Below are positions 1 through 64,000 of a stretch of 64,000 nt of DNA, in pieces. Source of the stretch: Paenibacillus silvisoli (GTDB taxonomy: Bacteria > Bacillota > Bacilli > Paenibacillales > Paenibacillaceae); the NCBI RefSeq assembly GCF_030866765.1, contig NZ_CP133017.1, positions 5,746,501-5,810,500 of the forward strand, given 5' to 3'. A program made the position numbers and the translations under genes. The notes beneath the pieces were generated by a model. The model worked only from the letters and a program-made list of their open reading frames with translations. It did no database searches and was not told the origin of the DNA. Each line of letters opens with the position of its first letter. The first letter of the stretch is position 1.

Positions 1-66
1 GGGCGAGCGAAGCAGGGCGGAGTCGTTGTGGAGAAGCGAAGCGTTCGTTTGCCACGGATCGAATGG

Positions 67-90
67 GTTGCATGGCAGCAGCCACGCAAC
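67..90 (-). terminator. Weak 3' hairpin after the first operon
   Basis: An inverted repeat (GTTGC.TGG pairing with CCA.GCAAC around a 6-nt loop) lies about 130 bp beyond the stop codon of the last permease gene. No T-run follows on the minus strand, so it is at best a weak or factor-dependent terminator or an mRNA-end stabiliser. Nothing else was recognised in positions 1-216. Confidence 0.25.
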
Positions 91-216
91 TCATTCATCC
101 TTTGTCATCCCGATTTCTACCTCTGAAGAATGTACAATTCAAAGAAATCCGGGGACAACAGCGATCGGAACAACGACCTCCACATGCGCAGCAAGCCTTC
201 ACCGTCGAACAGCGCG

Positions 217-1158
217 CTACTCCCCCGTAATCCCCGAGCGGTCTACGCCCTCCACGAACCAGCGCTGCAGCAAGAAATACACGACCAGCAGCGGCGCGAT
301 CGTCAGCATCGTGCCCGCCATCTTGACCGCTTCGTTGATTTCGCTGCCCGGAGCGCCCGGCGGGAAGAGCCGCGCATAGCTGTCCGCGAATTTCTGCAGC
401 TCGAGCGGCAGAATCGTCAGCGTGTTGCCGAAGTACAGCGCCGCGAGATACGACTCGTTCCAGTACCAGACGAACGAGAACAGGAACACGATGATGAACG
501 CCGGACCGGCCGTCGGAACCGCAATGCGGTAAAACATTTTCAAATAGCCGGCGCCGTCGATCTGCGCGGCCTCTTCCAGCACGACCGGAAGCTTCTTAAA
601 GAACTGATAGAAAATCATAATGAACAGCGCGCTCTTCAACCCTTGGCCTAGGAAGGCCGGATAGATGTACGTCTTCAACGTACCGAGCAGCTGATAATCC
701 TTGAACATCAAATACGTCGGAATCATCGTCACCTGCGGCGGGATGATGAACGTCGCGATCATGAGCGCGAACCACAGCCGCTTCAGCGGAAAATCGAACC
801 GCGCGAAGCCGTACCCAATTACCGAGGACATCACCGTCTGCACGATGGCAGGTGCGCCCGCGACCAGAATGGTCTGCATCAGCGTGCTGCGGAAGTTCAA
901 CACCTGCAGCGCCTTCTTGTAGTTCTCCACGTACAGCTCCGTCGGAATCCACTTGACCATCGAGTTGACGAGATCGTCCAAGCTCATGAAGCTGTTCACG
1001 AGCATGAAGAGCAGCGGATACAGATAGATGAACCCGATGCCGATCAGCAGCAAATAGACGACAGCTTTGAAAATAAACCCGTCATTCTCGCCCATGCCGA
1101 ACAACAGCTTCTGGATGCGGGTCAGTACCGCGCCCGCTCCCGTGTATGGTTTCCTCAC
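217..1158 (-). CDS. Carbohydrate ABC transporter permease (MalG type)
   Basis: Inner-membrane permease half of a binding-protein-dependent sugar importer, 313 residues. Hydrophobic segments suggest about six membrane spans, the first near residues 30-55. The cytoplasmic EAA loop that contacts the ATPase reads EEAAQIDGAGYLKMFYRIAV, typical of the MalG family. The start ATG overlaps the stop of the upstream permease by 4 bp (ATGA), so the pair is translationally coupled. It is the last gene of an eight-gene minus-strand operon. No ATPase is encoded here, so a shared MsmX-like ATPase elsewhere is inferred. The substrate cannot be read from sequence; a complex glycan-derived oligosaccharide is likely from context. 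Confidence 0.93.
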   Translation of the reverse strand: MRKPYTGAGAVLTRIQKLLFGMGENDGFIFKAVVYLLLIGIGFIYLYPLLFMLVNSFMSLDDLVNSMVKWIPTELYVENYKKALQVLNFRSTLMQTILVAGAPAIVQTVMSSVIGYGFARFDFPLKRLWFALMIATFIIPPQVTMIPTYLMFKDYQLLGTLKTYIYPAFLGQGLKSALFIMIFYQFFKKLPVVLEEAAQIDGAGYLKMFYRIAVPTAGPAFIIVFLFSFVWYWNESYLAALYFGNTLTILPLELQKFADSYARLFPPGAPGSEINEAVKMAGTMLTIAPLLVVYFLLQRWFVEGVDRSGITGE

Positions 1159-2027
1159 GATACCGTCCCTCCCTTTCTAGCGCCCAGCAAAGCGGTCCAA
1201 ATGACGAGCACCAGCGCGATCAGAACAAAATAAATCCACGCAATCGCCGTCGCATAGCCGAAGCCGGTCAACGTATCGAACATGTTCAGACGAATCATGA
1301 CGATGAGCTCGTTCAGCGCGAAGGTCGACAGGTACACGATCGTGTACACGAAGTTGACCAGCACGAGCGGCTTCAGCATCGGCAGCGTCAGCTTCCAGAA
1401 CGACTCCCACGGCGAAGCGCCGTCAATGCGGGCCGCTTCGTACAGCGAGTGGTCGACCTTTTGCAGTCCTGCCAGGAAGATCAGAATTTGCACCCCGGAG
1501 AACCACAGCACCATGATGATCTGCTTGAACAGGAACAGAATCGGGCTCGCGACCGCGGGCGACAAGCTTTCCTTCACCATCGCGAACATGCCGTACGATT
1601 CGATGTTCGGGATGTTCGTGACGCCTTGGGAGAGCAGCTCGTTAATGACCGGGCCGCTCGTAATGATTACGGGCAGGAAGAAGATCGTCCGGAACACGCC
1701 GCGAAGCTTGATTTTCTGATTGATCAGCAGCGCGATAATGAGCGAGAAGGTGACGATGATCGGCACGTTCAAGGCCATTTCCCGCAAATAATGCAGCACC
1801 TTCTCCACGAAGGTGGCATCGGAGACGAACGCGTATTTGTAATTGTCCCAGCCGACGTACTCGGTCTTGATGCCGAGCGGCGTGACCTTTACTTTCTGAA
1901 AGCTCAGAAAGAGGGCGTAAATCATCGGACGAAGCGCGAAAATAAAGAACCCGATGATCCACGGCGCAATGAACGCCATTCCGACGAGTGCTTTTCTGCG
2001 CTTATTCGTGATGCGGATTGCGGCCAT
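1155..2027 (-). CDS. Carbohydrate ABC transporter permease (MalF type)
   Basis: Partner permease of the gene that follows it, 290 residues with about six predicted membrane spans. The EAA loop reads YEAARIDGASPWESFWKLTL. The N-terminus has a short basic stretch and then a first span around residues 15-35, as in short MalF-type (UgpA-like) permeases. Its first base shares position 2027 with the last base of the preceding DUF5696 gene, so the operon is contiguous. This is the second permease pair of the operon. Either the two pairs form two importers or one serves each of the two binding proteins; sequence alone does not decide. Confidence 0.93.
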   Translation of the reverse strand: MAAIRITNKRRKALVGMAFIAPWIIGFFIFALRPMIYALFLSFQKVKVTPLGIKTEYVGWDNYKYAFVSDATFVEKVLHYLREMALNVPIIVTFSLIIALLINQKIKLRGVFRTIFFLPVIITSGPVINELLSQGVTNIPNIESYGMFAMVKESLSPAVASPILFLFKQIIMVLWFSGVQILIFLAGLQKVDHSLYEAARIDGASPWESFWKLTLPMLKPLVLVNFVYTIVYLSTFALNELIVMIRLNMFDTLTGFGYATAIAWIYFVLIALVLVIWTALLGARKGGTVS

Positions 2028-4291
2028 TACGGTTTCACCTCGATTACGGTATACCCAAGCGGCGGCACGCTGCCTTCCTTGCCGTCGTAGGTCACGTCGT
2101 TATAATTCACCAGGATCGCTTTGCCGTTGGAATACGTCACTTGCACGACGCCCGGAGCAAGAACGGCACGCCCCTCCATCGTCGCGTATTGCACCGGCCC
2201 AAGCGCCTTGTTCAGCATGTTGTACGTTTGCGCGATATTGTCTTTCCAGTCGTCGAACGCGGAGGCGAACACCTCTCTGGAATTGGTATGCTTCAAGCGA
2301 TACGCCTGCTCATGCGTCAAGTAGTACGTCGGATACGAGGCGGTTTCGATCATGCTCAGCACCTCTTTGCGCGGATTGGCGAAGAAATTGACCGGCTCCG
2401 CAAAATAATCCTTATATCCTTTAAGCACGATCTGCTCGAACGGCACCTCTTCGCTCGTGTACGTGTACTGCGACGAGTGCATCGGGACGTCCAGCAGCCG
2501 GTCGGCGAACCGGAGCATATAATCGTTCGGTCGGTACATCGCCATGGCGGACATCTGCGACTTCAGCAGCTCCATCATGTCATTGTAGGCGGCAGCCGTC
2601 TTGCTGCGCCCGGATACGTTCCCGTCCACGCGCTCGGAGAACAGCTCGTATGGCGTCACATCCACCGCAAGCGCATCGATGCCTTTTTTCTTATAAGCCT
2701 TCGCATTGTCGGATGCAATCCGCTTCGCAAAGTCGGCCGACATATAGTACGTCGAAGGATACACCTCAAGATAGGTCGGTACCTCCAGCAAAGACTTATC
2801 GATCTTCCTCACGGCGCCGGATCGAGCGGAGAACCGCTTAGACCCTTCGTTCGCCGTCGTGAAATCCGAGTAATAATAAAGCTTGCCGCCTTGGCCGGCC
2901 AGCTGCTCGCTCAATGCGGCGAAATCTCCCGCCGAGCCAAGCGCCGATTCATAGCCGACCGGAGCCGGATTCGTGCCGGACAAGCCGCCGTCGTTCCAGC
3001 CTTTGTAGACGACGTTCGCGCGGCTTACTCCCTCGCCGCGAAGCTGCTCCAGCATCGCGGACAGCTGCTCCGCCGTCGTCATGGCGACGATCCGGTTGGA
3101 CAGGAGGCCGCCTTCGGTTTCCGCGCCGAGCACATCCAGATGGATCGGAATATTGGCGTCGCCCTCAGCCGCAGGCTGCGCCGGCATGTCACCGCGCGCG
3201 ATCAAGTAATTGCGGTACGTTTTCGCCATCCCGATGTAGCCGGCATCCTTCCCCTCCAGGAAGGAGTAGCGAAGCTGCATGCTCTCCGGGTTGCGGTTCT
3301 TCTCGAACACGACCACCCCGCCCATCGTGCGGCTGGTCGGCTGCAGATACGATTCGCGGACGATAAACGACGCGGTCGTCCAGTTATATGGCGTCTTTAC
3401 GCCGTTGGCGTAGCTGACGATCTTCGCGTTGTACTTGCCGTCCTCCACGATGCCGAGCAGCGCATGCTGCCCCTCGCCGTGCACCAGGCCGAAGACCGGG
3501 AACTGCGCCGTATGCGGATCCTTGACGCCGTCGAATTTGAAATCGGTGATGCGGGCGATGTCGATCGCTTTGTTTTGGCCGTAGATTTTCGATTCGTACG
3601 GCGTCTTGAACTTGCCCTTGTTGTCGGCAAAATCGATCAGCGCGCCAGAGCCGTCCGGGATGAACATATAGCCGCCCATCTCGCCGCCCTTCGTCGCCCC
3701 CAGAAACGGATAGAGGAAGATCGCGCCCAGCTTGAACTGCTCGCCCTCCAAAACGCTCTCCTTCGGAATCGTGACGACCAGCTGGTCCCCATCGAGCTTC
3801 ACGACCAGCTCCAGCCCGATTTTCAAGTCGGTAAAACGGACCGTCGCTTGAAACCCTTGATCGATCGCTTTCACTTCAATCGTCTTGTTGGCCTCGCTGA
3901 TGAGGTCGGTCCGGATCGCGTTGTTGTTTTGCTTATCGAAATAGTCGATCGATAGACCGGACTTGATGAAATTAAGCCATGTTTCGTTCGCTTCCGGCTT
4001 CTCGATCTCCGAAGACCACACATACCCGGATTGTTTATTCACGATTTGAATGCCAAGCGTAGCCTCCTTGACCTTCAGCGCAAGCCGGTCATTCTCCGCC
4101 ACCAGCCGGTAATCCGAAGCTAACGCGCCGGCGGCGGGCTTATCCGGAAACTCCGCCTTCAGCACCGCGGCCGGTGTCGTATCCTCCACTTCCTTCGCGC
4201 TTCCGCGCAGGTACAGAAAAGCAAAGAATGCGATGCACGCGGCTATCAATCCGTATAGAAGCAGCGGTTTAACCCATTTATTGATCCGCAC
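2027..4291 (-). CDS. DUF5696 family protein, membrane-anchored
   Basis: A 754-residue protein with one N-terminal membrane anchor (about residues 8-28, LLLYGLIAACIAFFAFLYL) and a large extracytoplasmic part. The order appears to be an N-terminal beta-rich region (about 60-330), a barrel-like central region (about 380-640) and a C-terminal beta region. It resembles DUF5696 proteins found in Paenibacillaceae sugar-transport operons; as far as I know no activity is established. The overall plan is like that of a glycoside hydrolase, but I cannot assign catalytic residues. It overlaps the NHL/YIP1 gene by 14 bp and abuts the permease pair, so a role in processing or handing over the imported glycan at the membrane is inferred. 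Confidence 0.75.
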   Translation of the reverse strand: MRINKWVKPLLLYGLIAACIAFFAFLYLRGSAKEVEDTTPAAVLKAEFPDKPAAGALASDYRLVAENDRLALKVKEATLGIQIVNKQSGYVWSSEIEKPEANETWLNFIKSGLSIDYFDKQNNNAIRTDLISEANKTIEVKAIDQGFQATVRFTDLKIGLELVVKLDGDQLVVTIPKESVLEGEQFKLGAIFLYPFLGATKGGEMGGYMFIPDGSGALIDFADNKGKFKTPYESKIYGQNKAIDIARITDFKFDGVKDPHTAQFPVFGLVHGEGQHALLGIVEDGKYNAKIVSYANGVKTPYNWTTASFIVRESYLQPTSRTMGGVVVFEKNRNPESMQLRYSFLEGKDAGYIGMAKTYRNYLIARGDMPAQPAAEGDANIPIHLDVLGAETEGGLLSNRIVAMTTAEQLSAMLEQLRGEGVSRANVVYKGWNDGGLSGTNPAPVGYESALGSAGDFAALSEQLAGQGGKLYYYSDFTTANEGSKRFSARSGAVRKIDKSLLEVPTYLEVYPSTYYMSADFAKRIASDNAKAYKKKGIDALAVDVTPYELFSERVDGNVSGRSKTAAAYNDMMELLKSQMSAMAMYRPNDYMLRFADRLLDVPMHSSQYTYTSEEVPFEQIVLKGYKDYFAEPVNFFANPRKEVLSMIETASYPTYYLTHEQAYRLKHTNSREVFASAFDDWKDNIAQTYNMLNKALGPVQYATMEGRAVLAPGVVQVTYSNGKAILVNYNDVTYDGKEGSVPPLGYTVIEVKP

Positions 4292-6305
4292 GCGTAATCA
4301 TCTCCTGAATGACAGAGTAGCCGAAGTCGTACACCTGATGCAGAATCACGTACACGATAAAGAGCACAAGGCTCGTAATCAGCATCGTAAACAACGTAAT
4401 GAATAAGTTCCGGAACGTTTCGCGCACCGTGTAATCGTGCACTTCCTTCACCATCAGGAAGAGCAGCACGGCGCACCAAGCGGTAATGATCGTATTGGCG
4501 AAGCTGAACAGAAACGCGTCGTTCAGCGTCAGCGCATTGGAAACGATCACGACAATCGGGTGGAAAATCAAGTACGGCGCAAACGCATAGATCGTGCCTT
4601 GATAGACTTCCGAAAACTTGCCTTCCCCTTCGCTGATCGTGCTGACCAAATAGTTCGACACGATCCAGAGCGCGAGCGGCACAAGAAGCATGACCAGCTC
4701 TTTCGTCAGGTTAATGGAAGCGGCGTCGGTCTGGTCGAAAATAAACCCGGTAAAATACAGCGTGAACACGTACTCCACAACGAGGAGCGCATACAGAATC
4801 GCGGCCGACAGGTTCGAGACTCTGCCTTCTTCCTTCAATCCGTAAATGCCGTTCAGCGGATGCTTGATAAACTGTCCGACGAAACGCAGCTCGCGCAAAA
4901 TGCGGATGCCGAAAATCCGGTTGGCGAAGCGGATAACGCCGCCGAATACGCCGGTTTTGCGGTGAATCCGTCTAAGCACCGAGCGCAGGACCAGCAGGCC
5001 CGCGATCCAGAGGATGACCGTCATCAAGTGATTTTGCAGCCATCGGTTGCGGATTTCCCAGAATGCGTTGGAATACCCCGCCACATCGCCTGCCTTCTTG
5101 AATTCCTCCATCGCCTCCGCGTAAAGCTGCTGCTTGTTGAACGCATCGCCTAGCCCGCGGTGCGCCAAATCGAACAAGCTGTTCCGCTGCTCAACCTCGT
5201 TCCAAGGCTCCTGGCTCTGCACGTACAAGCCTTCCTTATACAAATCCAGCGCGTGGTGGACAAGCTCCACGAATTCGGTCGGCTCGTAGACTTGAATGCT
5301 GTTCCGGCCTACGTCCGTGATGTAGATATAGCCTTTAGAGTCGGTGTCGATGCCCGAGGCGTTCAGCAGCAGGCCGCTGCGGGCTTTGCCGTCGTCGGGC
5401 GAGCCGGACACAAACAGCAGATGTCCCTCGGAATCGAACTCGTAGAAATACCCTTTCTGGCTGACGGCATAAATGTTCCCGCTTCCCGATACCGAAATGT
5501 CGGTGTAAGCCGGGTCCCAGAAGGTGCCTGCCAGAAGATTGAGCCCGGAAATGTTAAGCCGTTTAATCGGCTGATCCTTGTCGCCCTGCGTAACCGTGTA
5601 CACGAGACCTTTCTGGTCGATGGCCACGTTGGTCGGCGTGTTCGGCACGTTCTTGAACAGCTTCTCCATTTGCTTCTCCGTGAAGAAGAAGCGCTGCAGC
5701 ATCAGCTTCGTGGACGGGCGCGACTCGTTCGTGCCGAAGAAGCCCATGAAATCGCCCGCCGGGCTGAGCTGGATGACGCCGTTCGTCGTGCCTTCGCTGA
5801 TGATGTAGACGTTGCCGCGCTTATCCACGGTCACCTTCATCGGCTTGAACGGCGTGCTCTTCCCGTACAGCGGCACCTCCGGCCGCTTGAACGTTTGCCG
5901 CACCTTGCCCTCGGCATCGAAGCGCAATACTTGCTCCAGCCCATTGTCCGCCACGTAGATCGAGCCTTGCTCGTCCACGAACACGCCCGACGGCTTCTTC
6001 AGCACGTCCTTGCCAATGGTACGGAGCAGCTTGCCGTCCCGCGTCATGACGACGATCCGGCCGTTATCCATATCGGCGACATACAGCGTGTCTTTGCCGT
6101 CGATGTAAATATCCGACGGCGTCAAAAACTCCGTGTCGCCGGCTTTATCGATCAAGCCCGCCGGCTCGTAGGCATCCGGCGTTCGCTCGAAATCGCCCGT
6201 ATACGTTTTATATGTCGCTTCTGCGCTTGCAAAGGCCGGGAGCAATGACAGGCCCAATACAAACGCGAAGATAAGTGCAGCTATCGGTCTTCCTATCTGT
6301 CTCAT
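4278..6305 (-). CDS. NHL-repeat and YIP1-domain membrane protein
   Basis: 675 residues. A signal peptide (residues 1-28, ending AFASAEA) is followed by NHL-type beta-propeller repeats (about 45-365) with recurring patterns such as PSDIYIDGKDTLYVADMDNG and PSGVFVDEQGSIYVADNG. A short helical TPR-like segment (about 370-425) follows, then a C-terminal membrane block (about 430-675) with several hydrophobic spans resembling the YIP1/Yip domain. The propeller should be outside the cell. The function is unknown; NHL propellers commonly bind proteins or glycans. It lies between one permease pair and the DUF5696 gene, 14 bp downstream of the former and overlapping the latter, so it is probably an accessory part of the uptake system. 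Confidence 0.75.
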   Translation of the reverse strand: MRQIGRPIAALIFAFVLGLSLLPAFASAEATYKTYTGDFERTPDAYEPAGLIDKAGDTEFLTPSDIYIDGKDTLYVADMDNGRIVVMTRDGKLLRTIGKDVLKKPSGVFVDEQGSIYVADNGLEQVLRFDAEGKVRQTFKRPEVPLYGKSTPFKPMKVTVDKRGNVYIISEGTTNGVIQLSPAGDFMGFFGTNESRPSTKLMLQRFFFTEKQMEKLFKNVPNTPTNVAIDQKGLVYTVTQGDKDQPIKRLNISGLNLLAGTFWDPAYTDISVSGSGNIYAVSQKGYFYEFDSEGHLLFVSGSPDDGKARSGLLLNASGIDTDSKGYIYITDVGRNSIQVYEPTEFVELVHHALDLYKEGLYVQSQEPWNEVEQRNSLFDLAHRGLGDAFNKQQLYAEAMEEFKKAGDVAGYSNAFWEIRNRWLQNHLMTVILWIAGLLVLRSVLRRIHRKTGVFGGVIRFANRIFGIRILRELRFVGQFIKHPLNGIYGLKEEGRVSNLSAAILYALLVVEYVFTLYFTGFIFDQTDAASINLTKELVMLLVPLALWIVSNYLVSTISEGEGKFSEVYQGTIYAFAPYLIFHPIVVIVSNALTLNDAFLFSFANTIITAWCAVLLFLMVKEVHDYTVRETFRNLFITLFTMLITSLVLFIVYVILHQVYDFGYSVIQEMITRADQ

Positions 6306-6319
6306 ACGCCTCTCCCCAC

Positions 6320-7192
6320 CTATTTCAAACCGGAATGGGCCATTGTGTTCATGACCTTGCTTTGCAAGAAGATGAAAATTATCAAGTTCGGCAGAAACAT
6401 CAGAAGCGATGCCGCCGCGGCCATCCCTTGGCCGGCTACCGCGTTTCCGTTCTGGCTGACGAGCGTACTCATGAAGAAGGCGACCGTTTTCAAGCTTTCG
6501 TCGTTCACGTAGTACGAGGACGTCTCGATGTTATTCCATACCGCTTGGAAAGCCAGAATCGCGACCGTCGCCAGCGCCGGTTTGATGACCGGAAGCATGA
6601 CCTTGCGGAATACCATAAACTCGGTCGCGCCGTCCATCACGGCCGCTTCCTTCAGCTCGTCCGGCACCTGATCGATGAACTGCTTCATCAGGAACAAGCC
6701 GATCGGCATGGACAGCAGCGGCAAAATATGCGCCAAATACGTGTCCATGATGCCGCTCTCGTCGATGACGAGGAACCGCGGAATTTGCACGGCGAGCGGC
6801 ACGAACATGAGCGCCACCGTGTTGATTTCGAAGAGCGTCGCGCGCATTCTGAACTTCATCTTGGACATCGCGTACGCGGCGATCGCGCTAATAAAGACGG
6901 ATAAGAACATGACGCTGAGTGTGACGACCAAGCTGTTGAAGATAAACCGGCTGAAAGGAATGCCCGAAGAAGCCGCAAATCCCATCAGCTCCTGGAAGTT
7001 CTCCAGCGTCGGGTGTTTCACGAAGAACCGGGGCGGAAACGCGAACAGCTCGTTGACCGGCTTGAGCGCATGGAAAACGATAAAAATAATCGGAAGCATC
7101 ATCACCATCGCGAGCGGAATCAGGATGACGTAAAACTTCGTCTGGCTGCGGTGGAATTTCGTCGGATTTATTTTCGTGCCTTGATATGACAT
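6320..7192 (-). CDS. Carbohydrate ABC transporter permease (MalG type)
   Basis: About 290 residues beginning [10 protein letters not shown]. An in-frame ATG 36 bp upstream exists, but AAGGAG lies about 11 bp before the ATG at 7192, which I prefer. It begins 8 bp after the stop of the partner permease. Six spans are predicted. The EAA loop is [20 protein letters not shown], as in MalG-type permeases. This is the first permease pair of the operon, directly downstream of the large fusion binding protein, which is therefore its likeliest partner. Confidence 0.92.
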
Positions 7193-7200
7193 AAGCGATC

Positions 7201-8088
7201 CTACTCCTTCTCTCCGAACAGCTTCCATGAAAACTTGGACAGCACATAGATGCCGATCAGCAAAATAACGGACAGCGCGGAGGCATATCCCATCTCATAG
7301 CGCGTGAGGCCGTAGTCGGCGATATGGTTGACCATAACCTGACCCGCGTACTGCGGCGTCGGGTTGCCGCCCGATAACTGAACGCCCAAATCGCCTGACT
7401 GGAACGTCGTCACGACGGCCATGACCGCGCCGAACAGCATTTGCGGCTTCATGGATGGAATCGTAATATGGATGATTTCTTGGAACCGGTTTTTGATGCC
7501 GTCGATATAACCCGCTTCATAAATCGATTGGTCGATGTTGAGGACGCCCGCGAGCATCGCCAGGAAGCCGACGCCCATGCTGCTCCAAAGGGAAACGATG
7601 ATCATGATCGTCATCAAGTATTCCGGCGACTGCAGCCACTGGATCGGCGTGTTGATGAAGCCGGCGCGCAGCAGCCAGGAGTTCAAATAGCCGGTCTCGT
7701 CGCCGCTGAAGAAGATCGACCAGACGACCGTCATCGCCACCCCCATCGTCATCGATGGGGAGTAGATGATCAGCGCCAGGACGGTTCTTGGTTTGCTCGG
7801 AATTTGCGCCAGCATCCAGGCGAGCATAAACGAGATGATATAGCCGCCAGGCCCGACGATCAGCGCGAACTTGATCGTGTTCGGAAGGACGTACTGCATG
7901 AAGATGTCGTCCTTTGTGAAGATGGCCGTATAGTTCTGGAAGCCGATCCATTTCGGCATTTCGATCGTGTTGAAGTTCGTAAAGGACAGATAGATGGCGA
8001 CCCCTACCGGAACGACGATGAACATAAAGAACATCAGCAGGTAAGGCGACAAAAACCAGTAAGCTTCCCTTGAATTGTGCTTTTTCAT
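7201..8088 (-). CDS. Carbohydrate ABC transporter permease (MalF type)
   Basis: 295 residues with about six membrane spans, the first near residues 12-33 ([20 protein letters not shown]). The EAA loop is [20 protein letters not shown]; the usual Ala-Ala is Ala-Gly here, within family variation. The ATG overlaps the stop of the upstream solute-binding fusion gene by 4 bp. It forms a heterodimer with the product of the next gene by analogy with MalF/MalG. Confidence 0.92.
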
Positions 8089-11066
8089 CGTTTTTCAACC
8101 CACTTATCTATCGTATTGATCGTCGGAACCGGATTGTCTTTCACCTTCACGCCGTTCTTGTAAAATCCGAATTCCTCCATCTTCTTGTCGATTTCGCGGT
8201 TCGCGCGGATGACGGAATCGTCGATCGCGGTCCGCGGGTTATCGCCGTCGAAGACGACGCTGTTGAACACGTTGCTGAGCTCCCGCTCGACCATGTAAGC
8301 GCCCGGTACGCGCGAAGCTTCGCGCACCCATTTGCTCTGCTCCTGAATGACCTGCTTGTCCTCTTCCGGCCACGGCGCTTCCGCGAAAGCTTCCATGTTG
8401 GCGGAATTCCACATGAACATCGGACCGAACTCGGCCTGCTGCATGTTCGCGAATTCGACCTGCACCTTCGTGGACAGCCACCATTTGAGGAACGACCATG
8501 ATTGCTCCTCGGACTTCGTGCCTTTGAAAATCATGCCCGTCGTGCCGCCGCTCGGCGACCAGCGCTGCACTTCGCCGTCCTTCATCGTGCCCGGGTGAAG
8601 CGCGATCTTCCAGCTGTTGGCAATTTCCGGCGCCGCTACCTTCAGCTGAATATAGCTCGCGAAATCGGCGATGCCGATCGGCAGCGTGCCGTTGCGGAAA
8701 TGCTGGTAGAAGTTCGGCACATCCTGCGGCAGATTGTAGATGGTGTACAAGTCCGTCATGAACTTGATGCCCTGCAGCGACTGCTCGCTGTTGATCGCGG
8801 TTTTAAAGCCGTCCTTCGTGAACAGCTCGCCGCCGAACTGATAGATGAACGGCGCCGTCGCGTTGAACGGCTTGAAGCCTTTATACTGGGCCAGCGGCTC
8901 GTAGAAGTTCATGCCCAGACGCTGCAGCTCCGGCAGCATGTTGACCACGTCGTCCCACGTATTCGGCACGCCGAGCTTCAAGTTATCCAATATATCTTTG
9001 CGGTAGAACAGCACCCAGAAGTTTTGCGTCTCCGGCAGCGCATAGACGCCGTCCCCGTACGCAAGCGGGATCATCGAGCCTTTGGAGAACGGCTTGACCG
9101 CCTCGGCGTAATCGTCGAACTTGCGCAGATCCACCGCGGCGTTACGAACCGCGAGATCGTACGGGATCCAGCTGGAGACGCCAAGCGCGACATCTGGCTG
9201 GGAGCCGGTTGCGTTCGCGAGCACCAGCTTGTTCTCATCCGGCATGATCGACAGCTTCACGTTAATGCCGCTTTCGGGCGTAAATTCCTCATCGATCATC
9301 TTCTGCAGCAGCTCCACTTGCTCCCGCGAGTTATGCACCCAGACGTTCAGCTCGGTGCTGGACTTATCCGATGCCGAGTAGGATTGCTTCGAGAATGACA
9401 AGAAGAAACGTTTCACCGACTCCCACAGGTTGGTGAAAAAGCTTGCCTTCGCCGAGGGAAGCTTGCCGTCCTGGAAGACGTAAATCCGGTCCAGACCAAG
9501 CGGCGATTCGGTAATCCGCTGCAGCAGATCGCCAAGCAGCTGGGAAACGGACGATCCGCCCTCGGAGAACATCGCCATCCGGTTCGGCAGCTTGTCCGGC
9601 TCTTCGGCCAGCGTGCGCAGCTGGTCGGCCGCTTTCTTCAAATCGTTCAGTTCGGTAATTTCATTGCCTTTCGCGTTCATTTCGTTCAGCTGCTCGTACT
9701 GCTTGTCCAGCTCGTCCGCCCAACCGGTCAGCGTCTTGCCCAGATCCGGGATATATTCGCTGAGATCCCAGTCGCGGTAAGCATCGGAACGGTTGCCGGT
9801 CAGCTTGCGGATTTCCAGCGACAGCCGGCTTATTTCTTGCATCATGTTCTCGATATCTTCGGTCAGCGGCCGGATCGGCTCCAGATCGACCGTCATCGTG
9901 AGCGTATGCTTGCCCTCGGTCAAATAATATTGATAGGGCTCTTCGTCGCTTGCGCCGCCCAGCACGGTATTGCTCCAGCTTTTGCTGTATTGGAAGGCAT
10001 GGTCTTCCATCTCGCGGAACGGCACCTTGCCGTCAAGCTCGATTTTGCGGAACACCGGCATATCGCGCAGATCGTCCTGCGCATATTTCATGCCGATCTT
10101 GTAGTAGCCGTCCTTCGGAACCTCGAACTCCCACGTTGCGGCTTGTCCGCCGGTTTTCCACGAACCGCCGAAGGCGTTCAGCAGCCGGTGGCGCGTATCG
10201 TAAGGCGTCATGGACGGATCATCGATGGAGAACGCGCGGATCGACGAGACGTTCTTGTACTTCGGCGTTTCCGCTTCGATGACGATCGGCTCTTTCAGCT
10301 GTTCACCGCCGCCGCTAGCCTTTGGCTGCCGCTTCAAGTAAGCATCGTAGCTATCTATTTCGGAAGGGGAGTCTACCGTCACGCTGCCGAGCAGCAGTTC
10401 TCCTCTCGTATTGGCGATCGTTATCGTGTTGCGTCCTTTTTCCAATTTATATTGAAGCGGTTTCATATAGGCGTAGCTGGCGTCCATCGCGTAGGCATGC
10501 TGCCAGGCGTCTACCTTCTGCGGACGGGGAAGCAGCTCGTTGCCGTACCGGTCGTACTTCTCTTTCATGTGCTGGTTTTCCCATAGGTTCGGGAACAGAA
10601 TTCTGCGGCTTTCATAGAACGGATACTTGTGGTTGACTTGGATAAAGCCTTCGGTGGAGAGGATGCTGTCATCTGAGATGTAGTAGTCAAAACCGATTTG
10701 ATAAAGGCCGGTTTGCGGAACTTCGATTTGTACTTCGATCTGCGAATCTTTGGCTAGGCGTACCGTATCGGCTGCATACCCCTGACTGTCGGCCTTAGCG
10801 ACGATCAGATCCCGGTTAACAGGGTCAGCGCTCGGATTGACGACGATTTCCGCCTTCTGCGAAAGCGCGGGAACGTCCGCCCATTCCTGCAGCATGTCCG
10901 TGTAGCTTTTCTCAAGCTGGTCCATCTGTCCTGCGGCTGAGGACGGCTGCGCGTTTGCGCTGCTTCCGTCTGCGCTTTCGGCTTCCGCGCGCAAAGGCTG
11001 CGCGATGCCGATGACCAGGGATGCGGTGAGGACGGTTGAAAGTAACGTACGCCACGAATTTTTCAT
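8085..11066 (-). CDS. Large extracellular solute-binding fusion protein
   Basis: 993 residues, more than twice the usual size of a sugar-binding protein. A Sec signal peptide (about 1-28, ending PLRAEAE) has no lipobox cysteine, unlike the other binding proteins here. Two beta-rich modules (about 70-235 and 255-395) look like carbohydrate-binding domains; the second opens [17 protein letters not shown], as in CBM6/CBM35-like modules. A helical, coiled-coil-like linker (about 400-560) leads to a family 1 solute-binding domain (about 565-960) with features such as [12 protein letters not shown] and [11 protein letters not shown]. It may hold polymer at the surface and pass released sugars to the permeases. 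It is the second binding protein of the operon, separated from the first by a stem-loop, and its stop overlaps the permease start. Confidence 0.85.
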
Positions 11067-11096
11067 AGTCTCTTCCCTACCTATACCTAATTAATG

Positions 11097-11139
11097 CCAT
11101 AAGTGTGAAAGACGAATAGCACGCCTTCCACACTTATGG
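11097..11139 (-). other. Intercistronic stem-loop between two binding-protein genes
   Basis: A perfect 11-bp inverted repeat (CCATAAGTGTG / CACACTTATGG) with further pairing inside, between the stop of the lipoprotein gene and the start of the fusion binding-protein gene. It has no T-run on the minus strand, so it is more likely an mRNA-stabilising or partial read-through structure than a full terminator. In sugar importers such hairpins commonly raise the level of the binding protein over the downstream genes. Confidence 0.6.
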
Positions 11140-11159
11140 GTGTTGTTTGCTATGAAATT

Positions 11160-12599
11160 TTACTTGCCTTCGAGCATTTTCGCTTTCGCCGCAGCTACGA
11201 ATTCGTTAACCTTGTCTTCGAATTCCTTTGCTTTGTCGGCCACCTTGTACTCGCCGGAGAGAAGCTTTTCCGTGAAATGATTGTCTGTATCCCACTTGGA
11301 GAAATCGTTCCAGCCCGGAATAATCGGACCCGGAACCGCATTGGACATCAGCTTCATAACTTCCTTCTCGCCCGGAAGCGTAATGTTCGCTTCCAGCTTC
11401 GCCCACAGCTCAGGCTGGTCGGATACCGGGTATTTCGTAACCGGCTGGCCGGCTGCTTTCTCGATGTCGATACGTTTCAAGAAGCCTTCTTTGCCCCACG
11501 TCATAAATTTCGCCAGCTCGTAAGCGGCTTCAGGATATTTCGTCGTGGAGGAAACGCCGATGTTGTCGATGATCGTCGGGATGCGCTGGCCGGCTTTGCC
11601 GGATGGCATCGGGTAGAAGTCAACGTCGCCCGCGCCCGCTTTCTTCATTTCGCCCGGAATCCAGCCCATGTTCCACGAATAGTCGATCGCCATCGCGACA
11701 TGACCTTTTTGGAACGTCCAAGCGCCTTCGTCGCCCCATAGCTTCTTCTTCTCTTCGCCCGTCATGACGTCGTCAACCTTCAAGCGGCGCAGCTCAAGCT
11801 TCAGGTTGTACGCGTCGATCCATTGCTGATCCGTGAAATGGAACTTCTCGCCATCATACGTATTCCAACCGTAGTTGTTGTCGTTGTTCATTGGCAGCCA
11901 TTGCTCGAAAGCCAGGTCGCCCCATGGACCGCCGATGCCGTAGTAGAACTCATCCGGCTTGGAGAATTTCTTCGCCAGGTCGATCATTTCGTCGAACGTC
12001 CAATTGTAAGCCGGAAGCGGTACATTGTTCTTCTCGAACAGCGTCTTGTTCACGAATACGCCTTGCGCGAATTGGAAGTTCGCCATTGTATAGCGCTTGC
12101 CGTTAAAGACGGACAGATCGGCAAGGTTTTTAAATACGGTCTTTGCCTCTTCGTCCTTATCCCAGTACGGGGACAGGTCCAGCAGCCAGTCGCTCGTTAC
12201 GGCAAGCGGCACGTCTTTAAGCATGAATACGTCCGGCATCGTGCCGGCAGCCGCCGCGGTCGTCAGGCCCGTTTCGACCGGCCATACGATGCTCTTGTCG
12301 CGCTCGACCGTAATGTTCGGATATTTCTCCATGAAGGCTTTCATCATTTCGCCTTCGATCTTCTCGTCGCCCCAGTCCGCGTACTTGAGCGTAAACTTCT
12401 CCGTCATCCATGCCGGCGTCTCTTCCTTCGCCGGCTCTTCAGCCGCGTTGTTGGCAGCCGGCTCGGTCGACGTGTCAGACGCCGCATTGCCGTTCTCGGC
12501 CGTGTTGCCGCCCGAGTTGTTCGACTTGGAGCACCCCGCGGAAATCGCGAGCACTAATGAAAGGATAAGTAGAACTGCGAAAAACTTGCTGCTTTTCAT
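11160..12599 (-). CDS. Extracellular solute-binding lipoprotein (family 1)
   Basis: About 479 residues from the ATG at 12599, which has a GGGGGA ribosome binding site; 38 upstream in-frame codons are not needed. A lipoprotein signal with the lipobox AISAGC puts it on the outer face of the membrane. A low-complexity Asn/Ala/Glu linker (about 25-65) precedes a periplasmic-binding-protein fold typical of sugar ABC importers (DVFMLKDVPLAV, AAYELAKFMTWGKEGFLKR). It is the first gene of the eight-gene operon, downstream of the LacI gene and of cre-like operators. Substrate unknown. Confidence 0.93.
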   Translation of the reverse strand: MKSSKFFAVLLILSLVLAISAGCSKSNNSGGNTAENGNAASDTSTEPAANNAAEEPAKEETPAWMTEKFTLKYADWGDEKIEGEMMKAFMEKYPNITVERDKSIVWPVETGLTTAAAAGTMPDVFMLKDVPLAVTSDWLLDLSPYWDKDEEAKTVFKNLADLSVFNGKRYTMANFQFAQGVFVNKTLFEKNNVPLPAYNWTFDEMIDLAKKFSKPDEFYYGIGGPWGDLAFEQWLPMNNDNNYGWNTYDGEKFHFTDQQWIDAYNLKLELRRLKVDDVMTGEEKKKLWGDEGAWTFQKGHVAMAIDYSWNMGWIPGEMKKAGAGDVDFYPMPSGKAGQRIPTIIDNIGVSSTTKYPEAAYELAKFMTWGKEGFLKRIDIEKAAGQPVTKYPVSDQPELWAKLEANITLPGEKEVMKLMSNAVPGPIIPGWNDFSKWDTDNHFTEKLLSGEYKVADKAKEFEDKVNEFVAAAKAKMLEGK

Positions 12600-12878
12600 T
12601 CGTAATCCCCCACTTTTGAATAAATATATTGATACAAATTGCTTGTATCCGCTGGTTAGGTGCCCGCCCGGTTTACCCTGAAATTGCTTCGATGGCCGGG
12701 ACAAGGCGATCAAAAAGGTGAAATGGTATCGATTTCAAAAATTGCAAAAACGGTTCGTAAAACACGCTTCGACCTACGCGGAATTGCATAGTTTTTCTAA
12801 ATTATGAAATCGATTTCGTTTTGTTGTTTAATGAAAAACAGGTTCATGTTCCACGACTTGCATCCGGCTCTGGAGCCG
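12600..12878 (-). promoter_or_regulatory. Control region of the first uptake operon
   Basis: This gap between the LacI gene and its presumed target operon holds a perfect 12-bp palindrome GAAATCGATTTC at 12806-12817; the 14-mer at 12805-12818 also matches the CcpA cre consensus at 13 of 14 positions. A half-matching copy (ATCGATTTC) lies at 12728-12736. I did not find a convincing -35/-10 pair. Operator function for the local LacI protein, for CcpA, or for both is inferred. Confidence 0.55.
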
Positions 12879-13883
12879 TTACTTCCTCACCGACGACTGC
12901 CGGACGATCAATTCCGATTCCAGCACGGTGACGCGTTCCTGCTCGTAGTCTTCGTCGTTCAGGCGGTTGATCATTTTCTCCGCCAATTTGTAGCCCATTT
13001 GGAACTTCGGCTGGTTCACGGTTGACAGCGTAGGCGATAAATACTGGGAAACCCGGTCGTTATCTACGCCGACGATGGCCAATTCACGCGGAATCGCAAT
13101 GCCTCGCTCCTGGCATGCCCGATAGACGCCAAGCGCCATCTCATCATTGGCCGAAAACACTGCGGTAAATTGTAAGCCCTTCTCCCAAAGCCGCCGTATC
13201 GCTTCATAGCCGCCCGTTTCATTGAAATTGCCGTTCTCCACATACGACGGATTGAACGGAATTTCATGCTCCTTGAGCGCTTTAATGTAGCCCTCAAGAC
13301 GATCGTAGCTGTCCATCGCGTTCGGGTAGCCGCTTAGAAACGCAATATCGCGGTGGCCCTGCTCGATCAAATGATTGACCGCCTCCTTGGCCGATTGGAC
13401 GTTATCGGTATGCACGTTCAGCACCTTGGAGTTCTGAATGCTGCGTCCGATAATGCCAACCGCGTAGCCGCGGTCTACCATCTCCTGCACTTCCTGGTTC
13501 GTCAGCATCGAAGCCACGAGTATCATGCCGTCTACGCTTCTGTCGCTGAGCAGCTTCAGATACTCGGACTCAATAACGCGGTCGTTATTGGTATCGCAGA
13601 TGACGATTTTGTACTTCTCGGCGTACGCCTTCGTTTGGATGCCTTTCACCACGTCCGTGTAGTACGACACTCTTACGTCCGGCACGATGATGCCGATCGT
13701 CATCGTACGCTGCTGCCTTAAATTTTTGGCGGCGGCATGCGGCACGTAGTGGAGCTCCTCAATGACGCGCAGCACCTTCTCGCGCGTTTTCGGCTTGACG
13801 AGCGGATTGTTGTTCAGCACCCGTGAAACGGTGGTCGGCGACACTTTCGCTTTCAGCGCCACATCTACTATTTTTACATCCAC
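12879..13883 (-). CDS. LacI family transcriptional regulator
   Basis: 334 residues. The N-terminal helix-turn-helix is VKIVDVALKAKVSPTTVSRV followed by LNNNPLVKPKTREKV, the classic LacI DNA-binding and hinge start. From about residue 60 a periplasmic-binding-protein-like effector domain follows (IGIIVPDVRVSYY, IAIVGVDNDRVSQYL). Cytoplasmic. It lies just upstream of, and on the same strand as, the eight-gene uptake operon and is probably its sugar-responsive repressor. A cre/LacI-type palindrome about 90 bp upstream of its start suggests autoregulation or catabolite control. Confidence 0.92.
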   Translation of the reverse strand: MDVKIVDVALKAKVSPTTVSRVLNNNPLVKPKTREKVLRVIEELHYVPHAAAKNLRQQRTMTIGIIVPDVRVSYYTDVVKGIQTKAYAEKYKIVICDTNNDRVIESEYLKLLSDRSVDGMILVASMLTNQEVQEMVDRGYAVGIIGRSIQNSKVLNVHTDNVQSAKEAVNHLIEQGHRDIAFLSGYPNAMDSYDRLEGYIKALKEHEIPFNPSYVENGNFNETGGYEAIRRLWEKGLQFTAVFSANDEMALGVYRACQERGIAIPRELAIVGVDNDRVSQYLSPTLSTVNQPKFQMGYKLAEKMINRLNDEDYEQERVTVLESELIVRQSSVRK

Positions 13884-13968
13884 GGCAACCTCGACCTTTA
13901 CACGGAAATTCGTTGGCAGCGTTTCCGTTTCGGGGTTATTCTGCCTACTTCAACAAAATAACACATTT

Positions 13969-13982
13969 TGAAATCGTTTTCA
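13969..13982. promoter_or_regulatory. cre-like operator upstream of the LacI gene
   Basis: TGAAATCGTTTTCA fits the CcpA cre consensus TGWAANCGNTNWCA at all 14 positions and resembles the palindrome in front of the downstream operon. It may bind CcpA, the LacI-family product itself, or both. It lies about 86 bp upstream of the LacI start. Confidence 0.6.
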
Positions 13983-14013
13983 ATATGTAACATTCAATTT
14001 TTTTTGTAAATTC

Positions 14014-14056
14014 ACAACCGGAGCGGAAGCCTTTGGCAGGCTCCCGCTCCGGTTGT
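14014..14056 (-). terminator. Strong stem-loop after the third binding-protein gene
   Basis: A long inverted repeat (ACAACCGGAGCGG pairing with CCGCTCCGGTTGT) lies 17 bp beyond the stop of the solute-binding gene ending at 14073. On the minus strand it is followed by an A/T-rich stretch rather than a clean T-run, so termination is likely but not certain. It separates the LplB/LplC-type operon from the LacI gene. Confidence 0.6.
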
Positions 14057-14072
14057 AAGTGTTCGCTATCGA

Positions 14073-15695
14073 TTAGTTCTCATCCGGGAACTTCTCGTTT
14101 ACTTTGTCGATCGCATCCTGCAGGCCAAGACCCATTTGCTCGTCCGCGAACTGCTTCAGTGCCGCTCTAATGTCGTCGTTGCCCATCACGAGCTTCGTCA
14201 CCAAGCCGTCCAAGTCGCCGCCGCCCGTGCTGAGCGAGGACGCATAGGAGTTCACGACCCAGTTAACCGGCGCTTTCTCGCCCGTTTCGAGCGCTTGCTT
14301 CTCTACGCCGTCCAAGTACTGCTGCACTTGCTCGGTTTCCGAGGAGCCGTAGCCGTCGATGTAGCGAACGCCGTCCGTCCAGATGGAAAGACCGTTGAAT
14401 ACGGCTGTGGACGGGTATTTCTTCGCAAGGTCGAAATCCTTCTCGCCTTCGTGCTTGTTGATGATTTTGTCGCCGTTTGGCTCCCAGTCAATGCCTTCGA
14501 GGCCGTAGAACACCGTCTTCTGGCCTTCCGGCGATGCGAGCCAGTCAAGCAGAGCCAGAATGCGCTCTTGCTTCTCGTCGCTTGTTTCACCGTTGAAGAG
14601 CGTGCCGGACCAGTAGTCGAAGTAGCCGTACAGGTAGTTTTTGCCGTCCGCAGCAGGAACGTTAGGCAGGATCTTCACGGTGTCGAGCATCTTCTTATCC
14701 GGATTTGCCGCGTTCCAGCCTGGCAGCGCGCCCGTCATCGTCTTAACGGTCGTCACGATTGCGGCAGCCTTGCCTTGGTTGAACTTGCCGTCCGCGTCCA
14801 TATTCGGCACGGCGAAGTCTTTATCCAAAATGCCGGATTTGAAGAAATCTCTCTCCATCTCGATGACTTGGGCATACTGGTCCGTCATCCAGCCCGGTAC
14901 CCACTTGCCGTCCACCTTCTGCCACCAGCCGCTGGCCGGAGCGATGTTGTGGAACACGCTGTCGTGCGTCCAGCCGATATTATTGCTCGTCAGCGGAATA
15001 ACTTTCTTCTTCTCGCCGATCGTCTTCAGAACGTTCTTCAGCTCGTCGTACGTCGTCGGATCCTTCAGGCCGAGCTCATCCATCCAGTCTTTGCGGATAA
15101 GGATACCGCGGTCGTTCGGCAGCTCGTTGCGGTTCGCCAGCATCCGCGGAACGAAGTAGCTTTTGCCGTCGGCTGCCTTAGCGCCCTGCACGTCCGGAAG
15201 GTCCACATATTTTTTCAAATTCGGGAATGCGCTCATATCGTCAGGCAGCGGCTTGATGATGCCTTGATCGACCCATTGATTGAACAGGTCGCCGCTCGTC
15301 GCGTCCGTGAAGAACGCATCCGGCAGCTGGCCGGAGGCCGCCCACAGCTTCGTGCGGTCGGAGTAGTCGCTCCACGACTCGTTCACCGGCTTGATCGTAA
15401 TGTTGAATTTATCTTGAATCATCTTCAGCAGGTCGTCCTGCTGACCGTCTTTAATCGCCGAAGCGATGTCAAAATACGCGATGGATACTTCCAAATGGTC
15501 TTTATACAGATCGCCGGCCACCTCGCTGCCGTTGCTTGCGGCATTGTTGGACTGGCTTGCGTTGTTTCCGGTGTTGCTCGTGCCTGCGTTGCTTCCTTCG
15601 TTGCCGCCGTTGTTATTGGAACCGCAGCCGGCCAGAATGCCGGATGCCAGCAGCATGGTGCTAAGACCCACGGTAAGAGCTTTCTTGGTCATCAT
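14073..15695 (-). CDS. Extracellular solute-binding lipoprotein (LplA/YtcQ-like)
   Basis: 540 residues. The lipobox ILAGCGSN near residue 24 is followed by a Gly/Asn/Ser-rich linker (about 27-58). The length and the paired LplB/LplC-type permeases match the long lipoproteins of the LplA/YtcQ group rather than MalE. Motifs include GYFDYWSGTLFNGETSDEKQ and ALLDWLASPEGQKTVFYGLE. Start ATG at 15695 follows GGAGGAG; an adjacent ATG at 15692 is also possible. It is third in the operon after the two permeases (68 bp gap). Exported and lipid-anchored; it should bind an oligosaccharide released from plant polymer. Confidence 0.93.
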   Translation of the reverse strand: MMTKKALTVGLSTMLLASGILAGCGSNNNGGNEGSNAGTSNTGNNASQSNNAASNGSEVAGDLYKDHLEVSIAYFDIASAIKDGQQDDLLKMIQDKFNITIKPVNESWSDYSDRTKLWAASGQLPDAFFTDATSGDLFNQWVDQGIIKPLPDDMSAFPNLKKYVDLPDVQGAKAADGKSYFVPRMLANRNELPNDRGILIRKDWMDELGLKDPTTYDELKNVLKTIGEKKKVIPLTSNNIGWTHDSVFHNIAPASGWWQKVDGKWVPGWMTDQYAQVIEMERDFFKSGILDKDFAVPNMDADGKFNQGKAAAIVTTVKTMTGALPGWNAANPDKKMLDTVKILPNVPAADGKNYLYGYFDYWSGTLFNGETSDEKQERILALLDWLASPEGQKTVFYGLEGIDWEPNGDKIINKHEGEKDFDLAKKYPSTAVFNGLSIWTDGVRYIDGYGSSETEQVQQYLDGVEKQALETGEKAPVNWVVNSYASSLSTGGGDLDGLVTKLVMGNDDIRAALKQFADEQMGLGLQDAIDKVNEKFPDEN

Positions 15696-15763
15696 ATCTC
15701 TTTCTCCTCCTTAAGTAGGAAACTTCGTTCAAGGACCCCGCTATCTTCACTCGTTGATGCACG

Positions 15764-16684
15764 CTAGCCTTTAATCGAGCCGATCATCACCCCCTTGGCA
15801 AAATATTTTTGCAGGAAGGGATAGACCGCCATGATCGGCAGGCTTGTCACCATAATAGCCGCCATCTTCAGCGAATCCTGAGGAATCTTAACCTTCGACT
15901 GGTCGATGGCCGAGACCCCGTTGTTCATGCTCAAAATTTGCGAGATGCTCGTCAGCATGTTGCGTAGCATCAGCTGCATCGGATATTTGTCCGCATCCGT
16001 CAGGAACAGCATCGGCGTATACCAATCGTTCCAGCGGTCCACCGCGTAGAAGAGCGAGATCGACGCGATAACCGGCATCGAGGTCGGGATGACGATGCGC
16101 ATCAGAATCGAGAAATCGCCGGCTCCGTCGATCTTCGCGGATTCCTCCAAGCTGGCCGGAAACTCGCGGAAGAACGAGAGCATGATCCAAATATAGAACG
16201 TGTTGACGGCCGACGGAAGAATCATAACCCAGTAGCTGTTCATAAGGCCAACGCCTTTGACGGTCAGGTAGTACGGAATGAGGCCGCCGCCGAAAAACAT
16301 CGTGAAAATGATGAAGCTCATAATATATTTCCAGCCCGGCATCGCTTTCTTGCTGAGCGCGTAGGCTGCAATCGTCGTCAGAAACAGGCTCATAAACGTG
16401 CCGACGAGCGTTACCACAGCGGAGACGGTGAATGCGCGGCCGACGCCGTATTTAATAATTTGGTCATAGCCTTCAAGCGTGAAGGTTGTCGGCCAGATCA
16501 GTCCGGTCGGCGTGCCGAAGGAGCTGATCAGTACGGTGTAGAACGGAAACAGCGCGCAGATCGATGCGATGATGAATAATGCGTGCAGGAGCAGATCCGC
16601 TTTGCTCTTGCCGCGGGTTGCCAGTCGCTGCTCCTCCGACAACGCGTTGCCGGCGGGCTGGCTCAATACGGTAGGCTCTGCCAT
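15764..16684 (-). CDS. Carbohydrate ABC permease (LplC/YtcP type)
   Basis: 306 residues with about six spans. The EAA loop EESAKIDGAGDFSILMRIVI and the C-terminal ending PFLQKYFAKGVMIGSIKG are hallmarks of LplC/YtcP permeases. Its ATG lies 1 bp after the stop of the partner gene, with the ribosome binding site inside the partner's 3' end. It works with the LplB-type protein and the lipoprotein that follows. Confidence 0.94.
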   Translation of the reverse strand: MAEPTVLSQPAGNALSEEQRLATRGKSKADLLLHALFIIASICALFPFYTVLISSFGTPTGLIWPTTFTLEGYDQIIKYGVGRAFTVSAVVTLVGTFMSLFLTTIAAYALSKKAMPGWKYIMSFIIFTMFFGGGLIPYYLTVKGVGLMNSYWVMILPSAVNTFYIWIMLSFFREFPASLEESAKIDGAGDFSILMRIVIPTSMPVIASISLFYAVDRWNDWYTPMLFLTDADKYPMQLMLRNMLTSISQILSMNNGVSAIDQSKVKIPQDSLKMAAIMVTSLPIMAVYPFLQKYFAKGVMIGSIKG

Positions 16685-16685
16685 T

Positions 16686-17603
16686 TTACATCAGCCCCTC
16701 CTGTCCCATGCGTTTGACCAAATAGTTGGCGATGACGAGCAGCGCCAGGCTGATGACCGATTTGAACAATCCGACCGCGGTGATGATGCCGAAGCCGAGA
16801 TTGACTCTGCCGGAGAACGACAACCGGTACATGAACGTATCCAAAATATCCGCAACGTTATAGACCGCAGGGCTGTACATGTTGAAAATTTGATCGAAGC
16901 CGCCGTTCATAATGCCGCTGACGGCCAGGATGAGCATCATCGCGACGATGCCGTTGATGGACGGCCATGTAATGTGAAGCATCTGCTTCCACCGGTTGGC
17001 CCCGTCCATATAAGCCGCTTCGTACAGCTCCGGGCTGATTCCGGCAATCGCGGCCAAGTAAATGATGGCGCCCCAGCCGGCTTCTTTCCAGATGTTCGAT
17101 GTATACAGCAAGCCCCGGAACGTATCCGAATCCGACAGCAGGCTAAGCTCTCCGAAGCCGAGATGCGTGAAAACGAGCTGAACCGCGCCGGTGTTGCCGA
17201 GAATGTTGACCAGGATGCCGCCGAGCACGACCCACGAGAGGAAGTGCGGGAAGGTGAACACCGTTTGGTACAGCTTCTTGAGCTTGGAGCCGGCAATTTC
17301 GTTCAGCAGCAGCGCAACGATAATGGCCATCGGGAATTCAATGAGAAGCCGGCCGATGCTGATGACGATCGTATTGCGGAAGGCCGTCCAAAAATCCGAA
17401 TACCTGAAAATGTAGTGGAAGTTGTCCAGCCCGACCCACGGGCTGCCCAATATCCCTTTATTGAACATAAACTTCTTGAACGAGAGCGTGACGCCGTACA
17501 TCGGGATGTAGGCAAAGACCAGATAATAGACGACGATCGGCAGCAAGAGCAGGTAAAACATCCTGTACTGCACGATGCGCTTCCATAGCAGTGAACCTTT
17601 CAT
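16686..17603 (-). CDS. Carbohydrate ABC permease (LplB type)
   Basis: About 305 residues beginning MKGSLLWKRIVQYRMFYLLL. ATGs at 17618 and 17612 are in frame, but GGAG lies about 8 bp before the ATG at 17603, so I prefer it. Motifs typical of LplB proteins are PMYGVTLSFKKF and the EAA loop YEAAYMDGANRWKQMLHITW. Six spans are predicted. It is the first gene of a three-gene importer operon, downstream of a cre-like promoter. The kinase/regulator pair upstream is its likely controller. Confidence 0.93.
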   Translation of the reverse strand: MKGSLLWKRIVQYRMFYLLLLPIVVYYLVFAYIPMYGVTLSFKKFMFNKGILGSPWVGLDNFHYIFRYSDFWTAFRNTIVISIGRLLIEFPMAIIVALLLNEIAGSKLKKLYQTVFTFPHFLSWVVLGGILVNILGNTGAVQLVFTHLGFGELSLLSDSDTFRGLLYTSNIWKEAGWGAIIYLAAIAGISPELYEAAYMDGANRWKQMLHITWPSINGIVAMMLILAVSGIMNGGFDQIFNMYSPAVYNVADILDTFMYRLSFSGRVNLGFGIITAVGLFKSVISLALLVIANYLVKRMGQEGLM

Positions 17604-17659
17604 CGGTACCATCTCCATTTTTTGCAGATGTCTTGTTGGCGCTCGGTTGATATAGACCT

Positions 17660-17687
17660 ATTGTAGCCGTAAATGTAAGCGCTTCCT
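17660..17687 (-). promoter_or_regulatory. Promoter and cre-like site of the LplB-type operon
   Basis: On the minus strand a -10-like TACAAT (17660-17665) is preceded by TGTAAGCGCTTCCT (reading the plus strand, 17674-17687), which matches the CcpA cre consensus at 12 of 14 positions. No good -35 hexamer is seen, so an activator is probably needed, fitting control by the adjacent AraC-type regulator. A cre overlapping the promoter suggests carbon catabolite repression. Confidence 0.5.
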
Positions 17688-17824
17688 ATGTACCGATTAC
17701 AGCTTCTTTTGTACTGGCAATCGATCTTTTTGCGGCATCCGGCGTTTTCGGTCCGCTGCTGCTCCGTAAAAACGATTAATAAGACAAAAAAAGATGGCAA
17801 TATTCCATTTTCGCTTTGTCGAAT

Positions 17825-17852
17825 GAAAAAAAGGCGGCCGGGACCGCCTTTG
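17825..17852 (-). terminator. Terminator of the kinase/regulator operon
   Basis: A GC-rich hairpin (GGCGG / CCGCC with a 6-nt loop) is followed on the minus strand by seven T residues, a classic intrinsic terminator. It lies 238 bp beyond the regulator stop codon, so the palindromic module at 17891-18075 would be transcribed as part of that operon's 3' untranslated region. Confidence 0.8.
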
Positions 17853-17890
17853 AATGGTTGCGTGCTCGCACACATAATAGTTGCACACTT

Positions 17891-18075
17891 CTAACGAACT
17901 CCAGCAGCCTTATTTGCCCGAAATCGCGCCTTCTAGGATTCTAACGAATCTCAGAAGCGCTATTTGGCTCAAAACCGCGCCTTTTGCCCGCTTTTCGGTC
18001 AAATAACGCTTCTACGATTCGTTAGAGCTGCAAAACGGCTATTTTCGGCCAAATAAGCTCTCTAGGATTCGTTAG
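17891..18075. repeat. Four-site mirror repeat module A (AAYYYY class)
   Basis: 185 bp of noncoding DNA with four copies of a 26-bp half-site CTAACGAA-(10)-(C/T)TATTTG. Sites 1 and 2 start at 17891 and 17941 in plus orientation. Sites 3 and 4 are inverted and end at 18025 and 18075. The step is 50 bp on both sides and the whole is symmetric about 17983. It begins 15 bp beyond the stop codon of the AraC-type regulator gene and could fold as a long imperfect hairpin in RNA. Four related modules occur in this window. No open reading frame is supported here. Confidence 0.9.
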
Positions 18076-18089
18076 CGCGCCGCGCCAAT

Positions 18090-19520
18090 TCAAGCGCCCG
18101 TCCGATACTCCCGCGGCGTTTTGCCGACGATTTTCTTGAAGATTTTGCTGAAATAGTACGCATCGTGATAGCCGACCCGCTCCCCGACGCGGTGGATCGG
18201 CAAATTGCTGTTCTTGAGCAGCTCGCACGCATGGCGAACGCGCAGCTCGGCCAGGTAGTCCGTAAACGACTGGCTCACATGCTTAATGAACAATTGGCTA
18301 ATGTAGTTGCGGTTCATATAGAACTCGTCGGCCAGCATCTGCAGCGAGACGTTCTGGTGATAGTTGGTGTTCACGTAATCGATGACGGCGGCGAACGAGT
18401 CGCTGCGCAATTGGCCTTCGCGGTACATGCCGCCCAGATACGCGCCGGACATCCGCTTCAAATCCTGAATGAGCTCCGCCGCATCCTGATAACGCTCAAG
18501 GAGGCGCTCGTAATCGACCAGCAAATATTTGGACAAGCCGTCCGACTCGCTGTTTTGCGATTGAATGATGGTCGTCATCACGGTGTTATATAAGAAGAAG
18601 GCATGCTTAATCTGATACGCGCCTGTCCGAAACCACTCGATGTATTGGTCATATAAAGCGGTCAGCTCGGACATATCATGCTTCTGAAGAGCGGAGGATA
18701 GCTGCTTGAAATCGGCGAAGCCTTTGCTCGCGCCGCTCTGATATACGACAGGACGGCCGGCGATAAAATATTGAAATGCCGCCATCTCCGCATCCTCGAT
18801 CGCTTCCCTTAGCGCCGACAGCTCGTGGAACAAGCCGCCGAGCCCGATCCCCCGGTACGCGCTGCCGCCAAAGCCGCCGGCCCGCTCGCTCAAATGTTCG
18901 AACAGCGGGGCCTGCCCGCTCTCCTGCACGATATAGACGCTCTTGCCGTTGCCGCTGCTCAGCCTTAAACAGCGGTACGGCTGCAGCATCGCGCCGATCT
19001 GCTCCGCATCCAGGCTGACGACGACGCGCAGGCCGCCCGCCGGCTCCAAGCCGGCATTGCCGAGCAGCTTGGCGACGCGCTCGCGCCCCTCCGGCTTGTC
19101 GTCCATGATCCATTCCATGACGGACGGCGTATCCTTGGCCGACCGGTCATCGAGCTTATCCTTCGCCTTCTTCAGCAGCGGAACGATCTCTTCCTCCTCG
19201 ATCGGCTTCAGGCAGTAGCCGAGCGCGCCGAGGTTCATGCATTTTTGCACGTACGAGAACTCGGCAAAGCCGCTGACGACGATAAACAGCGTATCCAGCT
19301 GCATTTCGTTGCATTTCTTGATCAGCTCGAGGCCGCTGATTTCCGGCATCCGAATATCGACGAACGCCACGTCCGGATTCAGCTCCTTCATGAGCTGGAG
19401 CGCTTTCGGACTGTTCGTTTCCGTACCGACAACCGTAAACCCGAAACGGGCCCAGTCGACGGAATCGAGTAAATTTTTGACAACCCACTGCTCATCATCG
19501 ACGATCATGGCTCTATACAT
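18090..19520 (-). CDS. AraC-type response regulator (YesN-like)
   Basis: 476 residues. An N-terminal receiver domain (1-120) has acidic residues in MIVDDEQ, phosphoacceptor Asp55 in VAFVDIRMPEISG, and a conserved Lys in YCLKPIEEEE. A divergent middle region (about 130-370) precedes two AraC helix-turn-helix motifs (about 375-476) ending RVGYHDAYYFSKIFKKIVGK and TPREYR. It is a cytoplasmic DNA-binding activator, phosphorylated by the adjacent kinase, whose 3' end it overlaps by 8 bp. The likely target is the LplB-type importer operon next door. Confidence 0.93.
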   Translation of the reverse strand: MYRAMIVDDEQWVVKNLLDSVDWARFGFTVVGTETNSPKALQLMKELNPDVAFVDIRMPEISGLELIKKCNEMQLDTLFIVVSGFAEFSYVQKCMNLGALGYCLKPIEEEEIVPLLKKAKDKLDDRSAKDTPSVMEWIMDDKPEGRERVAKLLGNAGLEPAGGLRVVVSLDAEQIGAMLQPYRCLRLSSGNGKSVYIVQESGQAPLFEHLSERAGGFGGSAYRGIGLGGLFHELSALREAIEDAEMAAFQYFIAGRPVVYQSGASKGFADFKQLSSALQKHDMSELTALYDQYIEWFRTGAYQIKHAFFLYNTVMTTIIQSQNSESDGLSKYLLVDYERLLERYQDAAELIQDLKRMSGAYLGGMYREGQLRSDSFAAVIDYVNTNYHQNVSLQMLADEFYMNRNYISQLFIKHVSQSFTDYLAELRVRHACELLKNSNLPIHRVGERVGYHDAYYFSKIFKKIVGKTPREYRTGA

Positions 19521-21300
19521 GGCCGGCTGCTCCTTCCGTTTGAACGGGGATGCGAAGCGTAACGACGGTTCCCGCCCGTTCCTTGCTTTGGATTTCGATT
19601 CCGTAATGCCCCTCGAAGAGGAATTGAAGACGGTTATGAACGTTTAGCAGTCCGACGCCGCCATCCTTCTCCGAGTGCTCCTGCGCCGCCAGCCGCCCGC
19701 CTTCGAGCAGCTGCCGGATGTCCGCGAGCTTTTCATCGCTCATGCCGACGCCATCGTCCGCGACCGTCAAGAGCAGGTCCTGCCTGCCGCTCGAATCAAG
19801 CGCAAGCGCTGCGGAAACGGTCAGCGTGCCCCGCTCGTACCTCGGCTCCAAGCCGTGATAGACGGCATTTTCGACGATCGGCTGCAGAATCATTTTCGGC
19901 ACCTTCACCTGCATTAAGCTCTCCTCGACCGCTGCCGAGAAATCGAACCGGCCCGAGAAGCGAATCATTTGGATGTTCATATAGGCGCGGGCGATTTGGA
20001 TCTCCTCCGACAGCGGCACCGCGTCTTCTCCCTTGATGCTGTAGCGGAAAATACGGGACAGCGCCCGCGTCATATCGCGAATTTCCGGCACCTCCCGTTC
20101 GGAGGCTAGGCCGCGGATCGTGTCCAGCGTGTTATATAGAAAATGCGGATTGACCTGGCTTTTCAAAAAATCATATTCCGCGCGCTTCTTCTCGAACTCC
20201 GTCTTCAAGAGCCTGTCATTCGAATCGACCAGCTGCTCCGTCAGATGCTGAACGTCCGAGAGCATCTGATTGTACCGGATGCCGATGACCTCCGCCTCCG
20301 CCGAGCCGTACAGGTCCACCCGCTTGTTCAAATCGTCCTTTTTGTTAATTCTCATGTAATGATACAGCTTGCGAAGGGGCAAAATCATATTGTTCAAAAT
20401 GAACACGAACGGCACCATCAGCAGCAAAATACCGACCGCCAGCGCGATCAGCGTCTGCTTGCGCAGGTTGCGGATATCTTGAAAGAACACATCGTCCGGG
20501 ATTAGCCGGACGATCTTCCCGCCGATTTCGGGCAGCGCTTTCACTTGAACGTGATTCAGCTTGCCATTCAAGCGGACGACGCCGCTTTCTTCGCTGCCGG
20601 CCGGCAGCTCGAACGGCTGTCCGATCTGGTCCCGGTCGTTGCTCATAAAAATCGTATTGCCGCGGTCCAGCAAATAAACGCTCGTTCCCGGCTGCAGCGA
20701 CTTCAGATCGTAGCCGCCGGTTAGCGTCGAGGCGTCTATGATCAGCACCATTTGCCCGATATCGCTCGTATACCGGTTATGGATATCGCTTGAAAAAATA
20801 TTCGTGCCGACGGCGAAGCAAGAACGCTCCAGGCCGAAGGTTTTACAAGTCTGGATATTAGAAAAGTAGGAATCCGCGCGCTCCGGCATAAAATTGCCGA
20901 ACAACGTCTGCGTGCTCCCCTGCAGCGAGAACGATTCGCCATTATGGCCAATGACGATAAAATCAAGTATGCCCGGCTTGACCGTAGACAAGTTAATGAA
21001 CAGGTTTCTCAGCGTCGGGTAGCGCTGCAGCTTGGAGAGCGGATCCTCGTCCAGCAAATAATCCTGAACCGATTTGTTGTACGCGACATTGTACGTCAGC
21101 CATTTGATGACGTCGTAATTCGATAAAATCGTTTGCTCGATTTGTCCGAAAATATCGTTCGTATACACTTCGTTGTTCTTCGTCAGAAACGCCGCGCTCC
21201 TGCTGTAATTGAACAGCAAAATCGCAATGATGACCGCCATCGTCAAGACGGCAATCAGATACATCTGTCCGCGGATCGGCAATTTGCGCAATAAATTCAT
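19513..21300 (-). CDS. Sensor histidine kinase (YesM-like)
   Basis: About 595 residues from the ATG at 21300 (MNLLRKLPIRGQMYLIAVLT), which has a GGGGGACAGG ribosome binding site. A membrane span (about 13-35) precedes an extracellular sensor region (about 36-275), then a second span, a HAMP-like linker, the His_kinase box with the phosphorylated His in FLKSQVNPHFLYNTLDTIRG, and a HATPase domain (ENAVYHG, ADDGVGMS, GGVGLLNVHNRLQ). This matches the YesM/LytS-like class that senses sugars or cell-wall glycans at the surface and phosphorylates AraC-type regulators. Confidence 0.93.
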   Translation of the reverse strand: MNLLRKLPIRGQMYLIAVLTMAVIIAILLFNYSRSAAFLTKNNEVYTNDIFGQIEQTILSNYDVIKWLTYNVAYNKSVQDYLLDEDPLSKLQRYPTLRNLFINLSTVKPGILDFIVIGHNGESFSLQGSTQTLFGNFMPERADSYFSNIQTCKTFGLERSCFAVGTNIFSSDIHNRYTSDIGQMVLIIDASTLTGGYDLKSLQPGTSVYLLDRGNTIFMSNDRDQIGQPFELPAGSEESGVVRLNGKLNHVQVKALPEIGGKIVRLIPDDVFFQDIRNLRKQTLIALAVGILLLMVPFVFILNNMILPLRKLYHYMRINKKDDLNKRVDLYGSAEAEVIGIRYNQMLSDVQHLTEQLVDSNDRLLKTEFEKKRAEYDFLKSQVNPHFLYNTLDTIRGLASEREVPEIRDMTRALSRIFRYSIKGEDAVPLSEEIQIARAYMNIQMIRFSGRFDFSAAVEESLMQVKVPKMILQPIVENAVYHGLEPRYERGTLTVSAALALDSSGRQDLLLTVADDGVGMSDEKLADIRQLLEGGRLAAQEHSEKDGGVGLLNVHNRLQFLFEGHYGIEIQSKERAGTVVTLRIPVQTEGAAGHV

Positions 21301-21341
21301 AAGCCTGTCCCCCGTCACCCGCCTGCTTCGTATTATGGGTT

Positions 21342-21363
21342 CGAAACGTTTCACACTATTATA
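21342..21363 (-). promoter_or_regulatory. Extended -10 promoter and palindrome before the kinase operon
   Basis: On the minus strand TGTTATAAT (TATAAT complement at 21358-21363) forms an extended -10 element. Just downstream is a perfect 10-bp palindrome GAAACGTTTC (about 21343-21352), a plausible operator between promoter and gene. No consensus -35 is seen. The region abuts the terminator of the siderophore-binding gene. Confidence 0.5.
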
Positions 21364-21370
21364 ACATAAC

Positions 21371-21420
21371 AAAAAAGAGTGCAGATTCGCTTTTCATCGG
21401 AATGAAAAGGAACCGCACTC
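21371..21420 (-). terminator. Terminator of the siderophore-binding gene
   Basis: The inverted repeat GAGTGCGGTTC / GATTCGCACTC-like (with one bulge) is followed on the minus strand by six T residues, 18 bp after the stop codon of the upstream lipoprotein gene. It is a good intrinsic terminator. Confidence 0.8.
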
Positions 21421-21437
21421 GTTCGTTTGAACACGTC

Positions 21438-22454
21438 TTATTTCACGAGCAGCTTAAGCGCATCGTCCATCATTTTCTCGCCGGCGATTTTACCGGAGTA
21501 GAGCCAGCTGCTGTCCGCAGACACTTCATACACATGGCCGTTTTTCACGGCAGGGATGTTTTTCCATACCGGATTTTTCAGCGTTTCGGCAGCATCCGTC
21601 TTGTCGCTGTTCACGAGGATGATGTGGTCAGCCGTCAATTCGGCCAGCTTCTCCATCGCAACCGGATTCCACGTCGCTTTCGTTTCCGCCGGAATTTCGT
21701 TGACGAGGTTCGGAGGCGTTACGCCAAGATCCTTGTACAGAACGGCACCGGCCGATTTCGTTTCGTCCACGATATAGAAGTTCTTCGCAACAAGCCACAG
21801 TACCGCTACGGACTGCTTATCGATCGCCGTTGCCAGCTTCGCTTTCGCGTCGGCTGCTTTCGCGTCGTAATCGGAGATCGCTTTGTCGGCATCCTCGCTC
21901 TTATTGAGCAGGCCGCCGATTGTCTTCAGCGCTTCGCGCCAGTCATTGTTGACTTTGTCGCCAAGCACGTAGGTCGGAGCAATCTTCGCGTACTGCTCGT
22001 AAAGCCCCTTCTGCACCTGGGATTCGGAACCGATCACGATCAAATCGGGCGTCAGGCTGAGCACGTTCTCAACCGGCAAGTCCCAGCCGATTGTAGGCAC
22101 GTCTTTCAGCTGCGGCGCCAAGTAGTCTTGAATGCCGTTGGAAACGGACCATTGCGCAACCGGCGTTTGGCCGAGCGTAACGATCGGATCTTCCAGGTAA
22201 GAAGCAAGAATGCGCTGCGGCTGAGCAGGAATCGTAACGTCGTGACCCATCGCGTCCTTCACGACTTTCTCCTGCGCCGGCTCGTTAGCAGCCGCGTTTC
22301 CGCCGTTGTTGGCAGCAGCGTTGCCACCATTGTTGGCAGCGGTATTTGCCCCGTTATTTGCGTTATTGTCGGATTTGCTTCCGCATGCGGACAGCACCAG
22401 CGAAACCGCCAGCAAACCGGTCATGATCAGACTAAACTTTCTCGATTTAAACAA
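21438..22454 (-). CDS. Iron-siderophore ABC substrate-binding lipoprotein
   Basis: About 338 residues. I prefer the TTG at 22454 as start because AGGGGGG lies about 8 bp upstream; an ATG at 22499 would add 15 residues and overlap the promoter/Fur region. The lipobox is VLSACGSKSD. A low-complexity Asn/Gly/Ala repeat (AANNGGNAAANNGGN) forms a linker before a class III binding fold: VTIPAQPQRILASYLEDPIV and NVLSLTPDLIVIGSESQ are typical of FecB/FhuD/BtuF proteins. It captures ferric siderophore outside the cell for a permease and ATPase not in this window. A strong Fur box upstream supports iron repression. Confidence 0.92.
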   Translation of the reverse strand: MFKSRKFSLIMTGLLAVSLVLSACGSKSDNNANNGANTAANNGGNAAANNGGNAAANEPAQEKVVKDAMGHDVTIPAQPQRILASYLEDPIVTLGQTPVAQWSVSNGIQDYLAPQLKDVPTIGWDLPVENVLSLTPDLIVIGSESQVQKGLYEQYAKIAPTYVLGDKVNNDWREALKTIGGLLNKSEDADKAISDYDAKAADAKAKLATAIDKQSVAVLWLVAKNFYIVDETKSAGAVLYKDLGVTPPNLVNEIPAETKATWNPVAMEKLAELTADHIILVNSDKTDAAETLKNPVWKNIPAVKNGHVYEVSADSSWLYSGKIAGEKMMDDALKLLVK

Positions 22455-22502
22455 AGTAGCAGCCCCCCTGTAATGATAATGTCTCTCAATAGCTATCATG
22501 TA

Positions 22503-22523
22503 TGATAATGAATCTCATTTTCA
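22503..22523. promoter_or_regulatory. Fur box
   Basis: The 21-bp site reads, on the minus strand, TGAAAATGAG then ATTCATTATCA. It matches the Fur consensus (three GATAAT-type hexamers) at about 18 of 21 positions. A further ATTATCAT-like element lies between it and the start codon. It sits about 50 bp upstream of the siderophore-binding gene and should give iron-dependent repression of that gene. Confidence 0.8.
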
Positions 22524-22666
22524 ATGTCAAGCATTTTTGCAGGATGTTCGGAAAACAGTCATTTTCCATCTGATCCCCCGCATAGCTTTCTACGATATGG
22601 GCATTGTTCATCATTTTGCTACTCTGTGGTACGCTTGTAATAAAGATGGATCAAGGAGTGCCTCTC

Positions 22667-23773
22667 ATGCCAAAATCAACGCTTCCCCCCTCAGGGGAAA
22701 TTACGCCGCGCCGCATTCTGTTTACGGGCGGCGGCTCCGCGGGACATGTGACCGTGAACGCGGCGCTCATCCCCCAGCTGATCGCGCAAGGCTGGAGCGT
22801 GTCGTATATCGGCTCGAAGACCGGCATCGAGAAACAGCTGATCAGCCGGCTGGACGGCGTCGACTATTACGGCATCTCGACCGGAAAGCTGCGGCGCTAT
22901 ATCGATCTCGAGAACGTCAAGGACCCGTTCCGGGTCGTCAAAGGCGTTTTCCAGGCTTACCGCCTCATCCGCGGGCTGAAGCCAGACCTGCTATTCTCGA
23001 AGGGCGGCTTCGTTTCCGTCCCGGTCGTCATCGGCGCTTGGCTGAACCGGGTGCCGGTCATCATTCACGAGTCGGATCTAACCCCCGGCCTCGCCAACCG
23101 GATCGCCGGCCCGTTCGCGAAGCGCATCTGCATCACCTTCGCGGAAACCGCCAAGCTGCTGAAGGACGGCAAAGCCGTTCATGTCGGCCCGATTATCCGC
23201 ACCGAGCTTCGCAAAGGAAGCGCGTGGAAAGGGATGCAGTGGTGCAAATTCACCCCGGGCAAGCCCGTCCTGCTCATAATGGGCGGCAGCCTCGGCTCGC
23301 AGCGGATCAATCAGGCGATCAGACGGAATGTCGGCGCGCTGACGAAGAGCTACCAAGTCATTCATATTTGCGGCAAAGGCGAGCTCGACGAACGCTTGAA
23401 AGGCGTTAACGGGTACCGGCAATACGAATATATCCATGACGAGCTGCCCGATGTGCTGGCATGCACCGATTTGGTCATTTCGCGGGCCGGCTCCAATTCG
23501 ATTTTCGAATTTTTGGCGCTGCGCAAGCCGATGCTGCTCATCCCGCTCTCGAAACAGGCAAGCCGCGGCGATCAGATTCTGAACGCGGAATCGTTCCGCC
23601 AGGCCGGTTACTGCGAAGTGCTGCAAGAGGAAGAGCTGACCGACGATACGCTGCTGTCGACGTTGGCCAGCATCTACGGAAACCGGGACGCCATTAAAGC
23701 GCAGATGGGGCAGAACGGGCAAGCCGATGCCATCAAGCGGGTGATCGCCCTGATCGAAGAAAACGCGATATAG
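22667..23773 (+). CDS. murG: MurG-like N-acetylglucosaminyltransferase
   Basis: 368 residues from the ATG at 22667, with AAGGAG 9 bp upstream. MurG transfers GlcNAc from UDP-GlcNAc to lipid I on the cytoplasmic face of the membrane to make lipid II. Family signatures are present in order: ILFTGGGSAGHVTVNAALIP (N-terminal glycine loop), HESDLTPGLANR, LLIMGGSLGSQRINQAIR, and SRAGSNSIFEFLALRKPMLL then the donor-sugar Gln/Asn region (GDQILNAESF). The length is normal. It stands alone, divergent from an iron-uptake gene and away from any cell-division cluster, so it may be a second MurG paralogue or a related transferase. Confidence 0.85.
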   Translation: MPKSTLPPSGEITPRRILFTGGGSAGHVTVNAALIPQLIAQGWSVSYIGSKTGIEKQLISRLDGVDYYGISTGKLRRYIDLENVKDPFRVVKGVFQAYRLIRGLKPDLLFSKGGFVSVPVVIGAWLNRVPVIIHESDLTPGLANRIAGPFAKRICITFAETAKLLKDGKAVHVGPIIRTELRKGSAWKGMQWCKFTPGKPVLLIMGGSLGSQRINQAIRRNVGALTKSYQVIHICGKGELDERLKGVNGYRQYEYIHDELPDVLACTDLVISRAGSNSIFEFLALRKPMLLIPLSKQASRGDQILNAESFRQAGYCEVLQEEELTDDTLLSTLASIYGNRDAIKAQMGQNGQADAIKRVIALIEENAI

Positions 23774-23779
23774 ATATGG

Positions 23780-23820
23780 AAAATGGCTCGTCCGCAGCAG
23801 ATTGCGAACGAGCCATTTTT
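23780..23820. terminator. Bidirectional terminator
   Basis: AAAATGGCTCGT pairs with ACGAGCCATTTTT around a 17-nt loop. A- and T-tracts flank both sides, so it serves the MurG-like gene and the convergent small gene ending at 23830. Confidence 0.85.
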
Positions 23821-23829
23821 AATCGTGGT

Positions 23830-24210
23830 TTAGATCATAACAGGGCTAAGTTGGGTGATAAAGCTTAATTCCGATTGCGCGTAGCGTTCGTTCTCGACCA
23901 GATTTCCGAACTCGTCAAGACCTGTTACCGTAAACAATACATTTTGCGGCGCATTGGTCACAGCGTCCACTTGAACCTCGTACGCGACATTGCCGGCGAT
24001 AAAAAATTCCCGAACGTCATGCGAGTTAGCTTCTACTTCAAACATCGAATAATAAGCCGTATACCATATATTAGAATCGACGGAAGCGAAGATATGCAAG
24101 GTAACCATGAGCGTTTCCTCCGCATCCAGGTTTCTCGTACTCACGACAATGTTCGTGGCAGCCGTGCCGAAAGCTCTTGTATTCGTAACAATCCCGGTTG
24201 AATAAGCCAT
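23830..24210 (-). CDS. Hypothetical small protein, beta-rich
   Basis: 126 residues beginning MAYSTGIVTNTRAFGTAATN, preceded by AAGGAG about 12 bp before the ATG. I do not recognise the family with confidence. It has no signal peptide or membrane span. The sequence is rich in Thr, Val and aromatic residues with alternating hydrophobics (LHIFASVDSNIWYTAYYSMF, VLFTVTGLDEFGNLV), suggesting one beta-sandwich domain. Similar small beta proteins in spore formers are often surface or spore-coat associated, but that is only a guess. It is a single-gene unit convergent with the MurG-like gene and sharing its terminator. Confidence 0.6.
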   Translation of the reverse strand: MAYSTGIVTNTRAFGTAATNIVVSTRNLDAEETLMVTLHIFASVDSNIWYTAYYSMFEVEANSHDVREFFIAGNVAYEVQVDAVTNAPQNVLFTVTGLDEFGNLVENERYAQSELSFITQLSPVMI

Positions 24211-24306
24211 ATACGCATCAGCTCCTTTCTAGTAGACATGCTGTAGTATATGACAAGCCTTGGGGAATGTTTGGGGTATTGGAGCAAAATTAAAAACGGA
24301 TTCCAT

Positions 24307-25641
24307 TTATTTTTTCCGCGCGTTCAAGCTCTCCTTAATCTCCTCGTACTTCCGTTCGGACAAACCGTAAAATGAAATGCTCGCTACGCACAGCACCAGT
24401 CCCGCCGCCGGCAAAAGCGACATCATAAGCTGAATCCCGTCCAGCACGGAGTTGGTTTGCGCCGCATCGGCGACGTAGCCCGAGAGGGAGAGCCCGTAGC
24501 CGGCCAATGCGCCCGCAATCGCCGAGCACAGCTTGGCGTTAAACGTACCGACCGAGGTCACGATGCTTTCCGACCGCTTCCCCGTCTTCCATTCGGCATA
24601 TTCGATCGTATCCGCCTGCATCGACGTCACAAGCACCAAAATGAATCCGATGCCCAACATGCTGATCGCATTCACGGCGAACACGAGCGCCGTCTGCTCC
24701 GGCTGCACGAAGTAGAATGCCGCGTTTGCCAGTATGCTGATCAAGCCGCCGATCATAAACGTCCGCTTCTTCCCCTGCTTCGCGGCGATCTTCGGCGTGA
24801 TCCCCATCGCAACGAGCATGAGCCCCATGCCGCTTAACAGAAATAATGGCAGAAGTCCCTCGTCGCCAACGTTATATTTTAAATAGTAGACCGTCATCGT
24901 GTTCTTCAAGACCAGCGGCGTCGAGGCAAAGAAGCTGGCCAACGTGACGATTAGCAGCGGCTTGTTGCGAGTAACGACGTTCATGCTGTCCTTCAGCGAC
25001 TTGCGCTCCGTAGACGCGGCCGCGAAACGCTCCTGCGTGTTGCGGAACATCAATATAATTAGCAACGTGCACATAAGCGCAAAAATAAGCGCCGTCCACA
25101 AATAGCCGCGCGCATCCTCGCCCCCGCCGAGCGCCTTCACCATCGGACTGACGGCAGCGCTGGCGATAATGATGCCGACGGCACCGAGTATTTTCGGGAA
25201 CGCGATAATTTTGGTCCGCTCCGCCGTATCGTTCGTCAGCGTCGGCGCAAGCGACCAATAGGGCACGTCGAACAGCGAGTACGCGGTGTTCCAGAGCATG
25301 TAGGTCACGCAGATGTAGACGATTTTCATCGGCATGCTAAACGCCGGCGCATAGAAGCACAGCACCGTGAGCAGGGAGACGATGCTGCCCCCGAGGAGCA
25401 CGAACGGTCTGAATTTGCCCCAGCGCGTGTTGATGCGGTCGATCCATACGGCGACGACCGGGTCGAGCACCGCATCCCAAATTCTTGCGATCAGAAACAA
25501 CGTCCCGACGACGGCGGCGTCGATGCCGAATTCATCGGTGTAGAACACCATGAGGAAGGTAGAAACAAGACCGTAAATCATATTTTGGCCGAGCGCGCCT
25601 AATCCGTACGACCATTTTTCTTTTGCGCTTAATGCCTTCAT
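24307..25641 (-). CDS. GPH family sugar:cation symporter (MFS)
   Basis: 444 residues from the ATG at 25641 (MKALSAKEKWSYGLGALGQN), which has a GGGGGAG ribosome binding site; 36 upstream in-frame codons are not needed. Twelve membrane spans are predicted. Motifs of the glycoside-pentoside-hexuronide:cation symporters (MelB/XynP/YicJ group) are visible: WDAVLDPVVAVWIDRINTRW and GKFRPFVLLG near residues 45-85 and DTIEYAEWKTGKRSES near residue 345. It imports a glycoside or uronide with Na+ or H+. It is a single gene; no glycosidase is adjacent. The substrate may be a xyloside or glucuronide, given the uxaC operon a few kb away. Confidence 0.9.
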   Translation of the reverse strand: MKALSAKEKWSYGLGALGQNMIYGLVSTFLMVFYTDEFGIDAAVVGTLFLIARIWDAVLDPVVAVWIDRINTRWGKFRPFVLLGGSIVSLLTVLCFYAPAFSMPMKIVYICVTYMLWNTAYSLFDVPYWSLAPTLTNDTAERTKIIAFPKILGAVGIIIASAAVSPMVKALGGGEDARGYLWTALIFALMCTLLIILMFRNTQERFAAASTERKSLKDSMNVVTRNKPLLIVTLASFFASTPLVLKNTMTVYYLKYNVGDEGLLPLFLLSGMGLMLVAMGITPKIAAKQGKKRTFMIGGLISILANAAFYFVQPEQTALVFAVNAISMLGIGFILVLVTSMQADTIEYAEWKTGKRSESIVTSVGTFNAKLCSAIAGALAGYGLSLSGYVADAAQTNSVLDGIQLMMSLLPAAGLVLCVASISFYGLSERKYEEIKESLNARKK

Positions 25642-25728
25642 TTCGCCGCTCTCCCCCAGTTCGCATTGGCTGTGCACCAGCTTGTTCGCTCTCAGTGTAC
25701 GTCCGCGGAGGGAGGCGTGTAAATATGT

Positions 25729-25788
25729 AAAAAAAGCAGCAGGTCGCATGCGCCTCGGGTCGTCCCGAAGGCTGCTCTCTGCTGCTTG
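25729..25788 (-). terminator. Terminator of the small secreted protein gene
   Basis: AAGCAGCAG pairs with CTGCTGCTT, followed on the minus strand by a run of seven T residues. It lies 11 bp after the stop codon at 25799. Confidence 0.8.
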
Positions 25789-25798
25789 TATCGGTTGT

Positions 25799-26308
25799 TT
25801 AAGTCTTTGCTTTTGCGCCTGGCTGCGGCTCTGCGTTCGGCTTGTCCTGCTCGTCCTTCATGCCGCGCTTCTTGCAAATTTCCTCGCGAAGCTGCTTCGC
25901 CGACTTGCCTTCCGTTTTAATGCCGAGCGCGGAAGCCTTCTCTTGCAATCTGGCCAGCCGCTTCGCCTTCATCTCGCCTTTGAACTTTTCCCATTTCGCC
26001 GGATCGGCTTCGCGGGCCGCTTTCAGCTCCTTGATCAGCTGCTCCGCGCTCTTGCCTTCCGTGCTGATGCCGAAATAGCCGGCCGCCTCCTGCAAATGCT
26101 TCAGCTTGCGGGCTTTGCGCTCCTCGCTGTTTTTGCCGTCATGATGGTCGCGCCCCCAATGGCCGCGTTCCTGTTCATGCTGTGCTTCCAGCTGATCCGA
26201 AGGCGGCGTCGAGACCGACGGCTCCGCCATGGCCGGAACCGCGGACAGCAGCAATGCCGCCGCCGTGCCGATCGCGATCAACGGTTTGCGAAAATCGTGT
26301 TTGTTCAT
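25799..26308 (-). CDS. Secreted protein with two short helical repeats
   Basis: 169 residues. A Sec signal peptide (about 1-28, ending VPAMAEP) is followed by a charged, His-rich segment (ERGHWGRDHHDGKN) and two copies of a helical motif, LQEAAGYFGISTEGKSAEQL (about 72-91) and LQEKASALGIKTEGKSAKQL (about 120-139). This repeat (hydrophobic helix, G-I-x-T-E-G-K-S-A-x-x-L) is seen in small secreted proteins of Bacillus-like bacteria; I know no function. A lone Cys is near the C-terminus (EEICKKRG). It lies on the same strand as a CobW-type gene upstream, separated by 84 bp. Confidence 0.75.
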   Translation of the reverse strand: MNKHDFRKPLIAIGTAAALLLSAVPAMAEPSVSTPPSDQLEAQHEQERGHWGRDHHDGKNSEERKARKLKHLQEAAGYFGISTEGKSAEQLIKELKAAREADPAKWEKFKGEMKAKRLARLQEKASALGIKTEGKSAKQLREEICKKRGMKDEQDKPNAEPQPGAKAKT

Positions 26309-26392
26309 CTGTAACAGCTCCCTTCCGGGGTCATAGTCGACCCATTCTGCGGATAGTGTGCCCGGGAGCGGATTGTTTTATCCAAAACTTTC

Positions 26393-27436
26393 CTAAACCT
26401 GTTCTTCCCAGCACTGGTTCTCCAGCTTGTGAAGCTCCTTCTCCAGCTCTTCCTTGGCGAAATGCTCGCCGATAAACACGGCCACATCGCTTACGTTGCC
26501 CTGCGGCGTAATGCGGATAAACTCGACCTCGCGGTACGCGTATTGAAATAGGAAGCGGCTGTTCGTATCGGTAAAGGTGACGATTCCTTTCGCCCTGTAC
26601 ACCTCCTGCGGGAGGCTCTTGATGAGCGCTTCGAAGGCGTGGCTGTTAACCGGTCCGGCAAAATAATGCGTCAGCGTCATGACATGCGCGTGCGAAACGT
26701 AGCCCGCGCCGGCGTGGTCATGGTCGTGCGTGCGCGTGTGATCGTGATCGTGGTTGCAGTTTGCGCCGCAGACATGGTCGCTGCCGGCGCTGTCATGCAG
26801 CCGTTGCGCGCTCGCGTCCGGCTTCGCCTTTGGCGCTGCGGTCAGGTCGAACATCGCCAGATCGGTCATGCAGCGGACGGTCACCGTCAGCGGCGCGAAC
26901 GCGTTCAGCCCGCGCACCAGCTGCTGCACCTCGACAAGCTCCTCGGGCGCCAGCATGTCCGCTTTGTTGACGATCAGGTCCGTCGCGCAGCGGATCTGAT
27001 CCTGCATCAGCTTGAAGGTCCGGCCGCCGCGCTTGCTGCGCGCGAGCAGCTCCGGCCCGTCCACGACGGTCGCGATCGTGCGCAGATCGATGCGCATGAA
27101 GAGGGCCGCTTCGGTGATGGCGTCGATGATTTCCATCGGATTGGCCGCGCCGGTCGATTCGATGATGACGACATCGGGCCGATGCTCCTCGATCAGCTCC
27201 TTCAGCTCGATGCTGAGATCGCCGCGGATCGTGCAGCAGATGCAGCCGCTCAGCATTTCGGCCATTGGCACGTCTTGCTCGACGAATTGGCCGTCCAGAT
27301 TGACGTCGCCGAGCTCGTTCATGATGATGGCGACTTTGATGTCCTGCGCTTTATAGTAATCGACGACCCGGTTCAGCAGGGTGGTCTTGCCGCTGCCCAG
27401 GAAGCCGGACAGCAGATGAATCGGAATGGCGGTCAT
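26393..27436 (-). CDS. CobW/COG0523 family GTP-binding metallochaperone
   Basis: 347 residues. A P-loop (GFLGSGKTTLLNRV, about 10-23), the CxCC metal-binding motif in SGCICCTIRGD (about 64-74), the ESTGAANP switch segment and NKAD guanine-specificity motif define a G3E GTPase of COG0523. A His/Cys-rich loop (CGANCNHDHDHTRTHDHDH, about 224-242) before the C-terminal CobW_C domain points to zinc or another transition metal. Members insert or deliver metal to target proteins, often under zinc limitation. It is divergent from a second COG0523 gene. I see no clear Zur box between them, so the regulation is open. Confidence 0.9.
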   Translation of the reverse strand: MTAIPIHLLSGFLGSGKTTLLNRVVDYYKAQDIKVAIIMNELGDVNLDGQFVEQDVPMAEMLSGCICCTIRGDLSIELKELIEEHRPDVVIIESTGAANPMEIIDAITEAALFMRIDLRTIATVVDGPELLARSKRGGRTFKLMQDQIRCATDLIVNKADMLAPEELVEVQQLVRGLNAFAPLTVTVRCMTDLAMFDLTAAPKAKPDASAQRLHDSAGSDHVCGANCNHDHDHTRTHDHDHAGAGYVSHAHVMTLTHYFAGPVNSHAFEALIKSLPQEVYRAKGIVTFTDTNSRFLFQYAYREVEFIRITPQGNVSDVAVFIGEHFAKEELEKELHKLENQCWEEQV

Positions 27437-27609
27437 TCGTTCGATCGTCCTCTCGCTCTAAAAGTTGGCTACATTATACCACAGTCGGATGCATAAATCG
27501 CCGCGGGCGCATTTGCCGCGAGCCGGCGGCTTGCGGAAGTATTATTTTGGCCGCTTGCCGCATATTCTTCTTTGAATGTGGACCTAGGAGGGAGAGTGAA
27601 CGCTCGAAC

Positions 27610-28788
27610 ATGGAACAAACAGCAATCCCGGTAATCGTATTAAGCGGCTTTCTGGGCAGCGGCAAAACGACTCTGCTTCTGCGGCTGCTGCAGCATGCCC
27701 GGGCGACCGGCCTGCGCGCATCCGTGCTGATGAACGAAATCGGCGCCGTCGACGTGGACGGCACGATGGTGAGCAGCGAGTCCGCTTATCAGATGCTGGA
27801 GCGGATTACGGAGGGCTGCCTCTGCTGCAGCAAGAAGAGCGAATTGGCGCATTGTCTGGAGAAGCTGTCGCTGATGCGGCCGGATGTTATCGTGATGGAG
27901 CTGACCGGCGTGGCGAATCCGGAGGAAATCGCGGAGGCGATCACGGAGCCGACGATCATCGGCAAGGTGCGGCTGCACCGGATCGTCACCGTGCTGGATG
28001 CCGAGCATGCGCTCGATTATAACAGCATTTTCTCGTCGGACCGCGAGCTGATTCGCACGCTGCGCAAGCAGATCGAGACGGCGGATATTATCGTCGCCAA
28101 TAAATTCGACCTCATTTCCAACCGCACCGCGGACAAAGTGAAGCAGCTGATTCGAGACCGCAACGCGTCGGCCGAGTGCATGACGGCCACGCGCTGCGAG
28201 GTCGATTCCGCGCTCGTGTTCGCGGGCATCGCGCCATCGGCTCGGCGGCAGCCGGTCATTTCGGGCACGCGGACGCCTGCCGCGAGCGCGGTTCGCGCGG
28301 CGCCGGCGAAGCCGGCTAGCGGCACAGGTGCTGGCGCGGCTAGCGGCGGGGTGGCGGCGGGACGGGCGCCGGGCAGTGCCGGCGCGGCTGGCTCTGGCGC
28401 GATGCCGGGGCCGCAGGCGGCGCGGCCGGACGGCGCTTCGGCGACGCGCACCGTCACCGTTACAAGCCGCTCGAACGGCGAGCCGCAGTCCGCGAACTCG
28501 TATTCGCGGATCCGCACCGCCGCCATCTATCCCGGCGCGGACGCAGCCGGCATGACGCGCCGCCAGTTCGAGGCGTTCATTAGCGGCCGCGGCAACAACT
28601 GCCTGCGCGCCAAGGGCTATATGCCTTACGGCCGCGACGGCAGCCTGATGCTCTTCCAGCTGGCGGGCAAGCGGCTGGAATGGTCGCCGAGCAGCTACAA
28701 AGGCGAGCCGTACTTCGTCTTGATCGGCATCGAATTGGATGAGAGCAAGATCAAGCAGGAGTGGGCGCGGTACGTCGCCCGGAAATAA
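27610..28788 (+). CDS. CobW/COG0523 family GTPase with a low-complexity insert
   Basis: 392 residues from the ATG at 27610. AGGAGG is about 18 bp upstream, further than usual, but there is no better in-frame start. P-loop GFLGSGKTTLLLRLL, CxCC in EGCLCCSKKSEL, LTGVANPEE and NKFD mark a G3E GTPase. Between the GTPase and C-terminal domain (about residues 215-285) is an Ala/Gly/Pro/Arg-rich linker with very high G+C, where the divergent paralogue has a His-rich loop. It has the CobW_C part (RRQFEAFISGRGNNCLRAKG) and lacks the His cluster, so metal handling probably differs. It has its own strong terminator. Confidence 0.88.
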   Translation: MEQTAIPVIVLSGFLGSGKTTLLLRLLQHARATGLRASVLMNEIGAVDVDGTMVSSESAYQMLERITEGCLCCSKKSELAHCLEKLSLMRPDVIVMELTGVANPEEIAEAITEPTIIGKVRLHRIVTVLDAEHALDYNSIFSSDRELIRTLRKQIETADIIVANKFDLISNRTADKVKQLIRDRNASAECMTATRCEVDSALVFAGIAPSARRQPVISGTRTPAASAVRAAPAKPASGTGAGAASGGVAAGRAPGSAGAAGSGAMPGPQAARPDGASATRTVTVTSRSNGEPQSANSYSRIRTAAIYPGADAAGMTRRQFEAFISGRGNNCLRAKGYMPYGRDGSLMLFQLAGKRLEWSPSSYKGEPYFVLIGIELDESKIKQEWARYVARK

Positions 28789-28790
28789 AC

Positions 28791-28827
28791 GAGAAAGGGG
28801 CTATCGATTGCGATAGCCCCTTTCTTT
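28791..28827 (+). terminator. Strong intrinsic terminator
   Basis: GAAAGGGGCTATCG pairs perfectly with CGATAGCCCCTTTC around a 4-nt loop, followed by TTT. It begins 3 bp after the stop codon of the CobW-type gene. Confidence 0.9.
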
Positions 28828-28898
28828 GCTGCACGCTGCTCGTCATCCGGCTGACTGCCGGGTGCCGGGATCGCGCCGAGATCGTCGAGCCTCAAACG

Positions 28899-29084
28899 CT
28901 AACGGTTGCCACAGCCGCTATTCAGCCTCAAAAGGCCCATTTTGGAATGCTAACGGTTGCCACGAACGCTATTTGCCGATTTGGACATCAAAATGTTCCG
29001 ATTTGGGTCAAATAGACTCTGCGGCAACCGTTAGATTTTTAGATGGGCTGTTTTTGCGGAAATAAGCGCTATGGCAACCGTTAG
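28899..29084. repeat. Four-site mirror repeat module D (GTTGCC class)
   Basis: 186 bp noncoding element with four half-sites CTAACGGTTGCC-(6-8)-CTATTTG or close variants. Sites 1 and 2 begin at 28899 and 28950. The inverted sites 3 and 4 end at 29034 and 29084. Its right end lies 9 bp from the stop of the PhyH-type gene, so it would form that operon's 3' untranslated region. The order, spacing and length match the module at 17.9 kb, though the six bases after CTAACG differ. Confidence 0.9.
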
Positions 29085-29093
29085 CTCCGCCCC

Positions 29094-29936
29094 CTAACAC
29101 TCCGCCTTAGTCAGCTCGCTCGTAAACATGCGCTTGTACTCTTTCGCGCCGATCTTCTCGGCGTCTGCCGGCGCATAATGGAACTGCAAGGCGCGGCGGC
29201 GCTTCTGCGAAAAATTGTTCGCGGTCCCATGCATGAGCAGCCCGTGAAAGAACAAAGCGCTGCCGGGCGCGAGCGGCACCGCGACGTTGCGCTCCACCGG
29301 CACGACCGTGTCGCACAGCTGCCAGTCCCGCTCCGCATAATGCGGGATCCCGCCGTTCATGTGCGAACGCGGGATCAGCTGCATGCAGCCGTTGTCGAGT
29401 CCCGCCTCGTCGAGCGCGAGCCAGACGCCGATGACCGGCTGGTCATAGCACAGCGCGCCGTACGCCATGTCCTGGTGCCAAGGCTTCTCGCCTCCGCCCT
29501 TCGGCGGCTTGAGCAGCGCGACATCCTGCACCAGCTTCGCTTGCCCGCCGAGCATCCGCTCCACGACCGCAAGCACCTGCGGATGATAGGCGATCGCGCG
29601 CAGCCGGTCATCCACGTCCACGAACTCGTACAGCTTGCGCACCGCAAGCTCCCGCTCCTCGTCGCCCTCCAGCTCGCTCTTCGGCCGCACGAATTGCACC
29701 TTCACCGCCGGCGGCTCCGCGAAAATATGCTCCATGATCGCTTCCAGCGCGCTCTCGATATCCGAATCCGCCAGCACATCCTTAACCGCAAGATACCCCT
29801 GCTGCCGATAAAACCGTTCCTGCTCCTCTTGGATATCGGCCACGCTCAAATCCGCCTCATAAACCTCGCCTTGCGGATATAAAACTCTGTTGATTTCCTC
29901 GGGTAAAGTCAGTTTGCCGCCGCCACTGCCGCTCAT
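29094..29936 (-). CDS. Phytanoyl-CoA dioxygenase (PhyH) family protein
   Basis: 280 residues from the ATG at 29936, preceded by GGGAGGG with 9 bp spacing; an ATG at 29960 would place the ribosome binding site inside the gene. PhyH proteins are Fe(II)/2-oxoglutarate-dependent oxygenases with a double-stranded beta-helix. The HxD half of the iron triad is in KPWHQDMAYGALCYDQP and the distal His in FFHGLLMHGTANNFS, followed by the 2-oxoglutarate-binding Arg region (KRRRALQFHY). It is predicted cytoplasmic. It lies 43 bp downstream of uxaC in one operon, which suggests an oxidation step on a sugar-acid or a modified uronate, but the substrate is unknown. Confidence 0.88.
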   Translation of the reverse strand: MSGSGGGKLTLPEEINRVLYPQGEVYEADLSVADIQEEQERFYRQQGYLAVKDVLADSDIESALEAIMEHIFAEPPAVKVQFVRPKSELEGDEERELAVRKLYEFVDVDDRLRAIAYHPQVLAVVERMLGGQAKLVQDVALLKPPKGGGEKPWHQDMAYGALCYDQPVIGVWLALDEAGLDNGCMQLIPRSHMNGGIPHYAERDWQLCDTVVPVERNVAVPLAPGSALFFHGLLMHGTANNFSQKRRRALQFHYAPADAEKIGAKEYKRMFTSELTKAEC

Positions 29937-29978
29937 CCTGGTATCCCTCCCGCTCAACATCTATCCGGATTCCCGCTC

Positions 29979-31388
29979 TTAAAACCGAAAGTACGCCTTC
30001 GCGTTCTCGTAGCTCACGCCGCGCACCAAGCCGCTTAGCAGCTCCTCGTCGTTAGGCACTTCCCCGCTCTCGACCCACTCGCCAAGCATATTGCAGAGAA
30101 TCCGCCGGAAATACTCATGCCGCGTATACGACAGGAAGCTGCGGGAGTCCGTCAGCATCCCGACAAAGCGGCTCAGCAGGCCCATATTCGCCAGCGACTT
30201 CATCTGCTCCAGCATGCCGTCCTTCGTGTCGTTGAACCACCACGCGGCGCCGAGCTGGACTTTGCCTGGAATGCCACCGCCCTGGAAGCTGCCGATGAGC
30301 GCAGCCAGCACATTGTTGTCCGATGGGTTAAGCGAGTACACGATCGTCCGAGGCAGCTGATTCGACTCGTCCAGCTTGCTCAGCAAACGGACAAGCGGCA
30401 CCGCAACCGGGCTGTCGCCGATCGAATCGAAGCCTTTGTCGACGCCAAGCTCGCGGAACGCGCGCGCGTTGTTGTTCCGGTGCGCGTTCATATGGTACTG
30501 CATCGACCAGCCAAGCTCCGCGTACAGCTCGCCCAGATAGACCAGCGTGAACGACTTGTACTTTTTCTCCTCTTCCAACGTCACGCCGCTTCCCTGGAGC
30601 GCCTTCGCAAAAATCTCCCGGACTTCCTCCAGCGTCGTTTCCGCCCAAGGCACGTAATCGAGCGCATGATCGGACACCCGGCCGCCGACCGAATGGAAAA
30701 ATACCGCCCGCTCCCGCAGCGCCTGCAGCAGCTCGTCATAATTGCCGATGCCGCTTCGGCCGGAAGCCTGAGCCAATACCGAGATGTAGCCAACGAACGG
30801 CGCGCGGTTGATCTCCAGCGCCTTATCCGGACGGAACGAAGGCAGCACCCGGAAGCCCAGCCCCGTTTCCTGCGCCAGCAAAGCATGATGCTCCAACGAA
30901 TCCGCCGGATCATCGGTCGTGCACACGATCTCCACGCCGGCATCGCGAATAAAATCGCGCACGGCGAAGCCGCCGCCCTGCAGCTTGGCGTTCGCTTTTT
31001 CCCAAATGACCGGCGCATTCTTCTCGTTAATCAGCTCTTCGATCCCGAACAGCCGGCGCAGCTCCAGATGCGACCAATGATAAAGCGGATTGCCGACCGT
31101 CATCGGCACCGTCCGCGCAAATGCGAGGAACCTGTCGTAGTCGCTTACGCCTTCGCCGCCGGTGATGTACTTCTCCTCGATGCCGTTCGCGCGCATCGCC
31201 CGCCATTTGTAATGATCGCCGTACAGCCACACCTCGGTGAGGTTGGCATAGCTTTTATTCTCGTAAATTTCCTGCTGGCTGAGATGGCAATGGTAGTCAA
31301 TGATCGGCATTGCCTTGGCGTATTCATGATAGAGCCGCTTGGCCGTCTCGTTATGTAATAGAAAGTCATCGTCCATAAAGCTGCGCAT
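29979..31388 (-). CDS. uxaC: Glucuronate isomerase
   Basis: 469 residues, the normal UxaC length. It interconverts D-glucuronate and D-fructuronate (and D-galacturonate and D-tagaturonate), the first cytoplasmic step of hexuronate breakdown. The N-terminus FMDDDFLLHNETAKRLYHEY and metal-site start PIIDYHCHLSQQEIYENK (HxH of the amidohydrolase-like barrel) are characteristic, as is WSHLELRRLFGI. It leads a two-gene operon with the PhyH-type gene. A divergent AraC regulator 157 bp away probably controls it. The other Ashwell-pathway genes are not in the window. Confidence 0.96.
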   Translation of the reverse strand: MRSFMDDDFLLHNETAKRLYHEYAKAMPIIDYHCHLSQQEIYENKSYANLTEVWLYGDHYKWRAMRANGIEEKYITGGEGVSDYDRFLAFARTVPMTVGNPLYHWSHLELRRLFGIEELINEKNAPVIWEKANAKLQGGGFAVRDFIRDAGVEIVCTTDDPADSLEHHALLAQETGLGFRVLPSFRPDKALEINRAPFVGYISVLAQASGRSGIGNYDELLQALRERAVFFHSVGGRVSDHALDYVPWAETTLEEVREIFAKALQGSGVTLEEEKKYKSFTLVYLGELYAELGWSMQYHMNAHRNNNARAFRELGVDKGFDSIGDSPVAVPLVRLLSKLDESNQLPRTIVYSLNPSDNNVLAALIGSFQGGGIPGKVQLGAAWWFNDTKDGMLEQMKSLANMGLLSRFVGMLTDSRSFLSYTRHEYFRRILCNMLGEWVESGEVPNDEELLSGLVRGVSYENAKAYFRF

Positions 31389-31545
31389 CGCTTCGCACCC
31401 GCTTTCCTAATTGTCCAAACCTCCTCTCAGCATAACGCAATATTTGCCGCAAATCATGACCTATATTGCTCAAAATGATTCCGTTTTCACTTATCTTGCG
31501 CTAAACTGAAGACATCACGCCAGGCACAGCCGAACGGAGGCCAAC

Positions 31546-32403
31546 ATGAAGCTAACAGCGGACGAGCCGCTTTCTTACGGGGACGAAGAAGGCGATTTTT
31601 ATATCCAGCACGTGTACCGGACGAAGCCGTTCGGGCGGATGAACCATTTTCACCCGACCTATGAGATCTACTATTTGGCCGCGGGACAGCGCGTCCATTT
31701 CATCGATGACCGCTCCTACACGCTGGAGGCCGGCGATCTGATCCTTGTCAGCAAGGAGATCGTCCACAACTCTTCCGAGCTCGGCCCGCCGGAGCACGAA
31801 CGTTTCGTCATCAACTTCAGCGACGACTTTCTCGGCGCCGGTCACCCGCTCCATCATCCGATGCTGCTCGAGCCCTTCCATTCGGGAGCCTGTCTCCTTC
31901 GCCTTCAGCCGCAGGAGCAGATCTTTATCCATCAGCTGCTTAGCAAGATGGTCGCCGAAACGCTCGACCGCCGTCCCGGCTACGACACTTATCTCCGCGT
32001 GCTGCTGACCGAGCTGCTGCTGTTCGCGGCCCGGCATCAGAAGCATGAAACGGCGACCGTGCCGGATCATACGACGACCGTGCATCAGAAAATATCCGAG
32101 ATCGTCCAGCATATCAACGAGCATTACGCCGCGCGGCTTACCCTTGCCGATTTGGCCAAGCAATTTTACATGAGTCCCTACTATCTCAGCCGCAGCTTTA
32201 AGAGCGTGACGGGCTTTACGTTTATCGAATATGTCCACCTGACGCGAATCCGCGAGGCGCAGCGGCTGCTCAAGGAGACGGGACTGAAGGTGATCGAGGT
32301 CGCGGAACGGACGGGCTTTGAGAATACGGGTCATTTTGACCGGATCTTCAAGAAAATGACGGGGGCGACGCCGCTAGGCTATCGGAGGTTGAACCGGGGT
32401 TAG
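31546..32403 (+). CDS. AraC family transcriptional regulator
   Basis: 285 residues with CGGAGG just before the ATG. An N-terminal cupin sensor domain (about 20-150; MNHFHPTYEIYYLAAGQRVH) is followed by two AraC helix-turn-helix motifs (about 185-285; LTLADLAKQFYMSPYYLSRS and VIEVAERTGFENTGHFDRIF). It is cytoplasmic and probably activates the divergent uxaC operon when a uronate or related sugar binds the cupin. Its TAG stop is immediately followed, in the same frame, by the headless remnant of a VOC gene. Confidence 0.93.
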   Translation: MKLTADEPLSYGDEEGDFYIQHVYRTKPFGRMNHFHPTYEIYYLAAGQRVHFIDDRSYTLEAGDLILVSKEIVHNSSELGPPEHERFVINFSDDFLGAGHPLHHPMLLEPFHSGACLLRLQPQEQIFIHQLLSKMVAETLDRRPGYDTYLRVLLTELLLFAARHQKHETATVPDHTTTVHQKISEIVQHINEHYAARLTLADLAKQFYMSPYYLSRSFKSVTGFTFIEYVHLTRIREAQRLLKETGLKVIEVAERTGFENTGHFDRIFKKMTGATPLGYRRLNRG

Positions 32404-33090
32404 TGTTCCATCAAGGAGCAGGTCTCCTTCTATGAGCAATTAGGCTTTCAAACCACTTACCTAACCGCTCGCCCTTATCCGTATGCGGTTGTAACGTTCG
32501 GAGCTCTGGAGCTGCATTTTTACGGGAGCAAAAAGACGGTGCCAGCCGAGAACCCCCAGATGTGTTATGTCGAAGTGGAAGACGTCAACCGAATCTATGA
32601 AGCGTTCACAACGCGCTTGAAGCAACGCACCGGGAAAATTCCGCGCGCCGGCATTCCCCGAATTTCAAAGCTGAAAGACTTGGCCGACGATCGAAGGTTC
32701 CTCATTACCGATATGGGCGGAAATACGCTCATAGTCGGAACGCCGAATGCCGAGCATGGCGATCAGAGCTTTTATAGAACCATCGGCAGCGAAGCGTATG
32801 CGCAGCATTTCGAGCTTCTCTTTGATCTCATGTATTCCAAGGAAGACAGCCAAGCCGCGCTTCGCATGCTGGAGAAGTTTTTCCCTGCCGATCTGGGGAC
32901 GATTGAGGTCCATCCATTAGATTTAGCGAAAATACATCTAGTGGCTTTGGATATCCATCTGCAGCTGCACAATGAGGTTAATGCGGAGGTAGACGATGCG
33001 CTTAAAGCGATGCTAACCAATTGCGATGCCGAAGATCCGAACTGGCAAAGAATCGCGCGGCAGTATGAGGATATTGTGAGCGGGGAGTAG
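32404..33090 (+). pseudogene. VOC/glyoxalase-like gene lacking its 5' end
   Basis: Reading in frame directly from the TAG of the AraC gene gives SIKEQVSFYEQLGFQTTYLT, then PYAVVTFGALELHFYGS: the first helix and strands of a VOC (glyoxalase/bleomycin-resistance-like) protein, but with no start codon and missing about 10 N-terminal residues (usually M...PVLPC). The frame stays open to 33090 (183 residues from the first plausible start, GTG at 32539, which would miss about 45 more residues of the fold). The rest (MCYVEVEDVNRIYEAFTTRL; ...GNTLIVGTP) is well preserved. A deletion joining it to the AraC gene is inferred; translation from GTG 32539 or read-through is possible but unlikely to give a complete VOC fold. 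Confidence 0.7.
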
Positions 33091-33111
33091 GCTAAGGAAG
33101 CATGCTAACGG

Positions 33112-33296
33112 CTAACGGTTGCTGCAGCGCTTATTTGCGCTAAAAAGGCCCTTTTTGAAATCTAACGGTTGCCACAGAGGCTATTTGGCCCAAATCGGAA
33201 CAATTCGCAGATCCAATCGGCAAATAGCGTCACAGACAACCGTTGCAATTTCAAAAGGGCCATTTACGGCGAAATAGCCGCCGTGGCAACCGTTAG
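33112..33296. repeat. Four-site mirror repeat module E (GTTGCC class)
   Basis: 185 bp element with half-sites starting at 33112 and 33162 and inverted half-sites ending at 33245 and 33296. Three carry CTAACGGTTGC; site 3 has lost one T (CAACGGTTG). It sits 21 bp after the stop of the VOC remnant and 25 bp before the stop of the convergent acetyltransferase gene. A partial extra CTAACGG precedes site 1 (about 33104). Confidence 0.9.
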
Positions 33297-33321
33297 CGCG
33301 TCCGAGGCAGCAGTAGGTACA

Positions 33322-33900
33322 CTATTGCGGATTCATCAAACTAACCAGCCGTTCTTTCACAGCCGGCCATTCCCGGTCGAGAACGCTGTAGTAGACGGAA
33401 TCGCGGACAATGCCGTTCGGTAAAATTTTATGATTGCGCAGCACGCCTTCCTTCGTTGCCCCGAGCCGTTCGATCGCCCGCTGGGATCGCACATTGCGCA
33501 GGTCGGTCTTCAGCTGCACGCGTATCGTCCCTAACGTTTCGAAGCAGTGTCGCAGCAGCAGAAATTTGCACTCCGTATTGATCGAAGTTCTCCACACCGA
33601 CGGCGTCAGCCAGGTCGACCCGATTTCGAGCCCTTTATCGGCGGTCGAAATATCGAAGAAGCGCGTGCTGCCCAAGATACGGCCCGTTACCCGATCCGCG
33701 ATTACGAAAGGAAGCGCATCCGGCTGGTTCATCGCTTTCTTCACATAAGCTTCCGCATCAGATAGAGCGCCCATCTTCCCTTGCGTAATTTCCCAAATCT
33801 CCGGAAAGCTGCCCGCTTCAAACAGTCCTTGCGCATGCTTCTCTTCCATTGGAACAAGTTCCACGTTGGTGCCGGTAAGCGTGATCGGTTTGATGTCCAT
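33322..33900 (-). CDS. GNAT family N-acetyltransferase (RimJ/RimL-like)
   Basis: 192 residues. Acetyl-CoA-dependent transferase of the RimJ/RimL/Acetyltransf_3 type: ITLTGTNVELVPMEEKHAQG at the start, a beta4/beta5 core (EIGSTWLTPSVWRTSINTEC) and RNVRSQRAIERLGATKEGVL in place of the AcCoA-binding loop and following helix. Soluble, cytoplasmic. The substrate could be a ribosomal-protein N-terminus, an antibiotic or a small amine; not determinable. Single gene. Confidence 0.9.
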   Translation of the reverse strand: MDIKPITLTGTNVELVPMEEKHAQGLFEAGSFPEIWEITQGKMGALSDAEAYVKKAMNQPDALPFVIADRVTGRILGSTRFFDISTADKGLEIGSTWLTPSVWRTSINTECKFLLLRHCFETLGTIRVQLKTDLRNVRSQRAIERLGATKEGVLRNHKILPNGIVRDSVYYSVLDREWPAVKERLVSLMNPQ

Positions 33901-33934
33901 GATGCACGTTCCCCCTAGTTGTTTTGATTAGAGC

Positions 33935-34291
33935 TTACTCCGCAAAATGCCAGCACACGCCAGCCGGATCGATGAGATGGATCTCGCGTCTGCCCCATGG
34001 AAATACGGTTGGCTCTTTCGCTCTGACCGACGGGAATTCGCCGCTGTCCAAGATCGACTGAATATGCGTCCACCAGCCGTCCAAATCCTCTACCGTCACA
34101 TCCACCATGTAATTGTTCTGAAAGTGCTGGTCGCTATAATTTTGTAAAATAAACTCCAGCTCGGCTAGGCGGAATATACTGATGCCGCTGTCCGAGTATG
34201 TACAATCGAAACCAAGCTTCTTGAAAAATCGCTGGGCCAGCTCGTAGTCTTCGCCCGACGGCACAAACGGTCTCAATTTGATCGCTTTCAT
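33935..34291 (-). CDS. VOC family protein
   Basis: 118 residues, a single vicinal-oxygen-chelate (glyoxalase/bleomycin-resistance/dioxygenase) domain: KLRPFVPSGEDYELAQRFFK, then LEFILQNYSDQHFQNNYMVD and IHLIDPAGVCWHFAE, the usual strand-helix pattern ending in a Glu. Such small proteins bind a metal and either protect against a drug or do small chemistry; the substrate is unknown. It is 34 bp upstream of the acetyltransferase start on the same strand, so they may be co-transcribed. Confidence 0.85.
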   Translation of the reverse strand: MKAIKLRPFVPSGEDYELAQRFFKKLGFDCTYSDSGISIFRLAELEFILQNYSDQHFQNNYMVDVTVEDLDGWWTHIQSILDSGEFPSVRAKEPTVFPWGRREIHLIDPAGVCWHFAE

Positions 34292-34402
34292 GTCCGTATC
34301 AGCTCCTTCATTATCCGAAAGTTATAACACCCTGTTCGACAACGTCCGCGCGATCTCCTGCTGCAAGCTAGACGGAAACCTCCCGCCCCCTCGCCCGTAA
34401 AA

Positions 34403-34434
34403 ACAAAAGGACCGCCTAAGGCAGGCGGTTCTAG
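34403..34434 (-). terminator. Orphan terminator-like hairpin
   Basis: GAACCGCCT and AGGCGGTCC form a stem, followed on the minus strand by TTTTGTTTTT. It points toward the VOC gene but no minus-strand gene lies upstream of it; the DUF418 gene starts 36 bp away in the opposite direction. It could stop antisense transcription from the GNAT gene at 36 kb, act as a leader structure, or be left over from a lost gene. Confidence 0.5.
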
Positions 34435-34470
34435 TCTATCGATCAACACAAACGGAGAGGAATCCCATCC

Positions 34471-35619
34471 ATGACCACCCCTCACAAAAACAAGCGCGCC
34501 ATGTCGCTCGACCTAGCCCGAGGCACGATGCTGCTGCTCATCGCGCTCGCCCATGCGCCGCTTTACTTATACAACGCCGAGCCCGGCATTATGAGCCGCG
34601 TACAGGGCGATGGGCTGTTCGACCAAATCGTGAACTACATCGGCATGTTCCTGATCGACAACCGGGCCCGAGCTATGTTTGCCGTTCTGTTCGGCTACGG
34701 GTTAGTCATGGCCTTCGAAAGCCGACTGTCGAAAGGCATTCCTGCCCAGGAAGCTAAACGCACGATTCGGCGCCGGTGCTGGTATCTCATTCTTTTCGGG
34801 ATCGCGCTGGCCGTCGTTATCGGAGGCCAGGATATTTTGATGGCCTATGGGCTGGCCGGCCTGCTCGTGGGCTGGACGTTGACGCGCGGGAATCGAACGC
34901 TAATACGGTTCACTATAATACTTACTTTGGTCTATGCCGTGCTTCTGCCCTTTATATGGAGCTACATTCTTCAAGATGTCGGGGGATACGGGTTTGAGCC
35001 GGAGTTCACGGCCGCGGACACCTACCTCCATATAACCTTGGAAAGTTTAATCGCATTTCCTGTCATACCTTTCATCATCCATGCCATGTTCCCGATTCTT
35101 CCGCCGGTTCTGTTCGGCATGGGGATGGCTCGAGCCCAGCTGTTGACGAAACCGGCGCAACGCGTAAGAACGCTCTATATCCTGGTCGCTCTAGGGTTAA
35201 CGATCTCACTGTTAGGCGCACTGCCGGTATCGTTATTGAACACTGTATGGCAGCCGGACCTATCCACTGCAGGCCTCCTGTACGGCGTGCACATCTTGAC
35301 CGGGTTCGCCGGAGGCGCGGCTTATGCAGCCCTCTTCGTCATCATCGGAATCCGAATGAAGCAGCTAGGATGGCTCACCCGTGCTTTAATGGCGCTGGGT
35401 AAGCGCTCGTTGACCTTTTACGTATGGAACGAAGCGCTGCTTGTTCTGCTTTTATCGCCGGTTGCTTTAAATTTGGGTGGAAAGCTAAGCAATGGCGCCG
35501 CCGCCGGAATAGCCGCGGGCGTCTGGGGCTTCTCCGTTCTACTGGCCATATGGCTGGAGCAATCGAACCGGAACGGACCGCTTGAGGAGGGGCTACGAAG
35601 GCTGATGCTCCGAAAATAA
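34471..35619 (+). CDS. DUF418 domain membrane protein
   Basis: 382 residues with about ten hydrophobic spans. The N-terminal region (MSLDLARGTMLLLIALAHAP; NRARAMFAVLFGYGLVMAFE) and the C-terminal DUF418 domain (ALMALGKRSLTFYVWNEALL) are typical of the YeiB-like family, acyltransferase-3-like integral membrane proteins of unknown function. GGAGAGG lies about 9 bp before the ATG at 34471. Its last 27 bp overlap the convergent GNAT gene. Confidence 0.88.
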   Translation: MTTPHKNKRAMSLDLARGTMLLLIALAHAPLYLYNAEPGIMSRVQGDGLFDQIVNYIGMFLIDNRARAMFAVLFGYGLVMAFESRLSKGIPAQEAKRTIRRRCWYLILFGIALAVVIGGQDILMAYGLAGLLVGWTLTRGNRTLIRFTIILTLVYAVLLPFIWSYILQDVGGYGFEPEFTAADTYLHITLESLIAFPVIPFIIHAMFPILPPVLFGMGMARAQLLTKPAQRVRTLYILVALGLTISLLGALPVSLLNTVWQPDLSTAGLLYGVHILTGFAGGAAYAALFVIIGIRMKQLGWLTRALMALGKRSLTFYVWNEALLVLLLSPVALNLGGKLSNGAAAGIAAGVWGFSVLLAIWLEQSNRNGPLEEGLRRLMLRK

Positions 35620-36027
35620 TCCGACGGCTTTCGTAAACAGAATTTCCAGCGGCTCCTGTTCAAGCAGCAAGCAGCCCGCGTCCTTATAACCCATTTTGCG
35701 ATAAAAAAGCTGCGCCTCTTCATTGGCCAAGGTGGAGGTCATAACGAGCTTATGACCCTTCCCCCGCATTTCGTCCTCCCAGAAGCATACGGCTTGTTTA
35801 CCGATCCCTTGGCCCCGATAGTCGTCATCGATCCAAATCATATTCATGAACGGCGTGTTGTCCCAAAAATACCCGTATCTCATCCAGCCGATGTTTGCGC
35901 CGTCCTGATTACGCAGGATGTAAATCTCTTTCGCGTTGATTTTGGCCGCGATTAAATGTTCCAAGAGATGCTTATCGCGTTCATAAATATAGTCGTAATC
36001 CGAGCGTGCTGCGGGTACGATCTGCAT
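35593..36027 (-). CDS. GNAT family N-acetyltransferase
   Basis: 144 residues. The core GNAT motif A is MIWIDDDYRGQGIGKQAVCF (R/Q-x-x-G-x-G/A), followed by motif B TLANEEAQLFYRKMGYKDAG. AcCoA-dependent transfer to an unknown acceptor; soluble. The N-terminus MQIVPAARSDYDYIYERDKH is standard. It is convergent with, and overlaps, the DUF418 gene by 27 bp at the 3' ends. Confidence 0.9.
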   Translation of the reverse strand: MQIVPAARSDYDYIYERDKHLLEHLIAAKINAKEIYILRNQDGANIGWMRYGYFWDNTPFMNMIWIDDDYRGQGIGKQAVCFWEDEMRGKGHKLVMTSTLANEEAQLFYRKMGYKDAGCLLLEQEPLEILFTKAVGLFSEHQPS

Positions 36028-36068
36028 GGAGCACTCTCCTTCATAGTCATTCTCTGCGTTAATTTCTG

Positions 36069-36098
36069 TTTGCGCGTATAAACGTGCGAAGTTATAAT
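36069..36098 (+). promoter_or_regulatory. Putative promoter of the antitoxin RNA
   Basis: TTGCGC (36069-36074), 18-bp spacer and a perfect TATAAT (36093-36098), reading toward the toxin gene's 3' end on the opposite strand. Transcription would begin near 36105. Confidence 0.55.
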
Positions 36099-36104
36099 AA
36101 AACT

Positions 36105-36227
36105 AAAGAAGGAGCCGTGCTGGACACACGACTCCCGGCACAGTAGTCCCGCTTCAAAGGCGGTCGGCTTCGGCTAAACGATCAAAGAATGGACCGGTTA
36201 CCTGGTTGGGGGCGGTCTATTTTTTTT
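36105..36227 (+). ncRNA. Putative antisense antitoxin RNA of a type I system
   Basis: A predicted transcript of about 120 nt, starting after the promoter at 36069-36098 and ending at a T8 run (36220-36227) preceded by a short stem GACCG...CGGTC (36192-36217). It overlaps the last 11 nt of the toxin coding sequence and the whole of its 3' untranslated region, in the tail-to-tail layout of TxpA/RatA-like type I modules. It is rich in stem-loop potential (GGAGCCGTGC...). The boundaries are inferred. Confidence 0.6.
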
Positions 36228-36312
36228 GGTTAATGGCTGTGACGATGGCGACAACCAGCGTCAGCAGCGCACCAAAACTGATCATCAACGTCAACGCATC
36301 TTTAACCTCCAT
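36217..36312 (-). CDS. Hol_Tox-type small hydrophobic toxin (type I TA)
   Basis: 31 residues: MEVKDALTLMISFGALLTLV then VAIVTAINQKK. One membrane span (about 6-27), an acidic/basic N-terminus and a Lys-rich tail match the putative holin-like toxin family (Fst/TxpA-like) of Firmicutes, and LTLMISFG is the family's most conserved stretch. GGGAGGG sits 6 bp before the ATG at 36312; an ATG two codons upstream abuts that site and is less likely. The ribosome binding site can pair with GAGAGG upstream (36320-36337), hiding it. Toxins of this class disrupt the membrane when their antisense RNA is absent. It was too short for ordinary gene calling. Confidence 0.82.
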   Translation of the reverse strand: MEVKDALTLMISFGALLTLVVAIVTAINQKK

Positions 36313-36377
36313 GGGCATCCCTCCCTTCTCGGAGAGGTAGCCGACCGCCCTTGCAAGCCGTTCAACGTGCTTGCCCC

Positions 36378-36387
36378 ATTATAGCAT
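36378..36387 (-). promoter_or_regulatory. Putative extended -10 promoter of the toxin mRNA
   Basis: On the minus strand TGCTATAAT forms an extended -10 element about 65 bp upstream of the toxin start, leaving a long structured leader. The -35 is weak. The approximate position is given. Confidence 0.5.
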
Positions 36388-36485
36388 ATCTCGTAACATT
36401 CCCTCCGCAAAAATTACCAATAATTCACTCCCTTTTGACGCATACTATCACGGCAATCTATCTCATTGTTGCCGGAGGTGCGCGG

Positions 36486-37364
36486 ATGACCGTTTCATTC
36501 CTGACGATGTTGTTCAATGAGTCGACCGGCTTATATCATCGCGATTTCATCCAGCCATTCATCCGTTGGAAGCTGGCCGATATGCCGAGATCGCATTCGA
36601 AATTCACGCTGCTCGCGATTGAAATCTGCGAAGGGACCGACGAGTCCGACGCAAAGCAGGTCAGCCGCCTTATTGCCGGCCAAATCCGGAATACCGATTT
36701 TCTGTTCGCGACGAACCGCCCCGATCAGTTCAAGGTCGTCCTGCCCTACTCCGGCACGCTGGAAACGGAGTACTTCGTCAAGCGGCTGTATCGGGCGATG
36801 CAGGAACAGCTTCCAACGATTAAGCTCACGTCCGGCATGGTAGAAGTCGCGCACGGCACCGTATCTTTCGACGAATTGATGGCTGCATGCGAAGAGGCGT
36901 TGAAGGCCTCAGCGGCCAAAGGCCCTTTTCATCTGGAATCCGTCACGATTGAGGTTGAACCGCCGGAACAAACCGTTAAAGTCTCGATCATCGAAGACTC
37001 CGACATGATGCAAAATATCCTCACCAGCATGATGAACGGAATCGTCGTCGAAGGCGCGCGATTTCAGCAGCGGATTTTTCAGGACGGAAACAGCTTCGTG
37101 CAGTCGGATTGGCATCATTCCGGGCATACGCAGCTGATCTTTCTAAACGATATTTTGCCCGAACGGGACGGCATCGAGCTGCTCAGCGACCTGCGCAGCA
37201 TGCCCAACGCGAACAAATACATCATCCTCATGCTCGGGAGCCGGAATACGGAGAACGACATCATTTACAGCCTCGAGCACGGCGCCGACGAATACATCCC
37301 GAAGCCGTTCAACATCCGGCTCATGGTCGCGAAGGTGAAACGGATGCTGGAAAGGTTGAAGTAG
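36486..37364 (+). CDS. Degenerate GGDEF plus pseudo-receiver regulator
   Basis: 292 residues from the ATG at 36486 (GGAGGTG 6 bp upstream). Residues 1-145 follow the GGDEF fold (STGLYHRDFIQPF; FTLLAIEI; FDELMAACEEALKA), but the signature is RPDQF (78-82), so diguanylate cyclase activity is unlikely. RNTD (68-71) sits where the c-di-GMP inhibitory-site RxxD belongs, one residue further from the signature than usual. Residues 163-292 are a receiver domain (SIIEDSDMM; PKPF with Lys273) in which the phosphoacceptor position appears to be Asn221 (LNDILPERDG), with Asp222 beside it. A receiver after a GGDEF domain is the reverse of the usual order. It is the first gene of the exopolysaccharide-like operon, 1 bp before the HEAT gene, and is perhaps its c-di-GMP receptor. 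Confidence 0.85.
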   Translation: MTVSFLTMLFNESTGLYHRDFIQPFIRWKLADMPRSHSKFTLLAIEICEGTDESDAKQVSRLIAGQIRNTDFLFATNRPDQFKVVLPYSGTLETEYFVKRLYRAMQEQLPTIKLTSGMVEVAHGTVSFDELMAACEEALKASAAKGPFHLESVTIEVEPPEQTVKVSIIEDSDMMQNILTSMMNGIVVEGARFQQRIFQDGNSFVQSDWHHSGHTQLIFLNDILPERDGIELLSDLRSMPNANKYIILMLGSRNTENDIIYSLEHGADEYIPKPFNIRLMVAKVKRMLERLK

Positions 37365-37365
37365 C

Positions 37366-38433
37366 ATGTACAGCACAGCCGTTATTGCGCTTGCCATTTT
37401 TGCCTTGAGCCTGCTCGTCCTGGCGAGTTTGATGCTCGTCTATATTTCGTTCATGAAAGCGAAGGAACAGCGGCTCAAAGCCTTCATGAAGCGCTATACG
37501 ACGGAGAAAGCCCCTATGATGTACGCCTATTTGACGGAAGGCATCAGGACGAGGGCACTCCTTCCTATTTCGCGGGCAAGCTTCCAGGCGACCGAACAGC
37601 TGCTTAGCGATTTTCTGCTGAACATTCAGGGGGAAGATGTGATGGCCCGTGCCAAGCAGTTCGCCGAAGCCCGGTTCACGCGGACGTACCGCAAGCAGCT
37701 GCGAAGCCGAAAATGGAGCATTCGCATGAACGCGCTCTATCACGCATCGCTGTTCGGCATGGAATCGCTGCTGGATGACATGCTTTGGCTTCGGAGCGAC
37801 CCGCGCTGTACGCCGGAGGAATATGTGCAAATTTGCAAGATCCTCATTCAAGTCCGGCATCCGGATGCCATAGCCGCCGTGCTCGGCATGCCTGCGTCGG
37901 TAGCCGACTTCGATTACCGCCAATTGATTGCGATGATGTCGGACGAGCAGCTTGCAACGCTGCTCGACTACTTCGATCGGCTTCCCGACGTGCTCCAATA
38001 CTGTCTGATCGATATGATAAGCATCATGAACAAATACGGACATCTCGATTTTCTCGAGCGCCATCTGTTCAATACCGAGTATGAACATAAGGAGCTGCGC
38101 ATCAAGCTGCTGAAAGCGATCGCCCAGCTTGGCTACACCGAACAGCCTGAACGCTACGTCCCTTTTGCCGAATCCGAGTCGTGGGAGGAACGGGCTCAGG
38201 CGGCCAAGCTGTTCGGGGCGCTCAAGCGTCCTGAACTGGTAGCGCCGCTCAGCCGCCTCGTTCAGGACAGCGCTTGGTGGGTCCGGTATCAGGCGGCGCA
38301 AGCGCTGCTCGGCATGAAGGAAGGGAAGCAAGTGTTGAAGCATATCGCCGAATTCGACGATGACCGTTTCGCGCGGGACATGGCCAAGGATACGCTAGGA
38401 ACGGACGGAACGGAGCAGCAGCCATGGACATAA
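37366..38433 (+). CDS. Membrane-anchored HEAT-repeat protein
   Basis: 355 residues. One N-terminal span (about 3-26, AVIALAIFALSLLVLASLML) is followed by a soluble, all-helical part with HEAT-like repeats, clearest at the C-terminus (SWEERAQAAKLFGALKRPEL and SAWWVRYQAAQALLGMKEGK). HEAT solenoids bind proteins. Its ATG is 1 bp after the regulator stop, and its 3' end overlaps the GT2 start by 10 bp, so the three products are made together. It is probably a scaffold linking the c-di-GMP-type regulator to the membrane synthase; no such role is established. Confidence 0.85.
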   Translation: MYSTAVIALAIFALSLLVLASLMLVYISFMKAKEQRLKAFMKRYTTEKAPMMYAYLTEGIRTRALLPISRASFQATEQLLSDFLLNIQGEDVMARAKQFAEARFTRTYRKQLRSRKWSIRMNALYHASLFGMESLLDDMLWLRSDPRCTPEEYVQICKILIQVRHPDAIAAVLGMPASVADFDYRQLIAMMSDEQLATLLDYFDRLPDVLQYCLIDMISIMNKYGHLDFLERHLFNTEYEHKELRIKLLKAIAQLGYTEQPERYVPFAESESWEERAQAAKLFGALKRPELVAPLSRLVQDSAWWVRYQAAQALLGMKEGKQVLKHIAEFDDDRFARDMAKDTLGTDGTEQQPWT

Positions 38434-39836
38434 CGCAGCTGTGGTCCGGCATCCTCTTCTGGTACAGCCGTTTTATTCTGCTGTTCATGCTGCTGGTGAG
38501 CGGGTTTTATCTCATCATGTTTCTGTTTTCTTTCCTGTCGATCCGCAAAGCGTATAAGCTGAACGAACTCCGGGCGCACGAAGAAATTCGCGACATTATG
38601 TTCACGAAGCCGATTTCGGTCATCGTCCCCGCTTATAACGAGGAAGCGGGCATTATCGAAAGCGTCCGCTCGCTGCTCAGCCTGCGCTATCCCCAGCTGG
38701 AGGTTATCGTCGTCAATGACGGCTCCATCGACCGTACGCATGAGGTGATGATGACGCATTTTCAAATGGTGCCGATCGACAGAGCCGTACGCCAGCTGAT
38801 TCCCACGCAGGAGGTACGGGCGGTCTATCAATCCACGCAGCTGCCGCATCTTTATATGCTGAGCAAAGTAAATGGCGGCAAAGCCGATTCCTTGAATGCC
38901 GGCATCAACTTCGCCAAATACTCGTATTTCTGCTCGATTGACGGCGATTCCATCCTCGAGCGCGATGCCTTCGTCAAAATCATGAAGCCGATCATCAGCT
39001 CGGGCGAAAATGTCATCGCCGCCGGCGGCAGCGTGCGCATCGCGAACGGCTGCGACATTCAGATGGGCATCGTCAAACGAATCCGGCTGTCGGACAAGCC
39101 GCTTGTCGTCTTTCAGGTCATCGAATATTTGCGCGCTTTTCTGATCGGGCGCATCGGGCTCAGCCGGTACAACCTGATGCTCATTATTTCCGGCGCGTTC
39201 GGCGTATTCGACAAGGAATGGGTCGTTGCCGCAGGCGGATATTCGACGCGGACGACAGGCGAGGATATGGAGCTGGTCGTGAAGCTGCATCGACTCGTTA
39301 AGGAACGAGGCGCGGACAAGCGCATCATCTTCGTCCCGGATGCCGTCTGCTGGACGGAAGCGCCGGAGACGGCGACGTTTCTGCGCAGGCAGCGGAGCCG
39401 GTGGCACCGCGGGCTGCTCGACAGCTTATGGACGCATCGCAAAATGCTGCTGAACCCGCGATACGGCTACATCGGTCTGATCGCTTTTCCCTACTACCTG
39501 GTCATCGAGCTGTTCGGCCCGATCATTGAGCTCGGTGGGTACTTGTTTATCGTGCTCTCCTTGATTTTCGGCGGCATGTCGGTCGAGTTCTCGGTGCTGC
39601 TCTTCCTCGCCTTCCTCCTCTACGGCTCGATCATTTCGCTCTTGTCGCTGCTGCTGGAGGAATGGAGCCTGCGCAGATATGCGGACAAGAAAGACATCGT
39701 CAAGCTGTACTTCTACTCGCTGACCGAGGTGATCTGGTTCCGTCCGCTCACGGTCGTCTGGCGGGTGGAAGGGGTATTCCAGTTTCTCTTCGGCTATAAG
39801 CGCTGGGGCGAAATGAAAAGAAAAGGGATTGCCTAA
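38424..39836 (+). CDS. Processive family 2 glycosyltransferase (PgaC/IcaA/BcsA-like)
   Basis: 470 residues. All motifs of a processive membrane GT2 are present: nucleotide-binding VVNDGS (about 96-101), DxD in SIDGDS (172-177), the catalytic-base motif TGED (278-281) and QRSRW (323-327). Hydrophobic spans flank the domain (about 10-40 and 345-415). Such enzymes polymerise sugars from UDP-sugars and extrude the chain (poly-GlcNAc, cellulose, hyaluronan or another glycan). The polymer cannot be read from the sequence. It overlaps the HEAT gene by 10 bp and the hydrolase start by 1 bp (TAATG), so it is the synthase of this operon. Regulation by c-di-GMP is suggested by the upstream protein; no PilZ domain is fused. 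Confidence 0.92.
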   Translation: MDITQLWSGILFWYSRFILLFMLLVSGFYLIMFLFSFLSIRKAYKLNELRAHEEIRDIMFTKPISVIVPAYNEEAGIIESVRSLLSLRYPQLEVIVVNDGSIDRTHEVMMTHFQMVPIDRAVRQLIPTQEVRAVYQSTQLPHLYMLSKVNGGKADSLNAGINFAKYSYFCSIDGDSILERDAFVKIMKPIISSGENVIAAGGSVRIANGCDIQMGIVKRIRLSDKPLVVFQVIEYLRAFLIGRIGLSRYNLMLIISGAFGVFDKEWVVAAGGYSTRTTGEDMELVVKLHRLVKERGADKRIIFVPDAVCWTEAPETATFLRRQRSRWHRGLLDSLWTHRKMLLNPRYGYIGLIAFPYYLVIELFGPIIELGGYLFIVLSLIFGGMSVEFSVLLFLAFLLYGSIISLLSLLLEEWSLRRYADKKDIVKLYFYSLTEVIWFRPLTVVWRVEGVFQFLFGYKRWGEMKRKGIA

Positions 39837-42800
39837 TGATGCGAATTTTCGATCCGTTTAATAAAAGAAAGCTCATGATCAGCTGCATCGCGCTCGGGCT
39901 GCTGCTCGCGACCTCCCCCATGTGGACCTGGTACTTAAAACCGAGCCGCGCGCTTCAAGTGCTGATCGTGGACAAAACGGTGCCCGACCGCTCCTACCGC
40001 AACCATGCCGGCGTCACTTGGCTGCTCAATAACGACAAAATCGTTCAAGCCTCGGGCAAGCCCTATAATCCCGCAACCGATTATATCGGATTCAAGCCGG
40101 GACAAGGAGGGAAAAGCTACGCGACGACCGCGATGCCGGCCGATCTGAGCGGCTATGATTTGATTTATCTGGCCGATCTTTACGGCGTGGATAAGGAATC
40201 GTTCCTGCATCAGCAGCCGGGAGCCGGCGAAAGCAAAAGCTTGTACGGCGGGCTGCAGCGGGAGGAGTTCGAAGCGATCCGCGCCAAGCTGCTGACCGGT
40301 GGCGGGACGCTCGTCGCCGAGTACAATTTGTTCGGCAAGCCGACCTCCGTCGAGCTGCGAACGGACATGTACAGTTTGCTGCATATCGGGTGGAAGGGCT
40401 GGGTCGGGCGGTATGTCGCCGATCTCGCCGGCATCGAGGTGCCGGAGAAAACCCGGCTCAGCTATGAAGCGCAGCATGGCGGCAAGTGGCCCTACAAGGA
40501 CAGCGGCTATTTATTCATGAACGAGTTCACCGAGGAAGTGCTCGTCCTGACGAAGGAGGATCTATCCGACGAAGTCGGAGGCGGTGACGGGGCGCCGCGA
40601 TTTGCCTTCACGGAGCAGGGCATGGCCGAGCTCGGAGTCGGCGGTCAGCAGGCGTACGCCGGCTGGTTTGACGTCATCGAGGCCGTCGATGAGCGCGAAG
40701 TACTGGCGGAATTCCGGCTGCCGCTGTCGTCTACGGGGACGGCAAAGCTAAGCCGCCGCCATATCCCGCTGACTTTGCCGGCCGTCGTCCATCATCAGAA
40801 TCGGCGCTATGGCAGCTACTATTTGTGCGGGCAATTTTCAGCGAATCCCGAGCTCCCGGATATTTATCAGAGCACGCTCCAGACGGCGATCCGCAAGCTG
40901 CCGACGTGGCATGGCGCCGAGGATGCTTTCTACTGGCGCATCTATGCGCCCCTCATGAAAGCGATCATCGCCCGCGGCATGAGCCATTCCGAGAAGCCCG
41001 TCTCGGTTCAGCACGCCATCGAAGGCGGCGTCGCGTACAATGTCCGCATCGTCGGGGACCATTTTCAGACGCTGAAGCAAGGCAAGTGGACCGACTTTAT
41101 CGTAAAAGGCGTCAACATCGGCATGGGCAAGCCGGGTGCTTTCCCGGGCAACGCCGCCATCCGGCGGGACGAGTATTTCCGGTGGTTTCAGCAAATCGCG
41201 GCCATGAACGCCAACTCGGTCCGCGTCTACACGCTGCAGCCGCCCGCGTTCTACGAAGCGCTGTACGAGTTCAACCGCACGACGGACAAGCCGCTCTATC
41301 TGTTTCACGGCGCCTGGGTGTCGGAGGATGCGCTTGTCGGCACGAACAATGCCTTTTCGGATGAGGTGACCGTGCCATTCCACGAGGAGGTCGTCCATGT
41401 CGTGGACGCCGTTCATGGACATGCGGAGCTGCCGAAGCGGGCGGGACATGCTTACGGCAGCTATACGTACGACGTTTCCCGTTACCTGCTCGGCTGGATT
41501 CTCGGCATCGAGTGGGATCCGCATGCCGTCGCGGGCACGAATGCCAATGCCGTCAATAAGCGGAAGCCGCAGTTCATGGGCAAGCATATCTATACGAAAG
41601 GCGCTTCCCCCTTCGAAATGTGGCTGGCGCAGGGAATGGACTATATTGCCGAATACGAGCGGAAGAAGTATCGCGAGGCGCACGCGCTCAGCTTCACGAA
41701 CTGGCCGACGACGGATCTGCTGAAGCATCCGCTGGAGACCTTCGGCGACGAGGATATGGTTACCGTCAATCCGAACCATATCTATACGCGCAGCAGCTAT
41801 TTGCCGGGCTCCTTCGCTTCCTATCACATTTATCCGTATTACCCGGATTTCATCAACAACGAGTATAAGACGTACGTCAATCATGCGGGCGTGAAGGACA
41901 ATTATGCCGGCTATCTGCACGCGCTGAAAGCCGCTCACCGGCTGCCGATCATGGTCGCGGAGTTTGGCATTCCGGGCTCCCGGGGGATGACGCATCGCAA
42001 CGTGTACGGCAAGGATCAAGGTCATCATTCGGAGCAGGAGCAAGGGCGGTTCATTGCCGAGCTGTATGAGGATATGCTGGCGGAGCATTATGCGGGCGGG
42101 ATGATTTTTTCCTGGCAGGACGAGTGGTTCAAGCGGACCTGGAACACGATGGAGTACGACAATCCGCACCGGCGGCCGTTCTGGTCGAACATTCAAACGA
42201 ACGAGCAATATTTCGGCATGCTTAGCTTCGATCCGGGCGAGAACCGAATTGCCATCGACGTGGACGGCGATACGCTGGATTGGGATACGCTGGGCATCGC
42301 CCCGCTGTATGACGCGTCCGCCGATTCGTCGCAAAATCTCAAAGCGTTGTACATGACGAACGATATCAAATATCTCTATCTGCGGCTCGACTACCGGCGA
42401 TTGGACAAGGATGCGATCCAAACGACCGTGCTGCTCGACACGGTAGACAAGCAAGGGAATACGAAGCTGCCGAAGGGACTCCCGTTCGCGAATGAGGTCG
42501 GCTTCGATTTCTATCTCGATATCGCCAGCTCCGCTTATGCTGAGGCGTTCATCGACAGCTACTACGATACGTTCTACTATCACTACGCGTACTTGAAGAA
42601 GCTGATCCCGAGCGTGTCCGGCGTGAACAAGCGGAATAACGGGATGTACCACCCGATCCGGCTCGTGCTGAATAAGGGGTCGAAAATGATGCTGCCCACC
42701 GGCAAGCTGCTCGTCTACCCGTTCGAATCGTACCATACGGGATTGCTGCAGCACGGGAACAGCAATACGCAGTCGCCCGAGTACGATTCGCTCGCGGACT

Positions 42801-43138
42801 ATCACGTCAACGAGGCGAACGGCGTCATCGAGTTGCGCATTCCTTGGCTGATGCTCAATATGAAGGACCCCAGTCTGCATGAAGCGATGGGCGATTTGTG
42901 GACATCCGGAAAGGGATACGGCTCGAGTACCGTGACGGCCGGCTATCGGATGCTCGTCATCGGCCGCGATGGGAACGCGTATGAAACGCTCCCGGCAGGA
43001 CTTGACGCTTCCGGCAGAAAGCCGATCCGCGAGCCGATGCTGCGCCTGTTCAAGTGGGGCGAATGGAACCAGCCGTATTACCACGAGCGGCTGAAACGGT
43101 CGTACTACGTTATGCAGCAGGCGTATGCGAAGCATTGA
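39836..43138 (+). CDS. Large secreted glycoside-hydrolase-like protein
   Basis: 1100 residues. A signal anchor (about 13-32) is followed by an amidotransferase/ThuA-like alpha/beta region (about 38-330; LSGYDLIYLADLYGV, LLTGGGTLVAEYN). A clan GH-A-like TIM barrel spans about 420-790 (VKGVNIGMGKPGAFPG, ANSVRVYTLQPPAFYEALYE), with candidate acid/base Glu559 (WILGIEWDP) and nucleophile Glu709 (IMVAEFGIPG). A CBM9/DOMON-like beta domain (about 805-1080; IAIDVDGDTLDWD) ends the protein. I do not know the exact family. In exopolysaccharide loci such hydrolases trim or release the polymer. It shares a base with the GT2 stop and ends the operon before a strong terminator. Confidence 0.75.
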   Translation: MMRIFDPFNKRKLMISCIALGLLLATSPMWTWYLKPSRALQVLIVDKTVPDRSYRNHAGVTWLLNNDKIVQASGKPYNPATDYIGFKPGQGGKSYATTAMPADLSGYDLIYLADLYGVDKESFLHQQPGAGESKSLYGGLQREEFEAIRAKLLTGGGTLVAEYNLFGKPTSVELRTDMYSLLHIGWKGWVGRYVADLAGIEVPEKTRLSYEAQHGGKWPYKDSGYLFMNEFTEEVLVLTKEDLSDEVGGGDGAPRFAFTEQGMAELGVGGQQAYAGWFDVIEAVDEREVLAEFRLPLSSTGTAKLSRRHIPLTLPAVVHHQNRRYGSYYLCGQFSANPELPDIYQSTLQTAIRKLPTWHGAEDAFYWRIYAPLMKAIIARGMSHSEKPVSVQHAIEGGVAYNVRIVGDHFQTLKQGKWTDFIVKGVNIGMGKPGAFPGNAAIRRDEYFRWFQQIAAMNANSVRVYTLQPPAFYEALYEFNRTTDKPLYLFHGAWVSEDALVGTNNAFSDEVTVPFHEEVVHVVDAVHGHAELPKRAGHAYGSYTYDVSRYLLGWILGIEWDPHAVAGTNANAVNKRKPQFMGKHIYTKGASPFEMWLAQGMDYIAEYERKKYREAHALSFTNWPTTDLLKHPLETFGDEDMVTVNPNHIYTRSSYLPGSFASYHIYPYYPDFINNEYKTYVNHAGVKDNYAGYLHALKAAHRLPIMVAEFGIPGSRGMTHRNVYGKDQGHHSEQEQGRFIAELYEDMLAEHYAGGMIFSWQDEWFKRTWNTMEYDNPHRRPFWSNIQTNEQYFGMLSFDPGENRIAIDVDGDTLDWDTLGIAPLYDASADSSQNLKALYMTNDIKYLYLRLDYRRLDKDAIQTTVLLDTVDKQGNTKLPKGLPFANEVGFDFYLDIASSAYAEAFIDSYYDTFYYHYAYLKKLIPSVSGVNKRNNGMYHPIRLVLNKGSKMMLPTGKLLVYPFESYHTGLLQHGNSNTQSPEYDSLADYHVNEANGVIELRIPWLMLNMKDPSLHEAMGDLWTSGKGYGSSTVTAGYRMLVIGRDGNAYETLPAGLDASGRKPIREPMLRLFKWGEWNQPYYHERLKRSYYVMQQAYAKH

Positions 43139-43156
43139 GCTCCTCATCTTCAGCAG

Positions 43157-43209
43157 AAGATAGCCCTTGTGAAGTGGACCGAATCCTATTCACAGGGGCT
43201 ATCTTTTTT
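43157..43209 (+). terminator. Terminator of the exopolysaccharide-like operon
   Basis: AGATAGCCCTTGTGAA pairs with TTCACAGGGGCTATCT around a 15-nt loop, followed by TTTTTT. A strong intrinsic terminator 18 bp beyond the hydrolase stop. Confidence 0.9.
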
Positions 43210-43321
43210 AACATGCAGAAAATAACAAAAACTACTAAATTTCGATTGACTAGATACAATTAGTATCATATCATTTATATTGTTACGAATTGTATCATAA
43301 ACTACTATTGGAGGTTGTTGT

Positions 43322-43792
43322 ATGCTGCGAAGTTCTGCTAGACGCGTCAAAAAGGTTTCCTTTCTGTTTCTCGCATTCTGTATCGCTTTTCTGCTTGCGA
43401 TGCCGCTGCAAGTATCGGCAAAACCGAACAAGCCGCCAAAACCGGAGCCATCAAAGCCGGGCATTCTCTCGCTTTCTAGCATTGCCTATGTGACAAAGGA
43501 GGGCCGCGACTCTGTCACCATTACCGTGATCAGAGCAGGTGGCGATGACGGTACGGTGTCCGTCAACTATTGCAACTGCAGCAAGACGGCTACAGCGGGC
43601 GAAGATTTCGGTCACGTATGGAACACGTTGGTATTCGGCGACGGGGAAAAGGTAAAATCGTTTACCATACCGATTGTCAACGATACCAAAAAGGAAGGCG
43701 AAGAAGGCTTTATCGTCTACCTGAAGGATGTGACAGGCGGCGCGACGCTTGGACTCTCCCTTGCTTACGTCAGCATCTTCGATAACGACTGA
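43322..43792 (+). CDS. Secreted Calx-beta domain protein
   Basis: 156 residues with GGAGG 7 bp before the ATG. A signal peptide (about 1-38, LLAMPLQVSAKPNKP) and Pro/Lys linker precede one Calx-beta domain (about 48-156): SSIAYVTKEGRDSVTITVIR, TAGEDFGHVWNTLVFGDGEK, IVNDTKKEGEEGFIVYLKDV and SLAYVSIFDND at the end, a typical Ca2+-binding beta-sandwich. The first domain seems complete. It is an exported binding or adhesion module. Own unit after the operon terminator. Confidence 0.88.
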   Translation: MLRSSARRVKKVSFLFLAFCIAFLLAMPLQVSAKPNKPPKPEPSKPGILSLSSIAYVTKEGRDSVTITVIRAGGDDGTVSVNYCNCSKTATAGEDFGHVWNTLVFGDGEKVKSFTIPIVNDTKKEGEEGFIVYLKDVTGGATLGLSLAYVSIFDND

Positions 43793-43802
43793 TTCACTCA
43801 AA

Positions 43803-43833
43803 CGGACGGTTCGGTTTGAAACCGAGCCGTCCG
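43803..43833 (+). terminator. GC-rich hairpin between two secreted-protein genes
   Basis: CGGACGG.TCGGTTT pairs with AAACCGAGCCGTCCG. No clear T-run follows (CCACACCTTATTTTGG), so it may end the Calx-beta transcript only in part. Confidence 0.55.
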
Positions 43834-43867
43834 CCACACCTTATTTTGGACGGAGAGGGAAGCCCAA

Positions 43868-44773
43868 ATGTTTAAAAAAAGCGTTGCACTGTTGATTTCG
43901 CTCCTATTGTCTATATCGGCCGGCATGGCGGTCCGCGCCCAAACGGGCAGCGCAGCCGCGCAGGCCACCCCGCCTGTTCTCATCGCGCTCGATGAACAAC
44001 TGCAGGACGGCCATTTTGCGCTAACCTTTAACAAAGGAGTCAGCCTGAAAGACCTGCAAGCCAATTTCGCAATTCCTAACAAAAAAATCACGTGGTATAC
44101 CGAAAAATACGCCGGCACCAACAAGTCGTATTACGGGATTATTCAAAACGCGGTCAAAGGCCTGGCTTATCCCGTAAAATTGGGAAAAGGCATCACTCTC
44201 GGCAAAAACGCCGAAGCGAATTTGTTATGGCGCAAAGATTACATCAACGGCAATCTCGGCTTCTACCTGGATATAGGGAAATTCATGATTACGACAACCA
44301 TAAAAACCAATCTGGAAGTGCTCAAAAAGAATATTAAAGCCGGCGGCGCTTCTGTTCTCGTGGAACCGGCTTCCGAAAATGACGGTTTAAATTGGATCGT
44401 TACCATCCCGAATGCGAAGCCTAATGTGAACTATGACATATCCTTTACAAAACCTATCGTCATCTCGAACACTCAATACAGTTGGAAGCAAATCCCGGTT
44501 CAACTTACCGGCGCGATACTCGATTTTCAATCCGGATCGATTGAACTCGCCATGGACATGGAGGCTGAACGGGAATTATCGATACAAGATCTCGTCATCA
44601 CGGCCACATTGAACGATCAGCCTTATAAGCTTCAGCATGTCAGCTACAAAGGTGACGGCATTCTCTCCTTTTCTCCGATTCCTGATCTCGGAACGGACGT
44701 TCTAAAAATCACCATAGCCGGTAAAGTATCAGCCGACGTGACAGGCATCGTTAATGTTTCAAATGCATCGTAA
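43868..44773 (+). CDS. Hypothetical secreted protein
   Basis: 301 residues. A signal peptide (about 1-24, SISAGMAVRAQT) is followed by a beta-rich region. I recognise no family. Conserved-looking patterns such as DGHFALTFNKGVSLKDLQAN (about 45-65) and FSPIPDLGTDVLKITIAGKV near the C-terminus suggest Ig-like or SLH-adjacent folds. It has GGAGAGGG 10 bp upstream of the ATG, and is 75 bp downstream of the Calx-beta gene on the same strand. Probably co-expressed surface or matrix protein. Confidence 0.6.
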   Translation: MFKKSVALLISLLLSISAGMAVRAQTGSAAAQATPPVLIALDEQLQDGHFALTFNKGVSLKDLQANFAIPNKKITWYTEKYAGTNKSYYGIIQNAVKGLAYPVKLGKGITLGKNAEANLLWRKDYINGNLGFYLDIGKFMITTTIKTNLEVLKKNIKAGGASVLVEPASENDGLNWIVTIPNAKPNVNYDISFTKPIVISNTQYSWKQIPVQLTGAILDFQSGSIELAMDMEAERELSIQDLVITATLNDQPYKLQHVSYKGDGILSFSPIPDLGTDVLKITIAGKVSADVTGIVNVSNAS

Positions 44774-44777
44774 ATGC

Positions 44778-44829
44778 GAAAAGCCTCGCAAGCTTCGTTT
44801 CGAAAAAACGCAGCTAACGAGGCCTTTCT
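44778..44829 (+). terminator. Terminator after the hypothetical secreted protein
   Basis: AAAGCCTCG pairs with CGAGGCCTTT (one mismatch region in the loop). A short T-rich tail follows. It also faces the convergent DUF2961 gene. Confidence 0.55.
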
Positions 44830-44851
44830 ATATCGGTATCTTCCCTTCGGG

Positions 44852-45958
44852 CTACAAGTCGCTCCGCTTCGGCCCCTCATCCGCGCCGCCGTTCAAATCC
44901 TTGATCCGTTCCTCGCGGCTCGGCAGCGGAGCGAACGGCTGCGATGGCAGCGTCTGGTACCAGTAAGCAACCGCGCTGTAGTCGTCGCTTAAGTCGAAGT
45001 AGCAGTAGTTGTCGTCCTCTTCCGCGCCGGCGGCTTTGTAACGGACATAGTCGTCGCCGAAATGCGCCTGCGCTTTCGTGCCGTCGCCGTACGCCATCTG
45101 CTGCACCGTAACCTTCAAGCCCTGCTGAAAATAAATCGGATCGCGCACATGGAACCGGTAGATCGAATACAGCCCGTTATCGTGATCGACGAGCGGCGCT
45201 CCCTGATAAGGCGTCAGCACCTCGTCGAGTCCCCAGGCCGAGCCCATGTAATCCTCGGCGCCGGTGCCGCAGATCGTCGGGAACTCCGTATCGCCGTCGA
45301 TGAAAAACTTCACTTCCCCTTCGCCCCACCAGCAGTCCCGGTAAATGCTGCGCACGCCGAGCGTCGTCCCCAAGTAGACGCCCTTGCCTTGAATGTTATC
45401 CGCGATGACGAAATCCTCGTGGATCGGGCACGGGTTGCTGCGGCGGAATTGGGCGTGGAAGTAGCCGGCCGACTCGTCCAGCTCATCGCCGCGGGTGACG
45501 TCGAGCTGGTAGAACAGCATTTTCACGTCCGAGCTTGAATCGTTCTCGATCGTCACGACCGCCTTCTTCCGGAACGGCATCGGAATCCAGCAGTTCAGCC
45601 CTTTGCCGCCCTGCATCGTCACGCAGTCGGAGAGCATGTTCCGCTGGCGGCCATGCGACACGCCGAAGAAATCGCCGATCGGCGCTTCCACGCTAGGATG
45701 CTCCTGCCCGTCCCAGTACATCCGAATAATGACGTTGCGCATATGATCGACATTGCCCGGCGGCAGCGTCATCCAGATATGACGGATCACGCCCGGACCG
45801 TCGCAATTCAGCAGCTCGATCGTCTGCCCCTTCGTAAAGCCTTCAATGCACGGCGCACCCTTCCTGCCGCCTCTCGACTGCCCGCCAGCGCCTGCAGCGC
45901 CGGTCGGATTCTCCGCGGTGAAAGCCCGGCTCTCCACGTTCTTCAACTGATACAGCAT
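44852..45958 (-). CDS. DUF2961 family protein (GH172-like)
   Basis: 368 residues from the ATG at 45958, with GGAGG 7 bp upstream. The double jelly-roll family DUF2961 was reclassified as GH172, whose members act on fructo- or arabino-furanosides (alpha-D-fructofuranosidase, D-arabinofuranosidase). Visible family parts are GPGVIRHIWMTLPPGN, EAPIGDFFGVSHGR, GEGEVKFFIDGDTEFPTICG and GAEDYMGSAWG. It has no signal peptide, so it probably acts inside the cell on imported oligosaccharide. It lies 135 bp after the permease gene and beyond a terminator-like hairpin. The activity here is inferred. Confidence 0.9.
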   Translation of the reverse strand: MLYQLKNVESRAFTAENPTGAAGAGGQSRGGRKGAPCIEGFTKGQTIELLNCDGPGVIRHIWMTLPPGNVDHMRNVIIRMYWDGQEHPSVEAPIGDFFGVSHGRQRNMLSDCVTMQGGKGLNCWIPMPFRKKAVVTIENDSSSDVKMLFYQLDVTRGDELDESAGYFHAQFRRSNPCPIHEDFVIADNIQGKGVYLGTTLGVRSIYRDCWWGEGEVKFFIDGDTEFPTICGTGAEDYMGSAWGLDEVLTPYQGAPLVDHDNGLYSIYRFHVRDPIYFQQGLKVTVQQMAYGDGTKAQAHFGDDYVRYKAAGAEEDDNYCYFDLSDDYSAVAYWYQTLPSQPFAPLPSREERIKDLNGGADEGPKRSDL

Positions 45959-46040
45959 GCAGCTACCTCCATTTTTGATCGAACTAGATTTGGACCTGCT
46001 CTTTCTATTAATGCCATCTCTTCCCACCGCTGTCCAGCAT

Positions 46041-46084
46041 AAAAAGAGGCTCCGAACCGGTTCCGCCGAACGCGTTTCGAAGCC
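46041..46084 (-). terminator. Terminator or attenuator before the DUF2961 gene
   Basis: GGCTTCGAA pairs with TTCGGAGCC, followed on the minus strand by TCTTTTT. It ends or weakens the permease transcript before the DUF2961 gene. Confidence 0.7.
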
Positions 46085-46093
46085 CCCTTCCGT

Positions 46094-46978
46094 TTACTCC
46101 TTCACGGAGCCCAGCATAATGCCGCTAATAAAATATTTCTGCATGAACGGATACACGATCAGAATCGGAATCATCGTAATGACCAGCTTCGCGGCCGTCA
46201 AGCTCCGGTTGGATACGGCCAGCAGGCTTTTCACCTGCTCCATGTCGCGAATCGTGGTATCGAAGCTCACGACCAGCTGCTGAATGTACGTTTGCAGCGG
46301 GAAGTCGTCCGTCGTCATCGAGAAAATCAATCCGTCGTAGTACGCATTCCAGTTGCCGACGATAACGAACAAGGCGATGGTCGCCATGATCGGCATCGAC
46401 AGCGGCACGTAAATTTGCAGCAATCTGCGCCATGGCCCCGCTCCGTCAATGCTGGCCGACTCCTCCAGCTCCGACGGGATGTTGCGGAAGTAGTTCAGCA
46501 TGAGAATGATGTTGAACTGAGCGACCGCGCCGGGAATGACGAGCGCCCAGATCGTTCCGAGCATATGCGTGTCCTTCACCGTGAAGAAGAGCGGAATGAT
46601 GCTCGGCCCGAACAGCATCGTCCCGATGACGATCCACATGTAAATGCCTCTGGAGCGGAACACCTTCTTGTTCCGGGACAGCGGGTACGCCGCCAGCACG
46701 GTGAGCACCATGCTAAGGACGAGCGAGAGCACCACGCGTTTGAACGAAACCCCCGCAGCCGTCAAGATCGCGCTGTCCTTGAAAATCTGCTCATACGTCT
46801 CGAAGCTCAGACCGAGCGGGTAAACCGTCACGAGCCCTGCCGTCGCTTTGGCGCTGTTGCTGAGCGAGATCGAGAAAATGTTCAGCAGCGGTATCAAGGT
46901 GATCACGGCCAGCAGCGTCAAGATCGCGTAAATAATCGTGTTGACCAATATATCGTGCTTTGTTAATCTGATTCCCAT
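46094..46978 (-). CDS. Carbohydrate ABC permease (LplC/YtcP type)
   Basis: 294 residues from the ATG at 46978, with GAGGTG 6 bp upstream; a GTG nine bases earlier falls inside that site. Six spans are predicted. The EAA loop is EESASIDGAGPWRRLLQIYV and the end YPFMQKYFISGIMLGSVKE matches LplC permeases. It is the third gene of the importer operon. Confidence 0.93.
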   Translation of the reverse strand: MGIRLTKHDILVNTIIYAILTLLAVITLIPLLNIFSISLSNSAKATAGLVTVYPLGLSFETYEQIFKDSAILTAAGVSFKRVVLSLVLSMVLTVLAAYPLSRNKKVFRSRGIYMWIVIGTMLFGPSIIPLFFTVKDTHMLGTIWALVIPGAVAQFNIILMLNYFRNIPSELEESASIDGAGPWRRLLQIYVPLSMPIMATIALFVIVGNWNAYYDGLIFSMTTDDFPLQTYIQQLVVSFDTTIRDMEQVKSLLAVSNRSLTAAKLVITMIPILIVYPFMQKYFISGIMLGSVKE

Positions 46979-47005
46979 CCGTTTCACCTCGTCGTCTAAA
47001 ACACC

Positions 47006-47911
47006 TTAGAACACCTTATATTCGCCGTATTTTTCCGCCAGCCATTGCGAGATGAGGATAAAGACAAAGGCAACCGCCGAACGGAACAGCCCCACCGCAG
47101 TCGCGAACTCATACTGGTTGCTCTGGAAGCCCATCCGGTAAATATACGTGTCATAAATATCGGCAACCTGATACACAAGCGGATTGTACAAGTTGAAAAT
47201 CTGGTCGAAGCCGCCGCTCAAAATCCCTTGCAGACTCAAGATCAAGATCAAAATAATCGTGCCTTTAATGCCCGGAATCGTAATGTTGACGAGCTTCTGC
47301 CATCTGGAAGCGCCGTCGACGTCGGCTGCCTCGTACAGGTTCGGATTGATCGCCGTCAGCGCCGCCAGGAAGACGATCGCGTTGAAGCCGAAGCCCTTCC
47401 ATACATCCGTGAAATAAATGATGAGCATGAACCAGGTATTGCTGTTGAAGAACATGATCGGCTCGTCGCCGGTCATTCGGGTTACCAAGCCGTTAATCAA
47501 ACCGTCTACGGAGAAGAAATCTTTGAAAATACCGGCCATAATGACCCAAGAGAGGAAGAACGGCAGGTACACGATCGTTTGCACCGACTTCTTGAACCAC
47601 TTCTTCTTGATCTCATGCAGCAGCAACGCGAAAGCGAGCGCGCATGTGATATTCAGGACGATCTTTACGACCGAGATCGTGATGGTGTTGATCGTAATTT
47701 GCTTGAACTCCGGTATTTGAAACAGCATTTTGAAATGGTCGAGCCCTGCCCACGGCGATCCCCAGATGCCTTCGATCGGATCGAAATATTTGAACGCGAT
47801 AATGGAGCCGAGCGTCGGGTAAATGCTGAATATGGCCAAAAGAATAACGGTCGGAAGCAGCATGAAGTGGTAATGAATGCCTTCCCTATTTCGCGTGCTG
47901 TTCGCCTTCAA
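47006..47911 (-). CDS. Carbohydrate ABC permease (LplB type)
   Basis: 301 residues starting at a TTG (47911) with GAGGTGG about 7 bp upstream. The N-terminus shows HYHFMLLPTVILLAIFSIYP and the EAA loop is YEAADVDGASRWQKLVNITI. Six spans are predicted. It partners the following permease and the lipoprotein upstream. Confidence 0.92.
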   Translation of the reverse strand: MKANSTRNREGIHYHFMLLPTVILLAIFSIYPTLGSIIAFKYFDPIEGIWGSPWAGLDHFKMLFQIPEFKQITINTITISVVKIVLNITCALAFALLLHEIKKKWFKKSVQTIVYLPFFLSWVIMAGIFKDFFSVDGLINGLVTRMTGDEPIMFFNSNTWFMLIIYFTDVWKGFGFNAIVFLAALTAINPNLYEAADVDGASRWQKLVNITIPGIKGTIILILILSLQGILSGGFDQIFNLYNPLVYQVADIYDTYIYRMGFQSNQYEFATAVGLFRSAVAFVFILISQWLAEKYGEYKVF

Positions 47912-47938
47912 TCGTAATCCACCTCATTTCGGATACAA

Positions 47939-47974
47939 CAAATGCCGAGCCGCCTCGCAACGGCCCGGCATTTG
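47939..47974 (-). other. Intercistronic stem-loop after the binding-protein gene
   Basis: A 9+4 bp inverted repeat (CAAATGCCG...GCCG / CGGC...CGGCATTTG) between the lipoprotein stop and the permease start. No T-run follows on the minus strand. It likely slows decay of the upstream mRNA or partly terminates, to raise the binding protein relative to the permeases. Confidence 0.6.
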
Positions 47975-47988
47975 TCCTCAAAGCTGAT

Positions 47989-49722
47989 TTATTTGCCTAC
48001 AATGTCGTTGACTTCCGCGGTAATGTCCGTACCGCCCATGTTGTTCCACAATTTCACGAAGTTATCGAACTCGTCGATCGATTTCTTGCCCGTAATGATT
48101 TCGAGGAACGTTTTCTTCTCCAGATCGTCCATCGAAGCTTTCTTCTTCTGCATCAGATCGGTCGAACCGATGAAGGCAGGAAGCGTTTGTTGAACCTGGT
48201 TCTTCGTCAAGCCCTTCGCGCCGACCGCGAATTGGTTAGCCAAGCTCCAAAGGCCCATATCCGCGAATTTGTCCGTCGCTTTCTCGTAGTTCTGGATAGC
48301 AGTCGCTTGCGCCTTCGTTTCCGGATCGGCCGCATCCATCGCTACCGTACCGTTCAATACGTCTTGGATCGCTTTGTAGCGAACCGTAATTTCATGCGGA
48401 TCTTTCGCGCTTACGCTAGCAGGCAGCAAAGGCATCTTCGCGTTCAAATATTTCGCGCCTTCGTCGATCGTAAGCTTGTTGTACCAATCCAGCTTCTTCG
48501 TGTTCGCTTCTTGCGAGTAGTTCAGCAGCTTCATGATCGCTTCCGGATGCGCGAAGCCTTTCTTCACGACAACGAACGAGCGGACCGTGCCGTAGCCCTT
48601 CGCATGCGCCACGCCGTCGATGCCTTTCAGAACGGTTGCCTGCCACTCTGCTTTATGATCGTTCTTCACGGAGTCAGGCAGCGGATACCACGTCGACCAC
48701 CAAGCGCCTTGGAAAATGCCGGCTTTGCCCTGCGCGATCGGCTCGACCGACTTGTTGCTGTCTTTCATGATAAAGTCAGGCGCGATCAAGCCGTCTTTGT
48801 ACCATTTTGCCAGACGCTCGAGGGCGCTTTTCATTTCCGGTTGTACGGAGCCGTAGCCGACGCTGCCGTCTGCCGTGCGGATCCATTGGCCCGGATAGGA
48901 GTTGTACGCGCCGAAGACGAAGTCGAAGGAGTTCGTGTCCGCGCCGTAAATGTTTTGTTGGGATGGCAGCACGCCTGCGCCGAACTTGTCTTTGAACGCC
49001 GCGAGCGTCTTCTCGACGTCATCCAGCGTTTGCGGCTCAGGCAGTCCGACTTGATCCAGCCAATCCTTCCGCGTCCAGATGACCGGGATCGCCGTCTCGA
49101 CGTCCGCGATGGACGGAATCGCGTACAGCTTGCCGTCGGAGGAGACGGACTTCAAGGCATCCGGTCCGCCGAGCGCGATGCTTTCTTTCAGGAATGGCGA
49201 GGCATAGTCCTCATACACCTTCGTCAAATCCTCGATCATGTCGGCTTTGATCAGCTTCTTCAGAATGCTGAGGCCGTTCGGGTCAACGCTGATGGACAGA
49301 ACGTCCGGAATGTTGTTCGCAGCGATCAGCAGGCTGACCTTCTGCTCGAAGGCGAAATTTTGGTCGCTGGTCGACCAGGCCATCTTCGGCTTTACGTTCA
49401 AGTTCTCTTCAAACCATTTCTGTACGTCGTTGCTCTCGAAGCTCTCGCCCGCCGGCGGCTTCGATTCGGCCGATAGGGAAATGCCTGTCGTGAATTCTAC
49501 CAATTCGGACATCTTGCTGAACGGATCCGGCTTCTCGGCAGGCGCCGTATTCTCTGCCGCCGCTTCGTTCGCTGCGCCTTCGTTCGCCGCTGCCGCGTTA
49601 TTCGTTGCTTTAACGTTTTCGCTGCTTTCGCCCGCGTTGTTCGAGTTGCCGCACGCTGCGCTCGTCAGCATGAGCGCGGCGATCAGAGATACCGATGCTG
49701 CTGCCTTCACTTTCTTGTTCAT
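47989..49722 (-). CDS. Extracellular solute-binding lipoprotein
   Basis: 577 residues from the ATG at 49722, with AGGGGGG about 8 bp upstream; 31 upstream in-frame codons are not needed. The lipobox is LTSAACGNSN. An Asn/Ala/Glu linker (about 25-60) precedes the binding domain, with WFEENLNVKPKMAWSTSDQN, LSISVDPNGLSILKK and QGKAGIFQGAWWSTWYP. The size and the LplB/LplC partners match YtcQ-like lipoproteins. First gene of the operon after the cre-like site. Confidence 0.93.
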   Translation of the reverse strand: MNKKVKAAASVSLIAALMLTSAACGNSNNAGESSENVKATNNAAAANEGAANEAAAENTAPAEKPDPFSKMSELVEFTTGISLSAESKPPAGESFESNDVQKWFEENLNVKPKMAWSTSDQNFAFEQKVSLLIAANNIPDVLSISVDPNGLSILKKLIKADMIEDLTKVYEDYASPFLKESIALGGPDALKSVSSDGKLYAIPSIADVETAIPVIWTRKDWLDQVGLPEPQTLDDVEKTLAAFKDKFGAGVLPSQQNIYGADTNSFDFVFGAYNSYPGQWIRTADGSVGYGSVQPEMKSALERLAKWYKDGLIAPDFIMKDSNKSVEPIAQGKAGIFQGAWWSTWYPLPDSVKNDHKAEWQATVLKGIDGVAHAKGYGTVRSFVVVKKGFAHPEAIMKLLNYSQEANTKKLDWYNKLTIDEGAKYLNAKMPLLPASVSAKDPHEITVRYKAIQDVLNGTVAMDAADPETKAQATAIQNYEKATDKFADMGLWSLANQFAVGAKGLTKNQVQQTLPAFIGSTDLMQKKKASMDDLEKKTFLEIITGKKSIDEFDNFVKLWNNMGGTDITAEVNDIVGK

Positions 49723-49891
49723 TTGAATCCCCCCTGGTCTGAATGCGTTTATCTTGCTTGTCACTATCATAAGCCTGAAACTCAGGAGGACGTGATAGAT
49801 AATCTTCATCAGCAACTGGGAATCCGGTTCTCTCCTGCATGCGTTTCCATAACAAAATTCGCACCAATTTCGGATAACTTTCCCTTGTTGG

Positions 49892-49905
49892 TGTAAGCGC
49901 TTAAA
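49892..49905 (-). promoter_or_regulatory. cre-like site
   Basis: TGTAAGCGCTTAAA matches the CcpA cre consensus at 13 of 14 positions. It lies about 170 bp upstream of the lipoprotein gene, just beyond the stop of the AraC-type regulator. Confidence 0.55.
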
Positions 49906-49918
49906 CCGCTTTCGCCGA

Positions 49919-50692
49919 CTACCGCTGCCGTTCCCGGAACTCCGTCGGCGTCATGCCGCTGTGCTCGCGGAACAGCTTGCTGAAGTACTTCTCGTCCTGA
50001 AACCCGAGCTGGTCGGCGATCAAATAGACCGGCTTGCTTGTTTTGCGCAGCAGCGATTCGGCGGACTGGATCTTCAGGTTTTTCAAATATTCGCTGAACG
50101 GCGTGCCGACGATATCCTTGAAGCACAGGCTGAAATAGCCCCGGCTCATGTTGACCGCCTTCGCGACTTCCTCTTGATTGATGCCGTTAAATAGATTCTC
50201 GTTTATAAACTTCACCGCGTTGTTGATGCAGGTCACGACCTCCTCCGAGTAGCGCTTGCCCTGCTCGTTCCGGTAGATCGGCACGTAATCGGCCCCGCTC
50301 CGTTCCTTGCTCTCGCGCCGCAAACGGCTCGCGATGCGTTCGAGCACGTCCTCGAGCTTCTCTTTCTCCAGCTGCGTCTTCACGATATAATCGATCGCGC
50401 CGAGGCGCATCGTCTCCTGAATGAAGTCGAAATCCTGATGGCAGGTCAGCACGACGACCTTCAGATCGGGAAAGCTGTTGCGCGTTTCCTTCATCAGCTC
50501 GAACCCCGACATGCCCGGCATCGTCAGATCCATGAACATGACGTCGACGCCGTTATCCTTCAGAAACTCCAGCGCCTTGTCGCCGCTGCTGGCTTCGCCG
50601 ACGATTTTGAAGCTGAATTTCTCCCACGGCAGAACGGAAATTAACCCTTTTCTCACATAAATTTCATCATCTACGATTAACGTGCGGATCAT
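49919..50692 (-). CDS. AraC-type response regulator, short form
   Basis: 257 residues, about half the length of the other one in the window. Receiver domain (1-120; IVDDEIYV, phosphoacceptor Asp55 in VMFMDLTMPGMSG, Lys in YIVKTQLEKE) directly followed, after a 35-residue linker, by the AraC DNA-binding domain (about 160-257; INQEEVAKAVNMSRGYFSLC, YLIADQLGFQDEKYFSKLF). Its ATG overlaps the kinase stop by 4 bp. The probable target is the importer operon just downstream. The middle region usual in YesN proteins is absent. Confidence 0.92.
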   Translation of the reverse strand: MIRTLIVDDEIYVRKGLISVLPWEKFSFKIVGEASSGDKALEFLKDNGVDVMFMDLTMPGMSGFELMKETRNSFPDLKVVVLTCHQDFDFIQETMRLGAIDYIVKTQLEKEKLEDVLERIASRLRRESKERSGADYVPIYRNEQGKRYSEEVVTCINNAVKFINENLFNGINQEEVAKAVNMSRGYFSLCFKDIVGTPFSEYLKNLKIQSAESLLRKTSKPVYLIADQLGFQDEKYFSKLFREHSGMTPTEFRERQR

Positions 50693-52437
50693 GGCAAGTC
50701 CTCCCTATGCGTTCTTCGATGGATCGGAAGCCGGAGCTTGAACACCGTTCCTTCGTTTTTGACGCCCTTGATTTCCATCTCGGCTTCCTGGCCGTAGTTG
50801 ACTTCCAGCATATATTTGACGTAGCTTAACCCGATGCCCATGCCGACCTTCTTGTGCTCCTCCGACTGAGGCTCGAGCATTCGCGCGATGTCCGCGTCGG
50901 TCATGCCGTCCCCGCTGTCCTTCACGGTGATGAGCAGCCGGTTGTTTTCCTCGAAAGCCTTAATTTGAATCGAGCCGCTTTCGTCCTTCAAGCCGTGATA
51001 GATGGCGTTCTCCACGATCGGCTGCATAATAAAACGCGGTACGCTGACGTCGCCGAGCGCGGCATCCCATTCGATTTGTACGTCAAAATGATACGCGTAC
51101 CGGATACGCTGCAAATCGACGTAATTTTGAAGCGCCTCGATCTCCTCGCTCAAGGAGACGATGCCGCCTTCTTTGCCCAAATTATAGTGAAGGACGCGGG
51201 TAAACAAGGCGACCAGCCGGTCGATTTCGTCCTGCCCGTTCATCCTGGCCAGCCATTGCACCGTATTGAGCGTATTGTGCAGAAAGTGCGGGTTAATTTG
51301 GTGCATGATCTTTTCCACTTCCACGACCCGCTTCTTCCGTTCCTTCTCCTCCAGCTCCTTGAAGAGATCCTGGATCTTGAGCTTCATATCGTTAAACTGC
51401 TCGAGCAGCTTGTCGAACTCGACGATGCCGGTCATCGTTACCTTGGAATTGAACTTGTTATGCCCGAGTAAAATAATTTCCCGGTTAATGGTACGCAGCG
51501 GCCGCGATACGACCCGCCAGATCGAGAGGCCGAGAAACAAGCTGATCACGATGGACAGCGCCGCGAACAGCGCGAATTTGCCGATCCACTGCTTGACGTC
51601 CGCGCTGTACGAAATTTTATCGACCGCGGTTATAATATACCAGCCCTGTTCGCCCTTCTGCGAGAAGACGTAGTAGCCGTGCTTGATCGCGTCCGTCTTG
51701 CTTGTACCATTGAGCAGACTGACGTCGATCCGTTCGCCGATGGCAAAATCGTCCGGACGCTGGCTGTACACGACCTGTCCTTCGCTGTTCAGCAAAATGG
51801 AGGACGCCTCCAGCTTATACTGCTGCGATTTCAGCAAATCCTCGAACAGCTTGATGCCCGTCTCGATGTAAACGTAAAGATCTTCTCCTTCGATCAGGTT
51901 GACCTTCCTCGCGATCGAGAACACCGACATGTCCTTGGCGGTGCGCACCGTCATATGCGGACCGTAGAAGGTCGCATTGATGCCATCTGCCAGCTTGGGC
52001 AGTAGATCAAGGCTAAAGCCGTCTTCGACGCTCTGGTTCTCGAACATGACCTGATTCTTGTTGGCATGATAGAAGAAGATCAGCCCGAGATCCGGCTTGG
52101 CCGCATTGATCAGCGAGATGCTTTCGATGACCGCTTTCTTCTTCTCGTATTTGGTTAAAATATCGTTCGTATCGATGAACGTTTCGATATCGTCCGCAAC
52201 CCGCCCGTTGTACATCGCGAGCTGCAGCGCCGAATCTTCCAGATTGCTGAACACATGATCGACACTGATTTGAAATTGCTTCAGATTGCTCCGGATGCCG
52301 TCGTCGATGTTCGTATTCAGCAGCGAAATCATCGAGACGTACGAGATATAACCGATGAGCGTGAGCGGGATAATCGAGCTTAAAATTAAGAAGAAGTAGG
52401 CTCTGTTCTTTAGCGACGTCGTAAATTTCGGCAGCAA
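50689..52437 (-). CDS. Sensor histidine kinase (YesM-like)
   Basis: 582 residues, TTG start at 52437 with GGGGG about 7 bp upstream. A membrane span (about 14-36, FFLILSSIIPLTLIGYISYV) precedes an extracellular cache-like sensor (about 40-275). A second span (about 280-305), HAMP-like linker and kinase core follow: phosphorylated His in IMHQINPHFLHNTLNTVQWL, ENAIYHG, KDSGDGMTD and GMGIGLSYVKYML. It pairs with the short AraC-type regulator. Confidence 0.92.
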   Translation of the reverse strand: MLPKFTTSLKNRAYFFLILSSIIPLTLIGYISYVSMISLLNTNIDDGIRSNLKQFQISVDHVFSNLEDSALQLAMYNGRVADDIETFIDTNDILTKYEKKKAVIESISLINAAKPDLGLIFFYHANKNQVMFENQSVEDGFSLDLLPKLADGINATFYGPHMTVRTAKDMSVFSIARKVNLIEGEDLYVYIETGIKLFEDLLKSQQYKLEASSILLNSEGQVVYSQRPDDFAIGERIDVSLLNGTSKTDAIKHGYYVFSQKGEQGWYIITAVDKISYSADVKQWIGKFALFAALSIVISLFLGLSIWRVVSRPLRTINREIILLGHNKFNSKVTMTGIVEFDKLLEQFNDMKLKIQDLFKELEEKERKKRVVEVEKIMHQINPHFLHNTLNTVQWLARMNGQDEIDRLVALFTRVLHYNLGKEGGIVSLSEEIEALQNYVDLQRIRYAYHFDVQIEWDAALGDVSVPRFIMQPIVENAIYHGLKDESGSIQIKAFEENNRLLITVKDSGDGMTDADIARMLEPQSEEHKKVGMGIGLSYVKYMLEVNYGQEAEMEIKGVKNEGTVFKLRLPIHRRTHREDLP

Positions 52438-52625
52438 CTCGGTTCCCCCAACCCGTTAAGAATGCGTTTCCATGGAATGTGAATATTGTAAGTAGAGTCA
52501 TAGATTCCCGTCAATCCGGCAAAACTTACACGATGGCGCATTTTGTAAACAATAAGGCCGGCCCTAGTCCGTCAGACCAAGGCCAGCCTTTGTTCGATTG
52601 GGGGAGCGAGCTGCCGCTCCTGCGG

Positions 52626-55244
52626 TTAAGCGCGGACGACCGTGACCGTATACGTTTGCTTCGTGCCGTCCGGCGCCGTAACCGTAATCGTGACCGTGTT
52701 ATTGCCTTTTACTAGATTGCTGCCACCGGCAATCGCGACCTTCGCCGTAGGGAACGCCGGCAGCGCGATTACTTTCACCGATTTCTTGTTCTTCGGCACG
52801 TTGACGGTGTACGTCAGCTTGCTGGCCGAGAAGCCCGGAACCGGCTTGCCGTCGATGAGCAGGACGCTCAGATTGGCATTGCTCGACTTGGCACGCGTAA
52901 TCGTCACGGTATAGGTGAGCTGCGTGCCATCCTCCGCCGTTACCCGGACGTTCACTTTGTTCGTGCCGACGACGAGCTGAACCGGCTTATCGATCTCCAC
53001 CTTTGCCGTGGATTCCGCGGCGTCCGCTTTGACCAGCACGATCAGATTGTCGAACGGAACCGTTACCGCGTAAGTCCGCTGACCAGGCGCAAAGCCTGCA
53101 ATCGTCTTGCCGTTAATGCGCAGGTCGCCGAGCGTAGCATTGCTGGACTTCGGACGGTTCACGTTGATCGTATACACCTTCGTGCTGCCGTTCTCGGCCG
53201 TTACCGTTACGGTCACCGCGTTGTCTCCGATCGCCAGCGCCGTGCCGCCGCTTACCGCTACGCTCGCATAGGCATCGGCCGCGGTCGCAGCGACTGTTAC
53301 CGATGTCGTTGCGTTCGGTACTTGCAGCGCATACGAGAGCGTATCCGGCGAGAAGCCTTCCACCGTGACTCCGTCAACCTTCAGGTCGCTCAAGCTCGCG
53401 TTCTTGGAAATGCCGGTCGGGAAGACCAGCTCCGGATGCTGGCTGTAGAAGGCGCTTGCGGCCGGGCCGACTCTCGTAATGTCGCCCAATCCGTCAACGC
53501 CGTTGGACGTCCATGGCAGCATGCCCTGCCAGCCGTTCGCGAAGGCGCTGGCATAGTCCTGCGTCAGCGTGTGGCCGTTCGTGCCGAGCGCGGCCGTCTC
53601 GCCGATTACGGCCGGACGGTCTGCGGAAATTCCGAATTGCTCAGGCGTCATGTACATCGGATTGCCCCAATATTGGCCCATCCAGTCGTAATAGTGCGGC
53701 GACCAGAAGTCCAGCTTCGCCAGCTGGTTGCCGCCTGCCGCGTTAATTAGCACCGTATCGCCGACTTTGTTGCCTTGGCAGCCTTCCGTGCAGGTGTCGC
53801 TGTTGTACTTGATCATCGCGACGCCGACCGTCGTCAGCACATTGCTGTTGGCATGCACGGCGACGCTCATGTTCGCGAAGAGCTTCTGGAGATTTTCCCA
53901 TGGCAGCTTGCTTTCTTCATACACCCAGTCCGGCTCGTTCATGAAATCGATCGACCACAGATACGGGTTGTCTTTGTAGCGGTTCGTAAACGGAATGACG
54001 TAGTTGTTGACGTAGGAGTCGATGTTGGCGTCGCTCATCAGCATGTTGCGCCAGCTTTGGTAGATGGGGTGGGAGTTTTTCATGTGGTCAAACGACATCA
54101 GCGTCGCCATGATGTAGATGCCGTGCTTTTGTGCCAGGTAGAACAAGCTGTCGAGATCGTTCCAGTGCGCAGCCGTCGCGCCGGAAACATACCCGTCCTC
54201 GCTAATGTCGATGCCGACTTCGCCGTTGCCGGTGATCCAAATCCGGGACGCGTTGACGCCGTTCTCATGCAGCAGCGCAAAGTGGCTGTCCCAGAAAGCG
54301 TAGTCGAAATCCCCGCCGAAATCGTTCCAGTTATCCCACGGCGTATTGGCGCCGTTAAACCAGATCCGCTCGTGGCCGGCATAGAACTCCGTACCCTGCA
54401 CCGTAATGCGGTTGCCCTGAGAGGACGGCAGGTCGCGGATCAGCTTGATCGCGTACGTCTTCTTCGTCGCATCCGGCGCGGTGACCTCGATCGTGACGGC
54501 ATTCTCGCCGACGGCCAGCTCGCTGCCTCCGATAATGCTCACGCTTGCGCCCGGATTCGTCGCCGCAGCCGTTACCGCAGCCGAAGTCGCGCTGTTCGGG
54601 ACATGCGCAATGTAGCTGTAATCATTGCTCGCGAAGCCTGCGACCGTTACGCCGTTCACGCGCAGATCGCTCAAGCTGGCAGCGTCCGGCACGACGACCG
54701 GCGGTCCGCCTTGAATGCCGATGCTGTCAATGTACACGCTGCCGGTAAAATCGCCGCTCGACTGCACTTGCACGCCGAACTCGTTGAAGGGGCTTTTCGC
54801 GTCGGCCGGAAGGGTCAGCGTCAGCGTATTCCACGCGTCTTTCGCCAGCTTGTCATAGGTAACGTAGTTGCCGGTCCAGGACCAGTTTTTGTCCATCATG
54901 TAAGGCTGAACGGCCGCGATGTTCGCGTTGCCCGGCACCCAAATGTGGAACTCGTACGTTCCGCCCGCGACGAGTCCTGGCGGATTGCTCAATTTGGCGA
55001 ACGGCCCTTGGGAGCCTGTTACGTTAAGCGTCATCTTGAGCGATTGATTGCCGGCGAACGCTTTCTCGCTGCTTGCCGCAACCGTCGCGCCGCTGGATGC
55101 GCCGAAGTTTTGCGCGCCGCTCTCGAAGTTGAACAGCGCCGTGTCCGCGGACGCGTCGGCATTCGCGCCTGCTGGCACCGCAATTAACGCGGCCAGCATA
55201 GATAGGATGATGAACAAGGCCAATCTTTTGCGAAGCTTAATCAT
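52626..55244 (-). CDS. Modular secreted GH5-like glycoside hydrolase
   Basis: 872 residues from the ATG at 55244 (GGGGTG 10 bp upstream; a GTG four codons earlier is possible). Signal peptide (about 1-29). A carbohydrate-binding module (about 32-175; FNFESGAQNFGASSGATVAA) precedes a cadherin-like beta-sandwich (about 185-268). The clan GH-A barrel spans about 270-590, with acid/base Glu437 (FMNEPDW) and nucleophile Glu549 (VIGETAALG). Three more cadherin-like domains (starting LSDLKVDGVTVEG, LGDLRINGKTIAG and LSVLLIDGKPVPG) end the protein. An endo-mannanase-like activity is plausible from the barrel's look but not proven. Secreted; the C-terminal sandwiches may bind polymer or the cell wall. 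Confidence 0.88.
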   Translation of the reverse strand: MIKLRKRLALFIILSMLAALIAVPAGANADASADTALFNFESGAQNFGASSGATVAASSEKAFAGNQSLKMTLNVTGSQGPFAKLSNPPGLVAGGTYEFHIWVPGNANIAAVQPYMMDKNWSWTGNYVTYDKLAKDAWNTLTLTLPADAKSPFNEFGVQVQSSGDFTGSVYIDSIGIQGGPPVVVPDAASLSDLRVNGVTVAGFASNDYSYIAHVPNSATSAAVTAAATNPGASVSIIGGSELAVGENAVTIEVTAPDATKKTYAIKLIRDLPSSQGNRITVQGTEFYAGHERIWFNGANTPWDNWNDFGGDFDYAFWDSHFALLHENGVNASRIWITGNGEVGIDISEDGYVSGATAAHWNDLDSLFYLAQKHGIYIMATLMSFDHMKNSHPIYQSWRNMLMSDANIDSYVNNYVIPFTNRYKDNPYLWSIDFMNEPDWVYEESKLPWENLQKLFANMSVAVHANSNVLTTVGVAMIKYNSDTCTEGCQGNKVGDTVLINAAGGNQLAKLDFWSPHYYDWMGQYWGNPMYMTPEQFGISADRPAVIGETAALGTNGHTLTQDYASAFANGWQGMLPWTSNGVDGLGDITRVGPAASAFYSQHPELVFPTGISKNASLSDLKVDGVTVEGFSPDTLSYALQVPNATTSVTVAATAADAYASVAVSGGTALAIGDNAVTVTVTAENGSTKVYTINVNRPKSSNATLGDLRINGKTIAGFAPGQRTYAVTVPFDNLIVLVKADAAESTAKVEIDKPVQLVVGTNKVNVRVTAEDGTQLTYTVTITRAKSSNANLSVLLIDGKPVPGFSASKLTYTVNVPKNKKSVKVIALPAFPTAKVAIAGGSNLVKGNNTVTITVTAPDGTKQTYTVTVVRA

Positions 55245-55349
55245 TTTTACATTCACCCCGGTTCGAATTGTGAAATGAATAAAATCCCTTCGCTGCTCAA
55301 AATTTTACATTGCCGTTGTTCGATCCCCCCTTAATGTCGCTCACATTGA

Positions 55350-55387
55350 GTTTACAAGCAATTATTTGTAAACTTGTTTGTTTACAA
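55350..55387. promoter_or_regulatory. Overlapping LacI-type operators
   Basis: Three alternating half-sites GTTTACAA (55350-55357), TTGTAAAC (55366-55373) and GTTTACAA (55380-55387) make two overlapping inverted repeats with 8- and 6-bp centres. They lie about 106 bp upstream of the GH5-like gene and 215 bp upstream of the divergent LacI gene. The LacI product is the natural candidate ligand. Confidence 0.6.
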
Positions 55388-55534
55388 AATCAGTTGTACC
55401 GCTAGCCCAAATTGGGCTGATTCCGATTATAGGCGATGCTATTTAAAGCTGTATATATGCAATAATCAAAGCAATCGACAGCATTCGGCAATTCGATTTT
55501 GTTTTGTTTAGTTACAAATACGACATTTTGTTTC

Positions 55535-55562
55535 TTGACAATATTTCAGGCTATTTTACAAT
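55535..55562 (+). promoter_or_regulatory. Sigma-A promoter of the LacI gene
   Basis: TTGACA (55535-55540), 16-bp spacer, TACAAT (55557-55562). It is the best housekeeping promoter found in the window. The GTG start at 55602 is about 33 bp from the expected transcription start, with GGAGGG between them. Confidence 0.75.
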
Positions 55563-55601
55563 AAAAAACAGAGATGATGGAGTTGGAGGGCTGGATGCAC
55601 C

Positions 55602-56657
55602 GTGGGCAAAAAAATTACAACAAGCGACATTTCGCTGAAGCTGGGCTTGTCCCGTAATACCGTTTCGAAAGCGCTCAACGATCACCCCGGCATAACGGCC
55701 GAGACGAGGAAAAAGGTGATCGATCAGGCGGTGGCGATGGGCTATAAGCGGGCGGCTAAAACCGCCGGAGGCGGCGGGCGATCTTCCGCCCTCCCGGACA
55801 AGGCGAGCAGCATCGCCTATATCACCAAGTATCAGCTTCATGGAACGGGCTTTTGGATGAATGTCATGAGCGGCGCCCAGCAAGCGATCAGCCACGGCGG
55901 CTACGAGATGAAGGTCAGCTTCGTGAAGAACGAGGAGATCGCGGCGCTAGAGCTGCCCGGGCTGCTATCGAGCGATATCGCGGGCTTTATCGTCGCCGGC
56001 AGCTTCGATAAGTCCTATACGGAGAAGCTGTTGGCGATCCCGCTGCCGAAGGTATTTATCAACATCACGCCGGACATGCCGCTGACTGGCTTGCCGGCAG
56101 ACGTCGTCTTCATGGAGAACGAGGACAGCATCCATCAGATCACCCGCCACCTGCTTGAGCAGGGGCATGAGAGGCTCGGATTTATTGGCGAAGTTTACAG
56201 CTGCCGCAGCTTCATGGAGCGGTGGCATGGCTTCCAGCGCGCCCACCTCGAGGTGATGGTGCCGATCGATCCGTCGCTTAGCATCGTCTCGCGCTGCCCG
56301 GACACCTATTCGAGCTACGACGGAATCATCCATGCGCTGAAGGAGCTGCCCGCTCTCCCCACTGCCTTCGTCTGCGCCAATGACCGCATCGCGCTGCATG
56401 TCATCAAGTATTTGCACGATCTCGGCAAATCCGTCCCGCGCGACATCGCCGTGTCGGGCTTTGACCAGATCAGCGAGGCCGAGTTTCTCGGCTTCACGCT
56501 GACGACCGTCGCGCACGACGTGCTCCAGCTCGGCCAACGCGCGACCGAGCAGCTTCTCTACCGAATGAGCCAGCCGGACCGCGCGAACGAGACGATTCGG
56601 CTGGCGGGCCGGGTGGTGTATGGGGAGAGCACGGCGGCGTTGGCATTGCGGGAATAG
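55602..56657 (+). CDS. LacI family transcriptional regulator
   Basis: 351 residues, GTG start. The helix-turn-helix reads ITTSDISLKLGLSRNTVSKA, followed by LNDHPGITAETRKKV. The effector domain (about 65-345) includes MSGAQQAISHGGYEMKVSFV and DIAVSGFDQISEAEFLGFTL. Cytoplasmic. It is divergent from the GH5-like gene and likely its regulator through the GTTTACAA palindromes. Asn and Ser at the recognition helix (SRNTVSKAL) fit the family. Confidence 0.93.
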   Translation: MGKKITTSDISLKLGLSRNTVSKALNDHPGITAETRKKVIDQAVAMGYKRAAKTAGGGGRSSALPDKASSIAYITKYQLHGTGFWMNVMSGAQQAISHGGYEMKVSFVKNEEIAALELPGLLSSDIAGFIVAGSFDKSYTEKLLAIPLPKVFINITPDMPLTGLPADVVFMENEDSIHQITRHLLEQGHERLGFIGEVYSCRSFMERWHGFQRAHLEVMVPIDPSLSIVSRCPDTYSSYDGIIHALKELPALPTAFVCANDRIALHVIKYLHDLGKSVPRDIAVSGFDQISEAEFLGFTLTTVAHDVLQLGQRATEQLLYRMSQPDRANETIRLAGRVVYGESTAALALRE

Positions 56658-56660
56658 ATA

Positions 56661-56712
56661 AAAAGGCTTCCCGCGCCGGTCCTTGGCCGGGACCTGGCGG
56701 GAAGCCGATTCT
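56661..56712 (+). terminator. Terminator of the LacI gene
   Basis: AAGGCTTCCCGC pairs with GCGGGAAGCCG with an inner G+C-rich stem. A short T-rich tail follows. It also faces the convergent small gene ending at 56730. Confidence 0.7.
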
Positions 56713-56729
56713 TAAAGCTGCTTTGACGT

Positions 56730-56972
56730 TTATTCAAGAAGTTTTCTCAGTTCGTTTAGTTCCTTTAAAAGACGTTCGGATAGCTGTCTATTCCTTGGGT
56801 CATCTCTATATTTAAAATTCGCGCCTGCGAAAAATTCAAAGTGAACATCCATTATTCGCTTCTTCATATCCTCTTCTTCATCACTGGATGATTGATCATA
56901 AAAGGAGTTTAACTTGTCTATTTCTATTTCGATGATTTCAATGGCTTGCTTTTTGAAGCTATTATCTACCAT
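56730..56972 (-). CDS. Hypothetical small acidic protein
   Basis: 80 residues from the ATG at 56972 (MVDNSFKKQAIEIIEIEIDK). I do not recognise a family. It is highly charged and helical (SSSDEEEDMKKRIMDVHFEF, QLSERLLKELNELRKLLE), without signal or span. The ATG overlaps the stop of the LytTR gene (GGATGGTAG), so it is translated by coupling. A/T-richer codons than its neighbours suggest recent acquisition. It could be a partner of the LytTR-type regulator. Confidence 0.6.
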   Translation of the reverse strand: MVDNSFKKQAIEIIEIEIDKLNSFYDQSSSDEEEDMKKRIMDVHFEFFAGANFKYRDDPRNRQLSERLLKELNELRKLLE

Positions 56973-57418
56973 CCGCCCCGCACCGCCAAATGCGGATACA
57001 CCGCCGTCTTCGCCTTCGACACGGGCACGCTGATGCCCGGAGCTCCTTTGAAGTATGCATCGTTGCCATACTGCCCTACCTCGATCCGCTCCACTAGCGG
57101 CACATTTACGAGGCATGACGGGTGAAAAAGATCAAAGCCAAGCGGCGACAAAGCGCGCATGTAATTATCGACCGTATTGAGCTGCAGGTAGGTGCCGTCC
57201 GCCGTCACGAACATCGGTATACCCGGCTTATAGCCCGATTTTCCTTTGAGCTGCGGCGTTACGCCCATATACAGCACTTCTTTCGCCACATTCAAATTGC
57301 GGCAGATGACCTGATTGCCGACCGGTTCCATTTTCACGCAGTACACGTAAACAGGCTTCACTTTCGTCGTATAGCATTGTTCTCGCACGTTCATCTCGCT
57401 GTTGATCACTCGTCGCAT
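56966..57418 (-). CDS. LytTR-domain DNA-binding protein
   Basis: 150 residues, a LytTR DNA-binding domain without a receiver. Recognisable parts are VLYMGVTPQLKGKSGYKPGI, TADGTYLQLNTVDNYMRAL, and FDLFHPSCLVNVPLVERIEV (the H-x-S-x-L-V-N signature). The N-terminus (about 1-45) is short and without known sensor. Such stand-alone LytTR proteins regulate competence, bacteriocin or surface genes. AGAGGA sits right before the ATG. It is coupled to the downstream small protein. Divergent from an XRE-type regulator. Confidence 0.8.
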   Translation of the reverse strand: MRRVINSEMNVREQCYTTKVKPVYVYCVKMEPVGNQVICRNLNVAKEVLYMGVTPQLKGKSGYKPGIPMFVTADGTYLQLNTVDNYMRALSPLGFDLFHPSCLVNVPLVERIEVGQYGNDAYFKGAPGISVPVSKAKTAVYPHLAVRGGW

Positions 57419-57587
57419 TCATTCCTCTCGATGCACGCATTGCATACTTTCCATTTTTACCAGTATAAGGTCTCATTTAGTGATTGTAAATGTATTAAGG
57501 TCACTTTTCGGGAACGATTTTCCTCGGGTTCGGGTTGTAAGCTATAATAACTACAGATTGGACAGACGTAGGGATAGAGGTGAGCGC

Positions 57588-57950
57588 GTGCGTACATTCG
57601 GAGAAAGACTATCGTATTTAAGGCATCGGAAAGAGCTTTCTCAAGAAGAATTCTCCAAAGTGCTCCGAATCGGAAAAAGCACGCTGGGGATGTACGAGAC
57701 GAACAAACGCGAGCCCGCCCACGAAATGACCGCCCAGATCGCCGACTATTTCGAGGTCAGCGTGGACTGGCTGGTTACCGGCAAAGAATTTAAGCACGCG
57801 CCGATGTCGGCTACGCAAGAGGAGCTGGTCATCAAGGATCTTGTGACCCGCTACAACATCGATCTGACGCGCCCCCGCGCCAGAGAGAAGCTCGAGAAGA
57901 TCATTCAGCTGGTTTTCGAAGAGCTGCCGCCGCAATCGCATCCCGAATAA
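57588..57950 (+). CDS. XRE family helix-turn-helix regulator
   Basis: 120 residues from a GTG (57588) preceded by GAGGTG. The helix-turn-helix (about 5-62) is FGERLSYLRHRKELSQEEFS and LRIGKSTLGMYETNKREPAH, as in cI-like/SinR-like repressors. The C-terminal part (about 70-120) is helical and acidic. It is divergent from the LytTR gene (169 bp), and its last 50 bp overlap the convergent small gene. A short intergenic region with A/T-rich stretches would allow it to control both. Confidence 0.88.
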   Translation: MRTFGERLSYLRHRKELSQEEFSKVLRIGKSTLGMYETNKREPAHEMTAQIADYFEVSVDWLVTGKEFKHAPMSATQEELVIKDLVTRYNIDLTRPRAREKLEKIIQLVFEELPPQSHPE

Positions 57951-58035
57951 AAGCGATTATTTCCTCGTTCGGCACTTCGCGCAATTCGGGGATTTCTTGC
58001 TTCAATTCTTCGATCAGCTTATGAAGGTCTTTCAT
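57901..58035 (-). CDS. Very small helical protein (44 aa)
   Basis: 44 residues beginning MKDLHKLIEELKQEIPELRE, ending RDAIAAAALRKPAE. It has AAGGAG 11 bp before the ATG at 58035 and no other signal. The 3' end overlaps the XRE gene by 50 bp in antisense. It is a soluble amphipathic helix pair and might be an antagonist of the XRE or LytTR regulator, but that is a guess. No family recognised. Confidence 0.5.
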   Translation of the reverse strand: MKDLHKLIEELKQEIPELREVPNEEIIAFIRDAIAAAALRKPAE

Positions 58036-58161
58036 GGCTCTGCATGCTCCTTCTGCCGGAATTGTCGTCTCTTCCAGTATAAGAACGAACGGCCGCGGTT
58101 GAAACAGCAATTCGACCGTGCGAATTATCGTTGACAAAACTGCATAAAATATGGTAAAAGC

Positions 58162-58209
58162 AAAGGCTTCCCGCCGAGTTCGAATCGAACTCGGCGAGAA
58201 GCCTTTTTT
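58162..58209. terminator. Strong bidirectional terminator
   Basis: AAAGGCTTC.CGCCGAGTTCG pairs with CGAACTCGGCG.GAAGCC around a 3-nt loop, with T-rich tails in both directions (TTTTTT on plus). It follows the GxGYxYP gene on minus. Confidence 0.9.
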
Positions 58210-58223
58210 GATGCGCCCCGCGC

Positions 58224-60296
58224 TTAATGCCTAGGCAAACCGTTCGCCTGGCGAATCAGTGAGAAGTACTGGTCAGCCAGCACGACCTGGTACTCCGGTC
58301 CAAGCATATTCGTCAGCTCGACGACTTGCGTCGGCGTCAAACTCCATGCGAGCAGGCCGATCGAAACGAAGAGCGGCGATTTGCCGTCCCAGTTCGCTTT
58401 TGCCTCGTCGAGGACGCGCTTGCCTTCGCTTACGGCGCTGATGCCGCGGATCGTGGAGATCGGCAGACCGCCTTGAATCGTCACCTTCGAGCTGTCCTCC
58501 CAGCTCAGGAACAAGCCTGGCGCGTCATACTTGTCGCGGTATGCGGCAAGCTTGGCGTCGCTGAGCGGAATGTTTTGTCCGTCGACGCGGTTGAGCACGT
58601 ACGGGATTTCCATGCCGGTCTTTTTCAAATACGATTTCGTGCTGTCCAGGAACGCCGGGAACGTGCTGTCTGGCCATGCGTCCGGGTAAAGATAGCCGCC
58701 GCCGGAAGGGCCGGCGATGATGAGATCGTTCGCAGTCGCGCTGTCGCGGAAGTAATTCAGCATGGCAGGCGCCGCATCGTACAGCATCGGGCTCGAGGTC
58801 CAGTTGATCGGCACTTGGCCGCGTTTCGGGTCATCCCACAGGATGCGCATCCGGTGCTGGTTGTACTGGAGATTGTCGCCCTCGCTGAACGTATAGGAGA
58901 CGTAAATTTTATTTTCCAGCTTTACCGGCTTCGCTTCCTGGCGCTTGAAGTTTTTCGGCTTCGTGCCCGAGAACACGGTCAAGTTGCTGAACCAGTCCGC
59001 CGCTAGGACGTACACGCCGTGGTTGGACGTCACTTCCACGCCGCTGAATTCGCCTTCGACGTCGTTGCTGAACCAGCCCAAGTAAGGCGTGCCCGGCTTC
59101 ACGTCCGACAAAATCTTCTCGAACAGCTCCTTCTGCGCCGGCACGTTGGAATCCAGCCAGAACACCATCGCCTTGTTCGCGACCGCGTAGTCGCGCAGGT
59201 AGCCGTAAGGCTCTTTCGTCAGCGAGGTGAACGGCTTCTCGTTGCTTGCGCTGACTTTGTACTGATTCCACATTTCCACCGAGAGGGTGAGCTCCGTCGT
59301 CCCTGCCGGAGGCGTAAATTTATACGTAAAATAACGGCCGTTATCGGCAAAACGGTGGCCGCCGCTGCCGTCCGACAGCTGCGAGCTTTGCGGATCGTAC
59401 AGGAACGGCTCTTCTTCAGGCGTACCCGGAATGAAGTGGGCGATCTCTTGACCGTCCGCCTTCACCGACACCTCATGCACCGCCGTACCCCATCCGTCTG
59501 CCGGGAAGGCATCGCTGAACTTCACATAGACGTCCGGCTTGCTCAAATATTTTGTCAGGTCGAGGTCATACACTTTGCGGTTCGCCGCATCGCGCTCCTC
59601 CGTCGGCTCCTGCGCAATCGTCTCGAACCGGTCCGGCTGCTCGACCGGCGCCTTCGCCGTTACGTCAGGACTAAGGCCGATCAGCATCCGATGCGTCGTT
59701 TCCTTCCACAGGTTCTCGTACTGCCACGTGTAAGCGTCGAGACGGTCCTTGAACTTGCCTTGCAGGTCTTGAATGACTGGCAGGTTGTACGGAGCGGCCT
59801 GCAGCTGCTCGGCAAGCGCCGGGCTTACGGCTACGGCGTCGCGCAGCCCCGCCAGCGTAGTGGCGACGTTAATCGAATCCGATACGTTCGGATCGTAAAC
59901 GATAAGGCCTTTGACTTCGCCTTTATAGCGGCTCAAAATATCCCAGTAGCTGTCATACACGCGGTAGCTGACGTCCAGATCGTTCAGCCATTTGAATTTG
60001 CCCTCTTCCTTGTTTTCGAGCAAATAGATGCGCGGCTCGGTCCGGTTGATCAAGCCCTGCAGCGTGCTGAAGAGCAGCTTGATGTCGCCGGGAGCGTCGT
60101 AAATATCGGCGACGTCGAGCTTCTTCGCTTGCGCGAAGCTAGGAAGCTGCTGCTCCTTCGGCCATGAAATCGTCGTTTTGCCGCCTCTTTCCTGCTGCTG
60201 TTGCTGCTGATCGGAATCGGCGAACGTCCCCGACGAGAATGTCAGCGTACATGCAAGCGCCAGACTAATGGCGGTAAACTTACGGATTCGGTTCAT
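58224..60296 (-). CDS. GxGYxYP-domain putative glycoside hydrolase, secreted
   Basis: 690 residues from the ATG at 60296 (MNRIRKFTAISLALACTLTF); GAGAGG is about 11 bp upstream, and a GTG six codons earlier lies inside that site. Signal peptide (about 1-26), then a Gln-rich patch (DQQQQQQERGGK). The name-giving motif GPSGGGYLYPDAWP is near residue 530, and the N-terminal region shows DAPGDIKLLFSTLQGLINRT. A Lys/Asp-rich insert (about 225-345) looks like an Ig-type binding domain. GxGYxYP proteins are predicted glycosidases of unknown specificity. It is a monocistronic gene with its own terminator. Confidence 0.85.
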   Translation of the reverse strand: MNRIRKFTAISLALACTLTFSSGTFADSDQQQQQQERGGKTTISWPKEQQLPSFAQAKKLDVADIYDAPGDIKLLFSTLQGLINRTEPRIYLLENKEEGKFKWLNDLDVSYRVYDSYWDILSRYKGEVKGLIVYDPNVSDSINVATTLAGLRDAVAVSPALAEQLQAAPYNLPVIQDLQGKFKDRLDAYTWQYENLWKETTHRMLIGLSPDVTAKAPVEQPDRFETIAQEPTEERDAANRKVYDLDLTKYLSKPDVYVKFSDAFPADGWGTAVHEVSVKADGQEIAHFIPGTPEEEPFLYDPQSSQLSDGSGGHRFADNGRYFTYKFTPPAGTTELTLSVEMWNQYKVSASNEKPFTSLTKEPYGYLRDYAVANKAMVFWLDSNVPAQKELFEKILSDVKPGTPYLGWFSNDVEGEFSGVEVTSNHGVYVLAADWFSNLTVFSGTKPKNFKRQEAKPVKLENKIYVSYTFSEGDNLQYNQHRMRILWDDPKRGQVPINWTSSPMLYDAAPAMLNYFRDSATANDLIIAGPSGGGYLYPDAWPDSTFPAFLDSTKSYLKKTGMEIPYVLNRVDGQNIPLSDAKLAAYRDKYDAPGLFLSWEDSSKVTIQGGLPISTIRGISAVSEGKRVLDEAKANWDGKSPLFVSIGLLAWSLTPTQVVELTNMLGPEYQVVLADQYFSLIRQANGLPRH

Positions 60297-60516
60297 TATT
60301 TGAACACCTCTCACTTGGGAATGATGGCGAAGCTGACGGTCGTTAACGGGGCTGCTCCTTCACCTCCTTCTAGTCCGTATTCGTCCAGCTGCCAGCTCGT
60401 TTATATACATGTTTATATTTAATATATCTTTTATAAGTTTACAATCCCTTCGACAAAACCTCCTACCAAAATAATCCATAGCACCTAGATTCGGCCGCAG
60501 GGTTCGACAGGATCGC

Positions 60517-60560
60517 AAAAAAACCGCAGCCCGGGCATTGGCCCGAGCTGCGGTTTTCTT
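60517..60560 (-). terminator. Terminator at the exit of the minisatellite
   Basis: AAAACCGCAGC.CGGGC pairs with GCCCG.GCTGCGGTTTT around a 4-nt loop. The minus strand has a run of seven T residues right after. It would end a minus-strand transcript coming out of the repeat region, and separates that region from the GxGYxYP gene's control region (60297-60516). Confidence 0.8.
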
Positions 60561-60600
60561 GGTGTTGGGTTTGTATAGGGTTGGTGGTTGGCATAGTCTT

Positions 60601-61380
60601 ATCGCACCTTGTGCGCGTGGCTGCGTGAGATGCCGGTAGGCCGGCACGAGAGTGCGGCAGCTGCGTGCGTAGCTGATAGCCCGGCACGAGAGCGCGGTAG
60701 CTGCGTGCGTAGCTGGCGGCCCGGCACGAGAGTGTGGTAGCTGCGTGCGTAGCTGGCAGCCCGGCACGAGCGCGGTAGCTGCGTGCGTAGCTGGCAGCCC
60801 GGCACGAGCGCGGTAGCTGCGTGCGTAGCTGGCAGCCCGGCACGAGCGCGCGGTAGCTGCGTGCGTAGCTGGCAGCCCGGCACGAGCGCGGTAGCTGCGT
60901 GCGTAGCTGGCAGCCCGGCACGAGCGCGGTAGCTGCGTGCGTAGCTGGCAGCCCGGCACGAGCGCGGTAGCTGCGTGCGTAGCTGGCAGCCCGGCACGAG
61001 CGCGGTAGCTGCGTGCGTAGCTGGCAGCCCGGCACGAGTGTCCGACAGCTGCCGAGATGCCGGTAGGCCGGCACGAGGTGCGGTAGTTACGCGAGTCGCC
61101 GGTAGGCCGGCACGAGGGTGCGGTAGCCAAGTGAGTCGCTGGTAGCCCAGCACGAGAGTGTGCGCCTTGTGGCACCCGCTCGAGACGATATGTGGTATGC
61201 GTGAGACGCCGGCAGTCGGCACTAGAGGTCGCACCTAGTTGGCAGGCGTGAGACACCGGCAAGGCTTACACGTGAGATCGCACCTTCTACCGCAGTGGCG
61301 CGAGCCACCCGACAGTCGGCACGAGTGGTCGCTCCTTGCGTGGCAGTTGCTCGAGACGCTGGCAGTCGGCACAAGATACC
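60601..61380. repeat. 38-40 bp minisatellite, decaying at one end
   Basis: Fourteen near-tandem units marked by GCACGAG start at 60644, 60684, 60724, 60764, 60802, 60840, 60880, 60918, 60956, 60994, 61032, 61071, 61110 and 61150; three degenerate copies follow at 61220, 61320 and 61370. The core unit contains GCGGTAGCTGCGTGCGTAGC then TGGCAGCCCG. The period is 38 bp in the middle and 39-40 bp at the edges. Because 38 is not a multiple of three, all minus-strand frames stay open by default, giving Arg/Ala/Ser/Leu-rich peptides in three frames; I do not count these as genes. Function unknown. Confidence 0.9.
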
Positions 61381-61401
61381 GTACTTACCTTGCGTAGACA
61401 A
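61373..61401 (-). promoter_or_regulatory. Possible promoter reading into the minisatellite
   Basis: On the minus strand TTGTCT (61396-61401), a 17-bp spacer and TATCTT (61373-61378) resemble a sigma-A promoter. A transcript from here would cross the repeats and end at the terminator at 60517-60560, about 850 nt. Each hexamer has two mismatches, so this is weak evidence. Confidence 0.35.
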
Positions 61402-61447
61402 CTACACTAAATACCGATCACACGCCTCCCGCTCCCCCTTCTGACCG

Positions 61448-61632
61448 CTAACGAACCGTATAACGCTTATTTGCTCGAATTTGCCTCATTTGCAATTCTA
61501 ACGAACTCAAGCGACCTTATTTCGTCCGAAACAGCCGATTTCAGGCGTGGACGGCTGCAATAACGCTTCTGGAGTTCGTTAGCCGCCAGAAACGAGCTTT
61601 TCAGCCCAAATAAGCGCTATTGGGTTCGTTAG
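61448..61632. repeat. Four-site mirror repeat module B (AAYYYY class)
   Basis: 185 bp, half-sites CTAACGAAC... starting at 61448 and 61498, inverted ones ending at 61582 and 61632; symmetric about 61540. It is the first of two tandem copies 294 bp apart. It lies in a gene-free stretch between the minisatellite and the partial gene at the window end. Confidence 0.92.
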
Positions 61633-61741
61633 AATAGCGGGGCGAGCGCAAACGGGGGAGCCGCAGGCTGCTCGTGACCGCGGGGATAGATGGCACCTGC
61701 GTCATACGCCGATTACCAGCCACCGCTCCCCCTTCTGATCG

Positions 61742-61926
61742 CTAACGAATCGTATAACGCTTATTTGCTCGAATAAGCCTCGTTTGCAATTCTAACGAAC
61801 TCCAGCGACCTTTTTCCGTCCGAAACAGCCAATTTCAGGCGCGGAGAGCCGAAATAACGCTTCTGGAGTTCGTTAGCCGCCAGAAACGAGCTTTTCAGCC
61901 CAAATAAGCGCTATTGGATTCGTTAG
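61742..61926. repeat. Four-site mirror repeat module C (AAYYYY class)
   Basis: 185 bp, second tandem copy of module B (half-sites starting 61742 and 61792, inverted ones ending 61876 and 61926). The two copies look closely similar over the module and share flanking words such as CCGCTCCCCCTTCTGA and AGCCGCAGGCT. The 294-bp step indicates a recent duplication of module plus flank. Confidence 0.92.
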
Positions 61927-61994
61927 AATCGCTAGGCAAGGGCAGCAGGGGTAGCCGCAGGCTCGTGGCGGCGGAGATAGGCGGCACCAACAGC

Positions 61995-62030
61995 AAAAGG
62001 CGCTTTCGGCTTTGCCGAAAACGCCTTTTA
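61995..62030 (-). terminator. Terminator of the partial end gene
   Basis: AAAAGGCG...CGGC pairs with GCCG...CGCCTTTT around a 3-nt loop, 10 bp beyond the stop of the gene on the minus strand. Confidence 0.85.
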
Positions 62031-62039
62031 TCTAAAACC

Positions 62040-64000
62040 CTACCACCGAACCTCCACGCGCACGCCCTCCGGCCGATTCGCGTAGCGGATCAGCACGGTC
62101 GCGCTCGCCGCGTGCCACTCGAACACGGCCGGCTCGGCCGCGCCACCCGCCGCGGCGACGAACACCGCCTGCGGCTCGCGCGGGCAGCGGAACCGCGCCG
62201 AAGCGAGCGTCCCTTCCGGTCCCCGGGCCGCAAACGAAAAACCGCCTTCCCGCTCCGCGAAGTCGTCTACGCGGGAGGCCGCCGCAATCAGCGCCACGCC
62301 GCCACCGCCACCGACGCCCGCCTCAACGCGGCTGAGATCATACAGCAGCGCCTGCTCGCCCGGCGCCAGCGCGACCGTTTCGCGCACCGCGAGGTCGGCG
62401 CTCAACAAATCGACATAGACTCCCTGCAGCGTAAGCGGCTGCTCATGCACCGACTCCTCCAGCACGGCGGCGATGGTGTACGGGCCGCGGCGCAGCACCA
62501 TGCTGTTGGTCGCCTGCCAGCGCAGCGCGGCGTCCTTCGCCGCAGCCGACTGCGTCATCGCCGCATCAACCGCAAGCCGCAGCCGTTCGGCGGCCGCCGG
62601 GTCGAGCGCGCATTGCGCAGGGTGTACATCCACAAAGGCCAAGCTGCCGCGGCCAACCGGATAGACGCCCGGCTCCAGCGCAGCCGAAACGCCGAGGCAT
62701 GCGAAGAGATGCTCCTTCGGCGAGGCATACGCCTTCGCGCCTTGGTTCCACCACTCGCGAACCTCATGGAAGTCGTCGCTGCCATCTCCCACGTAGATCA
62801 GCGCGCCGCCTTCCTTCACCCACTCCGCCAGCACGTTATGAAGGCCCGACGATTCCGGCTTCATATATTCATAGCTCAGCACAAGCACCTTGTAATCGTC
62901 CAGATACCCGGCGAACCGCCCCGCATTGTCAAGCTGCACGGGGCGTACGGCGGCGCCATGCTTCAAGAGCGGCAGCGTCAGCCCATAAAACGGCGACCAG
63001 TCCAGCAGCTCCATAAACTCGCTGCCGAGAGCCGAAGCCACCTCCGTGCCGTCGTACTTAAAGCCCGTCGCCTCCTCGCTCCAATCGGGATGATTGCGCT
63101 GATACATCGCGGAATCGGCCAGCAGCACGCCGATCTGCGCGTTATCGGACAGCCATTCCGTATCGGGCTGATCCATGTCGGCAAGCGTATGCAGCACGAT
63201 CTGCAGCTCGGTCGCGTAAGCCGCGGGGATGCCCTCGCGGCTCTCCCCGCCTTGCTTCGGATATGTGCCTTGATAAATGCGCCGCGGCCATGGACATACC
63301 TCGTACCGGCTCACTTGCGGATGCAGGAGCGAGGCGACCAAGGTGCGGATATAATTTTGACGGTAATCGTGCCAGGTGTGCTTCGGATCGTCTGCGATCG
63401 GGTCATGCAGGAACCACATCCGGCGGTTGGTCCCCCGGACAAGCTCCTGCATGATGCCGTATTCCAGAAACGCCGTCTCGAACGTCCGCTCCTTGCGCAC
63501 TCCGTTGTACACGTTCGGCGTCTGCGCCGTACCGGTCCATACCTGCGCGATGTAGCCATCGACGCCGGGCAGCTCCAGCAGCTTAGACTCCGGACTCACG
63601 ATCCGCCACTGCGTGTAGTTGATCAAGCTGTGCGTCGGCACGTAAAACCGGATGTCCCGGCCGTATTTGACCTTCGCATACTCCTTGAGCGTGCTGCAAA
63701 TCCGGTCGAGCGTTCGCGTATACAGATGCGCCTTCAGCTTCGAAGCCCGGTATTGCGCATCGACCGTCGCGTGCGGCGGCTGCCACGGCTCGCGGTAATA
63801 AATTTCCCACTCCCGTTTGAACGCGTCGGAATAACCGCCCTCCACCCAGAACTCCGGCTCTTCCAGATGGATTGCCTCAACCCCGGCATCGACCGCCGGC
63901 CGAATTTGCTCCGTCAAGAAATCCGCATAAGCGATCGTCGGAACCATATAGGGAATGTCCGCCGAGGTACCGTGAATGATAGGCTCGCCTCGGCGGTTCT
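62040..64000 (-). CDS. Putative TIM-barrel glycosidase with amidotransferase-like domain (partial)
   Basis: The 5' end is outside the window; the frame stays open to position 64000 (GEPIIHGTSADIPYMVPTIA upstream of the first internal Met), leaving about 650 residues. A barrel-like N-terminal part (AGVEAIHLEEPEFWVEGGYS, GRDIRFYVPTHSLINY, VDGYIAQVWTGTAQ) is followed by a GATase/trimerisation-like domain (about 325-440; LDDYKVLVLSYEYMKP, EWVKEGGALIYVGDGSDDFH) and a beta-rich C-terminus with a Gly run (EAGVGGGGGVAL). The plan is like GH42-type beta-galactosidases but I cannot name the family. No signal peptide can be judged. The last third is G+C- and Ala-rich. Confidence 0.7.
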   Translation of the reverse strand, partial: NRRGEPIIHGTSADIPYMVPTIAYADFLTEQIRPAVDAGVEAIHLEEPEFWVEGGYSDAFKREWEIYYREPWQPPHATVDAQYRASKLKAHLYTRTLDRICSTLKEYAKVKYGRDIRFYVPTHSLINYTQWRIVSPESKLLELPGVDGYIAQVWTGTAQTPNVYNGVRKERTFETAFLEYGIMQELVRGTNRRMWFLHDPIADDPKHTWHDYRQNYIRTLVASLLHPQVSRYEVCPWPRRIYQGTYPKQGGESREGIPAAYATELQIVLHTLADMDQPDTEWLSDNAQIGVLLADSAMYQRNHPDWSEEATGFKYDGTEVASALGSEFMELLDWSPFYGLTLPLLKHGAAVRPVQLDNAGRFAGYLDDYKVLVLSYEYMKPESSGLHNVLAEWVKEGGALIYVGDGSDDFHEVREWWNQGAKAYASPKEHLFACLGVSAALEPGVYPVGRGSLAFVDVHPAQCALDPAAAERLRLAVDAAMTQSAAAKDAALRWQATNSMVLRRGPYTIAAVLEESVHEQPLTLQGVYVDLLSADLAVRETVALAPGEQALLYDLSRVEAGVGGGGGVALIAAASRVDDFAEREGGFSFAARGPEGTLASARFRCPREPQAVFVAAAGGAAEPAVFEWHAASATVLIRYANRPEGVRVEVRW

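Follow-up and report, generated by a model that had tools for sequence, protein, structure and literature searches.

What is the four-site mirror element that stands at positions 17891–18075 of the stretch analysed here, a window of 64,000 nucleotides (contig positions 5746501–5810500 of a 6.73-Mb single-contig genome)? This element, module A, consists of four 26-bp sites of the form CTAACGAA-N12-TATTTG, set at steps of 50, 77 and 50 bp. The outer and inner left sites (17891–17916 and, 50 bp further on, 17941–17966) lie on the plus strand with their CTAACGAA heads at 17891 and 17941, and the inner and outer right sites (18000–18025 and 18050–18075) lie on the minus strand with their heads at 18018–18025 and 18068–18075, the midpoint of both pairs being 17983. 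The mirror and its common centre, described earlier in a sequence-only reading, are thus real. The stop codon of a gene for a response regulator with an AraC-type helix-turn-helix (18090–19520, minus strand) is 14 bp from module A, while on the far side from this gene we read a terminator-like hairpin with a T-run from the sequence (17826–17851, minus strand), followed by the adjoining gene on the left, which encodes an ABC-transporter permease domain protein (16686–17618, minus strand). Module A therefore seems to lie between the regulator stop codon and the terminator, i.e. inside the transcript. The same reading had listed four further modules with this geometry. It indeed recurs, at 28899–29084 (186 bp), at 33112–33296 (185 bp) and in a tandem pair at 61448–61632 and 61742–61926, but the modules at 28.9 and 33.1 kb carry another head, CTAACGGTTGCC; the five modules of the window thus represent two dialects, dialect 1 (CTAACGAA, module A and the tandem pair) and dialect 2 (CTAACGGTTGCC). 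Exact CTAACGAA occurs 12 times in the window, four times in each of three modules, whereas 100 shuffled windows contained 1.61 on average and 6 at most.

More than 100 intergenic copies of the module are present in the genome of this soil bacterium. The stretches fetched from it contain at least 61 full CTAACGAA modules, and the second dialect contributes about 70 modules of the same geometry. Genome-wide, the dialect 1 two-site 50-bp pattern gave 66 forward and 68 reverse matches with up to two mismatches (1 and 4 for its reversed control), and CTAACGGTTGCC site pairs gave 72 and 69 with up to three mismatches (0 and 0 for the control), so that neither the copies nor the 50-bp spacing were confined to the five modules first noticed. 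Among the 245 exact CTAACGAA sites in the 566 kb of fetched stretches, the only spacings seen three times or more were 50 bp for two plus-strand or two minus-strand sites, and 77, 126–127 and 176–177 bp for plus–minus combinations. Of the 61 full modules, 52 show exactly 50/77/50, and the other nine are one base off at one step. A scan of the fetched stretches for mirrors with any 8-base head returned 70, comprising 68 of the two dialects and two other repeats, whereas either of two wrong spacing sets returned none. These counts bear out the selection on spacing that had been proposed from the window. In addition, the 53 modules with four perfect TAACG were 47 pure dialect 1 and six pure dialect 2, with no mixed module, and sites are missing from five further dialect 1 copies that we inspected. 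We also considered an uptake sequence and rejected it, since lone sites are scarce: 220 of the 245 exact CTAACGAA fall inside the 61 full modules, in stretches picked around modules, and some of the remaining ones belong to truncated copies.

The placement of the modules was analyzed with codon-scored gene calls. We tried 68 modules (61 full, five truncated and two of dialect 2), and none of the 66 with two called neighbours was located between divergent genes, whereas 27 of the 139 intergenic gaps of at least 150 bp in the same stretches were divergent (p 1e-6). Likewise, none of 30 dialect 2 modules, two of which are common to both sets, had a divergent placement. When genes were picked crudely as the longest ORFs, 14 of 99 placements in this genome and 27 of 132 at loci of other genomes came out as divergent; we trust the codon-scored calls over these counts, which are the only ones for other genomes. 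Along the contig, dialect 1 is sparse at about 2 to 4.5 Mb (7 of 61 modules). Across the order, at least one exact TAACGAA two-site match was found in 113 of 392 sampled genomes, some of them as single hits that are possibly due to chance, and in 24 of 49 genera; the holders listed include Paenibacillus, Cohnella and Saccharibacillus species. One genome, G385, has 60 forward and 73 reverse CTAACGAA-type pairs, and the other sampled members of genus g2 have 0 or 1 per strand. Other arrangements were also encountered. In L140 and L141 (G281 and G313), TAACGAA recurs every 50–52 bp in head-to-tail tandem arrays, unlike the mirror modules, and a third repeat type of the present genome has back-to-back heads, e.g. 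TAACGGACATNNATGTCCGTTA, at 50-bp steps in a geometry unlike that of the modules (17 matches, L441–L457, e.g. at contig 2587580–2587747 and 3842135–3842206).

Does the module act as RNA or as duplex DNA? One role suggested earlier was a structured 3′ untranslated RNA, in which site 1 pairs with site 4 and site 2 with site 3 in the transcript. Each strand of module A has a better fold than its shuffled versions (z -6.9 and -8.3), and the terminator comes after this module; such good folding is what any mirror repeat would give. We thus compared the complementarity of variable columns within and between modules (52 modules, 300 shuffles). The compensatory-change test proposed for this role ran in the opposite direction: the outer variable part was Watson–Crick complementary in 46.5% of cases within a module versus 53.5% between modules (z -2.9), and the module centre in 34.3% versus 39.1% (z -3.1), whereas the nearly invariant inner heads and inner TATTTG columns paired slightly better within modules (z 2.2 and 2.5). 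A polarity of the modules, the left and right outer sites tending to differ, may contribute to the deficit, and so may selection against long perfect palindromes. Furthermore, Rfam gave no match at gathering score in the window. At 90 facing gene 3′ ends, a terminator-like hairpin preceded the dialect 1 module in 48 cases and followed it in 22, nine of which had hairpins on both sides, and 29 ends had neither; about half of the modules' gene sides are thus cut off from the transcript. Taken with the free alternation of A and T in the linker columns, described next, these results indicate that the module is not a structured RNA, and we regard a role in the 3′ untranslated region as very improbable.

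The A/T content per column follows a 10.0-bp period across all 185 bp (power 4.24 at 10.0, 2.59 at 10.25 and 0.29 at 10.5). This period survives masking of the heads and TATTT boxes, was reached by none of 10,000 column permutations, has a consistent phase between single modules (R 0.989, n = 52) and is also present, more weakly, in 117 exact modules of other genomes. Several linker columns contain A and T about equally often and G or C rarely, such as column 92, with 26 T, 25 A and 1 G in this genome. Such alternation would look like selection for groove-phased bendability, rather than for base reading or pairing, and the period itself is as expected of bent, wrapped duplex DNA. Since the 50-bp step corresponds to five turns of 10.0 bp, the heads would lie on one face of the DNA.

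We then investigated the genes that accompany the modules, by clustering 1343 ORFs from module-bearing loci and ranking the clusters by the number of members lying no more than 400 bp from a module. The largest cluster, a mixed one that includes the AraC-type regulator beside module A, had 13 of its 53 members near a module, and all eight members of the second, from eight loci of which two are assemblies of one species, adjoined modules. The product of this second cluster is a protein of about 220 amino acids, in which a winged helix accompanies a domain predicted to be a Vsr/EDxHD-like nuclease; we found five relatives in this genome. Gene 1, associated with dialect 1, lies some 210 kb outside the window (contig 6020376–6021023, minus strand), and its stop codon is followed by two CTAACGAA modules in tandem. 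Upstream of gene 2 (contig 1702087–1702719, 58% identical) lies a dialect 2 module, in agreement with the prediction made beforehand that a paralog would be found beside a dialect 2 module; the two closest paralogs of this genome thus adjoin modules of different dialects. Genes 3 to 5 have no 50/77/50 module alongside, which we count against the explanation preferred below. Two weak module-scan matches near gene 4 turned out to be another kind of repeat. Short dyad repeats of the TGAGAGCACGAAAT / TGAGCGCACGATTTCGTGCGCTCA type were seen beside gene 4 (L289:1050–1370) and again in L084 (contig 4349337), so other paralogs may have repeats of their own.

The partner family comprises at least 1004 database proteins and is present in 294 of 392 genomes of the order (E 1e-5 or better). 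We assembled 90 gene loci, 30 returned by the search and 60 picked from the listing, which make up a high-scoring, non-random set. A head-blind scan detected a four-site mirror within 900 bp of the gene at 53 of the 90 loci versus one of 700 shuffled flanks, downstream of the gene at 48 and upstream at 8. The other 37 loci have no mirror, at least two of them with little flank left, and this also weighs against our explanation. The gene-side scan yielded additional heads, including CTAACGGAC, TAACGGAAC, CTTGCGGAC and CTAACGATCAC.

The 120 listed relatives of the protein are mostly named 'transcriptional regulator' or hypothetical. Sequence searches against PADLOC, NCBIfam and PDB gave only weak matches, mostly to winged helices, Pfam gave none over its cut-off, and Foldseek with the whole predicted model gave none at E 0.001 or better, with winged-helix chains on top and a weak match to TnsA (1t0f) in the list. 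The match of residues 22–135 to a nuclease fold came from VIA-align, in a list dominated by residues 137–206. In the predicted structure, the catalytic domain has the fold of EDxHD/Vsr enzymes, and the winged helix resembles that of MarR. Among 68 sequences, the candidate catalytic residues E48, E74 and H81 are invariant, and D60 and D84 nearly so. Residues 22–135 are predicted to form a Vsr/EDxHD-like nuclease domain. The partner gene is preceded by a conserved 5′ leader, in which GGTYGTGAAGCACACGCCGC is followed by a terminator-like hairpin (contig 6021115–6021130, minus strand; L286, L291–L380). The leader motif occurs in 56 of the 90 gene loci, against 1.85% of 2000 background windows, and the pairs of the hairpin vary across 50 distinct leaders; it may be an attenuator RNA or encode a tiny leader peptide (GTG AAG CAC ACG CCG CTT TGA). 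Rfam gave no match on loci L286–L290. At contig 4519121 (L391), the leader immediately precedes a dialect 2 module and the partner gene is missing from between the two, which looks like gene loss.

The heads and the proteins were found to correspond at a single residue. When the seventh base of the head is G, one position of the winged helix is Arg or Lys (33 of 33 loci), and when it is A, the same position is Gln, Ala, Pro, Thr, Val or Asn (25 of 25 loci). CTAACG-A or CTAACG-G was therefore concordant with a non-R/K or R/K residue at all 58 loci, with 56 distinct proteins (Fisher 5.7e-17), although these loci are related and hence not independent, a point held against the preferred explanation. 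The match was first spotted by eye, with heads and proteins side by side; in a ranking of 213 alignment columns over 53 loci, the same column was the best and the sole perfect one (leave-one-out 0.98, next column 0.91). It corresponds to residue 174 of P0001, located where helix 173–185 begins in the predicted model. Arg–G and Gln–A are classic protein–DNA contacts. The tree of the loci contains three head switches and three residue switches; the independent switch pairs, a single concordant one when only supported branches are used and three when all branches are, do not suffice for significance. Since TAACGGA modules would be expected elsewhere in genomes with a G-type module beside the gene, we also counted TAACGGA two-site matches in 28 G-type genomes (27 from the 33 G-type loci and one typed separately), 16 of the 20 A-type genomes and 20 gene-less genomes, and five or more on both strands together were found in 18, 5 and 0 of them, respectively. 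The 10 missed G-type genomes and the five scoring A-type genomes argue against the explanation. In several of the G-type misses, the gene-side heads are spelled otherwise than TAACGGA, and in the only A-type positive inspected, this genome, the TAACGGA matches belong to the third kind of repeat. With a candidate protein now named through gene linkage and the head–residue match, the proposal that the module is a multimeric protein-binding site gains support.

To describe how the modules are inherited, we compared related genomes. A listing matched by eye placed 23 of the 25 modules of G266 also in the close genome G125, and 20 of these pairs were fetched and confirmed, with 0.94–1.00 identity in the modules and 98% in the flanks. 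The changes amounted to 4/560 in heads, 8/400 in TATT boxes and 58/2700 in linkers (heads versus linkers p 0.025; heads plus boxes p 0.10). The heads are thus probably under purifying selection in place, a result toward which choosing the pairs by head match in both genomes is biased. The TATT box was no more conserved than the linkers, which does not favour our explanation. Modules at matching positions in this genome and P. lignilyticus have heads in common but not linkers: in two full pairs of equal length, linker identity was 0.43 (random 0.47, sd 0.066) and head identity was 0.94 and 0.97. A further pair, in which a module is truncated, scored 0.32, and two pairs of unequal length were left unscored. 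These genomes are too distant to tell inheritance from replacement. The closer pair D2_2/GM2 gave 0.88 for linkers and 1.00 for heads. One intergenic place holds a dialect 2 module here (L071, about 2376–2560) and a dialect 1 module in P. lignilyticus (L213:4577–4761). In genus g3, at least two forward pairs were present in 19 of 25 genomes with the partner gene (median 17) and in 20 of 43 without it (median 0; Mann–Whitney 3e-4). The modules clearly outlive the partner gene, and the site pairs of the 20 gene-less genomes are another count against the preferred explanation.

Traces of past copying were observed as tandem pairs, a repeat of about 480 bp and shared flanks in some dialect 2 copies. 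The ~480-bp repeat, with an internal module and a terminator-like hairpin at its end, is about 95% identical between four loci (L174, L175 and L183 of P. alginolyticus and L125 of G192), on which Rfam gave no match. Flanks beyond the heads are common to the dialect 2 modules L069, L071, L111, L257, L265, L272, L280, L283 and L285, some of which also share an upstream terminator; this pattern looks like the copying of longer segments. In this genome, two loci (L066:3289–4862 and L109:734–2305) each carry, close to a module, a 1.57-kb insertion-like segment that is 99.7% identical between them. Target-site duplications showed no excess over shuffles at 61 dialect 1 and 31 dialect 2 modules, and the Y1 (IS200/IS605-type) transposase PF01797 had no match in this genome, whereas it was found in five of 14 control genomes. 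The non-autonomous mobile element once suggested for the module is possible in a REP-like sense, but neither the target duplication nor the Y1 transposase was found.

From the features computed directly, i.e. geometry, copies, gene–module linkage, head–residue match, phasing and head conservation, we consider it likely that the family of ~220-aa proteins with a Vsr/EDxHD-like nuclease and a winged helix has the module as its cognate four-site DNA target. Binding, assembly, cutting and copying are steps that we infer. The partner protein very probably binds the module directly: its winged helix would read the head, and the residue at the start of the recognition helix would tell CTAACG-A from CTAACG-G. 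Multimerization and wrapping are probable: four or more subunits would occupy the four heads, all on the same side of the duplex, and the linkers with their phased A/T content would bend round the multimer to form a wrapped, mirror-symmetric complex. More tentatively, at a little under even confidence, the nuclease may have driven the spread of the modules. The enzyme in the complex would cut at or near the module, recombination would copy the module elsewhere, and insertions away from promoters would survive. Strand cutting and recombinational copying would then belong to the past, with modules now mostly inherited vertically and lingering after loss of the partner gene, and a one-residue code of the Arg–G / Gln–A style could permit several dialects to coexist in one genome.

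The main rival is a host chromosome-architecture site, where the module wraps DNA at gene 3′ ends for the benefit of the cell. Its binding partner would be either a different wrapping protein or the same protein, whose nuclease domain would then be idle or serve regulation. The exact 10-bp phasing, the placement off divergent promoters (0 of 66 and 0 of 30), the heads kept in place between close genomes and the persistence of modules beyond the partner gene would all suit such a role. However, the strict head–residue match and the gene linkage indicate one dedicated protein, the catalytic-looking residues are retained, and architecture alone hardly accounts for two dialects within one genome. 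We judge it unlikely, and the host role and the nuclease platform may both hold. An ordinary MITE that depends on an unseen DDE transposase and offers it two sites at each end would explain why two direct sites in each half and inverted halves resemble transposon ends, and why the ~480-bp repeat of the P. alginolyticus type, with its internal module, occurs in copies about 95% identical. Nevertheless, target duplication was found at neither the 61 nor the 31 modules, the linked gene belongs to the nuclease–winged helix family and does not encode a DDE enzyme, and most G266 modules (23 of 25 matched by eye, 20 checked) are common to a close genome; this reading appears improbable. Equally doubtful is an operator array of a transcription regulator. 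The prevailing database name of the 120 listed relatives and the MarR-like winged helix would agree with it, whereas the modules stand at 3′ ends off divergent promoters and, beside the gene, mostly downstream (48 of 90 versus 8 of 90 upstream), and a regulator name leaves the nuclease-like domain unaccounted for.

Among dispersed bacterial repeats, the well-known pairing with a dedicated enzyme is REP/RAYT. In two accounts (PMC2817692, PMC3116915), RAYTs are Y1 transposases and REPs are palindromes with kept complementarity; like the modules, REP/REPIN elements are dispersed intergenic inverted repeats with tandem clusters and a dedicated gene with adjoining repeats, and several repeat classes per genome are each tied to their own gene copy. 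In contrast, the modules have four sites at fixed 50/77/50 steps, 10-bp phasing and no covariation, and the partner is a Vsr/EDxHD-like nuclease with a winged helix in a genome with no Y1 gene. A dedicated gene flanked by repeats is found here by analogy, at 53 of 90 loci and mostly on one side. Since both the Y1 transposase and the kept complementarity are missing, the module system is not a member of REP/REPIN–RAYT; in our best reading, it would be REP/RAYT-like in logic and built from unrelated parts, a gene with adjoining modules and tens of dispersed 3′-end copies. Compared with Vsr/EDxHD nucleases such as the homing endonuclease I-Bth0305I (PMC3943268, PMC11879112), the partner protein shares their predicted fold and conserved acidic residues and histidine, and carries a winged helix where phage EDxHD enzymes have modular DNA-binding regions, while its putative target is a four-site array instead of one long target. 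Unlike the gene of I-Bth0305I, the partner gene is a neighbour of its presumed target and is not located within it.

BIMEs of E. coli bind gyrase and IHF. Also mentioned in PMC2817692, they resemble the modules as composite mirror elements at gene 3′ ends. The module sequence and spacing differ from theirs. TnsA combines a nuclease fold with a winged helix, and Tn7/Mu-type ends carry several protein sites in fixed orientation; the predicted partner and the multiple oriented sites recall both, whereas the target duplication was not found at the modules. Like bcr1 and other MITEs (named in PMC3733652), the modules are short dispersed non-coding elements, but they differ in their four internal sites and linked nuclease-like gene, and by the test of target duplication they are not MITEs. 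The module was not described in the open-licence literature searched, including the available parts of PMC2817692, PMC3116915, PMC3943268, PMC11879112, PMC12306157, PMC3733652 and PMC3012674. We know of no repeat–enzyme pair with this DNA architecture or with this enzyme. Whether the system forms an undescribed bacterial repeat–nuclease class with a free-standing enzyme, combining a four-site wrapping assembly, module copying and co-evolution with dialects through a one-residue code, is for us a possibility just short of an even call.

The module system would appear to be a second, independent solution, after REP/RAYT, to joining a repeat with its own enzyme, this time in Gram-positive spore-formers, and it would differ in relying on another nuclease fold and on wrapped duplex DNA where REP/RAYT has hairpins. 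Repeat–enzyme co-evolution becomes directly testable through the fixed 50-bp geometry, the coexisting dialects and the one-residue match. The reasons for the persistence of such systems, and a possible bacterial use of phased, bendable DNA at the ends of genes, also become approachable, and a role is suggested for the partner family, with its 1004 or more database proteins.
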